Under the pieces are notes generated by a model. That model had not been told where the DNA came from. It did not search any database and saw only the letters and a list, made by a program, of their open reading frames with translations. Positions 1-64,000 of a stretch of DNA of 64,000 nucleotides are shown piece by piece. The number at the start of each line of letters is the position of its first letter. Position 1 is the stretch's first letter. Made by a program: the position numbers and the translations under genes. Source of the stretch: Acidobacteriota bacterium (GTDB lineage: Bacteria; Acidobacteriota; Terriglobia; UBA7540); NCBI GenBank assembly GCA_021817045.1, contig JAKAWG010000011.1, positions 1 to 64,000 of the forward strand. Reading direction: 5' to 3'.

Positions 1-2
1 GG

Positions 3-566
3 GGAGAGGGTGGCGAGCAGAGCGAGCCGGGTGAGGGGTCTCGTCACCAGTCCTCAGAAACAGAATCTGCTGTCGGGGAAACCGGCGAAAAGCAGATTCT
101 TCACTCCGTTCAGAATGACGCCAAGGTCTTTTGGGCGGTCTCTCGGATTGGCAGGGAATTGGCCGACCTTCATGTGAACTACGAGAACCTCGAACCTTAC
201 CCGCTGAAGTGGATTGAAAACCGCGATGTGCCGCTTTCCTACAAGTTGGGAGAGAAGGACGAGAATGGCAACATTCCCATGCCCAAGATGCGGCTTTCGA
301 AGGACCGCCGCTCGCTCAAGGTGAATCCCTCGCTTACGCTCGGTGACATTCCTTCCGAAACCTTCCACTACCGCCTCGGCAACCGGAGCGCCCTCGAATG
401 GGTGATTGACCAATACCAGGTGAAGGAAGACAAAAAGAGCGGCATCCGCTCGGACCCGAACCGCCCTGACGACGAGCAGTATATCGTGCGGTTAGTGGGC
501 CAGGTGATTCGCGTGAGCGTCGAAACCGTGCGGCTGGTCTCTCAGTTGCCAACCTTTGAGGCGTAG
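3..566 (+). CDS. Type ISP restriction-modification enzyme, C-terminal fragment (partial, probably degraded)
   Basis: The last 150 residues look like the C-terminal end of type ISP (single-polypeptide) restriction-modification proteins: GRELADLHVNYE at the left, then HYRLGNRSALEWVIDQYQV, SDPNRPDD and EYIVRL-like QYIVRLVGQVI near the end. In intact enzymes, often over 1000 residues long, this part follows the nuclease, helicase and methylase domains and belongs to the DNA-recognition end. Here homology starts near position 121. The frame stays open to the window edge, but 1-120 reads as dispersed-repeat DNA, including one copy of the palindrome family at 95-120. The TAG stop lies in another repeat (563-636). 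A TTG at 159 could be called as a start but cuts into the conserved region. Most likely a decayed fragment; an in-frame insertion in a living gene cannot be excluded from this window. Confidence 0.6.
   Translation, partial: GEGGEQSEPGEGSRHQSSETESAVGETGEKQILHSVQNDAKVFWAVSRIGRELADLHVNYENLEPYPLKWIENRDVPLSYKLGEKDENGNIPMPKMRLSKDRRSLKVNPSLTLGDIPSETFHYRLGNRSALEWVIDQYQVKEDKKSGIRSDPNRPDDEQYIVRLVGQVIRVSVETVRLVSQLPTFEA
95..120. repeat. Dispersed palindrome, family 1 (copy 1)
   Basis: GATTCTTCACTCCGTTCAGA followed by ATGACG. The same pattern (GATTCTTCGC...GGAATGAC or its complement) recurs at 1091-1128, 32533-32556 and 32901-32926. This copy lies inside the reading frame of the type ISP fragment. Confidence 0.7.
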
Positions 567-636
567 CGCCGGCCTTCAGAGCCTGCCGCGAGCGAAGTAA
601 AGGGCCGGCAGGTGTTGAGCTAAAGCTCGGCGCTAC
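563..636. repeat. Palindromic repeat, family 2
   Basis: Inverted ends GTAGCGCCG (563-571) and CGGCGCTAC (628-636), with the interior AGCTAAAGCTCGGCGCT. A diverged copy with the same AAGCTAAAGCTCGGCGCT core is at 38408-38455. The stop codon of the type ISP fragment is contributed by this repeat. Confidence 0.7.
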
Positions 637-682
637 AAGTGAAACTAATGCAAACGCATAATCTGCGGTTACGACGAAACTC

Positions 683-739
683 GTAGCGGCGGGTTTATCC
701 CGCCACGAAGGGAGAATGGCGGCATCAAGCCGCCTCTAC
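683..739. repeat. Palindromic repeat with GTAGCGGCGG / CCGCCTCTAC ends
   Basis: GTAGCGGCGGG at the left and GCCGCCTCTAC at the right form an inverted pair. The half unit AAGCCGCCTCTACA recurs near 42930 just before secA. Confidence 0.6.
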
Positions 740-941
740 AGCGTGTGTCAGATGTTTCAATGTGATCGGGTTAGGACACGACCTCGGGCCCGTTGCTGTT
801 GACAAGCGAGTTAATCCCTAGGATACTGTTTTAGAATCATAACGCCCCCCTCGCTTACTGCGAACACATCGGGGTTTCCCCTCGCCCCAAGCGGAGATAA
901 TATGGAAGCTCAAACCGCGCCTGCGTCACGACCACCCCGTA

Positions 942-966
942 TTCCCCTTCTTGCTAAGGAGGGAAG
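942..966. repeat. Short palindrome TTCCCCTTC..GAGGGAAG
   Basis: CCCCTTCTTGCTAAGGAGGG is a near-perfect hairpin centred on GCTAAG. A close relative is at 41285-41309 (CCCTCCTTACTAAGGAGGGG). Confidence 0.6.
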
Positions 967-1090
967 CCGCGAAGCGGTGGGGCGGTTGGACCTTGGCGAA
1001 GGGGGTAAACTCCGCGAAGGGTCGCGGTATTTTGTTTCCAAGCAAATACGTGTATGCTTCACGGAGCTTAACCTGAGCGTCGGAAAAGCA

Positions 1091-1128
1091 GATTCCTCCG
1101 CCTCGCGCGGCTCGGCGTCGGAATGACA
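1091..1128. repeat. Dispersed palindrome, family 1 (copy 2, expanded)
   Basis: GATTCCTCCGCCTCGCGCGG continuing to GGAATGACA. It has the same ends as the other family 1 copies but a longer GC-rich centre. Confidence 0.6.
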
Positions 1129-1304
1129 CAGCGAAGGGCTCAGGGCCATTCGCAGGGGAAAGGCGAACGGGCTCAGCATGACAGATTCAAATGATTCACG
1201 CGTTCTTCTGCCCATGTCCGGTCATGGGCGGAATGCTGGGAATGCTCTCAGAGAGAGGTGCAAAGCAGAAAAAAAGATGGTTAGGGGGGCTTCGAAGTAA
1301 GTTA

Positions 1305-1480
1305 TTGAAAACAAAGTCAAATTTTAACAGGCGATGACCAACAATCTCCCCAAGGTCATGTATCCGATTGATTCTAAATGATTAATCGGAACAGATTGTT
1401 GGTAAAAGTAGAAGGTCAAGAAAACAAAACGGTTAGGGCAAAAAATCGGCGAAAAGAGCGAAATTGTTTGTTCAAAACGC
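1305..1480 (+). repeat. Conserved non-coding element, copy A
   Basis: Shares ordered blocks with 40334-40508. TTGAAAACAAAG (1305) and AACAAT (1340) are exactly 35 nt apart in both copies. Then come TCATGTAT and TCTAAA, then after a gap of 62 nt (59 in copy B) the block AAAAATCGGCGAAAA and a GAAATTGTTTGTTC-like tail. It is A/T-rich against its surroundings and ends just before the ribosome-binding site of the GH38-like gene, so it could be a leader RNA, a promoter region or a mobile-element end. No coding frame is conserved. Confidence 0.5.
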
Positions 1481-1502
1481 GATTGTTTAATGGAGGGGAT
1501 TC

Positions 1503-4079
1503 ATGAGCGATCATCTGGATCGAAGAGGGTTTATCAAGCTGGCGGGCATCGGCGCGGCGAGCATGGCGCTCACTGAATCGGAGGTGCTTGGGGCAAAGAC
1601 GCTTAATGGCTCCCAGGCTGCTCCTGCTGGACAATCCGAAGAATCATGGCCTCCGGGAGCAAGCCAAAAGCGTCTCGACATGATTGCTTACGCGCACATC
1701 GATGCCGTCTGGCTTTGGCCCTGGACGGAAGCGATGTCGGTGGTCCTAAGCACGTTCCGTTCGGCCTTGGACCGCATGAAGAGCAATCCAGATTTCGTCT
1801 TTACGGAAAGCTCAGCGCAGTTCTACAAATGGGTTGCGGACAGTGACCCGGAAATGATCCAGGAAATAAAGCAGAGGGTCGAGGAGGGCCGCTGGAATCT
1901 GGTGGGCGGCTGGTGGGTGGAACCCGACGTCAATATGCCCAACGGCGAATCGCTTGCCCGGCACGGCCTGCTGGGGCAGCGCGTCTTTCGGAATCTTTTT
2001 GGCCGTCAAGCCAAGGTGGGCTTTAATCCTGATTCTTTCGGTCATACGGGCACGCTTCCACAGATTTTGAAATTGCAGGAGTTGGAAGACTACGTGTTCA
2101 TGCGGCCGATGGAACACGCGATGCACCTCCCGTCAGACGTGTTCTGGTGGGAAGCGCCCGACGGCACGCGAGCGCTTACGTATCGGATCCCAATCAGCTA
2201 TAACGACTCGGGCGCGTTAGGCGTGCGCGTGCGGGAAGTGACGGCCTTGCGCGAGCCCGTCAAGGAGATGATGGTTTTCTACGGCGCCGGCGACCACGGC
2301 GGAGGAGCGACGGACGAGAACATCCGGTCGATCGGAAAAATCATGGCGACGCCCGGCGCTCCAAAACTGGTTTATAGCACGCCGGAGAAATACTTTGCTG
2401 CCATTCGCGCGATGAAGGATGTAGAACTGCCCGTGATCCGCGGAAGCTTGGAGCATCATGCCGTCGGATGCTACACCGCCGTCGCGCAAGTGAAGAAAGA
2501 TAACCGCACGACGGAGATGGCGGTAACCACGGCGGAGAAGTTAGCCAGCCTCGGTTCGGTAGTGTGGAATGCGCGTTATCCCAGCTCGGAATTACAAGCC
2601 GCCTGGGAGAAGGTTCTGTTTCAGCAGTTCCACGATAGCCTGGCAGGAAGCGCCAGGCCGGAGCACTACGTGACCTCTCGCCACGCCTATGGGTACGCAC
2701 AGGAAGTAGCCAACCAGACGATTTTCTTGTCACTTGAGAAGCTAGCTTGGCAGATTCCGACAGAAGATCCGCAATCGGATTACCTGGTTGTTTTCAACCC
2801 GCACGCCTGGAACACAGAACTGGGTGTGGAATACGATCTGAATTGGCGTCCCGAGGTCCCGTCAGAGCTAACCGACGAGCAGGGAAACCGCGTCGCTCAC
2901 CAATGGGGGCAGGGATCGACCATTACCGGCGACCGTCACGCGCTGGTCTTCCAGGCGCCGCTTCCGGCCTTTGGTTATCGGCAATTTCGAATTCGGAAAG
3001 CGAGCACCGAGGGAGCTGTTCCCTCCGCAGTGAAGGCCAGCGAAGAAATCCTCGAAAACGATCATCTGCGCGTGACTTTCTCAAAAGAGGGTACAATCGG
3101 CGTCTTTGACAAAGATGCTGGGCAGGAGTTATTCGAGGGGCCAACCGCGGGTGCTCGCGCCGTCGTGCTGAATGATCCCAGCGATACCTGGAGTCATCAC
3201 GTCTATTCGTATACGGATGACATCGGAGCTTTTACGCGTACAGACCTTCGGGTGCTGGAAGGCGGACCTCTTCGGGGATGCGTGCAGGTGCGCTCGCACT
3301 ACGGTGGCTCCACGCTTGAGACCAATTGGCTGCTGTATGCAGGCAGCCGGACGCTCGAAGCGCGCTGTACCCTGGATTGGCACGAGCACATGAAGATGTT
3401 GAAGCTCTCATTTCCGGTTCGGGTGCAGGAGCCCCGGTCCACTTATGAGCTTGCTTTCGGGCACATCGAGCTGAAGACGGACGGGGCGGAAAATCCCGGC
3501 CAGCGCTGGATTGACCTTACTGGAAAGCGGGCAGGCCGGGACTACGGCTTGGCCGTGATCAACAATGCCAAGTACGGGTACAGCGTCCTCAACAATGACA
3601 TGCGAGTTTCCATTGCGCGTGGCGCAGTTTACGCGCACGATTTGGGAACCAAGCTCAAGCCGGACGGGACGTACATCTGGCAGGACCAGGGCATCCAGAC
3701 TTTTCGAATGTGGCTGGTGCCGCACGCCGGGTCCTGGCAGGCGGCGGGGATTCCCCGGCTGACGGAGGAATACACGGCGCCCGTTCCGGTGCTCTACCAA
3801 GGCATCCACCCGGGATCGAAGCCGCAATCCGGCTCATTCCTCTCGGTGGACGTCAAGAACGTAGTGGTGACGGCGCTCAAGAAGGCGGAAGAAGGAGATG
3901 ATCTGATCCTCCGCTGCTACGAGACCGATGGCCGCCCGACAACGGCCACGCTGCGCTTGGGATTTGTAAACCGGGAGTGGACCGGAAAGTTTCGTCCCCT
4001 TGAAATCAAAACGCTGAGCATACCGGTGAGCGGCGAAGCAATTCGTGAGGTCAACCTGCTTGAAAAAAGCGTTAGCTGA
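1503..4079 (+). CDS. GH38-family alpha-mannosidase-like enzyme, exported
   Basis: Predicted 858-residue retaining glycosidase that would release alpha-mannose from glycans outside the cytoplasm. A Tat-type leader is visible (DRRGFIKLAGIGAASMA, residues 6-22). The GH38 metal-binding HxD motif is AYAHIDAVWLWPW with H65 and D67. VGGWWVEPDVNMPNG follows, then the nucleophile motif GFNPDSFGHTG with Asp177 as candidate nucleophile, and later FQQFHDSLAGSA, typical of the domain bridging to the beta-sandwich C-terminal half. The ATG is preceded by GGAGGGG at ideal spacing. It is followed convergently by the rhamnosidase gene. Family assignment is firm; the linkage specificity is not visible. Confidence 0.88.
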   Translation: MSDHLDRRGFIKLAGIGAASMALTESEVLGAKTLNGSQAAPAGQSEESWPPGASQKRLDMIAYAHIDAVWLWPWTEAMSVVLSTFRSALDRMKSNPDFVFTESSAQFYKWVADSDPEMIQEIKQRVEEGRWNLVGGWWVEPDVNMPNGESLARHGLLGQRVFRNLFGRQAKVGFNPDSFGHTGTLPQILKLQELEDYVFMRPMEHAMHLPSDVFWWEAPDGTRALTYRIPISYNDSGALGVRVREVTALREPVKEMMVFYGAGDHGGGATDENIRSIGKIMATPGAPKLVYSTPEKYFAAIRAMKDVELPVIRGSLEHHAVGCYTAVAQVKKDNRTTEMAVTTAEKLASLGSVVWNARYPSSELQAAWEKVLFQQFHDSLAGSARPEHYVTSRHAYGYAQEVANQTIFLSLEKLAWQIPTEDPQSDYLVVFNPHAWNTELGVEYDLNWRPEVPSELTDEQGNRVAHQWGQGSTITGDRHALVFQAPLPAFGYRQFRIRKASTEGAVPSAVKASEEILENDHLRVTFSKEGTIGVFDKDAGQELFEGPTAGARAVVLNDPSDTWSHHVYSYTDDIGAFTRTDLRVLEGGPLRGCVQVRSHYGGSTLETNWLLYAGSRTLEARCTLDWHEHMKMLKLSFPVRVQEPRSTYELAFGHIELKTDGAENPGQRWIDLTGKRAGRDYGLAVINNAKYGYSVLNNDMRVSIARGAVYAHDLGTKLKPDGTYIWQDQGIQTFRMWLVPHAGSWQAAGIPRLTEEYTAPVPVLYQGIHPGSKPQSGSFLSVDVKNVVVTALKKAEEGDDLILRCYETDGRPTTATLRLGFVNREWTGKFRPLEIKTLSIPVSGEAIREVNLLEKSVS

Positions 4080-4178
4080 GCTCCGGGTATGTTCACCGCC
4101 GACTTACTCCGCGCTCAGGCGGCAGGCATTGAAGCCTAGATAAGTAGCCCATTTCGACGCGATGCTGCACAGCGCGTT

Positions 4179-6917
4179 TTACAAAATCTCGAAGCGATAG
4201 TGACCAGACCCGGTCGTGCAAACAACCTGCCCGCTGCTTGCACCCGCGAGTTTCACCCCCTTCGCTTTCGCAAACGGTTTTCCGCTTTCCTTGATCTTGC
4301 CTGGATCGTCGCCGGGCAGGAACACCGTTGCGGTAGTGCCCGCCGGGATTTCGAGATCAGCCACAAGTTTTGCGCCCTCCCTCCGCCAGTGACTTTCAAT
4401 CCGTCCCCGCACGGAATCGTAATGCGCCCTGACATATCCCAACTCTTTGAGGGCGTGCGGGCGAATGATCACATGCTTGAAACCAGGCTGCGTGGGATCG
4501 GGTGTAATTCCTGCCAGGGCCTTATAAAACCAGCGCGCCGCACTGCCATACATCGCGTGATTATGGGAACCGCGTCCATCCCAGTTTTCCCACAATGCCG
4601 TTGCGCCTTGGGAGATTTCGAATCCGTAGCTTGGGTACGTCAACTGGTTCATCAGCCTGTAGGCCAGGTCCACTCGCCCGCCTGAGGTTAGCACGTCGAG
4701 GATAAGAGGGGTGCCATACATGCCTGTATCGAAATGTCCCTGATCGTCCTGGAGGATGATTTCGACCAGCCGATTGAACACAGCCGTGACGTGTTTTCGC
4801 GGCACCAAGCCAAAGGCCAAAGGAAAGACATTGGCCCCCTGCCGCCCGTCGCTATACTGGCCGCTCCTTTCGTCTAGAAATTCCCGGTTGACCGCGGTCG
4901 CGGCTGAGTGGGCGCTAGTGGCAAAATGCTGTGCGTCTTCTCCGCGTGCCAGCACACCGGCAATCCGAGCCATCAACCGGGAAACGTGTGCGAAGTAGCA
5001 GGTATTCACCAACGGCTTTGGAACGGTGACTGGGCCGGGCGTTGCCCACTCGCCAAGGCACCAACTGCCCGGCTCCTCCCGAACTACCAGCCCCTTTGCG
5101 TCCGTGCTTTTACTCAGGTATTCAATCCACCTCGTCATCCCGGCGTAATGGTCTTCGAGAATTCGGCGGTCGCCGTAATAGAGGTACATGAGCCACGGAA
5201 TAATCACGTAAGCGCATCCCCACGGCGGGCCGCCGCCGCCGCCCTCGAACGGTACCGTATGCGGCACAAAGCCGGTCTCAGAGTTTTGGGCGTCGGCCAT
5301 GTCCTTAACCCACTTCGTATAGAATGCCGCCATGTCAAAGTTGAAGATTGCCGACTCAGCATCGGCCTGGCCGTCGCCTGTGTATCCCAAGCGCTCGCGA
5401 TGAGGGCAATCACTCGGCACGCCGCAGTGCATGTTGCTGAGCTGGCTCCAGCGCGCGTTGTGCAGGATTCGGTTGAACAGAGCGTTGGAGCATTCAAAGT
5501 TACCGGCTCGTTCAACATCCGAATGCACAACTCGCCCTTCCAGGCTGGCGGCCGTCAGTGCTTCTTGGCCGCCACGGACTTCTACATACCGGAAACCGTG
5601 CCAAGTGAAGCGTGGTTCATAGAACTCGACGTCTGTTCCCTTCAGCACATAGCTGTCGGCCTGGCCGTAATCCATACCTCCTTCTTCAATGAACCGAAGC
5701 GTGACTCTCCTTCCCCGAGAACCATGGACCTTTAGGCACGCCCAGCCCGCCAAGTTTTGTCCCAGATCGAATCGGTAAGTTCCAGGTTGCGTGCTCGTCA
5801 CCGAAACAGGCTGAAGCGTCTGAACAATCCGGTCCGGTATTGACATCTGAGCTTCTGTATCTCCTGTGGGTGGGCGCACGGCCTCCGCCTGCGTCCACGC
5901 TGCGTCGTCGTATTCAGGGTCGAGCCAGCCGCTCATTTCCAGCCGGGCATCGTAGTCTTCTCCGGTAAATATTCCGTTGTGGATGATCGGCCCCGAGGTA
6001 GACACCCGCCAGGCTTCATCGCTCACGACGCTCTCAACAGCTCCCTCTACAAATCTGCATTCCATCTGAAAGATCACCCTTGGCGAGTCGTACCACATCA
6101 TGCCTTCCGCCAAGCGGTCTCTTTGGTTGTACCAGCCGTTGCCCAGAACGATCCCGACAACGTTGCTCCCGTGCTGCAAGTAGGTCGTAACATCGTAGGT
6201 CACGTAAAGGACTCTGGTGCGGGTGTGGTCACGAAAAGGATAGAGTAGATTTCGGAGAGACCGTCTGTCGTAGTTAGTCTGGTTTGGTGATAAAACATGA
6301 TCGCCAACTTTCTTCCCGTTCAAGTGAAGCTCGTAGAATCCGAGACCGCAAATATATGCACGGGCTGACGAGACAGGCCGGGAAAGCATGAAGGTCTTCC
6401 GGAAAAACGGCGCGCGACCTGTATAGGTGTGATCCAAGCTCGCTTCGGGGGAAGCTCCCATCCACTTCGCCGTCCAGCCACCCTTTTCCAGGAGACCCAT
6501 CTCCCAAAACGCCGGTTTGCTCCAACCAGATGCTCGACCATCCTGGTCCCATATTCGCACCCTCCAATAACCGCTCTGCCGCGATCGCAACTCTCGCCCT
6601 ACATAAACAACATGCGCACAATCCTCGCTTACGACTTTCCCCGAGTCCCAAAGGTCAACCTTCCCGGAGAGTAAGAGATCGCGACTGCTAGCGGCGATGA
6701 CCTGATATGCCACTTGTCTAACCCCTCGCCGGCTGGCCTCCAGTAACCAGGCGAGCCTCGGGCGTCGTACGTCGATGCCCAACGGATTTCGCAAATACTC
6801 AACGGTCAGATGCGTGGGCCCTGCTTGTGTGGCCTCGTGATCCTGTTGAGATGTGGCCAATCTTGACTTCGTGGTCGCAAGTGCTGCCGTCTTGAGAAAC
6901 GTCCTGCGAGACAACAT
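4179..6917 (-). CDS. GH78 alpha-L-rhamnosidase, exported
   Basis: Predicted 912-residue enzyme cleaving terminal alpha-L-rhamnose from plant rhamnosides or pectic rhamnogalacturonan. The ATG at 6917 was chosen because it opens a Tat-type leader (MLSRRTFLKTAALATT); the frame continues upstream to 7190 but that extension has no leader and overlaps the divergent gene. Visible parts are an N-terminal rhamnosidase domain (LTVEYLRNPLGIDVRRPRLA), the (alpha/alpha)6 barrel motif DCPHRERLGYTGDGQ at about residues 500-515 with acidic catalytic candidates, and ATALWENWDG with HNHAMYGSAARWFY near residue 770. Free rhamnose would feed the rhaM/rhaI/rhaB genes at 31-36 kb. Divergent from the GH115 gene across 187 bp. 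Confidence 0.9.
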   Translation of the reverse strand: MLSRRTFLKTAALATTKSRLATSQQDHEATQAGPTHLTVEYLRNPLGIDVRRPRLAWLLEASRRGVRQVAYQVIAASSRDLLLSGKVDLWDSGKVVSEDCAHVVYVGRELRSRQSGYWRVRIWDQDGRASGWSKPAFWEMGLLEKGGWTAKWMGASPEASLDHTYTGRAPFFRKTFMLSRPVSSARAYICGLGFYELHLNGKKVGDHVLSPNQTNYDRRSLRNLLYPFRDHTRTRVLYVTYDVTTYLQHGSNVVGIVLGNGWYNQRDRLAEGMMWYDSPRVIFQMECRFVEGAVESVVSDEAWRVSTSGPIIHNGIFTGEDYDARLEMSGWLDPEYDDAAWTQAEAVRPPTGDTEAQMSIPDRIVQTLQPVSVTSTQPGTYRFDLGQNLAGWACLKVHGSRGRRVTLRFIEEGGMDYGQADSYVLKGTDVEFYEPRFTWHGFRYVEVRGGQEALTAASLEGRVVHSDVERAGNFECSNALFNRILHNARWSQLSNMHCGVPSDCPHRERLGYTGDGQADAESAIFNFDMAAFYTKWVKDMADAQNSETGFVPHTVPFEGGGGGPPWGCAYVIIPWLMYLYYGDRRILEDHYAGMTRWIEYLSKSTDAKGLVVREEPGSWCLGEWATPGPVTVPKPLVNTCYFAHVSRLMARIAGVLARGEDAQHFATSAHSAATAVNREFLDERSGQYSDGRQGANVFPLAFGLVPRKHVTAVFNRLVEIILQDDQGHFDTGMYGTPLILDVLTSGGRVDLAYRLMNQLTYPSYGFEISQGATALWENWDGRGSHNHAMYGSAARWFYKALAGITPDPTQPGFKHVIIRPHALKELGYVRAHYDSVRGRIESHWRREGAKLVADLEIPAGTTATVFLPGDDPGKIKESGKPFAKAKGVKLAGASSGQVVCTTGSGHYRFEIL

Positions 6918-7104
6918 CGTGTGTAGTATCCTAACAGACCGGCAAGGGAACACGAGGCGGAAATTCGTTCGATTAAGATTCCGTTTCGGGTGCTTCGGTA
7001 ATTTGACGGGGACTCGGCCCGCTGAGCGTTTTAGCTGGGTCCGCTCGATGGACTGGATGCTGTGAATCGCAAACGAAAATTCAGAGACCGGAGAGTAATT
7101 GCTC

Positions 7105-9267
7105 ATGAGGAAAATATCGCTGCTTCTTGTAACAGCGTTCCTTCTGGGGAGGATTGTCGCGAACGCAACCGCGGTCACCATCAATTCCAAAACCTCAATT
7201 CTGATTGACCCTCGCGAGCCTGCACCGATTCAGAAGGCGGCGCGCGACCTGGCCTCCGACATGCAAAAGGTTTTTGGCACGCCCGTGCCGTGGGTTTCTG
7301 AACGTTCACACGCGTCGGCCACTACGATTTGTATCGCGTTCTCTCATAACTTGCCGAGAAGCGAAACGCGCCCCTACGGCTGGGAGGTACTGAAGTTACA
7401 AGTCGTTGCCGACCCGTGGCCTGGCTCGCCGGTTCAGAATGCCATTGTATTGACCGGGTCGGACGTACTCGGCGTGGTTTATTCCATCTACCAATTTTCT
7501 CAGCGATTTTTGGGCGTCGATCCCCTTTATTGGTGGACCGATCATCCGCCGGCGCGTCGAGCCTCCGTCACGATCCCGGAAGAATTCAATGAGCGCCAGG
7601 GCCCTCCGACATTTCGATATCGAGGCTGGTTCATGAATGACGAGGACCTGCTGACCGGGTGGAGGCCGGGAACCCGGGATGGGACGGGAATTTCCTTGAA
7701 AACCTGGGATCGCATCTTCGAGGCCCTGTTGCGCCTCAAAGGGAATATGATTATCCCCGGCACCTATATCTTTCCGTGGGAACCTCAGATTCGGGCGGCG
7801 GCGGATCGAGGTCTAATGATTGCCCAGCACCATGACGAGCCGATGGGCGTGAACGTCTACCAGTGGCCGAATAATGTGCCCTACACCTTGCCTTTCTTTC
7901 AGAAGGCATGGAAGTGTACAGTGGCCGAATATCCACGGAACGTTGACGTCATCTGGACAGTCGGCGTACGTGGCCGTTACGACCATCCTTTCTGGTTGGA
8001 TGTGCCCGACGTGCCTAAGACGTCTGAAGGACGGGCGCAGTTCATTGACAAGGCGATTGCGGAACAAATGAAGATTGTCAAGGAAGAGTGGCCGCACCCG
8101 CATCCTCAGTTCATTTGGAATTCCTGGATGGAAGGAAGCGGGCTGATGCGAAGCGGGCTATTAAAGATTCCACCGGGCGTGACGCTGGTTTGGGCCGATG
8201 ACGGTGGCGGCTTGATCCAGGATGGCGGCCTTATCGGAAAAGGGGAAGGGGTTTACTACCACACCGCAGTTATCGGAGGCAACGCTAACAATTTCACGGA
8301 ACGAGTCCCCGTCACTCGCATCCAACGTGAATTGGGGCGGGCAGTCCGAGCGGGCGCAACTCAATATCTGCTCCTGAACCCTAGCGATATCCGCCCCGTC
8401 GTGATGACGACCCGCGCCGTGATGAACTTAGCGTGGGATGCTAAGCCCTGGGTGGCAAAGAATCACCCGGAAGCCATGCGCTATGTTGCGACGTGGTGCA
8501 AGGAAGAGCTCGGCGCTGACGCGGCCCCTCTGGTCGTCAAATATTATCAGGCGTTCTTCCACGCTTCCGCCCGATACGGCGCTCAGCCAGACGACATTCT
8601 GGCCGATGCCTTCTACCAAGATCTGGGTCGTGACCTTTTGGTCCACCTCATGCTGGGACCAGACTCTCCGTGGCGGTCCTCGAATCTGCACCGCTTTCAA
8701 GAGAGCTATGTCGACTATCCGCAGTACGCGAGCCATTTGCGAGAAATCTGTCAGCAGGCCGAACCGCGGTGGAAGCACGTGGAACAAGTGTCTCGTCAAG
8801 CTCAGCCTTTGGTCCTGCCCGCGCGCCGCAACTTCTATCAAGCAGAGGTGCTCACGGAGCTGGAGCTTCATTTACATTCAAACCTTATGCTTGTCGATCT
8901 TGCCAACGCCGTCCTTTCGAATTCGCCCATGGTAAAGCTAGCCAGCGTCAATGCTGCAATTCGGGAGCTTCAGCAGATTCTGACGGCCTTGCGAGCCGCC
9001 GATTACGGGAAGTGGCAAGGCTTTTATACTAAAGGGGATTGGTTCGTCGATATTCCGCTGACGTTGGCGATGGCCAAAGTGGCCCGGGATAAATTTGAAG
9101 GAAGAAGTCTATCCGTCGCTCAGAGTGTCGTCCTCAAGAGCGTGAAATACAACCTCAATCACAATACCAGCGCGGTGTTCAAGAAAATCAAAGCCTATCA
9201 AGACGGCCAGAGGGTCAGGATCTATAATTGTGCCGCGCCCGCGCAGCGCAGGCGAGATGCCAACTAA
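7105..9267 (+). CDS. GH115-like alpha-glucuronidase, exported
   Basis: Predicted 720-residue glycoside hydrolase of family 115, whose known members remove (methyl)glucuronic acid from xylan. The ATG at 7105 follows GGAGAG by 9 nt; a TTG two codons upstream is also open. A hydrophobic signal peptide spans residues 1-23. Family motifs include GVVYSIYQFSQRFLGVDPLYWW, split here as YQFSQRFLGVDPLYWW, then RYRGWFMNDEDLL, TVGVRGRYDHPFW near residue 285 and LVWADDGGG near residue 361. It is shorter than many GH115 proteins, with little of the usual C-terminal accessory domain left. It shares an intergenic promoter region with the divergent rhamnosidase. Confidence 0.82.
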   Translation: MRKISLLLVTAFLLGRIVANATAVTINSKTSILIDPREPAPIQKAARDLASDMQKVFGTPVPWVSERSHASATTICIAFSHNLPRSETRPYGWEVLKLQVVADPWPGSPVQNAIVLTGSDVLGVVYSIYQFSQRFLGVDPLYWWTDHPPARRASVTIPEEFNERQGPPTFRYRGWFMNDEDLLTGWRPGTRDGTGISLKTWDRIFEALLRLKGNMIIPGTYIFPWEPQIRAAADRGLMIAQHHDEPMGVNVYQWPNNVPYTLPFFQKAWKCTVAEYPRNVDVIWTVGVRGRYDHPFWLDVPDVPKTSEGRAQFIDKAIAEQMKIVKEEWPHPHPQFIWNSWMEGSGLMRSGLLKIPPGVTLVWADDGGGLIQDGGLIGKGEGVYYHTAVIGGNANNFTERVPVTRIQRELGRAVRAGATQYLLLNPSDIRPVVMTTRAVMNLAWDAKPWVAKNHPEAMRYVATWCKEELGADAAPLVVKYYQAFFHASARYGAQPDDILADAFYQDLGRDLLVHLMLGPDSPWRSSNLHRFQESYVDYPQYASHLREICQQAEPRWKHVEQVSRQAQPLVLPARRNFYQAEVLTELELHLHSNLMLVDLANAVLSNSPMVKLASVNAAIRELQQILTALRAADYGKWQGFYTKGDWFVDIPLTLAMAKVARDKFEGRSLSVAQSVVLKSVKYNLNHNTSAVFKKIKAYQDGQRVRIYNCAAPAQRRRDAN

Positions 9268-9301
9268 CGTTGCGCGTCTAACGCTTCTTTACAATGCCGC
9301 G

Positions 9302-9356
9302 CTGTGGCACGAGCGTCCCGCCCGTGTCGAGACACGGCCAGGATGGCCGTGCCACA
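9302..9356. repeat. Hairpin repeat TGTGGCAC...GTGCCACA
   Basis: Outer arms TGTGGCAC (9302) and GTGCCACA (9349-9356) enclose two smaller stems, CCGTGTC/GACACGG and GGCC/GGCC. It lies between two convergent genes and could double as a terminator, although no U-run follows. Confidence 0.55.
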
Positions 9357-9392
9357 AATGCTACACCATAAACCCACTCGGGATGCGCCACA

Positions 9393-9716
9393 TCAGGGCC
9401 TCGATTCGGATCGCCTGCCGGTGGAGGCCAACTCGCATAGCTGACGCAGAGCGGCCTCGGGATCTTGCGTTGCCACGCGAATCAGCTTGCGGCGGCTCTT
9501 TGCGCCGGCAGTGATCTCCACGGCCGCGACGGGAGCACCGAGACATCGAGCGAGGAAACGGCGACAAGCTTCGTTGGCCTCGCCGCCTTGAGGGGAAGCG
9601 TGAATCTCCAAGCGCAGCGTTCCGTCGGCGGCCATACGAAGACGATCGCGCGAGGCTCGCGGGCGCACTTGCAGGGGGAATGTGAGAGAGCCGTGGTGGA
9701 CGGAAAAGTTGCTCAC
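9393..9716 (-). CDS. DUF167 / YggU family protein (UPF0235)
   Basis: A 107-residue protein of the DUF167 family, small single-domain proteins of unknown role. The family pattern is present: LQVRPRASRDRL early, then GGEANEACRRFLA and VAAVEITAGAKSRRKLIRV. The GTG start lies 3 nt after the stop of the ABC-2 permease, so it is the last gene of that transporter operon. The C-terminal 20 residues are low in conservation and run into the repeat-rich intergenic DNA. Confidence 0.85.
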   Translation of the reverse strand: MSNFSVHHGSLTFPLQVRPRASRDRLRMAADGTLRLEIHASPQGGEANEACRRFLARCLGAPVAAVEITAGAKSRRKLIRVATQDPEAALRQLCELASTGRRSESRP

Positions 9717-9719
9717 GGG

Positions 9720-11000
9720 TCAGGATGAGCGCAGCCAACGGAGCATCTCGACAAGCGAAGGAGATTTGCCGTACATGAGGATTCCGATCCGGTAGATGCG
9801 CGCGGAGGCGTAAAGCACCGCAAGGGTGGTCACCGCAAGCAGCGCAAGCGACAGACCAATCTGCCAAAGCGGCGGCGTCTGCAGGCCGATGCGGATGATC
9901 ATGAGAACCGGCGAGAAGAAGGGAATCATCGAGAGCGCCACCGAAGCAGGAGAGGAAGGATCCCGCAGGATAACACCGAACAGCAATATGCTGCCTACGA
10001 GCAGCAACGAAACGGGAATCTGAACCTGCTGCGCATCCTGCTCGCTCGAGACGGCCGCGCCAATCGCCGCATACATCGCGGCAAACAGAAAGTAACCACC
10101 CGCGAAGTAGGCGATAAGGCAGGCAAGTGTGAGCGCAGACACATGAAGATTCGGCACGACGGCGCCAGGCGCGGCGACAGCGCGTGCCACCACGGCGCCG
10201 TAAGCGGCGAACAGGCCCGCCGAAATCGTCCAGATGGCGAATTGGGTTAATCCCACGGCGGCTACGCCCAGAATCTTTCCGGCCAGCAGCTCAAATGGTC
10301 GCACGGAAGAGACCAGTACTTCCACGATGCGCGTCGTCTTCTCCTCGAGGACAGAACGCATCGTGGTGACACCGTAAATCATGAGACTGCCGTAAAGAAG
10401 CATGGCCATGACGATGGCCGCTGCATCGGTCTGGCGCCAATCCTCGGTCTTGCCGCCTGAAGTAAGACGGACCACGCGTACATGCGTCCCCTCTAGGAGT
10501 TTCGAGAGGAAGCGGGCGTCGAGGCCGCGCCGTTGCAGGCGTGCGGCGATCAGCCCTTGGCTTACAGCCCGGTCGAACGATTCCATCGTCAGCGGCCAGC
10601 CTGGATTACGGGTGACGAATTCGGGCTGGCCGCCGGCCTCCGCGCTGCGTGGAATCCACAAGTATCCCCCCAGAGCCCCGGTTCGCGTCAGGCTGGTAAG
10701 GGAGGCGCGAACCGCTGCGATGTCGGTCGGAGTTTCCACCAGGCGGCTTACCTGAAAAGCGCCCTGGCCGTCTGGCAGCTTTTCCCGCTCAAGCGCGCGC
10801 CGCACCCAGTTCCCCACGCCCCCGGCACAATCGACCACTGCTACAGTTTCGGTCCGCGTCGGCCGCTTCGCGGCAATCACGAGCTGAAGCACGATGATGC
10901 CGATCAGAAGTGCGGGTACCGCGATGGTGCTGATGACGAAGCCTTTGGTCATCACCCGCGTCACGTATTCGCGGCGAAGCACGAGCCAGAGTTTATTCAT
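9720..11000 (-). CDS. ABC-2 type transporter permease (NatB/YhaP-like)
   Basis: A 426-residue membrane protein with one N-terminal segment (VISTIAVPALLIGIIVLQLVI, shown in part), a large extracytoplasmic loop of about 150 residues, and five to six C-terminal segments. This is the architecture of NatB/YhaP permeases that export ions or small molecules. MRSVLEEKTTRIVEVLVSS is the family signature just after the second segment. The ATG overlaps the ATPase stop by 4 nt (ATGA), so the two are translationally coupled. The substrate cannot be read from the sequence. Confidence 0.85.
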   Translation of the reverse strand: MNKLWLVLRREYVTRVMTKGFVISTIAVPALLIGIIVLQLVIAAKRPTRTETVAVVDCAGGVGNWVRRALEREKLPDGQGAFQVSRLVETPTDIAAVRASLTSLTRTGALGGYLWIPRSAEAGGQPEFVTRNPGWPLTMESFDRAVSQGLIAARLQRRGLDARFLSKLLEGTHVRVVRLTSGGKTEDWRQTDAAAIVMAMLLYGSLMIYGVTTMRSVLEEKTTRIVEVLVSSVRPFELLAGKILGVAAVGLTQFAIWTISAGLFAAYGAVVARAVAAPGAVVPNLHVSALTLACLIAYFAGGYFLFAAMYAAIGAAVSSEQDAQQVQIPVSLLLVGSILLFGVILRDPSSPASVALSMIPFFSPVLMIIRIGLQTPPLWQIGLSLALLAVTTLAVLYASARIYRIGILMYGKSPSLVEMLRWLRSS

Positions 11001-12019
11001 GCCCTTTCCGAAACCTTCTCGATGAAGATGTCGTTTAGCGGTGGTTCGATCAGCTCAAAGCGGCGGATGCTCGTACCATTCGTCACGGCCCGCCGCAGCA
11101 GTTCCTGGGCATCCGCGCCCGGGCGCAGCTTCACCTCGACAGTCGCGCCGAAGCGGTTCACGTGCTCGACAACCGAGGGCTGGTCGAGGAAATCGGCATT
11201 GCCGGAGAACTCGACGCGCACAGTATTTTTGCCGTACTGTCGCTTGATTTCGGCCAGAACGCCGTCGAGAACCTTGCGGCCCCGGTCAATCAGACAGATC
11301 GAATCACACATCATCTCCACTTGCTCCATGCGATGCGATGACAAGATGACTGTGACGCCGGCGCCGTGCAGCTCCAGCATAATGTCTTTGATCAACGCCG
11401 CATTCAAAGGATCAAGCCCGGCGAAAGGCTCGTCGAGAATCAGCAGCCGAGGGTGGTGCAGAATGGCGGCGATGAACTGCACTTTTTGCTGCATTCCTTT
11501 GGACAAGTCGACGACTTTCTTATCCGCCCAGTCGTTGATTTCAAGCCGTTCGAGCCACGCCATCGCGTCCCGGCGCGCCTCAGATCCATTCAAGCCTTTG
11601 AGGCCGCCCAGGAAAGCTAGGACGTCGAGAACCTTCATGCGTGGATACAAGCCGCGCTCTTCCGGCAAATAGCCAATCGCATCCTGCGCGCGGCTGCTGA
11701 GGGGTTCACCGAAGACGCGAAGCGAGCCTTCGTCCGGCAAGATCATCCGCATAATCATGCGTAGCGTCGTGGTCTTGCCCGCCCCATTCGGGCCGAGCAA
11801 CCCGAAGAGCGCGCCCTGGCGGATGCGAAGGCCGAGCCGGTTCACCGCCATCGTCGATGAGAAGCGTTTCGAGACTGCCTCAGCGGTGACGGCGTCCGGC
11901 AATTCGTCGGCCTCGCCGGTTACAAACTTAGCCACAGAGGCAGAGTATTCGTGCTCACCGTTCAGCAAGCGAAATTTGAAGTCCTTTCGGGGACAAACAC
12001 CATGCGGTCTTTCTAACAT
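10997..12019 (-). CDS. ABC transporter ATP-binding protein (NatA-like)
   Basis: Drives the permease encoded next to it. Motifs in order are Walker A GPNGAGKTT, the signature LSKGMQQKVQF, Walker B LLILDEPFAGLDP and the switch His in ILSSHRMEQ, then a C-terminal DUF4162-like domain (about 100 residues) common in NatA-type proteins. The start is uncertain. The ATG at 12019 adds about 45 residues before the conserved TAEAVSKRF, and that extension contains CTCTGTGGCTAA-type repeat DNA without a clear ribosome-binding site. A later GTG at 11935 is possible. Confidence 0.85.
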   Translation of the reverse strand: MLERPHGVCPRKDFKFRLLNGEHEYSASVAKFVTGEADELPDAVTAEAVSKRFSSTMAVNRLGLRIRQGALFGLLGPNGAGKTTTLRMIMRMILPDEGSLRVFGEPLSSRAQDAIGYLPEERGLYPRMKVLDVLAFLGGLKGLNGSEARRDAMAWLERLEINDWADKKVVDLSKGMQQKVQFIAAILHHPRLLILDEPFAGLDPLNAALIKDIMLELHGAGVTVILSSHRMEQVEMMCDSICLIDRGRKVLDGVLAEIKRQYGKNTVRVEFSGNADFLDQPSVVEHVNRFGATVEVKLRPGADAQELLRRAVTNGTSIRRFELIEPPLNDIFIEKVSERA

Positions 12020-12145
12020 CAAAGCAGCCTGGCGCGCAAGCGGCGCGCCGCAAGGCGAATCAGTTCACGTTCACGCCAGCCAGCTTGCGCTTCGGGAGCG
12101 TCAATGCCTGAGAAAAGGTTCGAGACTTCAGGGTGCACACGATTT

Positions 12146-13261
12146 TCATGGACCCGCTGCAGGCAAGTAGTAGAAGAAGACCGCCAGAATCAAATAAACG
12201 CTGAGCAACTGCAATCCTTCAAACCAATGCGTCTCACCATCCATCGACACGAGAGCAACCGCCCCGACCGAGAGAATTACGGCGGCGATTTCCAACGGAT
12301 GGAAGACAAGGGACATGGGCGCGAGCCCGAACTGAGAAAGCACCACGAGAAGCGGCGCCACAAAGAGCGCGATTTGAATGCTGCTGCCCACGGCAACGGT
12401 GAGGGCAAGATCCATCTGGTCGTGTCGCGCCAGGATGACGGCACTTGAATGCTCCGTCGCGTTGCCTATGGTAGAGATAACCACCAGACCCATGAAGAGT
12501 GGCGTCCAGCCGAGGGAGCGCGTCGCGGCGTTAACCTGACTCACCAGGATGTCGCTGGCGAGGGTTGCCAGAGCCGAGGCGAAAATAAGCGATGTGGCCG
12601 CCGCCGCTTTGCTGATTTCCGGTGTTTTCCCTATGTTGAGACGAAAAAGGTTACGGTGAGTTCGAAAAGCAAACACGAGGCTGGCGAAATAACTCAGCAA
12701 GAGAACCGCGGCGGTCCACAAGCTAAGGCGCTCGATTCTGGCTCCGGCGGCCGGCAATGAGCCGTACACGGAAAGCTGGAAAAGAGCTGGCATCACAAGA
12801 GCCACTACGGCCAGAAATAACATGGAAAGATTGGCTCCGGCGGCAAATTGACTGAACGACAGCTTCTCGCGCCCGATGCCGCCCGCCAAGGCTGCCAGGC
12901 CGAAAACAAGCAGTAGATTCCCAATGATGCTGCCGGTGATCGACGCCTTGACGATTTCCGCTTGGCCGGCCCAGGTGGCGACAATTCCGAAGATCAGCTC
13001 GGTGATATTGCCGAGCGCGGCATTCAAGATGCCGCCGGCAGTTGCGCCGAAGTATCCTGCGAGCTCCTCCGTCGCCTGGCCAATCAGTGCTGCCAGAGGA
13101 ATTAGCCCTGCCGCAGCCACTGCAAATACCAGGATGGGATTAATATTCAGCACGCGAAGGAAGAGCGCGCCGAAGACCAACGGGATGATCGAAAGCTTCC
13201 ATCCGCCGAATGAAAAACCCAGCGCTCCTTTCGCCGAGCGCTGGTAGGGGTCGGTGCTCAT
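12146..13261 (-). CDS. cax: Calcium/proton exchanger (CaCA family, CAX type)
   Basis: A 371-residue antiporter predicted to extrude Ca2+ in exchange for protons across the inner membrane. It carries ten to eleven hydrophobic segments and both CAX cation-selectivity repeats: GNITELIFGI in the first half and GNATEHSSAVILA in the second. The acidic residues in these repeats are those known to bind the cation in the family. The ATG at 13261 comes 4 nt after the helicase stop, making it the last of four closely packed minus-strand genes. An in-frame upstream extension to 13312 would overlap the helicase and is not needed. Confidence 0.9.
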   Translation of the reverse strand: MSTDPYQRSAKGALGFSFGGWKLSIIPLVFGALFLRVLNINPILVFAVAAAGLIPLAALIGQATEELAGYFGATAGGILNAALGNITELIFGIVATWAGQAEIVKASITGSIIGNLLLVFGLAALAGGIGREKLSFSQFAAGANLSMLFLAVVALVMPALFQLSVYGSLPAAGARIERLSLWTAAVLLLSYFASLVFAFRTHRNLFRLNIGKTPEISKAAAATSLIFASALATLASDILVSQVNAATRSLGWTPLFMGLVVISTIGNATEHSSAVILARHDQMDLALTVAVGSSIQIALFVAPLLVVLSQFGLAPMSLVFHPLEIAAVILSVGAVALVSMDGETHWFEGLQLLSVYLILAVFFYYLPAAGP

Positions 13262-13265
13262 GAGG

Positions 13266-16200
13266 TTAGGACAGGGAAGCGGCAGCACGCAACACGGTAC
13301 TTGGTAGGACACCGACGCGAATTTCCGCGCCGTTTTGCATCGTAAGGGTCTTTCCCGAAGTTGTGGGAATGCGTTCGCCGGGCAAAATGATGCCAGCCAG
13401 ATTCAATGGATCGGCAGCCGAGAGGGTCACAGTTTCCGCTTCCGGCTCGATGTGCCGGGCGGCGCGCAGTGACTCAATGGCGACGGGCAGCGCAAACTGC
13501 TCGCCCAGGAAGCCGCTCACAAAGCGGCCTCCCCTTACTTCGCCACGATCTTCGAGTCGCCGGAAAGTGATGAGCAATTCACGCCACTTGAAAGGAAATG
13601 TCTCCCGCAAGGCCAATTCGCGAAAGACTACGCCATAGCGTTCGAGCAAAACGCGGCAGGCCGCCTCCGCGGCCTGTAAGCGGTCCCCGGATTCCACCGC
13701 AAAGAGGAGCGACCAGCGTCCCACGCTGTTTCGCGGGCGCGAGTTGCGCTCCCGGCCTCGCCCGGCGCGGCGTTTGGGGTCGATGAGGGCTCGCAAATTG
13801 TCAAATCCGTCCGCAGTCACCAACCCCGCTGCCACCAATTCCCAAAGCGCGGTTTCAACTTCCGATTTCAGCCGGCCTGTCCCGCGCACAATGTCGGCGA
13901 AAAAGGACGCGCCCCGCTGTCGAATGAAGGCGACCACCTCGCGCGCGGCGGGGCTGAGCGCGCGCGATCCTTCTGGCAGAGAAGTACTATGCGAAACAAG
14001 CCATCCTGATTCTTCCCGTACAAAGAATGCAATTGGGGCCACGCTTGTTGGAATCACTCGGCGCGCTGGCGCCACCGGTGACGCTCCGTTCCCTCCCAGC
14101 GAACTGGCTCGCGGCTCGACGGTTGCCGGATGCGGTGACACTCTTCCCCAGCCCACCATTCCAGACAAGCAGAGGCGGTCCAGCATTTCGGGATCGTAGC
14201 CCGCCACACGAAGCGGAAAAATGTTGATTTCCCAGGCGCTGGCGGGCGCTTCAAATCCCTGCAACTGCCGAATGACCTCCCATAGGCCGCGCTCGCCGAA
14301 AACTTGTGTTCTCGGCGCGACGTGCTGCCACCTCAGCAGCCAGCGCACGTACTGGGCAGCCGTCACCGGCTCGATCTCCTTGCGAAGCTTGCCCAGCGTC
14401 AGCCGGTGGATGCGGGCCAGCAGTCGCCGGTCGCACCACTCGGTTTCCGCAACGCCCGTAAATTGTCCTCGAAGCGCGGTGCCTTCGGCCTCCAGCCGAA
14501 GCATCGCGGTTTCTATTTCGGAAGGGGGTAAATGCGCGGCTCGCGCCAGCCAAGAAATTTGAATTGGCCCGCTGTGCGCCAGCCAGCCGCGGACGAGCGT
14601 AACCAAAGCGTCTTCTCTGGTTGAAGCCGCTGTTGAAACGGCGGCCGGCAGCGCCTCTAACTTTGCATTAAGGAAGAGAAGTGAGAACTCCGCAGCCTTT
14701 TCCGCGGCTACCCAAAACGTCACGCCGTCCGCCACAGCGCGGGCGGCGCGATTGGCGGCAATAAGTTCGTCGAAGAGCTGCGTCCACCTCGCGGCGAGGC
14801 CAGCGTCCAGGTTGCGGACGAATCCCTCAGACAAGGCGACGAAAACCTGCAATGCTTCGCTCAGTTCGTCCGCGTCGCGAACGTCCGGCCATGCGTCTTC
14901 GCGGACACGCGCGATCGCCATCGGGTCCAGCCGGCCGATTTCCGAGAGCACGGTCTGTGGCAATGTTCGCCGCAAGCTCACGGCTCGTGCTCGCCGCTCT
15001 TCGAGCGGCGCGTCGTCGAGATATGCGTAAGGGTTGGCGTTCAGAATCTCGTGAGAAAAAGGAGATGGCGCGGGCGTATCTGCCGCAATGCAGCGGATGC
15101 TCCCATCGCGGATACCTGCAAGGACCTGCTTGAGTCCATCGAGGTCCATCGCCTCCCTCAACACGTCTTTCATCACTTCGCGCACGATGGGGTGGTCCGG
15201 AATCTGGATGTCGCCCACGATATTGTCCTGGCAGGCGGCGGCGTCTGGGAAGACAGCGGCAAGGAGATCGTCCGAGCGCATACGTTGAATTTGAAGAGGT
15301 ACCTTCGTTCCTCCGTGAAAACGCAGCAGAGCTAGCGCGCGTGTCGCGTCCCAGCGCCAGCGCGTGGCGAAGAGCGGGGAAGCGAGCGCCGCCTGTTCCA
15401 GCACGCCAGTGACCGACTCAGGAGACAAGAAATAGAAGACGTCCGCGAGAGGAAAGCTGTGCTGCTCGCCGAGAGATATGTTCAGCCCATTGTCCGTAGC
15501 CGCAGCCTGCAATTCAAAATTGAACGAGCGGCAAAACCTCTTCCGGAGCGCCAGCCCCCAGGCTTTATTGATTCTGCCGCCCAACGGGGCGTGAATGACA
15601 AGCTGCATCCCGCCGCCCTCGTCGAAAAATCTTTCGGCGATGATGGTCTTTTCAGTCGGAACCGCGCCGAGTGCCGCGCGCCCGGCAAGTATATACTCAA
15701 CGACCTGCTCTGCGCCCGCTTCGTCCAGCCCGCAATTTTGCTTCAACCAGGCGGCTGCGGGTTGCGGCGAGGGAACACCGGGAGCGAGTTCACAGACTTT
15801 TTCCCGCATCTCAGAAACTTTCGCGGAAAGTTCTGCCGTTCGCGCGAGAGCTTCACCACGCCAGAAGGGGACGTTCGGAGCCATGCCGTGCGCGTCTTCC
15901 ACCAACAGGCGTCCTGCTCTTGTCTCCAGGCGGCGGATGCGCCACGACGAGTTTCCCAGTAGGAAGACGTCGCCTGCCATGCTCTCGACGGCGAAATCTT
16001 CGTCCACCGTTCCCACGAGCACGCCTTCAGGTTCTTCGACAACCGCGTAAAGAGCTGTCTCCGGAATTGCACCGCCGTTTGTGATCGCAGTCAGGCGGCT
16101 GCCGCGGCGTCCCTTGAGGCGGTGGTGAACACGGTCGCGGTGCAGGTAAGCGGCGTAGCGGCCACGGCGAGACGTGATCCCCTCGGAAAGAATTTCCAAA

Positions 16201-17582
16201 AGCCCGTCAAAGTCTGTCTGAGCTAAGTCGCGATAAGGATAGGCACGGCCCACAAGACGGAAAAGATCCTGCTCGCTCCACTCGTCGCAGGAGCACGCCG
16301 CGACGATCTGCTGGGCCAGGATGTCGAGAGGTGATTCTGGAATCTGAAGCTGGTCCAACTCGCCCTCATGGATAGCTTTGACCAGCGCCGCGCATTCGAT
16401 CAGTTCGTCGCGCGTCATGGCGAAGATGCGTCCCTTGGGTACCGCTCCGCGCCAGTGACCAGAGCGGCCAATCCGCTGCAATCCAACCGCAATGGAACGC
16501 GGCGAACCGACCTGGCAGACAAGGTCTACGGTGCCGATGTCAATGCCGAGCTCCAGGGACGCGGTGGCCACTAGGACGCGAACTTCGCCCGCCTTCAGCC
16601 GGTTCTCGGCTGCAAGCCGCAGCTTCCGGGACAAGCTTCCATGGTGCGCGGCCACTGCTTCCTCTCCAAGACGCTCGGCAAGATGATGAGCGACGCGCTC
16701 GGAAAGACGCCGCGTGTTCACAAAGACGAGCGTCGAGCGGTGCTCGCGGACGAGTTCCGCCAACCGGTTGTACACCTCATCCCACATCTCGTTCGACGCG
16801 ATGGGTCCGAGTTCGCTTCCCGGGACTTCAATCTTCAGGTCCAACTTACGTGCGTGCCCGACGTTGACAATCTCTGGCTCAGGCCGGTTGTTTCCCGCGA
16901 GGTACCGCGCGACGAGCTCAATCGGCTTTTGCGTGGCCGAAAGGCCGATCCGCGCCAGCGACCGACCCGAGTGCGACCGTTCGACCAGGTCTTGTAGCCG
17001 CTCGAGCGATAGCGCGAGGTGGGCGCCGCGCTTGTCGTCAGCAACGGCGTGAATTTCGTCCACGATCACGGTCTCAACGTCTCGCAGGATCGCGCGGCTC
17101 TTTTCAGCGGTCAGCAAGATGTAGAGCGACTCGGGCGTAGTCACGAGGATGTGCGGCGGCCGCTGTAACATCGCCCGCCGTTCGTGCATCAGCGTATCGC
17201 CAGTGCGAACGAGCGCGCGAATGGGCGGCATCAGAAGTCCACTCCGGCCCGCAAGCGACAAAATCTCCCCAAGCGGGACCTCCAGGTTCTTTCGGATGTC
17301 GTTGCTCAGCGCCTTGAGCGGGGAAACATAAAGGACTTCGGTGCGGTCCTGAAGCTCACAGGCAAGCGACTTGCGGACGAGGCGGTCAATGCAAGTCAGA
17401 AACGCCGCCAGTGTCTTTCCGGAACCCGTGGGAGCGGAAATGAGGGTGGTTTTTCCTGCGAGGATGTGCGGCCAGCCCTGCACCTGCGGCTCGGTCGGCG
17501 AGCCGAACCGATCGAGGAACCAATCCCGGACAAGCGGGTGCGCCCAGGAAAGCGCACCTCCAGAGGTCTCTGACGTCGTCAT
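13266..17582 (-). CDS. lhr: Lhr-type large ATP-dependent helicase
   Basis: Predicted 1438-residue superfamily 2 helicase of the Lhr group, long proteins linked to DNA repair. The ATG at 17582 was preferred over a TTG at 17615 that overlaps mnmA. Helicase core: SAPTGSGKTLAAF (Walker A, near residue 50), TTPESLY, VIVDEIHAVADD (DEIH box), GLSATQKP, LVFVNTRR, VATASLELGIDIG and QRIGRSGHW (motif VI). A long C-terminal half follows, containing winged-helix and Lhr-CTD regions. Being in an operon with tRNA thiolation and cysteine desulfurase genes is not functionally explained. Confidence 0.9.
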   Translation of the reverse strand: MTTSETSGGALSWAHPLVRDWFLDRFGSPTEPQVQGWPHILAGKTTLISAPTGSGKTLAAFLTCIDRLVRKSLACELQDRTEVLYVSPLKALSNDIRKNLEVPLGEILSLAGRSGLLMPPIRALVRTGDTLMHERRAMLQRPPHILVTTPESLYILLTAEKSRAILRDVETVIVDEIHAVADDKRGAHLALSLERLQDLVERSHSGRSLARIGLSATQKPIELVARYLAGNNRPEPEIVNVGHARKLDLKIEVPGSELGPIASNEMWDEVYNRLAELVREHRSTLVFVNTRRLSERVAHHLAERLGEEAVAAHHGSLSRKLRLAAENRLKAGEVRVLVATASLELGIDIGTVDLVCQVGSPRSIAVGLQRIGRSGHWRGAVPKGRIFAMTRDELIECAALVKAIHEGELDQLQIPESPLDILAQQIVAACSCDEWSEQDLFRLVGRAYPYRDLAQTDFDGLLEILSEGITSRRGRYAAYLHRDRVHHRLKGRRGSRLTAITNGGAIPETALYAVVEEPEGVLVGTVDEDFAVESMAGDVFLLGNSSWRIRRLETRAGRLLVEDAHGMAPNVPFWRGEALARTAELSAKVSEMREKVCELAPGVPSPQPAAAWLKQNCGLDEAGAEQVVEYILAGRAALGAVPTEKTIIAERFFDEGGGMQLVIHAPLGGRINKAWGLALRKRFCRSFNFELQAAATDNGLNISLGEQHSFPLADVFYFLSPESVTGVLEQAALASPLFATRWRWDATRALALLRFHGGTKVPLQIQRMRSDDLLAAVFPDAAACQDNIVGDIQIPDHPIVREVMKDVLREAMDLDGLKQVLAGIRDGSIRCIAADTPAPSPFSHEILNANPYAYLDDAPLEERRARAVSLRRTLPQTVLSEIGRLDPMAIARVREDAWPDVRDADELSEALQVFVALSEGFVRNLDAGLAARWTQLFDELIAANRAARAVADGVTFWVAAEKAAEFSLLFLNAKLEALPAAVSTAASTREDALVTLVRGWLAHSGPIQISWLARAAHLPPSEIETAMLRLEAEGTALRGQFTGVAETEWCDRRLLARIHRLTLGKLRKEIEPVTAAQYVRWLLRWQHVAPRTQVFGERGLWEVIRQLQGFEAPASAWEINIFPLRVAGYDPEMLDRLCLSGMVGWGRVSPHPATVEPRASSLGGNGASPVAPARRVIPTSVAPIAFFVREESGWLVSHSTSLPEGSRALSPAAREVVAFIRQRGASFFADIVRGTGRLKSEVETALWELVAAGLVTADGFDNLRALIDPKRRAGRGRERNSRPRNSVGRWSLLFAVESGDRLQAAEAACRVLLERYGVVFRELALRETFPFKWRELLITFRRLEDRGEVRGGRFVSGFLGEQFALPVAIESLRAARHIEPEAETVTLSAADPLNLAGIILPGERIPTTSGKTLTMQNGAEIRVGVLPSTVLRAAASLS

Positions 17583-17598
17583 GTCCGTAAATTCCAGC

Positions 17599-18744
17599 TC
17601 ACTCGACGCTGGCAATCCAGCCTCCGCCGGTCACTTCATCACCGTCGTAGAAGACGGCCGCCTGGCCAGGCGTGATGGCTCGCTGGGGTTCGATAAACTC
17701 CACATAAGCTTCGCCGCCGTCAAACGCTTGGATCCGCGCCGGCGCGGGATCGTGCCGGTTTCGGATGCGCACGCGCGCTTCGGCTTTGTCGCCCGGTGCC
17801 GCAGGCCGGATCCAGTTGACATCACGCACCCGAAACCTCTGCCGGAATAATTCTTCATTGCAGCCTACGACGACGCGATTCTGTTGGGTATCGAGTTGGA
17901 TCACGTAGAGCGGCGTGCCCGTAGCCACGCCCAGTCCGTTCCGCTGGCCTACGGTGAAGTGCTGCACGCCGGAATGCTCGCCGAGCACGCGACCGTCCGT
18001 CGTGACGACTTCGCCTCGCTTGTCATCGCGGCGGTCTCCCCGCTCGGCGAGATACTCAGCAATAAAGTCCCGGTAGGACCGGCTTGGGACAAAACAAATT
18101 TCTTGGCTCTCGGGCTTTTCCGCCACCGGCAGCCTCTTTTTTCGCGCAATGGAGCGCACTTGGTCTTTCGTCAGTTCGCCCAGCGGAAAGACAGCACGCG
18201 CAAGCTGCGGTTGGGTGAGCCCAAAGAGAAAGTACGACTGATCCTTGGCTCGGTCGACGGCGGCAAAGAGGCGATAGCGGCCCGAATCCTCTTCGCGCCG
18301 GATGCGGGCGTAATGGCCGGTGGCAATTCGGTCCGCCCCGAGCTGCCGGGCTGTTTCGACGAATTGCTTGAATTTGATTTCTGTGTTGCAAAGGCTGCAC
18401 GGAATAGGAGTTTCGCCGGCGAGATAACGCTCCACGAACGGGCGCACGACGCTTGATTCAAATCGCTCTTCCAGGTTGATGACGTAATACGGAATGCCAA
18501 GAAAGGCGGCCACACGCCGGGCGTCGTACACGTCGTCGAGAGAGCAACAGCGGCCTGAGGCTCGTCGTGCGTCCAAGCCTTCCACAAGGCCCTGTAACCG
18601 GGGCAGTCGCCGCTGGTTCCAGAGCTGCATCGTAAGACCAATCAGGTGTGGCGAATTGCCATGGTCCACGGCAGTGTGCCCGGCGGCCAAAATTGCGGCG
18701 GCGGCGGAGCTATCCACGCCTCCACTCATAGCGACGGCGATCAT
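17599..18744 (-). CDS. mnmA: tRNA-specific 2-thiouridylase MnmA
   Basis: A 381-residue cytoplasmic enzyme that puts sulfur on the wobble uridine of tRNAs for Glu, Gln and Lys. The PP-loop SGGVDSS is at residues 7-13. The catalytic cysteine is expected to be C119 in [11 protein letters not shown], and the second is C217 in [10 protein letters not shown]-terminal tRNA-binding beta-barrel follows. It lies 7 nt downstream of the cysteine desulfurase gene, a natural pairing because the desulfurase supplies the persulfide. Residues 22-35 and 41-70 contain family-typical insertions, including a paired CC (66-67). Length is normal. Confidence 0.95.
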
Positions 18745-18751
18745 AGGTTTG

Positions 18752-19984
18752 CTAGGAAGTAAAGCCAGTGCTCGAACTTGTTTCTTGAACAGGTGAGGCC
18801 GAAACTCCGCGCTCAGATAATTCGAGCGGCGAAAGCGAGCGAAGATGGGCAGTAACTTCGGCTACAACGTCAGCAGCCGCGTCAACGTCCTGCTCCGTCG
18901 TGTCGCGGCCTAGGCTGAATCGCACCGTGGAACGAGCCTCTTCGCGGCTCAGGCCAAGCGCGGCCAGCACGTGCGACGGTTCGAGCGACCCGGAAGAGCA
19001 AGCCGCCCCGGTCGAACAGGCGAGTCCGCGCAGATCGCAGGCAATGACAAAGCCTTCGCCTTCGACCCCTTCAAAGCGAATGCTGCTCGTGTTCGGCAGG
19101 CGCGGCACGGCCGCGCCGTTTACCCGAGCCCGGGGGACGCGGCGCAAAATCGACAGCTCCAGACGGTCACGCAATGCGGCAAGCCGGGAGGATTCCGCTC
19201 TTATGCGCTCAAGCGCCAGTTCCGCAGCTCGCCCGAAACCCACAATGCCGGCGACGTTCTCGGTCCCCGCTCGGCGGTCGCGCTCGTGATGGCCCCCGTA
19301 AAGGAGTGGGTGCAGCGCCGTTCCTTTGCGCACGTAAAGCGCTCCCACGCCTTTTGGCCCGTGGAGCTTGTGCGCGGAGAGCGAAAGCAGGTCGATGCCC
19401 AGCGCACGCACATCCATCGGGACCTTGCCTGAGGACTGCACGGCATCCGTATGAAATGTGATGCCGCGCTCTCGTGCCAGCCTGCCGATCTCGCGGACCG
19501 GCTGCAGGGTTCCAATTTCGTTGTTGGCGTGCATGACGGAGATGAGCACCGTGTCGGAAATGATGGCTCGCTCGACCTCGGCAGGGTCTGCAACGCCCTC
19601 TGAATCAACGGGAATGAATGTGACGCGCGCGCCTCGCAGTTCAAGGGCTTTCGCAGCGTGCAATACGGCGTGATGCTCGATCGTGGTGGTGGTCACGTGT
19701 GCCGTGCGGCCAGGACGCTGTGCTTGAGCCGCTTCAACGGCGCCAAAGAGCGCGGCATTGTCGCTCTCCGTGCCGCCGCTAGTAAAGACGATTTCGCCTG
19801 GCTGAGCGTTGATCAGCCGCGCGACGCTCACTCGCGCTTCCTCCAGCGCCGCCCTTGCGACTTGTCCATACCAGTGGATGGAAGACGCGTTGCCAAACTG
19901 GTCCGTAAGATAAGGTCGCATGGCCTCGAACACTTCCGGCGCAAGCGGCGTGGTAGCGTTATGGTCCAGGTAAATACGGCGCAT
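18752..19984 (-). CDS. nifS: Cysteine desulfurase (NifS/IscS class I)
   Basis: A 410-residue PLP enzyme turning cysteine into alanine plus a protein-bound persulfide for tRNA thiolation or Fe-S clusters. The ATG at 19984 opens [12 protein letters not shown], the standard N-terminus; a GTG seven codons upstream is less likely. Cofactor lysine K206 sits in [12 protein letters not shown], with GGTESDNAA and [10 protein letters not shown] flanking the PLP site. The catalytic cysteine is C329 in [18 protein letters not shown], the mobile loop of class I enzymes. It is the first gene of the four-gene operon with mnmA, lhr and cax. Whether it also serves Fe-S assembly cannot be told here. Confidence 0.93.
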
Positions 19985-20165
19985 AGGCAATAAACGGCCC
20001 GCCACACGGCCGGTGACGTTGCCGCTCGTGGTGCGAAATCTCCCTCAAATTCAGCCTATCGGAGCGTGCTAAGTGTGTCAAATATTAACGTCTACATGAC
20101 CGTACCGGGTATAATCGGCCCTTTAGGTTCTTACGCTGCGAATTCGAACCCCTTTCAAGAAAAAT

Positions 20166-20297
20166 GAGCACCACGAACACACGAGGACACCGGGAACGAC
20201 AAAGGTGCAGGAAGCAGAAGTCTGGGAAAAGCGTCTTCTTCCTCTTCCAGTCCTCGGTTTCTCCGTGTCTTTGTGCCCTCGTGTCTTTGTGGTGAAA
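20166..20297. repeat. Long inverted repeat of the CTCCGTGTCTTTGTG type
   Basis: The left arm GAGCACCACGAACACACGAG is the approximate complement of the right arm CCTCGTGTCTTTGTGGTGAA, spaced about 85 nt apart. Related single arms occur near 11930-11960, 21868-21940 and 56390-56480. It fills most of the 327-bp gap between the desulfurase and amtB genes; nothing else is visible in that gap. The amtB ribosome-binding site starts 8 nt after it. Confidence 0.6.
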
Positions 20298-20311
20298 CTT
20301 TTGGAGAAGAA

Positions 20312-21757
20312 ATGAAGATGCGACATGTTCTTGCTGGTCTGGTTTTGGTGTTTTCGCTTGTAGCCGCGGTGCGCGCGCACGCCGCTGCGCCGCAGACCTC
20401 CACGGGTGGCGGCTCCGAAGCTTCGGTCTCCAGCCCGGCGAACGTTGAGGCCAAAATCAGCGCGCTCGAAGGACAGTTGGCGCAGGCACAGAGCGCCGGG
20501 GACAATTCGTGGGTTCTCATCAGCTCGGCTCTGGTGCTCCTGATGACCGGGCCAGGCCTCGCGCTTTTCTACGGCGGGTTGGTGCGCAAGAAGAACGTTC
20601 TGGCCACCATGATGCAAAGCTTCATGCTCATGGCGATGATTACCGTGCTTTGGGTGCTCGTGGGTTATAGCCTGTGTTTCCACGAAGGAAACCGTTTTAT
20701 AGGAGGGCTAGGTTACTGTTTCCTTCACGGCGTTGGAGGGGCCCCCAATCCGAGCTACGCGCCTACCATTCCGCAGGAAAGCCACATGCTGTTTCAACTG
20801 ATGTTTGCCATCATTACGCCGGCGCTCATCACGGGCGCTTTTGCGGAGAGGATGAAGTTCAAGGCGATGATGGTCTTTATGTTACTGTGGTCGCTGTTGG
20901 TTTACGATCCGATGGCGCACATGGTATGGGGCGCGGGTGGCTTGCTGAACGCGACTCTGGGCGGAGCAATTCCGGCGCTGGACTTTGCCGGGGGGACGGT
21001 GGTCCACATCACTTCCGGCGTCTCGGCTCTGGTTTGCGCTCTCTATCTTGGCAAGCGCGTGGGATACCCGCACGAGCCAATGCCGCCTCACAACGTGGTC
21101 CTGAGCTTTATTGGCGCGTGCCTGCTATGGGTAGGCTGGTTCGGTTTCAATGCCGGAAGCGCCCTGTCCGCGGGCACGCTGGCGACAAGTGCTTTTACGG
21201 CCACGCAGCTCGGCGCGGCAGCCGCCGCCCTCGGATGGGTTGCGACGGAGTGGTTACGCAAGAAGCAGCCGAGCGTCCTCGGCGCCATCTCAGGGGCCGT
21301 GGCGGGGCTCGTCGCCATCACCCCGGCCTCCGGCTATGTCGGCCCCATGTCCGCTCTAGTGATCGGCGCTGTGGCTGGTGTGGTTTGTTACTACATGGTC
21401 TCAGCGGTAAAGCATCGGTTCGGTTACGACGACTCCCTCGATGCTTTCGGCGTGCACGGCGTGGGCGGCACGGTTGGCGCATTACTGACCGGGGTATTTG
21501 CAACCAGTGCCATAAACCCCGTGTTCAAAAACAGCGCTGGACGTGTCCTGCCCGTCGGGCTGATTGACGGCAATGCCAGGCAAGGGGTCAATCAGCTTGT
21601 CGCCGTCTGCGTTGCGTGGGTGCTTGCCGCAGTCGCGACGTTCATCATCCTGAGAGTAGTTGACGCACTGATTGGAGTCCGCGTGGACGTTGAGCACGAG
21701 GTGCAAGGGCTCGACCTCTCGCAGCACGGCGAAGAGGCGTACAACCTGGAAGCCTAA
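20312..21757 (+). CDS. amtB: Ammonium transporter AmtB
   Basis: A 481-residue inner-membrane channel for ammonium or ammonia uptake. The ATG at 20312 follows GGAGAAGA. The signal peptide covers about residues 1-25, then a 45-residue extracytoplasmic N-terminal region precedes eleven membrane segments. The Amt signature DFAGGTVVHITSG contains the first pore histidine, and FGVHGVGGTVGALLTG the second. DPMAHMVWG and GWFGFNAGSAL are also typical. No glnK-type PII gene is adjacent, which is unusual because amtB is often paired with one. The gene is flanked by repeats on both sides. Confidence 0.95.
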   Translation: MKMRHVLAGLVLVFSLVAAVRAHAAAPQTSTGGGSEASVSSPANVEAKISALEGQLAQAQSAGDNSWVLISSALVLLMTGPGLALFYGGLVRKKNVLATMMQSFMLMAMITVLWVLVGYSLCFHEGNRFIGGLGYCFLHGVGGAPNPSYAPTIPQESHMLFQLMFAIITPALITGAFAERMKFKAMMVFMLLWSLLVYDPMAHMVWGAGGLLNATLGGAIPALDFAGGTVVHITSGVSALVCALYLGKRVGYPHEPMPPHNVVLSFIGACLLWVGWFGFNAGSALSAGTLATSAFTATQLGAAAAALGWVATEWLRKKQPSVLGAISGAVAGLVAITPASGYVGPMSALVIGAVAGVVCYYMVSAVKHRFGYDDSLDAFGVHGVGGTVGALLTGVFATSAINPVFKNSAGRVLPVGLIDGNARQGVNQLVAVCVAWVLAAVATFIILRVVDALIGVRVDVEHEVQGLDLSQHGEEAYNLEA

Positions 21758-21791
21758 AAAACTGTCTCATTTGTCTCCACTGTCTCATTCG
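21758..21791. repeat. AACTGTCTCATTTGTCTCCACTGTCTC repeat (copy 1)
   Basis: It starts right at the amtB stop codon. Near-identical copies are at 40089-40126 (after the AGE-family gene) and, inverted, at 34433-34475 (before the rhaB stop). All three abut the 3' end of a gene. Confidence 0.65.
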
Positions 21792-22699
21792 ACTGTGCCA
21801 GCGTAGAGATGGCGAACAGAGGATGGCGAATTGTGAGTGGCAATTGAGGCCGTACATCCCCGCCCAAAACTGGACTTTCTGTGTTCTCTTTGCGTGTCAA
21901 GCTCTGGTTCGCAGGCTACGGCGGATCTTTGTGAACTCGGCGGTGATGCTTTTCGTGCGAGGACCTGGCGAGATGGCAACTGGAAACCCGCGCAGAACGG
22001 GTCAACTCACTGAAACGGCTGGGCTTAGACGAAAGAGATTTGCTATCTCATTGATTTTGCGGGAGTTATCGAAGAAATCGCCGAGCGAATTATTGGGATT
22101 AACTCCCGCATTTTCAAGAGAGTACGCCACGATTCTCAAAGCTATTGGGTGCATTCCGTTTGTCCGGATACCGATTTGGATTTTGACTGGTGTTGCATGA
22201 GCATCTCCGGCGGTTGGCCCGATAAGCATCGGGCCATCGGAACCCGTGTATCAGGCCTGTCCAGCTTCACCCACGTGCGCGACGTACCAAGCCGGAATGT
22301 CCTTGTGCGTCAATGGCTACGAACCTGTGGGTCTTCCAATTCCCGATTTGGCCTGACGTCCGTGGCAGTCTGTCGCCGCCGCAATTGGAAAACGCTGGAC
22401 GCCTGTGCGTACCAAGGCACCCAAAAATTTCTGGAGCCAGCCGCGCACCGAGCGGCTTATAGGGCTACAATAATAGGTTAGGGGTTGTAGGTGAACCGGC
22501 CGGTACCAGAAGAACCGCAACGCCGCGCTTACCATTCCAAGACGGATGGGGATTGCCAGAGCAGTTCCCTTTTTAATAGGGCACGCATTCAGCGCAAACT
22601 CATCTGGAACCTTTCAATTTTCCCAACCGTAATAGAGAAGTGGTGCCTCAATCTGGAGGTCGTTCGTTCGAGCGTGAAAAACGCTAGAGGAGAAGACGT
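21758..22699. other. 942-bp gap with repeats and no convincing gene
   Basis: It opens with an AACTGTCTCATTTGTCTCCA repeat and a CTCCGTG-type repeat arm (21868-21940). From 22000 to 22400 the plus strand has protein-like stretches split over two frames (ERVNSLKRLGLDERDLLSH, then IDFAGVIEEIAERIIGINSR), suggesting a decayed gene of unknown family. The last 200 nt form the leader of the macA-like gene. Confidence 0.4.
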
Positions 22700-24169
22700 A
22701 TGACCCCGTGGAAGAAGAAATTGCTGGCCGGCACTGCCATCGTAGTTCTCGTCATCATGGCGGCGGTGGGAATTTGGTGGAGCAGGCGCGGCCAGGTCAC
22801 CGTGCAGACCGGGAAGGTAGGCCGGCGTGATCTGGCGGCAATTGTCACCGCATCCGGCCAGATTGAGCCCGAAAATTACGCCAACGTCAACGCCAACTCG
22901 ATCGGCAAGATCACGGATATTTACGTCGAAGAAGGCCAGCGCGTCAAGAAAGGGCAATTGCTGATGCGCACCGAAGACATCCAGCAGCAGGCGGACGTGG
23001 ACGCGCAGCAAGCAGCGCTCAAGACTTCGGAGGCCGACCTGGACGCGGAGCGCGCAGCAGTCGTTTCAGCCGCAGCGGCGGTACGAACCGCGCGAGCCGA
23101 TCTGGCCCAGGCGAAATACCAACTGGCGCAAGCGAAGCTGGCTTATGAGCGCGGCCTGGAACTGCTCAAAGACAGCCTGATCGCCAAGCAAGATTACGAC
23201 CAGCGGCTGAGCACTTTCCAGGTGGCCCAATCCACCGTTCAATCCTCAGCCGCCAAACTTCAACAGGCGCAGGCGCAGTACCGGCAGACGAAATTCACCG
23301 CGGACAGCGACGCGTCCACCGTTGCGCAGAATCAGGCGGCACTGGTGCGGGCTCAGAATGAGCGCGACCTGACCATATACACGTCCCCATACAACGGAGT
23401 CGTCACCGCTTTGCCCGTCCATGTGGGTGAAAACGTTGTGCCAGGCGTCCAGAACCAGACCGGAAGCTTGCTGTTCCAGGTTTCTGACCTTTCAGTGATG
23501 GACGCCGAGGTGCTGGTGGATGAAACTGACATCGCCAGCGTACGGCTCAACCAACCGGCTTACGTTTCGATTGACGCCCTGCCCAATCAAGAGTTCAAGG
23601 GTGTGGTTACGCAGATCGGCCAAAGCGCCGTGAGCAGCACCACCGGCGAGACCACTACGGCCAGCACCCAAAGCACTGCCACGAGCAGCCAGGAGGCCAA
23701 ACAATTCAAGGTGGTGGTACGGCTCAAGAATCCGCCGGCCGTTCTGCGCCCCGGCCTCTCGGCTACAGCCAGAGTCCTTACTGCGGAGGCGAAGAACACG
23801 ATCAGCATCCCAATCCAGGCGCTCACGCTACGATCGCGGAAGGAGCTTGAGAAACAGCCGAAGGGTGGCTCCGGCAAAGTGCTAGCCGCGGAGATTCAGC
23901 CGCCGAGCCCCGCAAGCCCGGCGTTTGGCTTTGATCCCAACCACGACGAGGTGCAAGGTGTTTTCGTCGTGCGGGGCGGTCGAGCCTTTTTTGTTCCCGT
24001 TAAAACCGGCATCATGGGTGCCATGAATGTGCAAGTGCTCAATGGGCTTCGCACGGGAGAAGAGATTGTAACCGGAAGCTACTCCGCCCTGCGGACCCTC
24101 GCGAACGGCGCCAAGATCAGGATTAACAACACGCCCCCACCCGTTGCTGGCGCGGGACCAAGCGATTAG
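22700..24169 (+). CDS. macA: MacA-like periplasmic adaptor subunit (HlyD family)
   Basis: A 489-residue adaptor bridging an inner-membrane ABC transporter to an outer-membrane channel. One N-terminal membrane anchor ([20 protein letters not shown], residues 9-28). A biotinyl-lipoyl half follows ([31 protein letters not shown]), then a long alanine/glutamine-rich coiled-coil hairpin (about 100-225), the second lipoyl half ([17 protein letters not shown]) and beta-barrel and membrane-proximal domains. An extra Ser/Thr-rich stretch lies near residues 312-335. GGAGAAG precedes the ATG. It heads a four-gene operon; no outer-membrane channel gene is nearby. Confidence 0.9.
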
Positions 24170-24180
24170 GATCTACGACC

Positions 24181-24930
24181 TTGTTGAAAGACGAAGTGGA
24201 AGCCGTTCCCGCTCCCAGAGAAGCGCGCTTCGCAGTGCCGTCGGATGGCACGCTGATCCGCGCGCGAAACCTCTGGAAGACCTATTCCATGGGAGAGGCG
24301 GAGGTTCACGCCCTTTCAGGTGTCTCCTTCGAGGTTCGGCGCGGAGACTACGTCGCCATCATGGGCCCTTCGGGTTCCGGCAAATCCACCTTGATGAATC
24401 TGATCGGCTGCCTCGATACGCCCACTCGCGGCGAGTATTGGTTGAACGGGCGCCTAGTGAGCGAATTCTCTGACGAGGAGTTGGCTTATATCCGAAACAA
24501 GGAAATCGGCTTTGTGTTTCAGACTTTCAATCTGCTCGGCCGGTCCACCGCCTTGCGCAATGTTGAGCTTCCCCTAATTTACAACGGTACTCCGGCTGTC
24601 GAGAGGCTGGAGCGAGCGAAGGAAGCGCTCGCTCGGGTCGATCTGGCGACCCGAATGGACCACAAGCCGAGCGAACTCTCTGGCGGACAGCGGCAACGCG
24701 TCGCGATTGCGCGCGCGCTCGTGAACGATCCCTCCCTTCTGCTGGCCGACGAGCCTACCGGAAACCTGGACACTGCCACCGGCCTGGAGATACTGGCTTT
24801 GTTCGATCGTCTCCATCAAGGGGGCAACACGATCGTCGTGGTCACGCACGAATCTGACGTGGCCAGGCACGCGCAACGCGTCATTCACATCCGTGACGGC
24901 AAAATCGACCGCGACGAGGCGATGCGGTAG
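24181..24930 (+). CDS. MacB/LolD-type ABC transporter ATP-binding protein
   Basis: A 249-residue ATPase powering the two following permeases. Walker A is GPSGSGKST, the signature [15 protein letters not shown], Walker [14 protein letters not shown] and the switch His [26 protein letters not shown] is the family Q-loop region. The only starts before the conserved [13 protein letters not shown] are TTG codons at 24181 and 24184, so a TTG start is likely. It lies 11 nt after the adaptor gene. In classical MacB the ATPase is fused to the permease; here it is separate. Confidence 0.9.
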
Positions 24931-24950
24931 CTGCTGGGAGGGCGAAATCT

Positions 24951-26243
24951 GTGGCTACTGACGTTCAAACTCGTGTCGTGAGTGGCTCCCGGCTCCAGCC
25001 CCATATGAGCCTATGGTTCACCGCCCGCGAAGCTTTCGGCATCGCACTGGGAGAGCTGCGCAGTCACAAGCTGCGGTCGTTTCTCACACTGCTTGGGATC
25101 GTCATTTCCACCACGACGCTCATCGTCGTGATGGCGGTTGTCAACGGCCTGAACGTTTACGTCGCGACGCACGTTGCGAACCTAGGAACGAACACCTTCG
25201 TGCTGTCGCAAATGCGCTGGACCCACACGTCCTATAAGGACTACCTCGAAGCGCTGCGCCACAGCCGCCGCATTGAGCCCAGCGAATTCGAATTGCTTCG
25301 CAACGACCTGCCCGGCTACGAACACATGGGTGCCGCCGCAAGCATGACGGTTCCGGAGGTGAAATACGGCCGGCAGGTGATGGAGGATACTCAACTCGTC
25401 GGCGCAACGCCCGGCATGGCCGATATTGGCCAGACAGAGGTTGCTTACGGACGCTACATCTCCGCTTCAGACATTCTGCACCATTCGCTCGTATGTTTCA
25501 TCGGCCACGACCTGGTCCAGAAACTGTTTCCGGGAGCTGACCCGATCGGCAACGAGATTTTCGTCCGTGGTATCCCTTTTCGCGTCATCGGGGCGGCGAA
25601 GGCGATTGGGACCACGTTCGGCCAAAGCCAGGATAATTTCCTGCACATTCCTCTGACAACGTATGAGCAAATGTTCGTGACCCGGCCCAACCTCAATATT
25701 TTCGTCCAGGCTCGAGACGCTTCCCAGATGGGGACATTGGAAGACGAAGCCCGGGAACTTCTCCGCGTGAGGCGCCACATCCCCTACAACGAAAAGGATA
25801 CTTTTGCTATCAATACTTCCGAAGAGCTCATGGAGACTTGGCACGAGCTAACCGGCTCGCTCTTTGCTTCGTCGATCGGCGTGGTCGCCGTGTTCATGGT
25901 GATTGGCGGGATTGTTATCATGAATATCATGCTGGCGAGCGTCACCGAACGATATCACGAAATCGGAATCCGCAAGTCGCTTGGAGCGAGGCGCCGGGAT
26001 ATCCTGATGCAGTTCCTCATCGAGTCCATTGCCATGGCGGGCGCAGGAGGCGCGGTGGGCGTCATCTTGGCTTTTGTGGTCACCTTCCTGGTGCGCGTCC
26101 TGTTTGTCGTGGCCTCGGTGCCGGTGACGGCGGTGGTAATCGGTCTTCTTCTTTCTGGCACAGCCGGCCTCTTTTTTGGAATCTATCCCGCGAGCAAAGC
26201 GGCACGTCTGGATCCAATCGAAGCGCTGAGGAGGGAAGGTTAA
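24951..26243 (+). CDS. MacB-type ABC permease (FtsX family), first of two
   Basis: A 430-residue inner-membrane protein with the MacB layout: one N-terminal segment (LTLLGIVISTTTLIVVMAVV), a periplasmic MacB-PCD domain of about 220 residues, then three C-terminal segments. VIMNIMLASVTERYHEIGIR and KSLGARRRDILMQF are the conserved coupling-region motifs, and the end ASKAARLDPIEALR is typical. The start is GTG at 24951 after GGGAGGG. It is 2 nt upstream of a second permease, so the pump may be a heterodimer. Confidence 0.9.
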   Translation: MATDVQTRVVSGSRLQPHMSLWFTAREAFGIALGELRSHKLRSFLTLLGIVISTTTLIVVMAVVNGLNVYVATHVANLGTNTFVLSQMRWTHTSYKDYLEALRHSRRIEPSEFELLRNDLPGYEHMGAAASMTVPEVKYGRQVMEDTQLVGATPGMADIGQTEVAYGRYISASDILHHSLVCFIGHDLVQKLFPGADPIGNEIFVRGIPFRVIGAAKAIGTTFGQSQDNFLHIPLTTYEQMFVTRPNLNIFVQARDASQMGTLEDEARELLRVRRHIPYNEKDTFAINTSEELMETWHELTGSLFASSIGVVAVFMVIGGIVIMNIMLASVTERYHEIGIRKSLGARRRDILMQFLIESIAMAGAGGAVGVILAFVVTFLVRVLFVVASVPVTAVVIGLLLSGTAGLFFGIYPASKAARLDPIEALRREG

Positions 26244-26245
26244 TC

Positions 26246-27493
26246 ATGGCGATGGACCGAGGCCGGGTGCGCGAAAGCCTGCTGCTCGCGATGGACACGC
26301 TGGGAGCGCACAAGTTTCGCTCCCTGCTTACCGTTCTCGGCGTGCTGATAGGAACAGCCACGGTCATTCTCGTCGCCTCCATCATCACGGGCCTCGAGCA
26401 GCAAGTCTCGTCCGTCTCCAAGCAGTACGGGACGGACAATCTTTATATCTTCAAGTTCAAACCGGGCATTCAATTTAAATTGACGCGTGAGGAGCGCATG
26501 CGCAAGCCGATCACTTACAGCCAGGCCATGGCTCTCGCCCGGGAATGTCCTGACATTCGGCAAGTCGCAGTTGAAACGGTCAATTGGGGCGGGACTCCGC
26601 CGGTGATGAAGTACAGAGGCCAGCAGATGGTAGACGGCTGGCTTCAGGGTGTTACCCCCAATGACTTTGAGATTAGTAATGCCGACCTCGCTGAAGGCCG
26701 CTTTTTTACCGATGTCGACAACTGGCACCGCCGCAACGTGGCCGTAATCGGCTCCGATGTGGTCAAGATGTTTTTTCTGCACGAAGATCCAGTTGGGAAA
26801 ACGCTGATGGTGGGCGGTAACAACTTTGAGGTGATCGGCGCGCTTGAGCCGCGAAAGGGAGTTTTCGGAGACAGCGGCAGCAATCGTGGAGTCGAGATTC
26901 CTTATCAAACCTACATGGACCTTTATCCGGCCACGAAAGAGAATTTCGTTCTTGCGCAGGCTTACCCGGGAAGAAGAGATCAGGCGATGGATGAGGCAAC
27001 AGGCGTCCTCAGGCGCCTGCGCGGAGACAAGCCGTGGCAGCCCGATAGCTTCGGCATCTCGACGGCGGATTCTTTTATCCAGCAATTCAATGCAATCATC
27101 GGAACAACCGCGCTGGCGATGATTGTGCTTTCCTCGATCGGCCTCCTTGTCGGGGGAATTGGCGTGATGAACATCATGTTGGTGTCCGTCACCGAGCGTA
27201 CGCGGGAGATCGGAGTGCGCAAAGCCATCGGCGCGCGCCGCAGCGACATCACCTGGCAATTTCTTCTCGAGGCCATGACGCTGACCGGCGCGGGCGGCAT
27301 TGCTGGTATCATTCTCGGCTGGACTGCAAGTGGCGCGATCCGCTCGTTTTTTCCGAACCTTCCGTCCAGCGTACCGCTTTGGTCTGCGCTGGCAGGCTTT
27401 ATAGTCTCCGTCAGCGTGGGCTTGTTCTTTGGGCTGTGGCCCGCCATGAAAGCCGCGCGACTCGATCCGATCGCGGCGCTGCGCTACGAGTGA
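26246..27493 (+). CDS. MacB-type ABC permease (FtsX family), second of two
   Basis: A 415-residue paralogue of the preceding permease. Same layout: N-terminal segment in FRSLLTVLGVLIGTATVILV, a large periplasmic domain, then GGIGVMNIMLVSVTERTREI, GVRKAIGARRSDITWQF and MKAARLDPIAALRYE. The ATG at 26246 has GAGGGAAGG upstream; a longer frame starting at 25838 inside the first permease is rejected as a shadow. Together with the adaptor and ATPase it would form one tripartite-type export or lipoprotein-handling machine. The substrate is unknown. Confidence 0.9.
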   Translation: MAMDRGRVRESLLLAMDTLGAHKFRSLLTVLGVLIGTATVILVASIITGLEQQVSSVSKQYGTDNLYIFKFKPGIQFKLTREERMRKPITYSQAMALARECPDIRQVAVETVNWGGTPPVMKYRGQQMVDGWLQGVTPNDFEISNADLAEGRFFTDVDNWHRRNVAVIGSDVVKMFFLHEDPVGKTLMVGGNNFEVIGALEPRKGVFGDSGSNRGVEIPYQTYMDLYPATKENFVLAQAYPGRRDQAMDEATGVLRRLRGDKPWQPDSFGISTADSFIQQFNAIIGTTALAMIVLSSIGLLVGGIGVMNIMLVSVTERTREIGVRKAIGARRSDITWQFLLEAMTLTGAGGIAGIILGWTASGAIRSFFPNLPSSVPLWSALAGFIVSVSVGLFFGLWPAMKAARLDPIAALRYE

Positions 27494-27583
27494 AAAGGGC
27501 AGTGGTTAGGGAAGAAGAACAACTCGCTTCGCGCGAACTCTTCTTCACTAGCCACGAATCACTAACCACACATCACTGCCTTT

Positions 27584-28555
27584 ATGGAGAAAGGCGAAAG
27601 TCTCATCTCGATTGCGATCACTGCGCTCCTGGTGCTGGTGGCGCTCGCCGTGCAGCGGCGGTGGAGTAGTGCCACATTCAAAAACATGGCGGCCTCCGCC
27701 GAAACGTTTGTCTTGACCACGGCTGGGTTAAGGGGCCAGATTCCGAGTATTGCGGGTTTTGAAAAGGTCAGGACTTTTTACCTGGGCCGTTACCGGGCTG
27801 CGCTGTACCGAAAAGCGCCTGCGCCGCTCGTCTTTGCCTCCTACCGTTTTGTTATTTACGACCTCACGGGCAAGCCTATTTTCAAAGTGAACACCCTTGA
27901 AGCCACCACCACACCCTGGACAACGCTGTATGATTTTGCGGGGCGTCACGGCCGGCCGGATCTGAAGCGTCCTGGAGGGCCCCTCTACAGTCGCGACCTC
28001 ACGGTTGACGGGAAGCCGGACGCCATCCTTGGCCAGTATTCGGGTGGGGACCACTGCTGTACGACGGCAACCGTTATCGAACTCGACAAGACCTCCGTGA
28101 AAATTGTGGGACAGATCGGCAACCTCGACGGCTTGCCATTTGAAGGGTTGGATCTCGTGAGGTTGGATCGCAGGCCTGGCTATCAGTTCGTGGCTCACCG
28201 GCCCTACCGCACCGTCTGCGGCCAACACGTGGATGATGCGGACGTGCTCGCCGTCTACGCCTGGCAAAACGGGAAGTTTACCGACCAGACGGCCAGCTTC
28301 CACGCCTATCTTAACCGGGTCTTGCAGCGAAATCTCGCCCTCTGGCGCCGCGAGAAGTCTCGCTCCTTGCACCTATTACAAACGCTCGCAACAAACTACG
28401 CGGAAATCGGACAGCCGGATACTGGCCGCCAGTTTTTTGAGCAGAACCTGCCGCTCTTCTCCGACACGCTTAGAACCTACGGTGTTGACCAGCGCGCCTG
28501 TCAGGCTGACCTAGCCGAACTGGTGCAAAGCGTCGCTCTCACGCCAAGCCAGTGA
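27584..28555 (+). CDS. Membrane-anchored protein of unknown function with GGDHCC motif
   Basis: A 323-residue protein I do not recognise. One N-terminal hydrophobic segment (ISIAITALLVLVALAVQ, residues 8-24) anchors a soluble domain facing the periplasm. The soluble part has an FG-GAP-like stretch, SRDLTVDGKPDAILGQYSGG, followed by DHCCTTATVIEL with two adjacent cysteines, and a helical C-terminus (residues 240-315). Similar DLTGDGKPD...GGAHCC patterns occur in uncharacterised exported proteins. It lies 90 nt after the MacB-type operon on the same strand, with no strong ribosome-binding site, so cotranscription is possible but not shown. Confidence 0.6.
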   Translation: MEKGESLISIAITALLVLVALAVQRRWSSATFKNMAASAETFVLTTAGLRGQIPSIAGFEKVRTFYLGRYRAALYRKAPAPLVFASYRFVIYDLTGKPIFKVNTLEATTTPWTTLYDFAGRHGRPDLKRPGGPLYSRDLTVDGKPDAILGQYSGGDHCCTTATVIELDKTSVKIVGQIGNLDGLPFEGLDLVRLDRRPGYQFVAHRPYRTVCGQHVDDADVLAVYAWQNGKFTDQTASFHAYLNRVLQRNLALWRREKSRSLHLLQTLATNYAEIGQPDTGRQFFEQNLPLFSDTLRTYGVDQRACQADLAELVQSVALTPSQ

Positions 28556-28598
28556 AGCCTTGTCCTGATGCACAGCCCCAAATCTTAACCTAGTGCGG

Positions 28599-30101
28599 TC
28601 AAGCGCCGGGCGATGAATTCAGGGTGGTGAGCAGGTGGACGAGCGTGGGAACGGGGTGGCCGGTGGGGCCTTTAGCGAGGAACGGCTTCTCGTCGTAATT
28701 CCAGCGGGTTCCAGCGATGTCCAAGTGAACCCAAGGCGTGTCGCCCGCAAATTCTCCTACAAACATGGCTGCGGTAATCGCTCCGCCGTACCGGCCGCCC
28801 GTATTGGCAATGTCGGCGATCGAGCTCTTATAGAGGTCGCGGTACTCATCGTCCACGGGCAACTCCCACATGCGCTCGCCAGCAGCTGCGGCGCTTGCGA
28901 GTACGCGCCGGACCCACTCCTTGTCGTAACCGAAGACTCCGGTCGTGATGTCGCCGAGCGCGATGGTGACGGCCCCGGTTAGGGTGGCCGCGTCGATCAG
29001 CACGGTGGCTCCTTGCAGCTTGGCATAGTGCAAGGCATCGGCAAGGACGAGCCGGCCCTCCGCGTCCGTATTCAAAATCTCGATGGTTTTTCCGGACATG
29101 GCCGTAATGACGTCGCCGGGCTTGAACGCGCGGCCGCCGGGCATGTTCTCGGTTGCGGGAACCACGGCGATCACGCGCACGTTCGGTTTGATCTGCCCGA
29201 GCGCGCGCATCACGCCCAGCATGGCCGCGCCTCCGGCCATATCCGTCTTCATTTCATCCATGCTTTGGGATGGCTTGATGGAAATGCCGCCCGTATCAAA
29301 CGTGATGCCCTTGCCCACGAGGCCGATGACGGGTAAAGGCGGTGCCCCGGGCGGCGAATACTTCACAACAATCAGGCGCGGCGGTTCGTTTGAGCCCTGA
29401 GCCACCGCCCAAAAGGCGTTCATCTTGAGGCGGCGGATTTCTTCCGGGCCGTATACCTCGAAATCGAGGTCAAATTCGCGCGCGCAGCTTTCAGCTCGCT
29501 CGGCAAGTACGGTCGGCGTCATCAGGTTAGAGGGTTCATTTACAAGATCGCGGGTAAAGTTTTGAGCTTCGGCGATGATGCGGCCTCGCCGGACGGATTC
29601 AGTTTCCGCGGCACGTGGACGCAGTGTGCCCGCAAGGAGGTCGAATTGGTCTAGGCGCTTTTCCGGGTTCCGGTCGGAACGATACTTGTCCGCGTCATAG
29701 TCAGCTACGAGCGCGCCCTGGGCAATCTTTTGGAGGCTTTCCGGTGCCGCGCTAGCACCGTGAAGCACCCAAGTGACCCTCTTAATCCCGCGGGCGCGAG
29801 CAAAGCGCGCCGCCGTTCCCGCGAGACGGATCCAGTGCGCCACCCCGAACTTCTCCTGCTTGCCCGCTCCAATCACAAGCAGCCGCTCGGCGGCAAGTCC
29901 TTCGGGCCTGTGAACGAGCGTACACTCATAAGCCTTGCCGGTTAGTTCGCCGCTCGACTGCAAGTTTTCCAACAGCGCTCGGGTGGGCGCAGGCAGAATC
30001 TCTGCCGTGCCGCTCGTGGCCGGGCTGCCTTCGAAGCTGTAGACGGCCAGAGTTGGTGTTTGAACTTGATCGATGGGATCCTCTACAAATTGAATATCCA
30101 A
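28599..30101 (-). CDS. pepA: Leucyl aminopeptidase (M17 family)
   Basis: A 500-residue cytosolic metallo-aminopeptidase removing N-terminal residues from peptides. The C-terminal catalytic domain shows the two-metal site: GLVGKGITFDTGG, MKTDMAGGAAML and the family signature NTDAEGRL near residues 343-350, with the K and R of the active site in the expected places. The N-terminal macro-like domain is present. The start is TTG at 30101, chosen because AAAGGAG lies about 10 nt upstream and no ATG fits. Length is normal. Confidence 0.94.
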   Translation of the reverse strand: MDIQFVEDPIDQVQTPTLAVYSFEGSPATSGTAEILPAPTRALLENLQSSGELTGKAYECTLVHRPEGLAAERLLVIGAGKQEKFGVAHWIRLAGTAARFARARGIKRVTWVLHGASAAPESLQKIAQGALVADYDADKYRSDRNPEKRLDQFDLLAGTLRPRAAETESVRRGRIIAEAQNFTRDLVNEPSNLMTPTVLAERAESCAREFDLDFEVYGPEEIRRLKMNAFWAVAQGSNEPPRLIVVKYSPPGAPPLPVIGLVGKGITFDTGGISIKPSQSMDEMKTDMAGGAAMLGVMRALGQIKPNVRVIAVVPATENMPGGRAFKPGDVITAMSGKTIEILNTDAEGRLVLADALHYAKLQGATVLIDAATLTGAVTIALGDITTGVFGYDKEWVRRVLASAAAAGERMWELPVDDEYRDLYKSSIADIANTGGRYGGAITAAMFVGEFAGDTPWVHLDIAGTRWNYDEKPFLAKGPTGHPVPTLVHLLTTLNSSPGA

Positions 30102-30224
30102 AGTGGTGTCACTCCTTTTACCGGTCAGCTTTCAGCAATCAGCACCTCGAGCGAACTCATGGATGACGTTCCGCGCTGAGCCCGTGCTTGCTGAGTGCTG
30201 GTCGCTGATTACTGAAAGCTTCTT

Positions 30225-30704
30225 CTATGAATGGTTTCTCCGGTGCTCTCGAATGTCCTGCGCGGTTTCCCGGTCGATAGTGCGGCGGCGAAGGGTCTCG
30301 CGGCGGTCGAACACCGTCTTCCCCTTGGCGAGCGCGATCTCGCACTTAATCATATTGTTTTTGACGTAGAAGCGCAAAGGAATCAGCGTAAGCCCCCGTT
30401 CCGCCGTCCGTCCCATCAGCTTGTTGATCTCTTGGCGGTGGAGCAGCAGCCGCCGTTCGCGCAGCGAGTCGAGATTCATATAACTTCCCGCCGCATATGC
30501 GCCGATGTGGCAATCGACCAACCACACTTCGCCGCGACGCACCACGGCATAAGCGTCCTTCAGGGATGCGCGCCCCTCACGGATGGATTTCACCTCCGTG
30601 CCCGTGAGCTCGATGCCCGCCTCAAACTTTTCGAAAAAGTGATAAAAGTGCGGGGCTTGCCGGTTTACCGCGAGATTTCTCTGCTCTTTGTCCGATTTCG
30701 CCAT
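30225..30704 (-). CDS. smpB: SsrA-binding protein SmpB
   Basis: A 159-residue partner of tmRNA in ribosome rescue. Core motifs are NRQAPHFYHFFEKFEAGIEL, TGTEVKSIREGRASLKDAY, YMNLDSLRERRLLLHRQEI and LIPLRFYVKNNMIKCEIALA, ending in the basic tail KGKTVFDRRETLRRRTIDRE that enters the ribosomal A site. The ATG at 30704 follows AGGTGGG; an ATG ten codons upstream (30734) is also in frame. No tmRNA gene was seen in the window. It lies about 120 bp downstream of pepA on the same strand. Confidence 0.95.
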   Translation of the reverse strand: MAKSDKEQRNLAVNRQAPHFYHFFEKFEAGIELTGTEVKSIREGRASLKDAYAVVRRGEVWLVDCHIGAYAAGSYMNLDSLRERRLLLHRQEINKLMGRTAERGLTLIPLRFYVKNNMIKCEIALAKGKTVFDRRETLRRRTIDRETAQDIREHRRNHS

Positions 30705-30755
30705 GAGTGTCACACCCACCTGGTGCCCGCCCATCCATGATGGAAAACACCGTTC

Positions 30756-30812
30756 CTGTCACCCCCGCAAAAGCGGGGTCCAGCTTTCTGGATTCCTCCT
30801 TCCGAGGGAATG
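30756..30812. repeat. Dispersed repeat, family 3 (GCAAAAGCGGGGTCCAG...)
   Basis: CCCCCGCAAAAGCGGGGTCC followed by CTGGATTCC...GAGGGAATGG. A better conserved copy lies at 36111-36172. It sits between smpB and rhaM, which are divergent. Confidence 0.65.
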
Positions 30813-30985
30813 GCCAGTGATGGTGATTTTCGACGCAGCCCGTACGATCCCGTTCAATGCAAGTGCTCTATTTTAGCAGGAGGCGCGCACGGCGTAACCT
30901 CGGAACGAGATGTTCGTCAAAACGCGCGTTTACCGGTAGAATAAGGCCCTGCGCGTCGCGCACTTCAGCATTCAAGGAGGATGGC

Positions 30986-31306
30986 ATGGAACGGGTGTGC
31001 TTTCTACTGAAAGTGAAATCGGACAAGTTAGAGGAATACAAGAAGCGGCACCAGGCGGTGTGGCCGGAAATGCTGCAGGCCTTGAGTGAAACAGGTTGGC
31101 GGAACTATTCACTCTATCTGCGCGAGGACGGATTGCTTATCGGCTACTTTGAAACGCCTAGCTTCGATCAGGCGCTTGCCGGCATGGCAAAACGCGAGGT
31201 CAACGCGCGCTGGCAGCGCGACATGGCGCCACTGTTTGAAAATCTGGGCGGCAAACATCCGGACGAAGGATTTCTGCGCCTTGAAGAAGTGTTTCACCTC
31301 GATTAA
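30986..31306 (+). CDS. rhaM: L-rhamnose mutarotase
   Basis: A 106-residue enzyme interconverting alpha- and beta-L-rhamnose so that the isomerase gets its preferred anomer. The family pattern is complete: ERVCFLLKVKSDKLEEYKKR with the catalytic-region histidine in HQAVWPEMLQAL, then NYSLYLREDGLLIGYFE and NARWQRDMAPLFE. The ATG at 30986 has a perfect AAGGAGG upstream; the longer frame from 30857 is not needed. It is on the opposite strand from the rest of the rhamnose genes and separated from them by a zone of broken genes. Confidence 0.93.
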   Translation: MERVCFLLKVKSDKLEEYKKRHQAVWPEMLQALSETGWRNYSLYLREDGLLIGYFETPSFDQALAGMAKREVNARWQRDMAPLFENLGGKHPDEGFLRLEEVFHLD

Positions 31307-31380
31307 ATTGTCGCCGCGAAAATTGCGATACCCGATGAGCGCTCACATGGTAAACTGGTGCCAAGCTTGGTGAGCAAGTC

Positions 31381-31827
31381 ATGACGCTCGAAGACTACAA
31401 GACTATTTTGTACCGTCAGGAAGACGGCTCTTGGGTCGCGGAAGTGCCTGCTATCCCTGGCTGTTACGGTCTCATGGCTACCCGCGAAGCGGCGCTGGAC
31501 GAACTCTCGAACGTCTTTCGAGTGCTTGCAGAAGAGTACGCCGAAAACGGTGTTGCGCTGCCCGCAGACACCACTAAAATCGTCCATGCCGAGCGCCACG
31601 GCGCCTGGGCTTTAGGAAGACACGCGGCAAACAAGGAGCCACCAGCTCTGGAATCATTCCGACGGTCGTGCTGTAACCATTCCACTTCATGGTGGCCGCG
31701 AGATCGGCCCGCCCCTGTTTTTCAAGATCCTTCGACAATTAGCGTTGAGTCCCGAGGAGTTTCAGAGGTTGAAGTGAGCCATCAAACGGGCGCAGGGTTC
31801 TTAACCGGGCCTTGTCACTTATACTAG
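31381..31827 (+). CDS. hicB: HicB-family antitoxin, fused to a degraded hicA remnant
   Basis: Residues 1-70 match HicB antitoxins of the short type (TILYRQEDGSWVAEVPAIPG, CYGLMATREAALDEL, LPADTTKIVHA). Related proteins normally stop right after this point. Here the stop is missing and the frame runs 78 residues further through DNA that encodes the C-terminal part of HicA in another frame. The full 148-residue product is therefore an artefact of decay. The antitoxin part looks intact and might still fold. Confidence 0.75.
   Translation: MTLEDYKTILYRQEDGSWVAEVPAIPGCYGLMATREAALDELSNVFRVLAEEYAENGVALPADTTKIVHAERHGAWALGRHAANKEPPALESFRRSCCNHSTSWWPRDRPAPVFQDPSTISVESRGVSEVEVSHQTGAGFLTGPCHLY
31591..31777 (+). 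pseudogene. hicA: hicA toxin remnant
   Basis: In the frame ending at the TGA of 31775-31777 the DNA reads SHQLWNHSDGRAVTIPLHGG, then REIGPPLFFKILRQLALSPE and EFQRLK. This is the C-terminal two thirds of a HicA mRNA interferase, with the catalytic-region histidine in SHQLWNH. A TAG lies in frame at about 31613, and the ERHGAWAL-like stretch that should precede it is in the hicB frame. The hicA start and the hicB stop have been lost together, consistent with a small deletion plus a frameshift. Confidence 0.75.
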
Positions 31828-31837
31828 CCTGTACCCC

Positions 31838-32473
31838 TATCGCAAAAACGCTTCGACCAGTCCGCCATCAACTGACTGGTGGTGCAACGCGTGCGGTTGC
31901 TGGTGAGAAAAATAATCGCCTGAGCGCAGTCTTTCGGGTCGATGGACTGGCGGGTAAGGCTCCCTTCAGCGTAAAAGGCGGCCAGTATATCCCGCAACGC
32001 ATCCACCGGGTCTTCCGGGCGAAAAATAATGTCATACTGTTCGAGCGACGAGATGATACGTTCGCGCGGAAACATGGCCGAGCCTTTAACGACCGTTGCC
32101 GGAGAAGCGCCGTTCACCCGCACTTTAGGGGCGAAAGAAATCGCCAGCTCCCGCACCAGGTGACTGACCGCCGCTTTGCTCACATCGAAGGCCTCGCTGC
32201 CGCTCTTTGGGACGACAGCGTTTGCAGAACTCGTGAGGACGATGGCGCCGGACAGATCCTAGCTTGAGAAGATTTCTCGTGCCTCCGAAGCGAGGACGAA
32301 GTTCCCGGTAAGATTCACCTCCACCGTGAGGCGCCACTGGTCGTCGCTGTCGTAATGCATAGATCGGCGCCCAAAAGGTTCGAACGGTAGCGAAGCAACT
32401 CAGGTTCGTCGAGTTGCGCCGCCTTTTCGTCCCAAAGATCGTTCAAATAACGCAGTCTACCTTGGCCTGTCAC
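31838..32473 (-). pseudogene. Bifunctional rhamnulose-1-phosphate aldolase / L-lactaldehyde dehydrogenase, internally deleted
   Basis: Both ends of one gene are present but the middle is gone. From 32473: LRYLNDLWDEKAAQLDEPEL then LRYRSNLLGADL, the N-terminus of the aldolase half. Near 32356 it jumps to DQWRLTVEVNLTGNFVLASE, the last part of the dehydrogenase (SDR) half, then SKAAVSHLVRELAISFAPKV and NGASPATVVKGSAMFPRERI. The SDR part has an in-frame TAG after EIFSS and a frameshift before the final VDGGLVEAFLR. Intact relatives are near 700 residues; about 450 are missing. It lies downstream of rhaI and rhaB on the same strand, where the third enzyme of that pathway would be expected. Confidence 0.82.
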
Positions 32474-32532
32474 GTGTGAATTCCTAAAAAGCCAGCTGAT
32501 TCATTCAATCCGCGCATGGAGGGTCCCGCCTG

Positions 32533-32556
32533 TCATTCTGAGCGAAGCGAAGAATC
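32533..32556. repeat. Dispersed palindrome, family 1 (copy 3), left flank of GIY-YIG remnant
   Basis: TCATTCTGAGCGAAGCGAAG then AATC. It is the inverted counterpart of the copy at 32901-32926; the two bracket the GIY-YIG remnant. Confidence 0.75.
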
Positions 32557-32576
32557 CCCGTATTGACTGTTTATCC

Positions 32577-32869
32577 CTACGCGAACCAGCCGTGGCTTAA
32601 GTCCTTCCATGTCGGATTTGGGGAGAGGATCAATGCAATTTTCTTCGTACCCAGCCAGCCCTTGATTTGCTTCTCCCGCAGGATTGCGCCCCGAACATCA
32701 CTGAACGTCTCAGAGTACACTAAGCGATGAATGCTGTATTGCTTGTGAAACCGGGAACCAGTTTGTGCTTGTGCTCGAACACTCACCTTTGCAGGTTATT
32801 GGTCACTCCTGTGTACAGCGTTCTGAATTTACCGGCCATAATGTAAACGTAGTAGGTGTGGGTTACCAT
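32577..32869 (-). pseudogene. GIY-YIG nuclease-like protein, disrupted
   Basis: From the ATG at 32869 the frame reads THTYYVYIMAGKFRTLYTGV then TNNLQR, the GIY-YIG-type N-terminus (YYVYI...LYTGVT). It hits TGA where relatives have an arginine, continues VFEHKHKLVPGFTS, then shifts frame to QYSIHRLVYSETFSDVRGAI, LREKQIKGWL and NPTWKDL. Repairing one stop and one frameshift restores a typical protein of about 97 residues. The gene is dead here but recently so, as homology is continuous. It lies between two inverted family 1 palindromes. Confidence 0.82.
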
Positions 32870-32900
32870 GTCCGCCCCAAAACGCTAAGTTAAATACTGG

Positions 32901-32926
32901 GATTCTTCGCTTCGCTCGGAATGACG
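32901..32926. repeat. Dispersed palindrome, family 1 (copy 4), right flank of GIY-YIG remnant
   Basis: GATTCTTCGCTTCGCTCGGA then ATGACG. It is inverted relative to 32533-32556 with one mismatch in the shared arms. Confidence 0.75.
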
Positions 32927-33108
32927 GCATAGCAACTCCTGCTGACCCGAGAGCACGTCGTAACCTCTCGTATTATGACCCGCAAGTTGCGCATCGAACC
33001 CGCGCATCAGGAGCTCCCCATCACGAAGTATTCGCCGGCATTACCGGTCGGGATTCCGAACCTTCGCTTGCGGACTTGCTTCATGGAGCCCCCTCCTGAA
33101 TGAATCCT

Positions 33109-34293
33109 CTATGCGTAGGTGCCGCCGGCAACGGCGCGGCCCGCACGCTCGCGGCCAATCCGCTCCATGTAACCGCTGGCGCGGAACGCAGACAGCGGAT
33201 CTTCGTGCAACTTGTGCGCACGCCGCCACTCGCGTATTGCGGGTCGAACGTCCGTATCGAAAGCGTCGCGGAAGATCGATTCGGCATCAACCAACCGCTG
33301 TTCCTGCTGCGCCTTGGCGAGTTCTTCGAAGCGTAGAAGCGACGCCTTGCCGTTAATCTCCTGCGCGATGGCGGCCGTCTGAATCATCTCTTCGATCTTG
33401 TTCTTCAGGTTATGACTCTGATCGATCATGTAGGCAATGTCCGCCTTCTTGCCGGTCTCCCACTCGAAAAGGCGGATTTCAGCAAAAATACGGAAGACCT
33501 GATAAGGGTCGATGGAGCCCAACGTCAGGTCGTCATCGGCGTAGCGGCGGTCATTGAAGTGAAAACCACCCAGCATATCTTCCGAAAGCAGCCACGCGAC
33601 GATCTGCTCGATGTTCTCCGCCAAGTAGTGGTGGCCCGTATCCACCAGCACGCGCGCTTGTGGCCCGGCGGCCTTCGAATAAATATAGGACATTCCCCAA
33701 TCGGCAATGTCCGTGTGATAGAACGCCGGCTCAAAAGGCTTGTATTCGACCAGCAGGCGCTGGTTGGGTGCGAGCGCGTCATGAGATTTCTTCAGCCCCT
33801 CTGCCATCCACGCCTTGCGATGGCGGATGTTGGTCGTGCCGGGGTAGCAGGAACCATCGGCAAACCACAGCGAAATGTCGCGGCTGCCAAGCTCCTTCGC
33901 AATCTTAATCGAGTCGAGAATATGGTCCAGAGCCGCTTTCCTAGCCGCCGGCTGCTCGTTCGAGAGTGAGCCGTGCTTGTAAATCTGATCTTGAAACAGG
34001 GTGGGATTGATGGCTCCGGCGCGAATGCCATATTTCTTTTCGAGCGCCTTGATATTTGATGTGGGCGAGCCCGGCGGACAATCCCAAAGCACGTGCAGGG
34101 CGAGCGTTGGACAGCAGCCGGTCACAGCATGAACCTGCCCGGCGTCGGCAAATTTCTCTTCGACGGAGCGGGCGGCAAACGGTTGAATAAACTTTCCGAA
34201 TCGCGTTCCAGTATCCGAAAAGGCCCAGGAAGGCATCTCAATTTGAAATGCGTCCAGCGCAGCTAACACCTTCTCTTCGACTTGGCTCTTCAT
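33109..34293 (-). CDS. rhaI: L-rhamnose isomerase (RhaI type)
   Basis: A 394-residue TIM-barrel isomerase converting L-rhamnose to L-rhamnulose. It is of the RhaI type found in many soil bacteria, not the E. coli RhaA length class. Metal and substrate positions are seen in LLVEYKPFEPAFYHTDI, VLVDTGHHYLAENIEQ and GGFHFNDRRYADDDLTLGSI; the E, D and H residues in these match the divalent metal site of the family. WDCP and SLWFADG are also typical. The ATG at 34293 follows GGTGGT. It is 194 bp downstream of rhaB on the same strand. Substrate range may include other deoxy sugars. Confidence 0.9.
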   Translation of the reverse strand: MKSQVEEKVLAALDAFQIEMPSWAFSDTGTRFGKFIQPFAARSVEEKFADAGQVHAVTGCCPTLALHVLWDCPPGSPTSNIKALEKKYGIRAGAINPTLFQDQIYKHGSLSNEQPAARKAALDHILDSIKIAKELGSRDISLWFADGSCYPGTTNIRHRKAWMAEGLKKSHDALAPNQRLLVEYKPFEPAFYHTDIADWGMSYIYSKAAGPQARVLVDTGHHYLAENIEQIVAWLLSEDMLGGFHFNDRRYADDDLTLGSIDPYQVFRIFAEIRLFEWETGKKADIAYMIDQSHNLKNKIEEMIQTAAIAQEINGKASLLRFEELAKAQQEQRLVDAESIFRDAFDTDVRPAIREWRRAHKLHEDPLSAFRASGYMERIGRERAGRAVAGGTYA

Positions 34294-34432
34294 TGTGGCA
34301 CCACCGTTAGAAAGATTAGAAATGTTGAAAACAAAGGCTTGCTAGGCTTCGTTCCGAAATTTTTGTTCGTCCTCACGGCTCCTCCGGGCGCGCGTTCCAA
34401 CTCCAGCCTCCATGAGCACATCAGAGTACGCC

Positions 34433-34475
34433 GGGACATTGGAGACAGATGAGATAAACGAGACAGTCTTTTATA
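34433..34475. repeat. AACTGTCTCATTTGTCTCC repeat (inverted copy)
   Basis: GGAGACAGATGAGATAAACG followed by AGACAGTC, the complement of the repeats at 21758 and 40089. It again abuts a gene 3' end, since rhaB ends at 34488. Confidence 0.6.
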
Positions 34476-34487
34476 GAGCGCGCCCTC

Positions 34488-35981
34488 TCAAGCCGCGCGG
34501 CGCGACAGCTCGCAGTATTGCTTGAATCGCACGTAAGCGCCTTCCCACGGCTCGGGATTAGACGGGTCAAATACCTGCACGGGGAAGGAACGCTTGATGA
34601 TCTTTCGCACCCCAGCCAGCGAGGCGGCTGCTCCCGTGGCGAGCATCTGCATCCCAATGTTACCGAGCGCCGTTGCCTCCACCGGCCCTGCCACCACTCG
34701 CCGCCCCGTCGCATCAGCCGCGAATTGGTTCAATAAGGCGTTCTGCGAGCCGCCTCCAACAATATGGACTTCGGCGCACCTTTCACCGGTTAAAGTTTCG
34801 AGGGCTTCGAGGGTCAGCCGGTATTTCAGGGCCAGACTCTCCAGAATGGCGCGCGTGTAGCCAGCGGGATCTTCCGGCGAGGGTTGCTCTGATTCCTGGC
34901 AGAAGCGGTCGATGGCTGCAGGCATCTTTTCCGGGTTCACGAACCAAGGATGATCCGGATCCACCAGCGACCGCAGCGCCGGCTTTGACCTGGCAAGCTC
35001 GCACAACTCGGCGTAAGTGAATTCCTGCCCTTGCAGTTTCCAGTCGCTCCGGCAGCGCTGCAGCAGCCACAGGCCGGCGATATTCTTGAGCAGGCGGATA
35101 GTCCCGCAAACGCCGCCCTCGTTGGTGAAGTTCTGTTTTCTCGCATTGTCGCTGATCACCGGCTTGAGCACTTCCGTGCCCAGCAAAGACCACGTTCCAG
35201 AACTGATAAACGCGGATTTCTCCGCTCCGGTCACCGCGGCGACGGCCGAGCCGGTATCGTGACAGGCGGGTGCAATGACGGGAAGGGAATCAAGCCCTGC
35301 ATCCGCAGCAACGTCGGCCCGCAGCGGACCGAGAACCGTTCCTGGCTGCGCGATTTCGCCGAAGATGCGCGTGGGAAGGGAAAGCTGCGTCAGGAGCTCC
35401 GTGGACCAGCGTCCGGCGCGCGGGTCATACATTTGGGTTGTCGTCGCGTTGGTGAATTCGCAGACCGCGACTCCGGAAAGCCAAAAGTTCAGCAGGTCAG
35501 GGATGGTGGCGAATTTTTCTACAACAGCGAAAATGGACGGCGTTTTCAAAAACTCCGCGTAAAGCTGGTAGAGCGTGTTAAAAGGCATGAACTGGATTCC
35601 GGTGTGCTCGTACACTTCCTCCGCGGGAATCTTTTCGAGGACGCGCTGCATGATTCCATCGGTGCGGCGGTCGCGGTAATGGAAAGGGGTACCCAGCAGC
35701 ATCCCGCCCGGCCCGAGGAGAGCGTAATCCACGCCCCAGGTGTCCACTCCGAGACCCATCAGCTTGCGGCCGGAGCGCTGGGCGGCCAGTGCCAGCCCGC
35801 GGCGCATCTCAAGCCAGAGGCGCAACACGTCCCAATGCAACTCGCCGTTGTAACGAACGGGTTCGTTGGGGAAGCGGTGGATTTCTTCAAGCGTCAAGAC
35901 TCCCGATGCCATCCGCCCGCACATGGCGCGGCCACTCTCCGCACCCAGATCAAATGCCAGCCAGGTCTGTTCTTGCGACAT
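34488..35981 (-). CDS. rhaB: Rhamnulokinase
   Basis: A 497-residue FGGY-family kinase phosphorylating L-rhamnulose at O-1. The N-terminal ATPase fold starts with WLAFDLGAESGRAMCG (phosphate-1 loop). LGVDTWGVDYALLG is the rhamnulokinase pattern, PFHYRDRRTDG the substrate loop and VIAPACHDTGSAVAAV the second lobe with catalytic Asp candidates. VHIVGGGSQNALLNQFAADA is the adenosine motif, and ALGNIGMQML the C-terminal signature. The ATG at 35981 has only a weak ribosome-binding site. Its product, rhamnulose-1-phosphate, has no intact local aldolase, since that gene is a pseudogene at 31838-32473. Confidence 0.93.
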   Translation of the reverse strand: MSQEQTWLAFDLGAESGRAMCGRMASGVLTLEEIHRFPNEPVRYNGELHWDVLRLWLEMRRGLALAAQRSGRKLMGLGVDTWGVDYALLGPGGMLLGTPFHYRDRRTDGIMQRVLEKIPAEEVYEHTGIQFMPFNTLYQLYAEFLKTPSIFAVVEKFATIPDLLNFWLSGVAVCEFTNATTTQMYDPRAGRWSTELLTQLSLPTRIFGEIAQPGTVLGPLRADVAADAGLDSLPVIAPACHDTGSAVAAVTGAEKSAFISSGTWSLLGTEVLKPVISDNARKQNFTNEGGVCGTIRLLKNIAGLWLLQRCRSDWKLQGQEFTYAELCELARSKPALRSLVDPDHPWFVNPEKMPAAIDRFCQESEQPSPEDPAGYTRAILESLALKYRLTLEALETLTGERCAEVHIVGGGSQNALLNQFAADATGRRVVAGPVEATALGNIGMQMLATGAAASLAGVRKIIKRSFPVQVFDPSNPEPWEGAYVRFKQYCELSRRAA

Positions 35982-36110
35982 TCACGACTCCGGAAAGCAG
36001 AAGGCGGCCCACAGGGCCTTCACTGTCTCTTACCCACGAACATCAGCTTACCCACTGTAACTCCACGAGTTACGACGGGAACCGCCGTGAGAAAAACCGG
36101 CCGAGCCTGT

Positions 36111-36172
36111 CCCTCCCGCGAAAGTGGGAGTCCAGAGTTATCCAAGATGGATTCCCGCCTTCGCGGGAATGA
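36111..36172. repeat. Dispersed repeat, family 3 (well conserved copy)
   Basis: CCCTCCCGCGAAAGTGGGAG, a spacer, then GATTCCCGCCTTCGCGGGAA. Two hairpins face each other. The same family as 30756-30812. Confidence 0.75.
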
Positions 36173-36223
36173 TTGATTTCTGGCTCTCGCTGCATCGGGA
36201 CGAGCGGCTGATTTCTTCTGACT

Positions 36224-36338
36224 GAGAATTGCAAAATGAAGTGACAACCAACGCTGTAGCGCTGCCCTGCGACCGGCGCCTTTCGCCCCTCATAGAGCGG
36301 CGCTACAGAAAGCGATTTCACTGTATTTTGCAATTCTC
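36224..36338. repeat. Nested palindrome resembling a miniature inverted-repeat element
   Basis: Outer arms GAGAATTGCAAAATGAAGTG (36224) and CACTGTATTTTGCAATTCTC (36319-36338) are inverted copies with few mismatches. Inner arms CTGTAGCGC (36254) and GCGCTACAG (about 36300-36308) form a second pair of the GTAGCGC...GCGCTAC type. The whole unit is 115 bp with no reading frame. Confidence 0.7.
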
Positions 36339-36362
36339 TATACTGCCGTCTGCCTTCCGCCT

Positions 36363-37112
36363 TCAATACGTCGCCCGGCCGCCGGAAATATCGTAGCACT
36401 GTCCCGTGGTGAACGAGGCTTCGCGTGAAGCAAGGAAATGAACGAGCGCCGCAACTTCCTCAATCGTTCCGGTTCGGCCCATAGGAATTCGGCTCACCAT
36501 GTATTGAACCGTATCGGGCGAAAGGGTATCCAGAATCTTGGTTCGAATCACCGCGGGAGCGATGCTGTTCACGGTGATGTTGGCTTTTCCTGCCACTTCC
36601 TTGGCGAGGGATTTTGTGAGCGCGATGACGGCGGCCTTGCTGGCCGAATACGGCCCGAGGGTCGGGTTACCTTCTTTCCCGGCGACGGAGGCTACGTTCA
36701 CGATGCGGCCGTAACCGCGCGCCAGCATTTCCTCAATGACGGCCTTTGAGGTAAGAAAGACGCCGCGCACGTTCACCGCATAAACGTTATCCAGGTCACT
36801 TGCGTTGAGCTGCCAGAGGGGAAGCGTGCGCCCGGCAATGCCGGCATTGTTCACCAAAATATCGACTGGACCGAGCGCGCGGCGAACTTCCGCCATAGCC
36901 CCATCAACCGACGCGGGCGAAGAAACGTCACATCGAATCGGCACCCCACCGAAGGATGAGGCTGCCTGGCGCGCAAGGTCCTCCTTCATGTCCAGCACGG
37001 CCACGCGCGCGCCCGCAGCCGCCAACCGCTGCGCGATGCCTTCACCAATGCCTTGGCCTGCCCCCGTGACAACTGCAACTTGTCCATCGAGACTGAAAAA
37101 TGTGTTTGGCAT
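36363..37112 (-). CDS. SDR-family NAD(P)-dependent oxidoreductase
   Basis: A 249-residue classical short-chain dehydrogenase. The nucleotide-binding motif VVTGAGQGIGEGIAQRL, NNAGIAG, catalytic Ser in NVASVAGKEG and YxxxK in GPYSASKAAVIALTKSLAKE are all present, as is VNSIAPAVIRTKI after them. The ATG starts 15 nt after the stop of the rhamnonate dehydratase-like gene, so the two form an operon. By position it is likely to act in the same pathway, either as L-rhamnose 1-dehydrogenase or as a 2-keto-3-deoxy-rhamnonate dehydrogenase; the sequence alone does not decide. D-residues after beta-2 (VLDMKE) favour NAD over NADP. Confidence 0.85.
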   Translation of the reverse strand: MPNTFFSLDGQVAVVTGAGQGIGEGIAQRLAAAGARVAVLDMKEDLARQAASSFGGVPIRCDVSSPASVDGAMAEVRRALGPVDILVNNAGIAGRTLPLWQLNASDLDNVYAVNVRGVFLTSKAVIEEMLARGYGRIVNVASVAGKEGNPTLGPYSASKAAVIALTKSLAKEVAGKANITVNSIAPAVIRTKILDTLSPDTVQYMVSRIPMGRTGTIEEVAALVHFLASREASFTTGQCYDISGGRATY

Positions 37113-37127
37113 GTCCCTGACTTCCGC

Positions 37128-38300
37128 TTACTCCTCCACCTCGAACCGTTTCAGCGCGTCCTCGTCAATCGAAATGCCCAGCCCCGGAACTGTTTCATCC
37201 AGTTCGATGAAGCCGTCCCGAGCCTGAGGCTCGCCCTTGAAAATGTACCAGAAGAGTTCGTTCCCGATCTCTACGTCGACCGGAGGGAAGTATTCGGCCA
37301 TGGGAGAATTGAAGCTGGACATGACCAGATGAAAGTTGTGCATCTGGCCGGCGTGCGGAATGACAGGGATCTGGTGCGCCTCAGCGAGCGCGGAAATCTT
37401 GCGCGCCTGGGTGAAGCCGCCGACGCGGTTGGTATCACACTGAATCACGTCCACCGCCTTCGCACCAATAAGGGTCTGGATGCCTAAAAGCGTGAACTCG
37501 TGCTCGCCGCCCGAAATGGGAACAATGTTGAGGGCCCGCAGGGCTGCGTAGCCTTCGATGTCATCCGGCAGCACCGGTTCTTCCATCCAGCGCAGATGGT
37601 AGGGCTCGAGGAGCGGTATCATGCGGCGAGCATAATCGAACGTCCAGCCCATATAAGCATCGGCCATGACGTCGATTTCGTCGCCTATCGCTTTCCGGAC
37701 GGTGTCAACAACTTCGATGTTCCGCTGCATGCCGGCCGCGCCGTCTGTCGGCCCCCAACCGAACCGCAGCTTCATGGCGCGAAACCCTTGCGCTTTGTAT
37801 TGGGCCGCCTCGGCCGCCAGTTGGTCAAGCGGCTGACTATACAAGCGGCTGGCGTAAACCGGGATTTTTGCTTTCGTCCTGCCGCCAAGCAGCCGGAACA
37901 CCGGCTGTTTCAGAAACTTGCCCGCCAGGTCCCATAGCGCAATGTCCACCGCGCTAATGGCAACCATGCCGATGCCTTTACGACCAAACGCCACCGTCTG
38001 CCGGTACATGTGTTGCCAGAGGTACTCGAAATCAAGCGGGTCTTTGCCGACCAGAATAGGTTTGAGGTACAGGTCAATCACCTGCTTCGTAACCCGCGGG
38101 GCGAGGGCCGCATTGCCGATGCCTACGTGTCCGGAGTCTGCAACGACCTCGACGAGCAGCCAACTGTGAAAGCGAAACGAGCCCATTGAGTCAGCAGGCA
38201 GCTCCAGCAAGTCAACTGGGTTGGTGCAGAAATGAGGTTGAGGGGGGACAGTACTTTGTTTCCAGTTTACAACCCGCGTTCGAATCTCAGTAATCTTCAC
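37128..38300 (-). CDS. Enolase-superfamily sugar-acid dehydratase, probably L-rhamnonate dehydratase
   Basis: A 390-residue mandelate racemase-like enzyme. It most resembles L-rhamnonate dehydratases (RhmD): FGRKGIGMVAISAVDIALWD, GWGPTDGAAGMQRNIEVVD (short GPxxGxxG insert), the metal ligands DVMADAYMGW, WMEEPVLPDD and ISGGEHEFT, and the C-terminal VIPHAGQMHNFH with the catalytic histidine. The product would be 2-keto-3-deoxy-L-rhamnonate. Start codon GTG at 38300 after GAGGTG. It heads an operon with the SDR. L-fuconate or another 6-deoxy acid is a possible alternative substrate. Confidence 0.8.
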   Translation of the reverse strand: MKITEIRTRVVNWKQSTVPPQPHFCTNPVDLLELPADSMGSFRFHSWLLVEVVADSGHVGIGNAALAPRVTKQVIDLYLKPILVGKDPLDFEYLWQHMYRQTVAFGRKGIGMVAISAVDIALWDLAGKFLKQPVFRLLGGRTKAKIPVYASRLYSQPLDQLAAEAAQYKAQGFRAMKLRFGWGPTDGAAGMQRNIEVVDTVRKAIGDEIDVMADAYMGWTFDYARRMIPLLEPYHLRWMEEPVLPDDIEGYAALRALNIVPISGGEHEFTLLGIQTLIGAKAVDVIQCDTNRVGGFTQARKISALAEAHQIPVIPHAGQMHNFHLVMSSFNSPMAEYFPPVDVEIGNELFWYIFKGEPQARDGFIELDETVPGLGISIDEDALKRFEVEE

Positions 38301-38627
38301 TGCCGCACCTCACGGTCAAAGTCGCGCCTGACGCAGACGGCTATGATAACGGCTGTACTTGAACTCCGCAAGGCAAAACCGACTAGGGTCGTGTCCTAAT
38401 CTGAGGGTAGCGTCGGCCTTCAGGCAGGCACCTGCCAAGCTAAAGCTCGGCGCTGAAATTAGGGCACCACGTCAACTAATGGAAATTTTGAGATGAGCGG
38501 TCAACAGATCGGTGAGATTGAAGATAGGTGCATGCAAAATCTCCGCTTCGGACGGGGTTCCAACATTTGCTAAGATGACTTTCGGAATGGCCGAAGTTGA
38601 AGCCGTGGATATGCTTTAGGAGGAGGG
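38301..38627. other. 327-bp divergent intergenic region with a family 2 repeat
   Basis: Lies between the divergent dehydratase and AGE-family genes and should carry both promoters. It holds GGTCGTGTCCTAAT (near 38387, complement of 771-783) followed by a family 2 unit at 38408-38455 (GTAGCGTCGGCC ... AAGCTAAAGCTCGGCGCT). No promoter boxes are convincing. Confidence 0.55.
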
Positions 38628-40049
38628 ATGAATCGAAGGGGATTTTTCAGGACTTCGCTGGGGGGAGCTATTGCCGGAATGCCCCACCAGAACCTGTCCA
38701 GAGAAGAGAGCCGCGGCCTCGCCGGCTCGGGCGAGCGCGAAAGACTTGCCGGATTGACGCTCGAACAACTAAGAGGCCAGTATCACTACGCTCTGTTCGA
38801 TGACTTCCTGCCGTTCATGGACAAGTACGTGATCGACCACCGGTACGGTGGTTTCATGTGCAACACCGATCGGGATGGCACGCATTTAAGTACGAAAAAA
38901 GAAGCATGGTTCATGGGGCGGGGCATCTGGGTCTATTCGTTTCTCTATAACGACTTCGGCCGCAACGAAAAATATCGAGATGTAGCGGGAAAGTCGGTAG
39001 AGTTCTTGATGAAGTTAAAGCCACCCGGAAGGGATACCCTCTGGCCTTCCGTCTTCAGCCGGGAGGGAAAGGCACTGACTCTTCCAGCCAAAACAATCTT
39101 CGGGGACCTATTTATTGCGGAGGGATTTGCCGAGTACTCCAAGGCGACGGGCGACAGCAGCTACTGGGATCTCGCGAAGGCAATTATTCTCAAATGCCTG
39201 AGGGTCTACAATCGGCCTAACTACGATCCGGACGTTGTTGCCGGCTACAACGATTTGATAGCGAGGTATGGAACGTCTCTTCCCGCGCACATAGATCCGA
39301 AGATCGTGGCGATGTATAAGGGCCCGAAAGTAATACCCTTTCCCGGGGCCCGCTCCCAGGCTGCTTCCATGGTCTTGATTCGTAATATCTCCCAGATGCT
39401 GAAAATGCGATCCGATGAGGAACTCGAAAAGATTATCGCTCACTGTGTCAGCGTCGTGATCTATAAGCACTACAATCCAGAGTTTTGCCTGAACAACGAA
39501 TTGCTGAACCACGACTATTCCCGCCCCGAGAATGAATTGGCCCAATTTGTTTACGCCGGGCATTCGATTGAAACACTGGAGGTTCTTCTCTTCGAAGCGG
39601 TTCGGACTCAAAACGGGGAGCTTTTCAATACAGCGGTGGAACGGTTTCGAAGACATTTTGAAGTTGCCTGGGATCAGGTTTACGAAGGCGTGTTTCGAAG
39701 CCTGAACAACGTGGACGAAAACGACTGGAGCCTGGACAAGGTTCTTTGGGAGCAGGAGGAAGCACTCAACGGTTTGCTCTTTATGGTGGAACAGACCAAC
39801 GGCCCCTGGGCGCGTAAGTGGTTCGGCAAGATGTACACTTACGTCCACACGAAGTACCCGCTTCAGCAGTACGGGTTTCCTCTTTGGATCACTGCGGCCG
39901 ACAGGAAAGTAACTTTCGAACGCCATGCCGCTCGGGTTGAAAACTACCACCACCCCCGGTTTTTAATGCTGGGCCTTTTGATACTTGATCGCATGATTCG
40001 CCGGGAGAACTCCCTCTCATCTGCGGTAACATCACCTCGCCTTCTGTAA
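38628..40049 (+). CDS. Exported N-acylglucosamine 2-epimerase (AGE) family protein
   Basis: A 473-residue (alpha/alpha)6-barrel protein of the AGE/cellobiose epimerase group. A Tat-type leader opens it (MNRRGFFRTSLGGAIAGMPH). Family motifs are YGGFMCNTDRDG, RGIWVYSFLYNDFG, NNELLNHDYSRPENELAQ, YAGHSIETLEVLL and VLWEQEEALNGLLF, the last two carrying the conserved active-site histidine and glutamate. AGGAGGAGG lies just before the ATG. AGE enzymes are usually cytoplasmic, so an exported one suggests action on oligosaccharides outside the membrane, possibly without epimerase activity. The last 15 residues (SLSSAVTSPRLL) are unconserved. Confidence 0.8.
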   Translation: MNRRGFFRTSLGGAIAGMPHQNLSREESRGLAGSGERERLAGLTLEQLRGQYHYALFDDFLPFMDKYVIDHRYGGFMCNTDRDGTHLSTKKEAWFMGRGIWVYSFLYNDFGRNEKYRDVAGKSVEFLMKLKPPGRDTLWPSVFSREGKALTLPAKTIFGDLFIAEGFAEYSKATGDSSYWDLAKAIILKCLRVYNRPNYDPDVVAGYNDLIARYGTSLPAHIDPKIVAMYKGPKVIPFPGARSQAASMVLIRNISQMLKMRSDEELEKIIAHCVSVVIYKHYNPEFCLNNELLNHDYSRPENELAQFVYAGHSIETLEVLLFEAVRTQNGELFNTAVERFRRHFEVAWDQVYEGVFRSLNNVDENDWSLDKVLWEQEEALNGLLFMVEQTNGPWARKWFGKMYTYVHTKYPLQQYGFPLWITAADRKVTFERHAARVENYHHPRFLMLGLLILDRMIRRENSLSSAVTSPRLL

Positions 40050-40088
40050 CCCGACAGCTTCGGAACGTCCCAAACCCGCCAGAACAGA

Positions 40089-40126
40089 AAAAAACTGTCT
40101 CATCTGTCTCCACTGTCTCACTCGAC
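40089..40126. repeat. AACTGTCTCATTTGTCTCC repeat (copy 2)
   Basis: AAAAACTGTCTCATCTGTCT followed by CCACTGTCTCACTCGAC. It differs from 21758-21791 at few positions. Confidence 0.65.
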
Positions 40127-40333
40127 CGCGCCACCATAGGAAGGATGAATTGCGATTTAAGCTCAAAAACGGCAGCCATGACGAGATCCTCTATGTTCTC
40201 TGCGCCGTTCCGAGTTTTAGCACGCGAAGTCACAGGGTGTCCTTTGCGCTTCAGCCTTGAGGGTCTTTGGGGGTCCGAAAAACAGAAAAATCGTAAAAGA
40301 TTGTTTATTGAGGAACGAATTGCGTTCAACTCG

Positions 40334-40508
40334 TTGAAAATAAAGGATCATTAGAGGAACAATTTAGGAACAATTTCTCCCAATTCATGTATGTAGCTGA
40401 CTCTAAAAGAGCAGTCTTTGAAATCGTTCCGCGAGGTTAAAGTTGCATAAAAAGGACACTTAGAGGAAAAATCGGGCGAAAAATTGAATTTGTTTTCGCC
40501 AAAATGTG
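40334..40508 (+). repeat. Conserved non-coding element, copy B
   Basis: Second copy of the element at 1305-1480: TTGAAAATAAAG, then AACAATTTCTCCCAATTCAT and GTAT, TCTAAA, and after 59 nt AAAAATCGGGCGAAAA with GAATTTGTTTTC. Block order and most spacings are kept while the linkers have diverged. It also contains a direct duplication, GAGGAACAATT / TAGGAACAATT. Confidence 0.5.
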
Positions 40509-40840
40509 GTCTGATCGCCCAAGAGGGGGACCAGACTCGTCTGGCACTCGGCGGGATCAGGAGTGCGTCATTCCCTGTTGAAGGACTCGTCGAGCACAGC
40601 AGCCACGGCGCGTCAGAGAACCAACTGAAACGTAGCCGATGGCAAGGAGAAGGCTTTTTAAGCTTGCAACCGGTTCTGCAGGGGGCTATAAGTCTAGTAC
40701 ACGAGGAGGGGCAATCCCATACACGCAGGCGTTGGTGCAAGTTCCAAGTGTCGCAGCCAGTTTTCGGTTGCGGCACCGGATGGGACTTTGGGAGCGGTGT
40801 AATCTCCACGAGAAAGCTACTCCATGCGGGAGGATTAACA

Positions 40841-41299
40841 ATGACGACGTTGGAAAAAGTGTCGGTCGGGGTAACGTGCGGTCTGGTCGTTGTCTTGGCG
40901 GTGCTTGCCTGGTTCAGCACGAGTCACCATTGGCTGCTCTGGCTCGCGGTCTCGGTTGGCGGGTTGGGCGGCCTCGCTCACGAAATCGCACAGAGTGGCG
41001 GCAAGGTGCTGTTTTTCCAAAAGTACCAAGACGGGATGTACCTTGGGTCGCTCGCCGGTATCGTACTTGGTGCGGTGGCTGGTCTTCTTGTCGTACGCGG
41101 TGACCTTGCTGCGGCCGCGTCTTCCGTCAATACGGTTCAGCTTACGTATGAAATCTTCATCGCCGGGCTAGCCCTGAAGGGCGTCACCGAGGCGGCGGGG
41201 GGGAAGGGCCGTGCCGTAGACGAAATACCGGACCATGGCCGCCGGGATCTTATCGGGCCACGGTGGTCTAATGACCACCCGGGGCCCCCTCCTTACTAA
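40841..41299 (+). CDS. Small membrane protein of unknown function
   Basis: A 152-residue protein with three to four hydrophobic segments (CGLVVVLAVLAWF, HWLLWLAVSVGGLGGLAHEI, GIVLGAVAGLLVV, YEIFIAGLALKGVTEA). The ATG at 40841 follows GGAGG. The segment SGGKVLFFQKYQDGMYLGSL between the second and third helix is the best-conserved-looking part and resembles small uncharacterised membrane proteins; I do not assign a family. From about residue 123 (GKGRAVDEIPDHGRR) the sequence is repeat-like, and the stop codon lies in a CCTTACTAAGGAGG palindrome. The original C-terminus may have been replaced by repeat DNA. Confidence 0.55.
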   Translation: MTTLEKVSVGVTCGLVVVLAVLAWFSTSHHWLLWLAVSVGGLGGLAHEIAQSGGKVLFFQKYQDGMYLGSLAGIVLGAVAGLLVVRGDLAAAASSVNTVQLTYEIFIAGLALKGVTEAAGGKGRAVDEIPDHGRRDLIGPRWSNDHPGPPPY

Positions 41300-41309
41300 G
41301 GAGGGGAGC
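41285..41309. repeat. Short palindrome CCCTCCTTACTAAGGAGGGG
   Basis: Near-perfect hairpin. It provides the TAA stop of the preceding membrane-protein gene. Related to 942-966, and loosely to 46330-46365 and 50935-50990. Confidence 0.6.
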
Positions 41310-41355
41310 CGAGTGGTTGGAAGCCGACTCCCAGGGAGGAGCGAACGGGCTCTGT

Positions 41356-41970
41356 TCACCGGGCCTGCACGAATTCATTCCAAGCCCGGGCGCTCTCACT
41401 CAGAATGCTCGGCTCGCTTACAACCGTGAGTCCGCGCGGGGTGACAAGATACAGCAAACCCGTGCTGTCATCAGCCGCGTAGGCGAGGACGTTCTGGAAC
41501 TGCTTAAGGACTCGGAGCTCGCGCGGATTCGACACGTTCAGCAAGGTCAGAGATTCCGGCGACGTTTCTGCTTCTCCGGTCTGTGGGGCGCTCAGTAGGA
41601 GTGCTCGATTACCGTTGAGGATGCGTAGGCTCGTGGGTTGCGTGCCAGATCCGGTCTTGTATTCGCTTTCCATTACGGGCTTGGCAGGGTCGGTGGCGTT
41701 GATCATCACGACGCGCCCCTTGGCCGGCTCAAAAAGAAAGAGCTCTGTCTGCCCGTGGAGATTTCCCATTGTCATCTGGCGGACGCCGCTGCCATCAAAC
41801 CCGAGGCGTGAGATTATTTGCTCCGTGCTCTCCTCACCGGGTTTTGTACTTTCCGCCAGCAAACCCTGTGCTCCAAGAAGCAGGCTTAGCAAGCCTACAA
41901 TGATCGGAAACAATGCACCCGGCGACTCGGCCCAGATCCTGGTTGCGTCTGAAATTTTAACCCGCGTCAT
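41356..41970 (-). CDS. Secreted or membrane-anchored hypothetical protein
   Basis: A 204-residue protein with one hydrophobic N-terminal segment (ALFPIIVGLLSLLLGAQGLL, residues 19-38), either a signal peptide or an anchor. The rest looks like part of a beta-propeller: GQTELFLFEPAKGRVVMINA, TSLRILNGNRALLLSA and LTLLNVSNPRELRVLKQF are spaced like LVIVD-type blades, with TDPAKP and SNPREL at equivalent places. AGGAGG precedes the ATG. About three blades are present, too few for a closed propeller, so it may be truncated or oligomeric. It is convergent with the preceding gene. Confidence 0.6.
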   Translation of the reverse strand: MTRVKISDATRIWAESPGALFPIIVGLLSLLLGAQGLLAESTKPGEESTEQIISRLGFDGSGVRQMTMGNLHGQTELFLFEPAKGRVVMINATDPAKPVMESEYKTGSGTQPTSLRILNGNRALLLSAPQTGEAETSPESLTLLNVSNPRELRVLKQFQNVLAYAADDSTGLLYLVTPRGLTVVSEPSILSESARAWNEFVQAR

Positions 41971-42274
41971 GTGGCACCTCCTACCGCCCAGCGTCCTCCT
42001 GATTCCAGCCTCTTGGGCCGGATTTACCCAGACAGCCGACGCTGAGTTTGATTAGATGCCACGCCAATCGGAAACGTAACCTGGCCGCAATGCTGTTGTA
42101 ATATATCTGTAACATTCGGGCCGGGCGCATAGGTTGCACCTATGTCTTCTATGGATTGGTCCCTCGCGGGGCCATATTCCTCTACCGCGTCTCACAAGGC
42201 ACCACCTAGTTCTTTGCTTGACACGCGTTAGCGGCGCGGCTTATTATGTATGAGGCCGAAAGGACAACACCTGG
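41971..42274. other. 304-bp divergent intergenic region
   Basis: Lies between two divergent genes. TTGACACGCGTTAGCG near 42218 followed by TTATTATGTATG could include a -35 element, but spacing and the -10 box are not convincing. No repeat family or RNA structure was recognised. Confidence 0.35.
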
Positions 42275-42886
42275 GTGTCCGTAGACGACGAAAAGTCGTC
42301 GTCGGCTACTTTCCTATTGTATATCCTCTACCTAGATGAATCAGGACTTCACGCTGAAGCTAACACTTTCGTGCTTGGCGGGTTGGCGGTGTTTGAGCGT
42401 GAGGTCTATTGGTTTACGGAGGACGTAGAGGCTATACAGCGCCGCTACTTTCCAAACATCGACACTCCTGTCGAGTTCCACGTCGCAAAGCTGCGCGCCC
42501 CTGAGAGAAAAGTTGAGGCGCCATACAATACTCTTTCCCTCGCGCAGCGGCGTGAGCTAACAGAGGCCATATACAGGGTCATCCGCGAGCGACGGGGTGT
42601 CGTGTTTGGCGTCGCAATCGAAAAGGCGCGGCTGCCACACGAGGACCCGTATGAACGCGCTTTCGAGGAACTCACCAATCGCTTCGACCTGTTCCTAAGA
42701 AGGAAAAATGCAGGTGCGGCCTCGCAGAACCAAGAGGAGCAGCGAGGACTCATTGTTGTTGCAGAGTCCTCATATCGCCAACAATTAGAAGTCCTTGGCA
42801 GAAGCTTCAGGGGCGGCGCTACTCGTTGGGGGCAGGTTCGAACCTTGGCGGATGTACCCTTCTTTGTTCCGGCTGCCAATGCTTAG
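42275..42886 (+). CDS. DUF3800 family protein, C-terminally short
   Basis: A 203-residue protein starting with GTG at 42275. The DUF3800 start is clear: LYILYLDESGLHAEANTFVL then GGLAVFE, with the conserved DES acidic residues of this RNase H-like fold, followed by VEFHVAKLRAP. Near the end LADVPFFVPAANA is the family's PFF block. Intact members usually go on with a QLADLVAYAVFRR-type helix that holds a catalytic-region Asp; here a TAG ends the frame just before it. The protein probably lacks activity. DUF3800 genes are often found in defence or mobile regions, and this one has no such neighbours. Confidence 0.7.
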   Translation: MSVDDEKSSSATFLLYILYLDESGLHAEANTFVLGGLAVFEREVYWFTEDVEAIQRRYFPNIDTPVEFHVAKLRAPERKVEAPYNTLSLAQRRELTEAIYRVIRERRGVVFGVAIEKARLPHEDPYERAFEELTNRFDLFLRRKNAGAASQNQEEQRGLIVVAESSYRQQLEVLGRSFRGGATRWGQVRTLADVPFFVPAANA

Positions 42887-43039
42887 CCTGCCTCAGTAGG
42901 CAATCGACGAGACCATCTCCTGAGCCTGCATAAAGCCGCCTCTACATCAAATTGCCCCCCTGGGTGAGGTGCCGTGCGGCTCGCTAGTCAACCTGCTAAA
43001 ATGACTGTGATGTCTGTTTTCACATGAAGGCAATGAACA

Positions 43040-46273
<3,234 letters not shown>

Positions 46274-46468
46274 TGGCGGACCTCCTATGGACTGCGGCGG
46301 CTTCCCGCCGATAACCACCCCGCCGCTTTCGCAGCTCTTTATCCTTACCAAGGAGAGGAGCAAGAGGTGGTTCCGGCAGCCAGCAAGCTGGCCTTGGGGT
46401 CAGCGGGAGCAAGCTGCCGCTTTCCACGCATTACCGTCGCAAGCTAAAGGAAGTCCCGAGACCCGACG

Positions 46469-47734
46469 TTAGTGCATCGTCGCGACTGGTTGCACTGCCG
46501 GGAATTTCCGCCGTGGCAGGAAAAGCACCGCCAGCGCCGAGGCTGTCAGCCACGCACCGCTGAGCACAGCAAACGGGACCACAAAACCGCCGGTGCGTTG
46601 ATTGAGATAGCCAACCACGAGCGGACCGAAAAATCCCCCGAGGTTGCCGATGGCATTCACAAGGCCCATAGCAGAACCTGCGATGTCGGTGGGAAGGCTC
46701 TCCGTGGGGATGGCCCAGAACGGGCCCAGCGTGCCGTAAGATCCCGCGCCGACGAGCGCGATAAGCAGAAATGACAGGAGAGGCGAAACGCGGCTCGTCA
46801 AGACTGCGGCCATCATAAATACTCCTGCCCAGGCCAGCGCGAGCGCGACGTGGCAGCGGCGGTCGCCGGTCTTGTCCGAGTGGCGTGAAAACAAGACCAT
46901 GCCCGCGGCCGTGATCGCGTAAGGGACGGTGAAGAGAAATCCGGTCTTCATGCTGCCAATCCGGCCAGCGTGCTCGATGGCGCTTGGCAGCCAGAAGAGG
47001 AAGCCGTAACTGCCGCAATTTTGAAGAAAATAGATGAGGATCATCACCAGGACCACGGGTTGCAAAAAAACCTTCGCTTGGAAGCCTTGCGAAGCGGGCT
47101 TCAGCCCGGCTTCCCGCGCCAGCGTTTCGCGGAGATACCCTGACTCGTCGGCTGAAATCCAGCGCGCCTGGTGCGGATGATCATCGATGAAGCGCCACCA
47201 GATCACCAGCCACAGCAGCGGGAAACAGCCCTCCACCACCAAGAGCACGCGCCAGTTCCACACGCCCAGAATCCAGCCGGAAAGCGGCGATGAGACGACC
47301 ACCGCGACCGGCAGGCAGAGCATCCAGTAAGCGTTGGCGCGCGCGCGCTCGCGGCTGGGAAACCAGTGCGAAATAAGAACCAGCATCGCAGGCCAGACGC
47401 CGCCCTCGGCCACCCCAAGAAGCAAACGCATTATCCAGAAGGCTCGCCCGCTCGTCACCAATGCTGTCCCGGCGGAGCACATGCCCCAGGCTACGAGAAG
47501 CAGGCTGATGAAGCGCTTGGCGCTCCAATGCTCGGCAAGGTAGCCGCCGGGAATTTGTAACATCAAGTAGCCCCAAAAGAAGACGCCAACGGCACTCCCG
47601 GCTTCGGTGGGACTCATGTGGAGGTCCCGGCTCATCTCGGGCAAAGCCATGGAGATGTTTGTCCGGTCAATGAAGGCGATGGTGTACATGATGAAAGCGA
47701 CCAGAAGCACTCGTAGCCATCGCTTTTCGGGCAT
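46469..47734 (-). CDS. MFS transporter, anion:cation symporter-like
   Basis: A 421-residue twelve-segment inner-membrane transporter. FIDRTNISMALPEMSRDL in helix 1, the loop motif YLAEHWSAKRFISLLLVAWG and GVAEGGVWPAMLVLISHWFP fit the anion:cation symporter subfamily, whose members import sugar acids such as hexuronates, galactarate or rhamnonate. The ATG at 47734 has GAGGT 8 nt upstream and was preferred over a TTG at 47752. Sugar acids from the GH115-type or rhamnose pathways would be plausible substrates, but this is inference. It is divergent from the 48-55 kb cluster. Confidence 0.85.
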   Translation of the reverse strand: MPEKRWLRVLLVAFIMYTIAFIDRTNISMALPEMSRDLHMSPTEAGSAVGVFFWGYLMLQIPGGYLAEHWSAKRFISLLLVAWGMCSAGTALVTSGRAFWIMRLLLGVAEGGVWPAMLVLISHWFPSRERARANAYWMLCLPVAVVVSSPLSGWILGVWNWRVLLVVEGCFPLLWLVIWWRFIDDHPHQARWISADESGYLRETLAREAGLKPASQGFQAKVFLQPVVLVMILIYFLQNCGSYGFLFWLPSAIEHAGRIGSMKTGFLFTVPYAITAAGMVLFSRHSDKTGDRRCHVALALAWAGVFMMAAVLTSRVSPLLSFLLIALVGAGSYGTLGPFWAIPTESLPTDIAGSAMGLVNAIGNLGGFFGPLVVGYLNQRTGGFVVPFAVLSGAWLTASALAVLFLPRRKFPAVQPVATMH

Positions 47735-48196
47735 GAAAGGACCTCGTGACAAGACCGCCGTTCACATCGGCGACCGCCAGTGGGGACACTGGCGCTACAG
47801 ACTGCGCGCAAACTCCAAACCTGCGAAGCATACTCTGACCGAAACGCGGATGGCAAGAGGTGGTGGCATTTCACTCCTTCGCATGCTCTTGACGGCAAAC
47901 CTAACTTCCAGTAGTGTCAGGTTGAAAGGTGAAGTGCCCCCTCGCTAACCCCCTAAAAGATTGGGGCTCTCCCCGGTGCAAACGGATGGGATTTCGGGTT
48001 TATAGCGCAGCAGTATCCCAGCCAGACCGTTGGATCCCGATTTCTTTGGGGCTTGTCACGGGCACGAGGTCTGTGCCGCGCAAATGCAGAAGGAAATGCA
48101 GCTCAATCCAGGTGGCTCACACGCTAATTCCGACATACGGATAATCCTCCACCAAATGTTTGACATCCCAGCCATTCCAGGAGAAAAAGGTTATAT
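47735..48196. other. 462-bp divergent intergenic region
   Basis: Separates the transporter from the following four-gene cluster and should hold the promoters of both. A weak hairpin AACCCCCTAAAAGATTGGGG lies near 47948. No other signal was recognised. Confidence 0.35.
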
Positions 48197-49684
48197 ATGG
48201 CTTTAAACGCCAAATGGGTGCCAATGAAGTGGCCGTGCGGGCCGTTGCCGATTGCACTTCTACACAAGTCCAAGAGCGGTGCGCCCGGCCTGGGGCAGAC
48301 GCTTGAAGCCTGGCTGCAACCATCGACCTTGGAATTTCTTAAAGGAAGCCCGGTCAACAGCCTGGTTATCGATTGGGCCGCCGGTGGCCCGGAGGATTCA
48401 CGTCAGCAGCGTGCCGTTGGCCCGCTTTTGCAAGCGGGCCGCAAGCTGGGCATCAGTTTTGTCGGTCGGATCACGGTGATGGAAAACGTAGCGCGAGCCA
48501 CAGCAGCGGCGCGTGCCGCTGGTCTTTCAGCCGTCATTTTGGAGCAGCCTCAAGTTCAAGCCCTGGATTTGCCGGTCATTTTGCAATTTCCCAGGGATCA
48601 GGTCGAGTGGCGCGCAACTTCTGCGATCTTCAGTTCGACGGGTAACGTTTGGCCGGGAGTAAAGCTTAAGACCATGGAGGGAGACACGGCCATTGCCGGA
48701 CCGACAGGCGTGCCTTGGGTGAACTCGAACGGCTGGTTCTCACTTTTGGCTCGTGAAATGGCTCCGGGGAAAGTGCTTTGGCTGGACGTTGATCCCCCGG
48801 CCTCTGTCGGCGCCTCGCATCCGGAGGAGTACTGCCTGGCGGTTGCCGACGCTCGCGTTTATGCCAGCCGCTGGATCATTTCCTTGGATGATGAGATGCG
48901 TGCAGCGGTGTTGAAAAGAGAGACCCGGGCGATGGACGCCTGGACCCACATGTGCGAAACGATTTCCTTTTTTGAGAGCCACTCGGACTGGAGCGCGTAC
49001 AAGCCGATGGGTGTTCTCGCCGTCATTTCGGATTTTCGTGGAGAGAATGCGTTCATGGGCGGGGAAGTGCTGAATCTTCTCAATCGCCGCCAGGTTCAGT
49101 TTTTGATCATGGACCGCCCGCGAGCGCTTTCAAAGCCCATCAAAGGGCTGAAAGCTATTCTCTGGGTAGACGCGGCATCGCCCAACGCCCCGCAGCATGC
49201 ACACCTGCTCGCTTTCGTCCGGCAGGGCGGCTTATTGATTGCGGCGACCTACTGGGGCCCGTCGAGGGTGAAGCCTTACAAATACGACTGGTTATTCGGT
49301 TATGATGTATACGGCGTGGATAAAGGGAGAATTGTGGTGCCTGAAAAAGGGTTTCAGGACCCGTATGAGGTAGCGAGGGCTACCCATCTTCTGGTGGGTC
49401 GCCGGAATGATCTCGTCCGCCTTTACAATCCTGCAACCACGAACTGTTATCCAAGTATTGATTCCGAGCGCCACAAACAATTGGTGCAAGTTCTAAACTA
49501 TTCAACGAAGCCTGCTGACTATGTGACCGTCTGGGTGAACGCTGGCGCATCGTCCGCGAGGCTTTGGAGCCCAGTGCGGCAAGATTCTTCTGTTGTCAAG
49601 TATGTCGCGGCCAGCGACGGCACGGACCTCGATCTTCCCACGTTCGCGGTTAACTGCGCGGTCGAGTTTGAGAGGTTGCCATGA
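48197..49684 (+). CDS. Hypothetical protein, first gene of the DUF362-ApbE-hydrolase cluster
   Basis: A 495-residue protein I do not recognise. There is no clear signal peptide and only a weak ribosome-binding site. The first half alternates strands and helices like a barrel (LVIDWAAGGPEDSRQQRAV, ISFVGRITVMENVARATAAA, AVILEQPQV). The second half reads like a class I amidotransferase-like fold, as in beta-galactosidase trimerisation domains: GVLAVISDFRGENAFMGGEV, KAILWVDAASPNAPQ, LLAFVRQGGLLIAATYWG. An inactive or divergent glycosidase is one possibility. Its stop overlaps the DUF362 start (ATGA), so they are coupled. The tail VKYVAASDGTDLDLPTFAVN looks like a small beta domain. Confidence 0.6.
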   Translation: MALNAKWVPMKWPCGPLPIALLHKSKSGAPGLGQTLEAWLQPSTLEFLKGSPVNSLVIDWAAGGPEDSRQQRAVGPLLQAGRKLGISFVGRITVMENVARATAAARAAGLSAVILEQPQVQALDLPVILQFPRDQVEWRATSAIFSSTGNVWPGVKLKTMEGDTAIAGPTGVPWVNSNGWFSLLAREMAPGKVLWLDVDPPASVGASHPEEYCLAVADARVYASRWIISLDDEMRAAVLKRETRAMDAWTHMCETISFFESHSDWSAYKPMGVLAVISDFRGENAFMGGEVLNLLNRRQVQFLIMDRPRALSKPIKGLKAILWVDAASPNAPQHAHLLAFVRQGGLLIAATYWGPSRVKPYKYDWLFGYDVYGVDKGRIVVPEKGFQDPYEVARATHLLVGRRNDLVRLYNPATTNCYPSIDSERHKQLVQVLNYSTKPADYVTVWVNAGASSARLWSPVRQDSSVVKYVAASDGTDLDLPTFAVNCAVEFERLP

Positions 49685-50883
49685 CGAGGAAAACGGGTTG
49701 TTCCCGCAGGGAATTTCTTGGTGCAATCGCTGCGACGGCTGGCGCGTACATGGCTCGTCCGGTGGAGGCTTTCTCCAGGCCCGCGCCGGCCAGTCCTGTG
49801 ACCATCGGCTTATGTCGCGAATACACCCCGCACGTGGTGGACGTGCTTTCGACCATGTTCGATCAACTCGGTGGACTGGAAGGACTGGTTCGCGGAAGAA
49901 CTGTGGCCATCAAACTCAATCTTACCGGTGACGCCACCGACCGCTTTCACTACATGCCGCCCGAAATGACCCATTGGGTTCACCCGCAGGTCATCTGGGC
50001 CACCGTTCATCTTTTGGGACGGGCGGGAGCGCGACGCATCCGGCTGCTGGAAAGCCCGATGTCTACGGTCGAGCCACTCCCGGAATTTATGGTCCACGCG
50101 GGTTGGGAGCCGCGAGAATTCCTGAGCGCCGCGCCGTGCGTGGAATTTGAGAACACCAACTATTTGGGCAGCTTCAAGACGTACGCTACCTTTTGGGTTC
50201 CCAACGGCGGTTGGTTGTACAAAGGCTACGATCTTAATCAGTCCTATAAAGACTGCGACGTCTTCGTTTCGCTCGCCAAGCTAAAGGAACATACGACCGC
50301 TGGTATCACCCTCTCGATGAAGAACTGCTTCGGCATCACCCCTTGCACGATTTATGGTGATGACGTTCCCGAGGACGAGCCCGGCCTTTTCCCAAACGGG
50401 GGGCGCGGACCATTCCACGGTGGGAATCGATTGCCTCCGAAGAGCGCTCCTCCGCCGGTTGATCCGCATGGGTGGTCACACGTTCCGGGCTATCGCGTTC
50501 CGCGGGTAACTGCGGACTTGGTGGCAGCGCGGCCCGTACATCTGGCGGTCATCGACGGCATTCACACCATAACGGGAGGCGAGTTGCCGGGGTACAAGGG
50601 AGTTCGCACGGTTCATCCGGGAGTCTTGGTGGCTGGCCGTAACTGCGTGTGTACGGACGCGGTTGCCACGGCAGTCATGGGATTCAACCCCATGTCCATG
50701 CATGGCACGCCGCCGTTCCAGGCTTGTGACAATATGATGGCATTGGCGGAGCAACTGGGCGTTGGAACGCCCGACCTGGAGAGGATTGAGGTGTTAGGGA
50801 CGCCCATTTCGAAGGCTCGTTTTCCGTTTCCTCCCGTGTTTCAAAGCTTCGGGGGACTGTACACTCGCCGGTCACCCTCCTAA
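49681..50883 (+). CDS. DUF362 domain protein, Tat-exported
   Basis: A 400-residue protein with a Tat leader (SRREFLGAIAATAGAYMA, residues 8-25). The DUF362 core is visible: GRTVAIKLNLTGDATDRF, VIWATVHLLGRAGARRIRLL, CDVFVSLAKLKEHTTAGITL, SMKNCFGITPC, and near the end LAVIDGIHTITGGELPGYKG with CVCTDAVATAVMGFNP. DUF362 proteins are uncharacterised and some are fused to ferredoxin domains; no Fe-S motif is present here. The leader and the ApbE neighbour suggest a redox role outside the cytoplasm, which is inference. It overlaps the preceding stop by 4 nt. Confidence 0.85.
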   Translation: MTRKTGCSRREFLGAIAATAGAYMARPVEAFSRPAPASPVTIGLCREYTPHVVDVLSTMFDQLGGLEGLVRGRTVAIKLNLTGDATDRFHYMPPEMTHWVHPQVIWATVHLLGRAGARRIRLLESPMSTVEPLPEFMVHAGWEPREFLSAAPCVEFENTNYLGSFKTYATFWVPNGGWLYKGYDLNQSYKDCDVFVSLAKLKEHTTAGITLSMKNCFGITPCTIYGDDVPEDEPGLFPNGGRGPFHGGNRLPPKSAPPPVDPHGWSHVPGYRVPRVTADLVAARPVHLAVIDGIHTITGGELPGYKGVRTVHPGVLVAGRNCVCTDAVATAVMGFNPMSMHGTPPFQACDNMMALAEQLGVGTPDLERIEVLGTPISKARFPFPPVFQSFGGLYTRRSPS

Positions 50884-51020
50884 CTCTGGCAAGCTATGCG
50901 CACGGACAAAAGTTACGAGCGCAGCAAACCACACCTTACTCCCCACCTTACCAAGAGCCTGCCCTGAAGCGGCAGCGAAGGGAGGGGACCGGAGGCGGTA
51001 CGGTTAGGAAGCCTGCATTG

Positions 51021-52073
51021 ATGTCCGCGCGTAGAAGAAACAACACGGCTCCGGGCCGCACCACAAAACGGTCTCATCAACGTTTCCTCCGAACCCTCCG
51101 CTCCTCACTGGTCCGATACGAAAATGCCCATGAAGCCATGGGGACCGTTTTTACCGTGGTCGCTTATGGACTGAAGTGCGCCTCTCTGGATGAGACAGTG
51201 GACCAGGCTTTCCGGGAAGTCGATCGCATGGATGGCCAGTTGAGCCATTACAAGCCGGCGAGCGAACTTTCCATCGTTAACCGCGAGGCTTACGGGCGAA
51301 CTGTCATTGTGGGGCCGGAATTGTTTAGGCTTCTCGAAGATTCTCTTCGCTATAGCGAAGAAACATTCGGCGCTTTTGACGTAACGGCTGGCCACTTAAT
51401 GAAATCGTGGGGGTTCTTTCTTGGGCTTGGCCGTGTGCCGTCGCGAGCCAAATTAGCCGAAGCTCGGGAGCGAGTTGGCTATCAGCACGTCAAGCTGGAT
51501 GCGCCGGCTCGATCCGTTCGTTTTGACAGACGCGGAATCGAGCTTGATTTGGGCGCAATCGGCAAAGGCTACGCGGTTGATCGCGTGATCGAAATCCTGC
51601 GCGAGGCCGGGATCGAGCGAGCGTGCGTTTCGAGCGGTTCGAGCACCATTTATGCGCTCGGGTCGCCGCCGGGCGAGAGAGGATGGAAGGTCGCGGTGCG
51701 CAATCCTCTTGGCGGTGCGCAACCGGCATCCATTTTGCGACTCCAAAACCTCGCACTGTCCGTTTCCGCATGTTGCGAGAAATTCTTCGAGTCGAGCGGC
51801 AAGACCTACGGCCACATAATGGACCCGCGCGCGGGTACGCCAGCCGGAAATCTCCTCATGAGCATGGCCATCTCGCCTTCAGCGACCGATAGCGATGCCT
51901 TGTCAACAGCCTTCTTCGTGGGAGGTGTGAATCGGAGCCGGGAATACCTTCAGCACCATCCTAACCGCGGTGCGATTTTCTATTTGCGAACACGCTTCGG
52001 CCGCGCCTTCCGGCGGCTTGTCCTGAACTCAAAATTTTCTGCCGGTAGCTTTCTAAACATTGAGGAGGAATAG
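51021..52073 (+). CDS. apbE: FAD:protein FMN transferase (ApbE family)
   Basis: A 350-residue enzyme that attaches FMN covalently to a threonine of target proteins, using FAD. Family motifs: MGTVFTVVAYG, VDRMDGQLSHYKPASELSIV (FAD-binding start), FGAFDVTAGHLMKSWGFF, IELDLGAIGKGYAVDRVIEI and GHIMDPRAGTPAGN, plus SATDSDALSTAFFVGG (metal-binding Asp region). The ATG at 51021 is one codon inside a TTG start. There is no clear signal peptide or lipobox, although the basic N-terminus (RRRNNTAP...KRSHQRFLR) is unusual. The cluster has no obvious FMN-binding-domain target. Confidence 0.9.
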   Translation: MSARRRNNTAPGRTTKRSHQRFLRTLRSSLVRYENAHEAMGTVFTVVAYGLKCASLDETVDQAFREVDRMDGQLSHYKPASELSIVNREAYGRTVIVGPELFRLLEDSLRYSEETFGAFDVTAGHLMKSWGFFLGLGRVPSRAKLAEARERVGYQHVKLDAPARSVRFDRRGIELDLGAIGKGYAVDRVIEILREAGIERACVSSGSSTIYALGSPPGERGWKVAVRNPLGGAQPASILRLQNLALSVSACCEKFFESSGKTYGHIMDPRAGTPAGNLLMSMAISPSATDSDALSTAFFVGGVNRSREYLQHHPNRGAIFYLRTRFGRAFRRLVLNSKFSAGSFLNIEEE

Positions 52074-52120
52074 CCCTCCGATTATCACAAGAGCAATTGT
52101 CGGCGGGTTCGGAGGTAATC

Positions 52121-54838
52121 GTGAAAAGGCGTTCATTTCTTAAGGCGGTAGCGGGTTTTGTTCCTGGCGTGGCGCTAGCGAGCAACCTGGCTGATGCCTC
52201 CGCTCAAGTTGCTGGACCAGAAAAAGCTGAAGATGAGAACCTTTGTGGCTTGGCGCGCGAGCTTGCCCAAGAGAAACGGACGGTAGTGGGCGTGTTGCGC
52301 GATCCCGTATTTGCCGGCCATGAAGTCCCATCGAGTTTGCGGCCAGAGCACTTCCAGCAGACGTGGGGAACGAAGGAGAACATTCGGGTCGTATTTCTGG
52401 ACAAGGACCAAATCCGCTCCTATTCCATTCTCTTCAAGAGCAGGATGGACATTCTGGTTTACCCCTATGGCGAGATGTACCCAATGGACATGTTCCCAGT
52501 ATGCTCGGGAAGCGGGCTCGCGCACTTCCTCAAACGTGGAGGCGCGGTGCTCACTACGGGAGGGGTTCCGTTTGCTCAGCCGGTCAGTGACGAAGGCAAA
52601 CCTCCCCTCGACGATTCGCCCCCACCCGGCGACTTGAATCTTGACAACGTTCTTTACGTGCGTTGGGTCGCGCCGCTCGGCTACAAGTATTATGTTCATC
52701 CCTATCAACCTACGGTGACGCGCGTTAACCAGGACTATCTTCCTGAAGTGCCGTCTGACATTGACGTTGCGGGCTGCCAGCTTGGAATTGTGGCCAACAA
52801 CAGCTCCCATGCTCCTGTTCCGAAGCCTTCCCATGGCAACACATTTCCGGAGCGGTATCCGGCCCGGCAGGTCACTCCGCTTTTGTGGGGAGCCGATAAA
52901 TACGGCCAAATCCTGACCACGAATGCCTTGCTGATTCAGGATTTTGAGGATGGTAGCCGCCGCATCCACATAGCCCATCAGGCGGAGCCGCACCCTCTCT
53001 CGCCAGGCTCTCCCGCTTTTTCGGCTTTGATGGATGCGCTGCTCAACTTGCTGACAAACCGCGTGATCGTTCAAAGCGTAGAAACGAACTACGCGTGTTT
53101 CCGGCAGCACGAGCCGGTCGTCGTGAGGGCCGGACTGGTGAGCTTTGAGCCGGAAGACACCGAAGCGGAGCTTGTGCTGGAAATTCGCGCGAACGGCGAA
53201 ACTGTGGACTTACACACCGAGTCTCTGCCGCTTCCCGCGAAGCAGAGTGTGGTCAAAGAATGGCATTGGACGCCTGAAAGCTTTGAATCTGATGAATATG
53301 AAGTGTTGGTGAAAGTGCGGCGGGGCGGCCAGACCGTCTCCTCGGGTGAGAACGGATTCGTGGTTTGGAAAGACGCCGTGATTCGAAAAGGGCCGAGCGT
53401 CGGCATACAAGGACAGTACTTCCGTATTGGAGACTCGGAATCCTTTTTCTTTGGTACGAACTATTACGAGTCAACGCACGGCTGCATCATGTGGTACCGG
53501 CCGAATATGAAACGCATTGCCGCCGATCTGCGGCAGATGCGCGGCTGCGGGGTGAATTACATCCGTCCGCACTACCATCACCTCAAGTGGTTCAAGGATT
53601 ACCTGCTCTTCGAGCATGGCAAGCTGTTCCCGTTTTTCGCCTCGCTCGAGGACGTAGACAGTCCGATGCCCGATGAACGGATCTGGCGGAACTGGGACGC
53701 CATCATCTATCTTTGTCAGAAATTCGGGATCGTCTACGGCGGCGATTTATTTACGCTTGTGCCGGAAGAGATGGGCGATCCGCGCGGCTGGTCTCCGTTT
53801 ATAGAGAGTGTCGATTGTCCTGAAAAGCGCGCGGTTGAGCAGGAATTCCTGCGGCGCATCAATTTACGCTACATGGCCGTCCCTGGCATTTCGTGGGATT
53901 TGTGGAATGAGCCGACCGTGCCGCTGAAAGCCTTGCAGCGTTGGACCCAGGCAATGCGACAGACTTTTGAGAGTACAGGAGTACACCGCTACGTCACCGT
54001 GGGCGGCGCGACCGGCGAGAAATTAGGAGACGCCGTGGACTATCTGGCGCTGCATGGCTTGGTTTCCAAAGTTCGTGACACAGTAAACCAGTCGACCACG
54101 CCGGTGATGATGCAGGAAGTGTGGATGCGTCATCGCGAGAACCTGCCGGATGAGTTGGCCCAGGGGGAAGACATGCGAGAGTGTATTCTGGCGTCCGTCA
54201 AGAATGGCTTCTGCGGATTCGCGCCGTGGTCCTGGACGCGCCAGATGTGCCTCTGGCAGGATTCCTACGTACACTACCCCGCCATTCGCATGGAGAGCCG
54301 GGACGACCGGCTGGGCGCTCAAACCCACGACGACGCGACCATTAAGCCGGCGGGCCAGGTCTTTCTTAATCTTGCCGTGCTGTTGCGCACCGTCCGTTTT
54401 GTCAGCTTCGATCATTCGACCGGGCGGGTCGCCACCGACCGCGGAGAAATTCGCGTGACATTGAGGAATGGTGAGCAGTCATCAGCCTATTCGCTCTACC
54501 ACGTTTCTGGAGACCGCTGCTGCGCGGCAATGGCACAGACATCGGCCTCTTGGGATGGGAAGCCGCTCATCTCAGGCCCCGCGGGTGGGTACGTCTACGT
54601 CTTCTGCGAAGACGGTTCCGATCTTTTGGGGGCTAAGCGGATTTACGCAAAGTCTGAGTCGCCGGGAAAGCTGGTGTTTGAAGGCCGCGCCACCGACCCA
54701 CGCTCGGTTACGCTCTTGGATATGTCGCCGTTCGGGAACAAGTCGCTCGAAACGCTCTCATGGAATCGCGGGCCAAATGGCATGGAGGTGATGATTTTGC
54801 CTACGTGCCAAGCCTATTGGGTTCGGGCGGAGTGGTGA
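52121..54838 (+). CDS. Exported clan GH-A-like glycoside hydrolase, multi-domain
   Basis: A 905-residue protein with a Tat leader (KRRSFLKAVAGFVPGVALAS). GTG at 52121 was chosen over TTG at 52097 because GGAGG lies 5 nt upstream. Domains: an amidotransferase-like region (MDILVYPYGEMYPM, LAHFLKRGGAVLTTGG, about 95-170), a beta-sandwich near 330-430, then a TIM barrel starting FFFGTNYYESTHG. The barrel shows the GH-A acid/base motif SWDLWNEPTV (Glu near 597), a candidate nucleophile in VMMQEVWMRH (Glu near 666) and FAPWSWTRQM. The C-terminus is another beta domain. It resembles GH5/GH2/GH42 relatives, but no family fits clearly. Last gene of the cluster. Confidence 0.75.
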   Translation: MKRRSFLKAVAGFVPGVALASNLADASAQVAGPEKAEDENLCGLARELAQEKRTVVGVLRDPVFAGHEVPSSLRPEHFQQTWGTKENIRVVFLDKDQIRSYSILFKSRMDILVYPYGEMYPMDMFPVCSGSGLAHFLKRGGAVLTTGGVPFAQPVSDEGKPPLDDSPPPGDLNLDNVLYVRWVAPLGYKYYVHPYQPTVTRVNQDYLPEVPSDIDVAGCQLGIVANNSSHAPVPKPSHGNTFPERYPARQVTPLLWGADKYGQILTTNALLIQDFEDGSRRIHIAHQAEPHPLSPGSPAFSALMDALLNLLTNRVIVQSVETNYACFRQHEPVVVRAGLVSFEPEDTEAELVLEIRANGETVDLHTESLPLPAKQSVVKEWHWTPESFESDEYEVLVKVRRGGQTVSSGENGFVVWKDAVIRKGPSVGIQGQYFRIGDSESFFFGTNYYESTHGCIMWYRPNMKRIAADLRQMRGCGVNYIRPHYHHLKWFKDYLLFEHGKLFPFFASLEDVDSPMPDERIWRNWDAIIYLCQKFGIVYGGDLFTLVPEEMGDPRGWSPFIESVDCPEKRAVEQEFLRRINLRYMAVPGISWDLWNEPTVPLKALQRWTQAMRQTFESTGVHRYVTVGGATGEKLGDAVDYLALHGLVSKVRDTVNQSTTPVMMQEVWMRHRENLPDELAQGEDMRECILASVKNGFCGFAPWSWTRQMCLWQDSYVHYPAIRMESRDDRLGAQTHDDATIKPAGQVFLNLAVLLRTVRFVSFDHSTGRVATDRGEIRVTLRNGEQSSAYSLYHVSGDRCCAAMAQTSASWDGKPLISGPAGGYVYVFCEDGSDLLGAKRIYAKSESPGKLVFEGRATDPRSVTLLDMSPFGNKSLETLSWNRGPNGMEVMILPTCQAYWVRAEW

Positions 54839-54845
54839 GGAATTG

Positions 54846-56354
54846 TTATCCAAGGACGTCAACGATCTGGTGGAGCATGTGCAAGTCCACATGGTCGCGA
54901 ATCAGCGAGGCCAACAGGTTGAGACATTCCTCGGCGGGCGGCGAACCATGATGATTCAGCGGCTCCCAGCCACGCCTTTCTCTCAAGCGGTTGAGCAAGC
55001 AGCGGCGGAACACGGGTGCGTCGAACAATCCGTGCAGGTAAGTTCCCCAGACTGAATCGTCGCTGGACGCCGCGCCCTCAAATTCGTCGACCGCCATCCG
55101 CCGTCGCTCGACGACTTTGAAAACCGGTGCGCAGGAATCTGCTCGCACCGTTCGTCCCATGTGAATTTCATAGGCGCGCACAGGCGTCTGGAATGCCAGG
55201 TGGATAGCTTGCACTTGCGCGGTCGTTTTTTGAGATTCGAAATTGGTTACGACGTGGAGCAAACCGAGCCCTGGCATGGAGGGTGTCACCGATTCGACAC
55301 CGGCAGGGTCTCGCAGCTCCTGCCCCAACATTTGATACCCTCCGCAAATGCCGGCCACCGCCGCGCCAGCAGCGTGGCAATCGAGTATATACTTTGCCAG
55401 CCCCGTCCTCCTGAAATGTTGAAGGTCCGCCATGGTGCTTTTCGAACCGGGTAATATGATGAGGTCCGGCACAGAACTGGCACTCTCCGGCGGGCGCATG
55501 ACGTATCCCAGGCTCACGTCTGGCTCCGTTTCAAAACACTCGAAATCCGTCGAGTTGGAAATGTGAGGAGGAAGCACGACCTGAATGTTGAGCCGGTGAG
55601 ATTCAGGGGTCTGCGGTTCCGGCGGCTTGGGCGCATGCAGCCCGTCCTCTTCAGGCACAGCGAGACCGGGGGCAAACGGGACCACACCGAGCACTTTTTT
55701 CCCGGTCTTGGCTTCCAGGAAGTCGACTCCGCCTTGAAGAAGCGAACGCTCGCCACGAAATTTGTTAATCAGAAATCCTTTCACCAGCGATCTTTCCTCG
55801 GCTGTGAGCAACTCCAGGGTTCCCACCAGCCAAGCGAAAACTCCGCCCGGATTGATGTCACCAACAAGAATCACCGGGGCGCCGATCATTTGCGCCACGG
55901 CCATATTGACGATGTCAAAAGGACGGAGGTTGATTTCGGCCGGGCTTCCGGCTCCCTCGATCACAACCAGATCGAATTGGCTGGAAAGTGTGTTGAACGA
56001 GCTTTGGATGATCTCGCGCAGCCTCGGCTGAAAAGCGTGATATTCGCTCGCAGCCATCACGCCTGCAGGCTTGCCCAACACGACGACCTGTGCTCCCTTC
56101 TCAGCCGCGGGCTTTAACAAAATCGGGTTCATCTCAACGCTCGGCTCGATGCCGCACACTTGGGCCTGAAACGCCTGAGCGCGCCCGATCTCTCCGCCGT
56201 CAGCAGTGACAAAGGAGTTGTTCGACATGTTTTGCGCCTTGAAGGGAGCAACGCGAAAACCTCTTTGCCGAAAGTAGGCGCACAAGGCAGCGGCAATCAC
56301 GCTCTTGCCCACATAAGAGCCCGTACCCTGAACCATCACCTTCTTGGCATTCAC
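54846..56354 (-). CDS. cobQ: Cobyric acid synthase CobQ
   Basis: A 502-residue glutamine-dependent amidase that amidates the four remaining side chains of adenosylcobyrinic acid a,c-diamide. The N-terminal dethiobiotin-synthetase-like ATPase has VQGTGSYVGKSVIAAALC, APFKAQNMSNNSFVT and EGAGSPAEINL. The C-terminal amidotransferase half has nucleophile Cys in GICGGYQMLGQ (near residue 336), YEIHMGRT and GTYLHGLF with the catalytic His. The GTG at 56354 was chosen because homology starts at once; the frame upstream to 56426 is repeat DNA. It is separated from the receptor gene by about 215 bp containing that repeat. Confidence 0.9.
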   Translation of the reverse strand: MNAKKVMVQGTGSYVGKSVIAAALCAYFRQRGFRVAPFKAQNMSNNSFVTADGGEIGRAQAFQAQVCGIEPSVEMNPILLKPAAEKGAQVVVLGKPAGVMAASEYHAFQPRLREIIQSSFNTLSSQFDLVVIEGAGSPAEINLRPFDIVNMAVAQMIGAPVILVGDINPGGVFAWLVGTLELLTAEERSLVKGFLINKFRGERSLLQGGVDFLEAKTGKKVLGVVPFAPGLAVPEEDGLHAPKPPEPQTPESHRLNIQVVLPPHISNSTDFECFETEPDVSLGYVMRPPESASSVPDLIILPGSKSTMADLQHFRRTGLAKYILDCHAAGAAVAGICGGYQMLGQELRDPAGVESVTPSMPGLGLLHVVTNFESQKTTAQVQAIHLAFQTPVRAYEIHMGRTVRADSCAPVFKVVERRRMAVDEFEGAASSDDSVWGTYLHGLFDAPVFRRCLLNRLRERRGWEPLNHHGSPPAEECLNLLASLIRDHVDLHMLHQIVDVLG

Positions 56355-56568
56355 GGTCGACTCTGCACAGCGCGGCGGAACTGCCGCGACCGAAAGTGGA
56401 TTCTCCGCGTTCTCCGTGCCTCCCAAGCTTTAACGCCGAGAGCACGAAGGGTCTCCGTGGCCTCTGTGTTGGGTCTTGCACGAGCACGGAGAGCACTGAG
56501 CAAGCCGCTGCAACTGAAGAGCGACCCACGATCCACCGTGAAAAGAACTGGTGTATTTGTGATGGGTG

Positions 56569-59052
56569 TTACCACCTGAAGCCCTCGCCGCCCAACGTGA
56601 ACTTTACTCCCGCGCGAAAGTTGTAGGGAAGGGCGGGGTATCCGAATGCCGCCATATAGTGCTGGTCCAAGAGATTTCCCATGCTGGTGTAAAGCGTGAC
56701 GCCGTGCCGAAGGTTGTACCATCCACTGAAGTCCACCAGTTGATAGCCCATCAACAGGTTTCGATTGGGCAGCAGCATGGTGTTTCCAAAGTAGCCGTCG
56801 GTGAGAAACGTGCTGTCATCGGACCGGCTGACGAAGAAACCGGTCAAATCAAAACCGTAGCGCCGCTTGGCGTACCCAACCAGCAGGCTGCCGGTTTGGG
56901 GTGGCCGGCGGAAAGGTCTGCCGCCGACCAAGGGCGAGAAGGCCCCGATCGGAATGTTGGGGAATGCGGGATTAATCGCCGGAAAGAGCGCGCTGCTCGC
57001 GAACGACCTCGTGACGAGCGCATCGAGATACGTGTAAGTCGCCTTAAGAATCCAGTTGCTGCCCGGACTGAGGTCGACCTCAGTCTCCGCGCCCTGGCTT
57101 CGGAATGAGTCCGAATTAATGGTGGCGCCGCTCGTCGCCTCGGCGACGACCGCCGCGGGTACGCCAAGTTGGGGCAGGGCGCTTTGAGGAACGTCATCAA
57201 TGAGGTCGAAAAAGCGGTCGTGAAAAAAGGTCAGGCTGAGGCGCGCTCGTTCGCTCCAGAAGCCTTGCTCAATTCCGGCATCCAGCGTGGTGCTCCGCTC
57301 GGCCCCGACCGGCGAAATATGATACTGGTTGATCAGTTGGGTGCCGTCCGGCAATGTCGAAAGCAGGTTGAAGAGTGAAGCCGTCTGATCGAAGATGCTT
57401 GGTTCTTCGATCCCTGTGCCAAAGTTGAATCGCAGCTTCGTGTGGCCTACAAGCCGCGTAGACGACGGCTGCCTCAGATAGTAGGCGGCTGAGACGCGAG
57501 GCGTGGCCGCGAAGCCAAAGACTGCATTGTCGTCCAGGCCCACGCCGGCCGTGGCAAAGGCGCGCTGCCACAAGGCGCTGTGAACCTCGAGAAAGCCGTT
57601 GATGTTGTTCCGTGTGCTGGTCGAGCGGGGCAAGCCGGAAGACTGAGTAAACCCGTACTCGTGATCGTACTCAAAGCCGGCTGTGGCCCCGGCGGCGGGA
57701 GCGAAGAAATATTCGGATTGAGCATAAGCGGACTGGACCCACGTGCGCGAGTCGAAAAGCTGCGGATAGGCGCCTCCGTAATCGAGGATGGCCTGGCCGT
57801 GCGTGCAGAATCCGTTGGCCCCGCAGATCGTCGCCGGCTCGCCCAGGTAGTTAGGGCCAAAACCAAACGGGTTAAACGGCTCGCCGACGGCGGAAGGATC
57901 GTCAAAGTGGTAGTTAATGTTGGTCGAGGTCAGGCGCAACATGTTATCCCAGCGCGGCGTTGTCTGGTTCTGCGCAGTCAGCCCAACGTAGGTATCCTGC
58001 TGACGCTGGAAAGAATTGTTTGGAATGCCGTACAAATACAAGGCATCGGAAACGCCAAGACCGGTAGCGTCGTGGTGAACCGTCAGGCGGACGCTGCTGG
58101 ATGTGCTCGGCTCCCAGCCAAAATTTCCTGAATATGTGGCGTTGTGAAACGAATTATTGGGCAGGCTATTTTGCGTATCGAACCGCATGAAATCCGAGTA
58201 ATAGTCAAACCGCCGAAAAATACCGCTTATCGAGGCGTCTTGCTGCAAGGTGTTGAAATTCCCTCCGTCGGCCGAATAAGTGATTTCCGGTTGGGGTGTA
58301 GTCCCGCGCGGCGTCGTAATGCTGATGACGGAAGCGAGCGCATCGCTCCCGTAAACGACGCTGTTCGGCCCGCGCAGCACTTCAATGCTATCGACGCCGC
58401 TCGCCGCAGCGTTGGCAAAATCAAATTCGCCGCCGATGTCGTTAGCAGGAACTCCGTCGAAGAGGACCTTGTTGAAGTTTTCGTCTCCGCCGCGAACGAA
58501 CACGGATGTAACTGCACCGCGTTGCCCGCTTTGAACTACGTTGACGCCGGGCACCAGGCGAAGCGCATCAGCCACGTCCAGCTTGTCTAAGGCCTCGATC
58601 TCTCGGTGGTCAATCACGCTGACAGAAGCGCCCACCTGGGATTCGGGCAGTTTGGTTCCTGTATCGGACACCACCACTTGCTGCCGAAGCAAGCCGACGG
58701 CAAGCATTACACTAAGAGTTGCTTTCCCCGCGCTCGGCAGAAAGATGGTGGCGCTTTTTTGCGGCTGGAAGCCTTTCGCCTCGACGCGGACGTGATACCT
58801 TCCGGTTCTCTTTGGTTGGAAGACAAAAACGCCTTGCCGATTTGTCCGGGTTTGGCTGACGGCCTTTTGAGAACGAAACAAAGTCACCCTAGCACTCGGA
58901 ACCGCCGCTCCAAGTGGGTCCAGAACGCGGCCGTGAATAGTTCCGGAATTGGCCGCCTGCGCGGGTGAGCATGCTAACAAGCAGAGTGAGAAAAGGAAAG
59001 CGGAGAAGCATAACAGTAGGGCTTCGTGACCGGTGAGCGGATGCTTCAACAT
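56569..59052 (-). CDS. TonB-dependent receptor, probable cobalamin/corrinoid transporter
   Basis: An 827-residue outer-membrane protein. Signal peptide at residues 1-33 (ALLLCFSAFLFSLCLLACSP). Then a carboxypeptidase-regulatory-like domain (GTIHGRVLDPLGAAVPSARV, residues 37-115), the plug (VVSDTGTKLPESQVGASVSV, VPGVNVVQSGQRGAVTSVFV, EVLRGPNSVVYGSDALASVI) and a 22-strand barrel ending in an aromatic residue (GGEGFRW). The plug motifs match BtuB-like receptors. Its ATG directly follows the cobO stop (TAGATG) and the operon is under a cobalamin riboswitch, so corrinoid uptake is the best reading. It is longer than E. coli BtuB. Confidence 0.85.
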   Translation of the reverse strand: MLKHPLTGHEALLLCFSAFLFSLCLLACSPAQAANSGTIHGRVLDPLGAAVPSARVTLFRSQKAVSQTRTNRQGVFVFQPKRTGRYHVRVEAKGFQPQKSATIFLPSAGKATLSVMLAVGLLRQQVVVSDTGTKLPESQVGASVSVIDHREIEALDKLDVADALRLVPGVNVVQSGQRGAVTSVFVRGGDENFNKVLFDGVPANDIGGEFDFANAAASGVDSIEVLRGPNSVVYGSDALASVISITTPRGTTPQPEITYSADGGNFNTLQQDASISGIFRRFDYYSDFMRFDTQNSLPNNSFHNATYSGNFGWEPSTSSSVRLTVHHDATGLGVSDALYLYGIPNNSFQRQQDTYVGLTAQNQTTPRWDNMLRLTSTNINYHFDDPSAVGEPFNPFGFGPNYLGEPATICGANGFCTHGQAILDYGGAYPQLFDSRTWVQSAYAQSEYFFAPAAGATAGFEYDHEYGFTQSSGLPRSTSTRNNINGFLEVHSALWQRAFATAGVGLDDNAVFGFAATPRVSAAYYLRQPSSTRLVGHTKLRFNFGTGIEEPSIFDQTASLFNLLSTLPDGTQLINQYHISPVGAERSTTLDAGIEQGFWSERARLSLTFFHDRFFDLIDDVPQSALPQLGVPAAVVAEATSGATINSDSFRSQGAETEVDLSPGSNWILKATYTYLDALVTRSFASSALFPAINPAFPNIPIGAFSPLVGGRPFRRPPQTGSLLVGYAKRRYGFDLTGFFVSRSDDSTFLTDGYFGNTMLLPNRNLLMGYQLVDFSGWYNLRHGVTLYTSMGNLLDQHYMAAFGYPALPYNFRAGVKFTLGGEGFRW

Positions 59053-59610
59053 CTAGAATTCGATTCCTTTCTGCGCCGAGATTCCCTGCTCAAAAGGGTG
59101 TTTGATTTCGCACATTTCGGTGACCAAGTCTGCTATTTCCACGAGCTCCGGTCTGGCATCCCGACCTGTGAGAATGACGTGCAGCATGGCCGGCTTGTTC
59201 TTCAGAAATTCCACGACGTCTTCAATCGCCAGAAAGCCGTAACTCAGCGCGTAGTTGATTTCATCAAGGATGACGATGTCGTAGTTTCCGGAAAGGATCT
59301 TTTCCTTGCCGGCCTCCCAGGCTTTGCGAACCATGGCCTTATCAACCTCAACATCTTTGCTTTCCCACGTGAAGCCTTGTCCCATCGGAACAATTTCAAA
59401 CGTCTCGAGCTTTGGCGCGCTGCGCAGCTCTCCGGATTTCCATTTCCCTTTGAAGAACTGCAACATGATGACCTTCATGCCGTATCCGCAGGCGCGCAAC
59501 GCTACACCCAGCGCCGCCGTCGTCTTTCCCTTTCCGTTTCCGGTGTTGATGATGATCAGACCTTTCTTCTTGTGGGCTGTCACCCCCGCTCGCGTGACGG
59601 CGGTTTTCAT
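59053..59610 (-). CDS. cobO: Cob(I)yrinic acid a,c-diamide adenosyltransferase (CobO/BtuR)
   Basis: A 185-residue enzyme putting the adenosyl group on the corrinoid cobalt. The P-loop GNGKGKTTAALG begins at residue 24 (unusual phosphate loop typical of this family), followed by KVIMLQFFKGKWKSGE, YDIVILDEINYAL and VILTGRDARPELVEIADLVT. The ATG at 59610 has GAGGAG upstream and overlaps the cobB stop (TTATGA), indicating translational coupling. A longer frame to 59712 lies inside cobB and is rejected. Length is typical of CobA/CobO/BtuR proteins. Confidence 0.93.
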   Translation of the reverse strand: MKTAVTRAGVTAHKKKGLIIINTGNGKGKTTAALGVALRACGYGMKVIMLQFFKGKWKSGELRSAPKLETFEIVPMGQGFTWESKDVEVDKAMVRKAWEAGKEKILSGNYDIVILDEINYALSYGFLAIEDVVEFLKNKPAMLHVILTGRDARPELVEIADLVTEMCEIKHPFEQGISAQKGIEF

Positions 59611-61043
59611 AACGTCTCCTCGCGTATGGCGTCGTCCTTCAGGCTGCTGTGGCCGTGCTGAAGCCTCGCACGGCGACCGCTCGCGGCGCGGCGAATGTTC
59701 TCCACCAAGCAAACTGCCATATTCGGGTTGGACAAGAAGTGCAAATGAATGTAACTCGCCAAAACGTTCTTTATTCGGAACCCTTCTTCCTCTTCACGTC
59801 CACTTGATGGATAGCGCACAAGATAATTCCGTGCGATGTTTCCCACTTCGGTGATTGTCGAGCAATGAAAGCTATGTCCGCGCGCCGCGTCGCCCGCTGG
59901 ACCCCATAAACCTTCCGCATTCAGCCGAACTTCCGCATAACCAAACTTCACCAAGCGATCGGTCATTTGTACGCGGAGTGGCATGAGACCCGCCATGGGA
60001 AAACTTTGTCCTTCGCGGTCCACAATCTCCTCCCCGAGCAGCATCAAGCCTCCACACTCCGCGTAGATAGGGCCGCCATTTTGTCCAAACTGGCGGATCG
60101 CGTCGAGCATGGGCCGCTTGCCACTCAGTTTGCCGGCATACAACTCGGGATAGCCTCCCCCTAGGTAAAGCGCGTCAAGAAGGGGCGGAAGGCTCTTGTC
60201 GTTTAGCGGGCTGAACTCGACAATCTCCGCGCCACACGCCCGCAGCGCCTCAAGGTTCTCTTCGTAGTAAAAGGAGAATGCACGGTCTCGCGCGACTCCG
60301 ACTCGAAGGGCGCACGGGGTTGCCGGCGAGACCTTCTTGGCAGGCTGAATTCGAATGTCCGGAACGCGCACCAGAAGCGCGTGCAGGTCGATCCAGCGCT
60401 CGGCCATACCGGCCAGCATGGAGATAGCCTCTTCGGTCAGGCAGTTCTCTTCGGCGGTCTGCAGCCCCAAGTAACGTTCTGGAATGCGGATCTTCTCATT
60501 TTGCGGGAGGCAGCCGAGCAGCGGTGCGGAACAATCGTTTGCCATAGCTTCCCGCAATATCCGGATGTGTCCCTCTCCACCAACCTTATTAAAGATCACC
60601 CCCACGATCTTCACCTTGGGGTCGAAGACCTCAAATCCACGAACTATTGCCGCCGCGCTCTCGGCCATGGCTGAAGCGTCCACAACCAGGACCACCGGCA
60701 GTCCCAGCAGCTTTGCCAACTCGGCGGTGCTACCAGACTTGCCGCGCACCCCATCAAAAAGGCCCATCACCCCCTCGACGATGCAAGCATCCGCATTTTG
60801 GGCGGCTGAATAAAAAATTTCCCGGTTGGTCTCCGGGCTCAGCATCCACCCGTCAAGATTGCGCGCCGGGCGGCCGCACACACGGGCGTGATGGCCTGGA
60901 TCAATAAAGTCCGGGCCGCATTTGAATGGCTGAACTTTCAGGCCCTTTTTGCGCAAGGCCGCCGCGAGCGCCAGGCTCACTGTTGTCTTGCCTGATCCAC
61001 TTGCCGGGGCGGTAATCACACAGCCCTTCACAGTTCTACCCAT
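59607..61043 (-). CDS. cobB: Cobyrinate a,c-diamide synthase CobB
   Basis: A 478-residue enzyme amidating the a and c side chains of (hydrogeno)cobyrinate with glutamine and ATP. N-terminal ATPase: VITAPASGSGKTTVSLALAA, KCGPDFIDPGHHA and EGVMGLFDGVRGKSGSTAEL. C-terminal amidotransferase half: LYLGGGYPELYAGKLSGKRP, nucleophile Cys in YAECGGLMLLGE (near residue 329) and ASYIHLHFLSNP with the catalytic His. First gene after the cobalamin riboswitch. The start has no obvious ribosome-binding site, which may reflect riboswitch control of translation initiation. Both CobB and CobQ type enzymes are present, so late corrin amidation can run locally. Confidence 0.93.
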   Translation of the reverse strand: MGRTVKGCVITAPASGSGKTTVSLALAAALRKKGLKVQPFKCGPDFIDPGHHARVCGRPARNLDGWMLSPETNREIFYSAAQNADACIVEGVMGLFDGVRGKSGSTAELAKLLGLPVVLVVDASAMAESAAAIVRGFEVFDPKVKIVGVIFNKVGGEGHIRILREAMANDCSAPLLGCLPQNEKIRIPERYLGLQTAEENCLTEEAISMLAGMAERWIDLHALLVRVPDIRIQPAKKVSPATPCALRVGVARDRAFSFYYEENLEALRACGAEIVEFSPLNDKSLPPLLDALYLGGGYPELYAGKLSGKRPMLDAIRQFGQNGGPIYAECGGLMLLGEEIVDREGQSFPMAGLMPLRVQMTDRLVKFGYAEVRLNAEGLWGPAGDAARGHSFHCSTITEVGNIARNYLVRYPSSGREEEEGFRIKNVLASYIHLHFLSNPNMAVCLVENIRRAASGRRARLQHGHSSLKDDAIREETL

Positions 61044-61195
61044 GACGTGCAGTGGCGACGATCGCCCGTCACCTTTTCGTGTACCGCACCACGGCGAGGT
61101 CCCACGAAGGATTACACGAAGATCGCATGGCCTTTGATGGAGACGAATTCGACTGGACGCTCATCGATCTTCCAATCCCGAAGCCGATTCAAGCT

Positions 61196-61372
61196 GATGC
61201 GGGCGCCTGGCCGGTCTCCTGACTTGCGTCTCGTAGAACCAAGGTTGCCTTCCCAGGACCTTCAAATCCCAGTGGCTTCTATGACCCGGTTCTCCACGCT
61301 TACAGTGGGGGTGCCGTGCCGGATTTTCACCGGCTTCCCATTTAGCCAGACAATCTGTCTTATAGCGCAGCG
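61196..61372 (-). promoter_or_regulatory. Cobalamin riboswitch
   Basis: Read on the minus strand, the leader contains GGGAAGCCGGTGAAAATCCG, then GCACGGCACCCCCACTGTAA, the B12-box-like GAAGCCACTGG, then GGGAAGGC and, near the 3' end, GCAAGTCAGGAGACC. This order and spacing is that of class I cobalamin riboswitches, which fold on binding adenosylcobalamin and shut off expression. It lies 150 nt upstream of cobB and 47 nt from the divergent dinB start. No clear intrinsic terminator follows, so translational control is likely. A 27-codon frame ending KGHAIFV is open between riboswitch and cobB. Confidence 0.92.
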
Positions 61373-61418
61373 AGCCGTCAGGAGTCAAGTTCAACTCCGA
61401 GCAAGGTATCATAGAGCG

Positions 61419-62597
61419 ATGATCCGCCAGATTCTGCACGTTGACATGGACGCGTTTTACGTCTCAGTGGAGGAGCTATTGGACCCTTCATTGACCGGCA
61501 AGGCAGTGATTGTCGGGGGAGATCCGGAAGGTCGCGGCGTGGTAGCTTCGGCCAGCTATGAAGCGCGCAAGTTCGGCGTGCGTTCCGCCATGCCGCTGCA
61601 GCAGGCCAAGCGGCGCTGCCCGCACGCAGTCTTCATTCGCGGCCATTATGCAAAATACAGCGAATGGTCCAGCAAAATTCATCACATTTTTTCGCGTTTC
61701 ACACCCCTGGTGGAAATGGTGAGCGTCGATGAGGCCTATCTCGATCTCACCGGCTGCAACCTCCTGCACGGTCCGGCGCTGCGTGCGGCGGACACCCTGA
61801 TCCGCACGATCAAGCAAGAGACGGGGTTAAGGTGTTCTGTGGGCGCGTCAACTTCCCACGTCGTTTCCAAGATTGCCTCTGATTTGGCGAAGCCCCACGG
61901 CTTGATGTGTGTCTTTCCAGCTTGTGAAGCCGCTTTTCTCGCTCCATTACCGATTCGGCGAATGCCAGGTGTGGGCAAAGTCACTGAGGCCAAGCTGTTG
62001 ATCTTGGGAATCAAAACCATCGGCGACGCGCAACGGCGAAGGCGGGAGGATCTCGAGCGGCAGTTTGGGAAATTCGGCGAGTGGCTTCACCGCAAGGCTT
62101 TCGGGCAGGACATTGAGGCCTACGCCTGGCACGATTCGGCCCGTTCCCTTAGCCACGAAACCACTTTCCCAAGCGACGTGGCCGATCTCGAAATCATTCA
62201 ACAAGCCCTGTCGCATCTTTCCCAGCGGCTTGCTTACAGGCTGCGCGATCATGGGGTCAAGGCTCAGACCATTGGCCTAAAACTTCGCTACGCAAACTTT
62301 CAAACCGTCTCGCGCGAGCGCGCCGTGCCTCAACCCACCTGCTTGGATTATGAGATTTTTCAGGCCGCTTTCGACCTGTTTCGCGCGACGTACGATCGCC
62401 GCCAGAAAGTCCGACTGCTCGGCGTGCGAGCCTCACACTTCACCTCACAGCCGCGCCAAGCGGACCTGTTCGAGGCGGAACGGGAGCAAAAGATGGGTCG
62501 CGCGCTGTACACCGCCGACCAGTTACGGAGCCGCTTTGGATTTGACGCCGTACGTCTCGCGCGCTCATTGGACAAGGGAAGGGAACCATCGTCGTGA
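61419..62597 (+). CDS. dinB: DNA polymerase IV (Y-family)
   Basis: A 392-residue error-prone polymerase for lesion bypass. The palm catalytic residues are present: ILHVDMDAFYVSVEELLDPS (Asp9, Asp11) and VEMVSVDEAYLDLTG (Asp104, Glu105). Steric-gate region FYVSVE, GGDPEGRGVVASASYEARKF and CSVGASTSHVVSKIASDLAK are typical, as are helix-hairpin-helix (RRMPGVGKVTEAKLLILGI) and a little-finger domain after 235. The C-terminus has QADLF, matching the beta-clamp binding motif QxxLF, though not at the extreme end. The ATG at 61419 was chosen; the frame upstream passes through the cobalamin riboswitch and is not coding. No LexA-like box was recognised. Confidence 0.93.
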   Translation: MIRQILHVDMDAFYVSVEELLDPSLTGKAVIVGGDPEGRGVVASASYEARKFGVRSAMPLQQAKRRCPHAVFIRGHYAKYSEWSSKIHHIFSRFTPLVEMVSVDEAYLDLTGCNLLHGPALRAADTLIRTIKQETGLRCSVGASTSHVVSKIASDLAKPHGLMCVFPACEAAFLAPLPIRRMPGVGKVTEAKLLILGIKTIGDAQRRRREDLERQFGKFGEWLHRKAFGQDIEAYAWHDSARSLSHETTFPSDVADLEIIQQALSHLSQRLAYRLRDHGVKAQTIGLKLRYANFQTVSRERAVPQPTCLDYEIFQAAFDLFRATYDRRQKVRLLGVRASHFTSQPRQADLFEAEREQKMGRALYTADQLRSRFGFDAVRLARSLDKGREPSS

Positions 62598-62608
62598 GCA
62601 GAGCCGGC

Positions 62609-63025
62609 TTAGCGCAGAAAGAGGCTGAACGTCAGCACCGCGAGGACAAAGGACGTGAAGAGGGTGTATTTCCAATTCTTTAATACGCCAAGGAAATACA
62701 ATACCGACACGCCAACGCGGAGGAAGGGCGTCAGCATCAAAACGGCGATGCCAAGATTGATGAATAGGCGTGGCCTGACCCTGCCCAGCACGGCCATCCG
62801 GACTTCCGACACGACGAATTGAAACAGGTTCATGCCGACGATGTGGTAGTCGAGCCAGAGCTTTCGTGTTTCGACCCACCGCCAGCACAGGCCAATGACG
62901 ACCAGCGCGAGGCTGAGGAGGACGCCGTAAAACAGGATATAGCCCACCACCGCGTCCATGTCCAACTGGCGCGCCGAGACTTGAACGGAATCCGTAGTAG
63001 CCGCCGAGGGTTCCAATCGCTCCAT
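62609..63025 (-). CDS. DUF1634 membrane protein
   Basis: A 138-residue protein with three membrane segments (VVGYILFYGVLLSLALVVIG, LFINLGIAVLMLTPFLRVGV, LFTSFVLAVLTFSLFL). This matches DUF1634 proteins, which typically accompany TauE/SafE exporters. The ATG overlaps the exporter stop (TGATG); a GTG one codon earlier is also open. It is likely to be an accessory subunit of the exporter; its exact role is unknown. Confidence 0.85.
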   Translation of the reverse strand: MERLEPSAATTDSVQVSARQLDMDAVVGYILFYGVLLSLALVVIGLCWRWVETRKLWLDYHIVGMNLFQFVVSEVRMAVLGRVRPRLFINLGIAVLMLTPFLRVGVSVLYFLGVLKNWKYTLFTSFVLAVLTFSLFLR

Positions 63026-63858
63026 CACCGAATAACCTGAATGCCTCTCACAATCATCTCAACCGCCAGAACGAGCAGGACAACCAGGAAAAAGCCTCTC
63101 ACCGAGCGGTTGGTCATGTGAACCAGCAACCGCGTTCCCAAGAACGCGCCTAGAACCACGCCCAGGATGACCGGCGCGGCCAATCCCGGATTGATCAGAC
63201 CGGCGACCAGGTAAACACTGGTTCCTGCCAACGCTGTTACCCCGATAATCAGATTGCTTGTCGTGGTGGAAACCTTAGGCGGGAGGCCCATGACCAAATC
63301 GTGAATCAGCACCTTCACGGCACCCGCGCCGATACCCAGGAGGCCGGCAATCATGCCGGCCCCAAACATCATCGGAGCCCCCAAATAAGCTCGCCGACCT
63401 TTGTATGCGATCGTTTCGTCTATGGCCTCGTCGTGGTAAGAGCCCTCAAGTTCGAGCCAGCGCGAAATGGAATCCTGGGTTGCAGTTCCCTGCCAGGTTT
63501 GATGACCGGCGAAGAGCAGTGCGGCCCACGAACTCAAGAGCACGCATCCGAAGGCAATGTAAAGTGGCTGCGGCGACGACGCGAGGGTGATGCGAGCGCC
63601 AGCCAAAGCGCCGATGATGGTGAACATCTCGAGAAACATCCCGACCTTCAGGTTGGTGATGTGATCGCGGACATAGGCTGAGGCCGAGCCGCTGGAAGTA
63701 GCGATAACCGAAAGAATGCTAATGGCGATAGCGTGCTTGATGTCAACGCCGAGAAGTGTGAGCGCGGGAATGAGGATGATCCCGCCACCCATTCCGCTCA
63801 TCGCGCCTACGAAGCCGGCCAGGATCGAAACGGGCAAAAGCAGTTGAAATGGGATCAT
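63025..63858 (-). CDS. Sulfite exporter TauE/SafE family permease (TSUP)
   Basis: A 277-residue inner-membrane transporter of the TSUP family, whose members move sulfur-containing or organic anions. It has about eight hydrophobic segments in two repeated halves: ILAGFVGAMSGMGGGIILIP near the start and GAGMIAGLLGIGAGAVKVLI in the second half, both carrying the family glycine-rich signature. A soluble loop of about 40 residues (HQTWQGTATQDSISRWLELE) separates them. First gene of a pair with DUF1634. The substrate cannot be told from sequence. Confidence 0.9.
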   Translation of the reverse strand: MIPFQLLLPVSILAGFVGAMSGMGGGIILIPALTLLGVDIKHAIAISILSVIATSSGSASAYVRDHITNLKVGMFLEMFTIIGALAGARITLASSPQPLYIAFGCVLLSSWAALLFAGHQTWQGTATQDSISRWLELEGSYHDEAIDETIAYKGRRAYLGAPMMFGAGMIAGLLGIGAGAVKVLIHDLVMGLPPKVSTTTSNLIIGVTALAGTSVYLVAGLINPGLAAPVILGVVLGAFLGTRLLVHMTNRSVRGFFLVVLLVLAVEMIVRGIQVIR

Positions 63859-63941
63859 GCGAGCCTCAAATTTTCAGACAACGGGGGCAATAAGCGGGCC
63901 CAGGCCCGTTCCCGTTCGATCTGTTCAGGAATGAATACCAT

Positions 63942-63962
63942 ATACTACCGAAAGCGGGGTAT
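63942..63962. promoter_or_regulatory. Candidate operator upstream of the TauE/SafE pair
   Basis: ATACTACC-GAAAGC-GGGGTAT is an imperfect palindrome about 85 nt upstream of the exporter start. ATAC..CC / GG..GTAT half-sites resemble operators of CsoR/FrmR-type repressors, some of which control sulfur-related transporters. No regulator gene is in view. Confidence 0.3.
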
Positions 63963-64000
63963 CCTGTCAAGCCAACGGCTACGATGATAGGCTAGAAACA

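Follow-up and report, generated by a model that had tools for sequence, protein, structure and literature searches.

A g1-DUF362 pair, an apparently orphaned ApbE and a duplicated hydrolase: probable juxtaposition of three units in an Acidobacteriota genome

Comparison of four adjacent genes of an Acidobacteriota bacterium with their relatives indicates that this part of the window (the whole analysed stretch of 64,000 nucleotides of contig JAKAWG010000011.1) is probably a juxtaposition of three units rather than a four-gene system, namely a pair consisting of a gene denoted here g1 and a DUF362 gene, an orphaned ApbE gene and a duplicated hydrolase gene (Table 1). The genome to which the window belongs, hereafter G000, is a 94% complete draft in 174 contigs.

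Table 1. The four genes of the cluster, with positions in the window
Gene	Position	Strand	Length	Features
g1	48197..49684	+	495 aa	
DUF362 gene	49681..50883	+		PF04015 8e-24; Tat leader CSRREFLGA
ApbE gene	51018..52073	+		PF02424 6e-72; without signal peptide
Hydrolase gene	52121..54838	+		GTG start; Tat leader KRRSFLKA; predicted clan-A-like

Layout of the gene cluster

An earlier note on this DNA described four plus-strand genes, the first two overlapping by 4 nt (ATGA, between the start of DUF362 and the end of g1) and the last two separated by 47 nt (from the end of ApbE to the GTG of the hydrolase gene), with Tat leaders on the DUF362 protein and the hydrolase, and all of this is confirmed by the sequence; the DUF362 and ApbE genes are 134 nt apart. 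What the note overlooked is that neither g1 nor the window ApbE carries an export signal. In a Pfam search with the four proteins, matches were obtained for DUF362 and ApbE, and none for g1 and the hydrolase. The GC content is near 57% across the whole cluster, with no distinct compositional island, and a promoter and terminator scan of the cluster performed no better than it did on shuffled sequence. The cluster adjoins a group of minus-strand genes (window 54846-61043) that encode cobyric acid synthase, a TonB receptor, and CobO-like and CbiA-like proteins (cobalamin genes, named by eye). Compared with the usual SecA sequence, the SecA encoded at 43040-46273 of the window appears to carry ~150 extra residues, inserted after QLKKSGV and before [13 protein letters not shown].

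The conserved g1-DUF362 pair

A search of 61 relatives recovered six close homologues of g1 (45-57%), in 6 genomes of the family, and in all six loci a DUF362 gene (62-69%) directly follows g1, and none of the six has ApbE or the hydrolase in its vicinity. When 84,980 species genomes were scanned, seven g1 loci emerged, one of which was new and contained the same g1-DUF362 pair. The complete gene order of the window was seen in no relative; only the pair recurs, in close relatives.

Like the window protein, the close homologues of g1 possess no export signal. Searches of Pfam and of PDB sequences with g1 itself gave nothing convincing; however, its distant homologues match Glyco_hydro_66 and a GLMA_2nd/GATase-like domain, and because of these matches g1 is predicted to be a glycosidase-like protein, with a TIM-barrel-like N-terminal half and a GATase-like/beta-galactosidase-trimerisation-like domain. 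Profile comparison of g1 with the hydrolase detected no relation between the two. The AlphaFold models of g1 (pLDDT 40) and DUF362 (pLDDT 46) were of too low a quality to support a comparison of folds. We know of no close DUF362 member with a known function. PDB sequence searches with DUF362 and with the hydrolase returned nothing convincing. The window DUF362 protein belongs to the DUF362 family (PF04015, 85.2 bits against a cut-off of 24), which shares clan CL0471 with the LarA N-terminal domain (PMC11770544), and differs from the family at large in being a predicted Tat-exported protein and in its pairing with g1. Together, g1 and DUF362 constitute a conserved two-gene unit, which would combine a cytoplasmic glycosidase-like protein with a Tat-exported DUF362 protein.

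The hydrolase as a gene-length duplicate

The sole near relative of the hydrolase among the genomes searched is a paralogue in its own genome (77%; G000:C82:997-3714) that starts at the same codon. In a blastn comparison, window positions 52121-54836 align with positions 1000-3715 of the paralogous locus (L014) at 76% identity, and the match is exactly gene-long, beginning with the GTG and ending with the stop codon. The two copies have no flanking sequence in common, and no ApbE, DUF362 or g1 gene lies beside the C82 copy. The window copy would be a paralogue confined to the length of the gene, which ended up behind the other three genes. It is a predicted Tat-exported, clan-A-like glycoside hydrolase: the NEP motif (E597) and E666 are conserved in all five homologues. 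The WNEP acid/base motif and the second conserved Glu, along with a distant homologue (L048) that matches Glyco_hydro_42, liken it to the GH42-like enzymes of clan GH-A, although the window protein itself matches no Pfam family.

The interpretation put forward in the earlier note, in its fullest form that of a single extracytoplasmic system in which a flavinylated DUF362 protein oxidises glycans before their cleavage by the hydrolase, is favoured by the adjacency of the genes, the two Tat leaders and the clan-A-like catalytic residues of the hydrolase. We consider it extremely unlikely: it is largely refuted by the absence of the gene order from all relatives, and it is further contradicted by the lack of export of ApbE and g1, by the solitary position of the hydrolase's paralogue, by the association of the ApbE lineage with another protein (see below), and by the absence of a conserved [S/T]GA[S/T] motif from both DUF362 and the hydrolase. 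Adjacency in a single genome is misleading here, and the apparent flavin-glycan operon does not withstand comparison.

The window ApbE and the usual partner of its lineage

The window ApbE scores 242.8 bits with the Pfam ApbE model (cut-off 25.6) and matches the solved transferase FmnB (7esa) with an E-value of 2e-41. The catalytic triad of ApbE FMN transferases is Ser-His-Asp (PMC12052999), and when the window protein is aligned with FmnB, all three residues are found to be kept (Ser of VSACC, His of GHIMDP and Asp of TDSDALST); beside the catalytic Ser, the window protein carries the replacements G221A (Gly to Ala) and Y223C (Tyr to Cys). Given the intact reading frame and the retained triad, the enzyme may still be active.

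The closest relatives of this ApbE (50-62%) are found in 13 other genomes of the family. In 11 of the 12 loci with readable upstream DNA, ApbE is directly preceded by a gene for a Tat-exported Gfo/Idh/MocA sugar oxidoreductase, which we denote GfoA. By our own estimate, chance adjacency would be ~1% per locus if a genome contains ~30 such oxidoreductases among ~4,500 genes, related genomes not being independent of one another. At the remaining locus, G315:C108, ApbE is a second copy that lacks a leader and is preceded by stop codons; the GfoA of G315 is encoded on another contig. Altogether, this ApbE lineage occurs in 14 genomes of the family, and 13 of them encode GfoA (in G302, as a fragment at a contig edge). 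In the 94% complete draft of G000, GfoA was not found, the best match being partial and at 39%; the gene could sit in a gap of the draft. GfoA is related to the glycoside 3-dehydrogenases (NCBIfam BT_2158_fam; compare the glucuronide-3-dehydrogenase of PDB 8tdi), being a Gfo/Idh/MocA protein that matches this family, but it differs from them in scoring far below the equivalog cut-off (62.6 bits against 750), in its linkage to ApbE and in an inserted AGATV segment. The usual role of the lineage would be to put FMN on the oxidoreductase or to supply it with flavin. To this extent, the idea that flavin chemistry goes together with sugar oxidation is consistent with the lineage of the window ApbE, whereas the partner that it calls for was not found in G000.

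The window copy departs from its relatives in several respects. The best 15-residue hydropathy at the N-terminus is -0.25, whereas 11 relatives all reach 2.04 or more, and a hidden leader can be rejected, there being no hydrophobic stretch in the 40 residues before MGT or in the other frames. In the phylogenetic tree, the window ApbE is the sister of the G312 ApbE, with an end branch of 0.48 against 0.15 (0.15 and 0.18 for its nearest relatives), so that its rate of evolution is roughly three times that of the sister, and 17 of 118 otherwise invariant positions are lost compared with 0-5 in the other members. The long branch may in part reflect the species, because its DUF362 and g1 are also diverged (each has lost 13% of the invariant positions). 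With GfoA not found in the genome, the leader missing and evolution accelerated, the window ApbE looks functionally orphaned, and probably is. It would be a displaced member of a lineage that is elsewhere tied to GfoA, and for the same reasons it most probably represents a relict or else works inside the cell on another target.

A second operon with DUF362, ApbE and a g1 homologue

The families to which three of the four genes belong are nevertheless truly associated in another operon. In G298, G309 and G330, a gene for a Tat-exported DUF362 protein (DUF362b), followed by those for a PQQ-like propeller, an ApbE and a g1 homologue (g1b), form a tight, partly overlapping operon, and the same order is found in G297 and G327, where the contigs hold only part of it; G297 and G298 are of the same genus. 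The g1b protein is a remote homologue of g1 (22-25%), and profile alignment (hhalign, 99.7% over 437 columns) extends over nearly the full length. In the tree, the ApbE of this operon belongs to a lineage other than that of the window ApbE. The co-occurrence suggested in the earlier note thus fails for the four-gene order and is borne out for DUF362, ApbE and a g1 homologue, in these five genomes. These operons are loci L039-L042 and L076; in G309, G327 and G330, genes for an amidohydrolase and a PLP-enzyme-like Tat protein lie nearby.

The closeness of g1, DUF362 and ApbE in the window is perhaps not a matter of chance, since members of the same three families share a tight operon elsewhere. 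One could go further and regard these three genes as one unit in which the window ApbE does the job of the ApbE of the second operon, the hydrolase being incidental. Such a unit would agree with the recurrence of other members of the three families in the five genomes and with the nearly full-length homology of g1 and g1b. We nonetheless regard it as unlikely, given that the window ApbE falls outside the ApbE lineage of that operon, that ApbE is absent from all six other g1-DUF362 loci, that DUF362, g1 and the propeller lack a conserved acceptor motif, and that DUF362 is exported whereas the window ApbE is leaderless. The reading that we prefer is that three units are juxtaposed.

Search for flavin acceptors

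The absence of a standard FMN-binding domain from the cluster, reported earlier, extends to the family: PF04205 was matched in none of 13 family genomes, G000 included (4 of 14 control genomes gave a match), and 11 of these 13 genomes encode ApbE, so the ApbEs of the family must have other targets. Comparison of the four window proteins with their homologues revealed no conserved [S/T]GA[S/T]-like motif in any of them. The proposal that DUF362 is the flavin target accordingly lacks support, and no acceptor Thr of the kind expected in DUF362 or the hydrolase is conserved among their homologues. The AGAS of g1 and the GGAT of the hydrolase were rejected as acceptor sites, being absent from homologues; the propeller of the DUF362b operon has no conserved acceptor motif; and a small secreted protein (G000:C14) in which DQNSGAT follows the signal peptide was discarded, as the motif is absent from 14 relatives.

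A good candidate acceptor in G000 is the HAITGATIK motif of a DoxX fusion protein encoded on C151 next to an ApbE of another lineage; the motif is conserved in all five ApbE-linked DoxX fusions (L015:8451-11263, L074 and L156-L158). The presence of this conserved motif in G000 would accord with the window ApbE serving an exported protein encoded elsewhere, such as this one. That is very unlikely, however: the C151 fusion already adjoins its cognate ApbE, and a scan for [D/H]xx[S/T]GAT gave fewer matches than the reversed control, without a second conserved candidate. Yet another ApbE lineage is located beside an FGE-sulfatase-like protein (L075, L078, L084, L151, L154 and L155), which in L078 is fused to a NapC-type cytochrome domain; a different Gfo/Idh/MocA protein adjoins most of these loci.

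A wider ApbE-Gfo/Idh/MocA module

The lasting interest of the cluster lies in the module formed by the relatives of its ApbE with Gfo/Idh/MocA proteins. Outside the family of the window organism, the analysis covered 396 genomes of the phylum, 25 of which encode homologues of GfoA (38-47%). ApbE is next door in 18 of the 20 such loci that were read at length, in five of them with a DoxX-like protein in between, and these 18 loci come from seven further families, which brings the number of Acidobacteriota families with the module to eight. For twelve further Gfo/Idh/MocA loci in the family of the window organism, the ~1.5-kb flanks contained no ApbE. The module loci are L071, L073, L077, L079, L081, L142, L143, L145-L147, L149, L186-L197 and L199-L204.

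The ApbE-linked Gfo/Idh/MocA proteins have in common an inserted segment with AGATV, TGASY, TSASY or EASES that is absent from most of the unlinked ones. The motif known from the literature is a strict D-x-x-[S/T]-G-A-[S/T] (PMC12052999); since the inserted segment departs from it, the segment is only a candidate flavin site.

ApbE flavinylation clusters have been surveyed previously (Meheust 2021, PMC8238504; Huang 2024, PMC11334425), and the module resembles them in the Ser-His-Asp triad of ApbE and in the location of ApbE beside exported redox proteins. It differs in that FMN_bind is missing from the 13 family genomes and that the partner of the lineage is a Gfo/Idh/MocA protein; the window copy further differs in having neither leader nor partner. 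The main texts of both papers contain no mention of the Gfo/Idh/MocA family (no 'GFO'), and among the papers searched for ApbE joined with DUF362 or with MocA there was no relevant one, the only result, for MocA, being an unrelated study of expression in a seaweed. The ApbE-(DoxX)-Gfo/Idh/MocA module of Acidobacteriota thus apparently has not been described before.

Tentatively, and with less confidence than we place in the juxtaposition itself, the window ApbE may be viewed as a stray copy of a phylum-wide flavin-linked sugar-oxidation module made up of ApbE, a Tat-exported Gfo/Idh/MocA oxidoreductase and, optionally, a membrane protein resembling DoxX. In such a module the oxidoreductase would carry FMN at the insertion ([S/T/A]-x-A-[S/T]-like; AGATV, TGASY, EASES) and would pass the hydride electrons of its bound NAD(H) to the quinone pool; we infer both the flavin site and the electron route. 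If this is so, the module would explain how exported Gfo/Idh/MocA enzymes are re-oxidised, and if the oxidoreductases are flavinylated, they represent a new class of ApbE substrate. The module makes the disposal of electrons by exported NAD(P)-binding sugar dehydrogenases a testable question.
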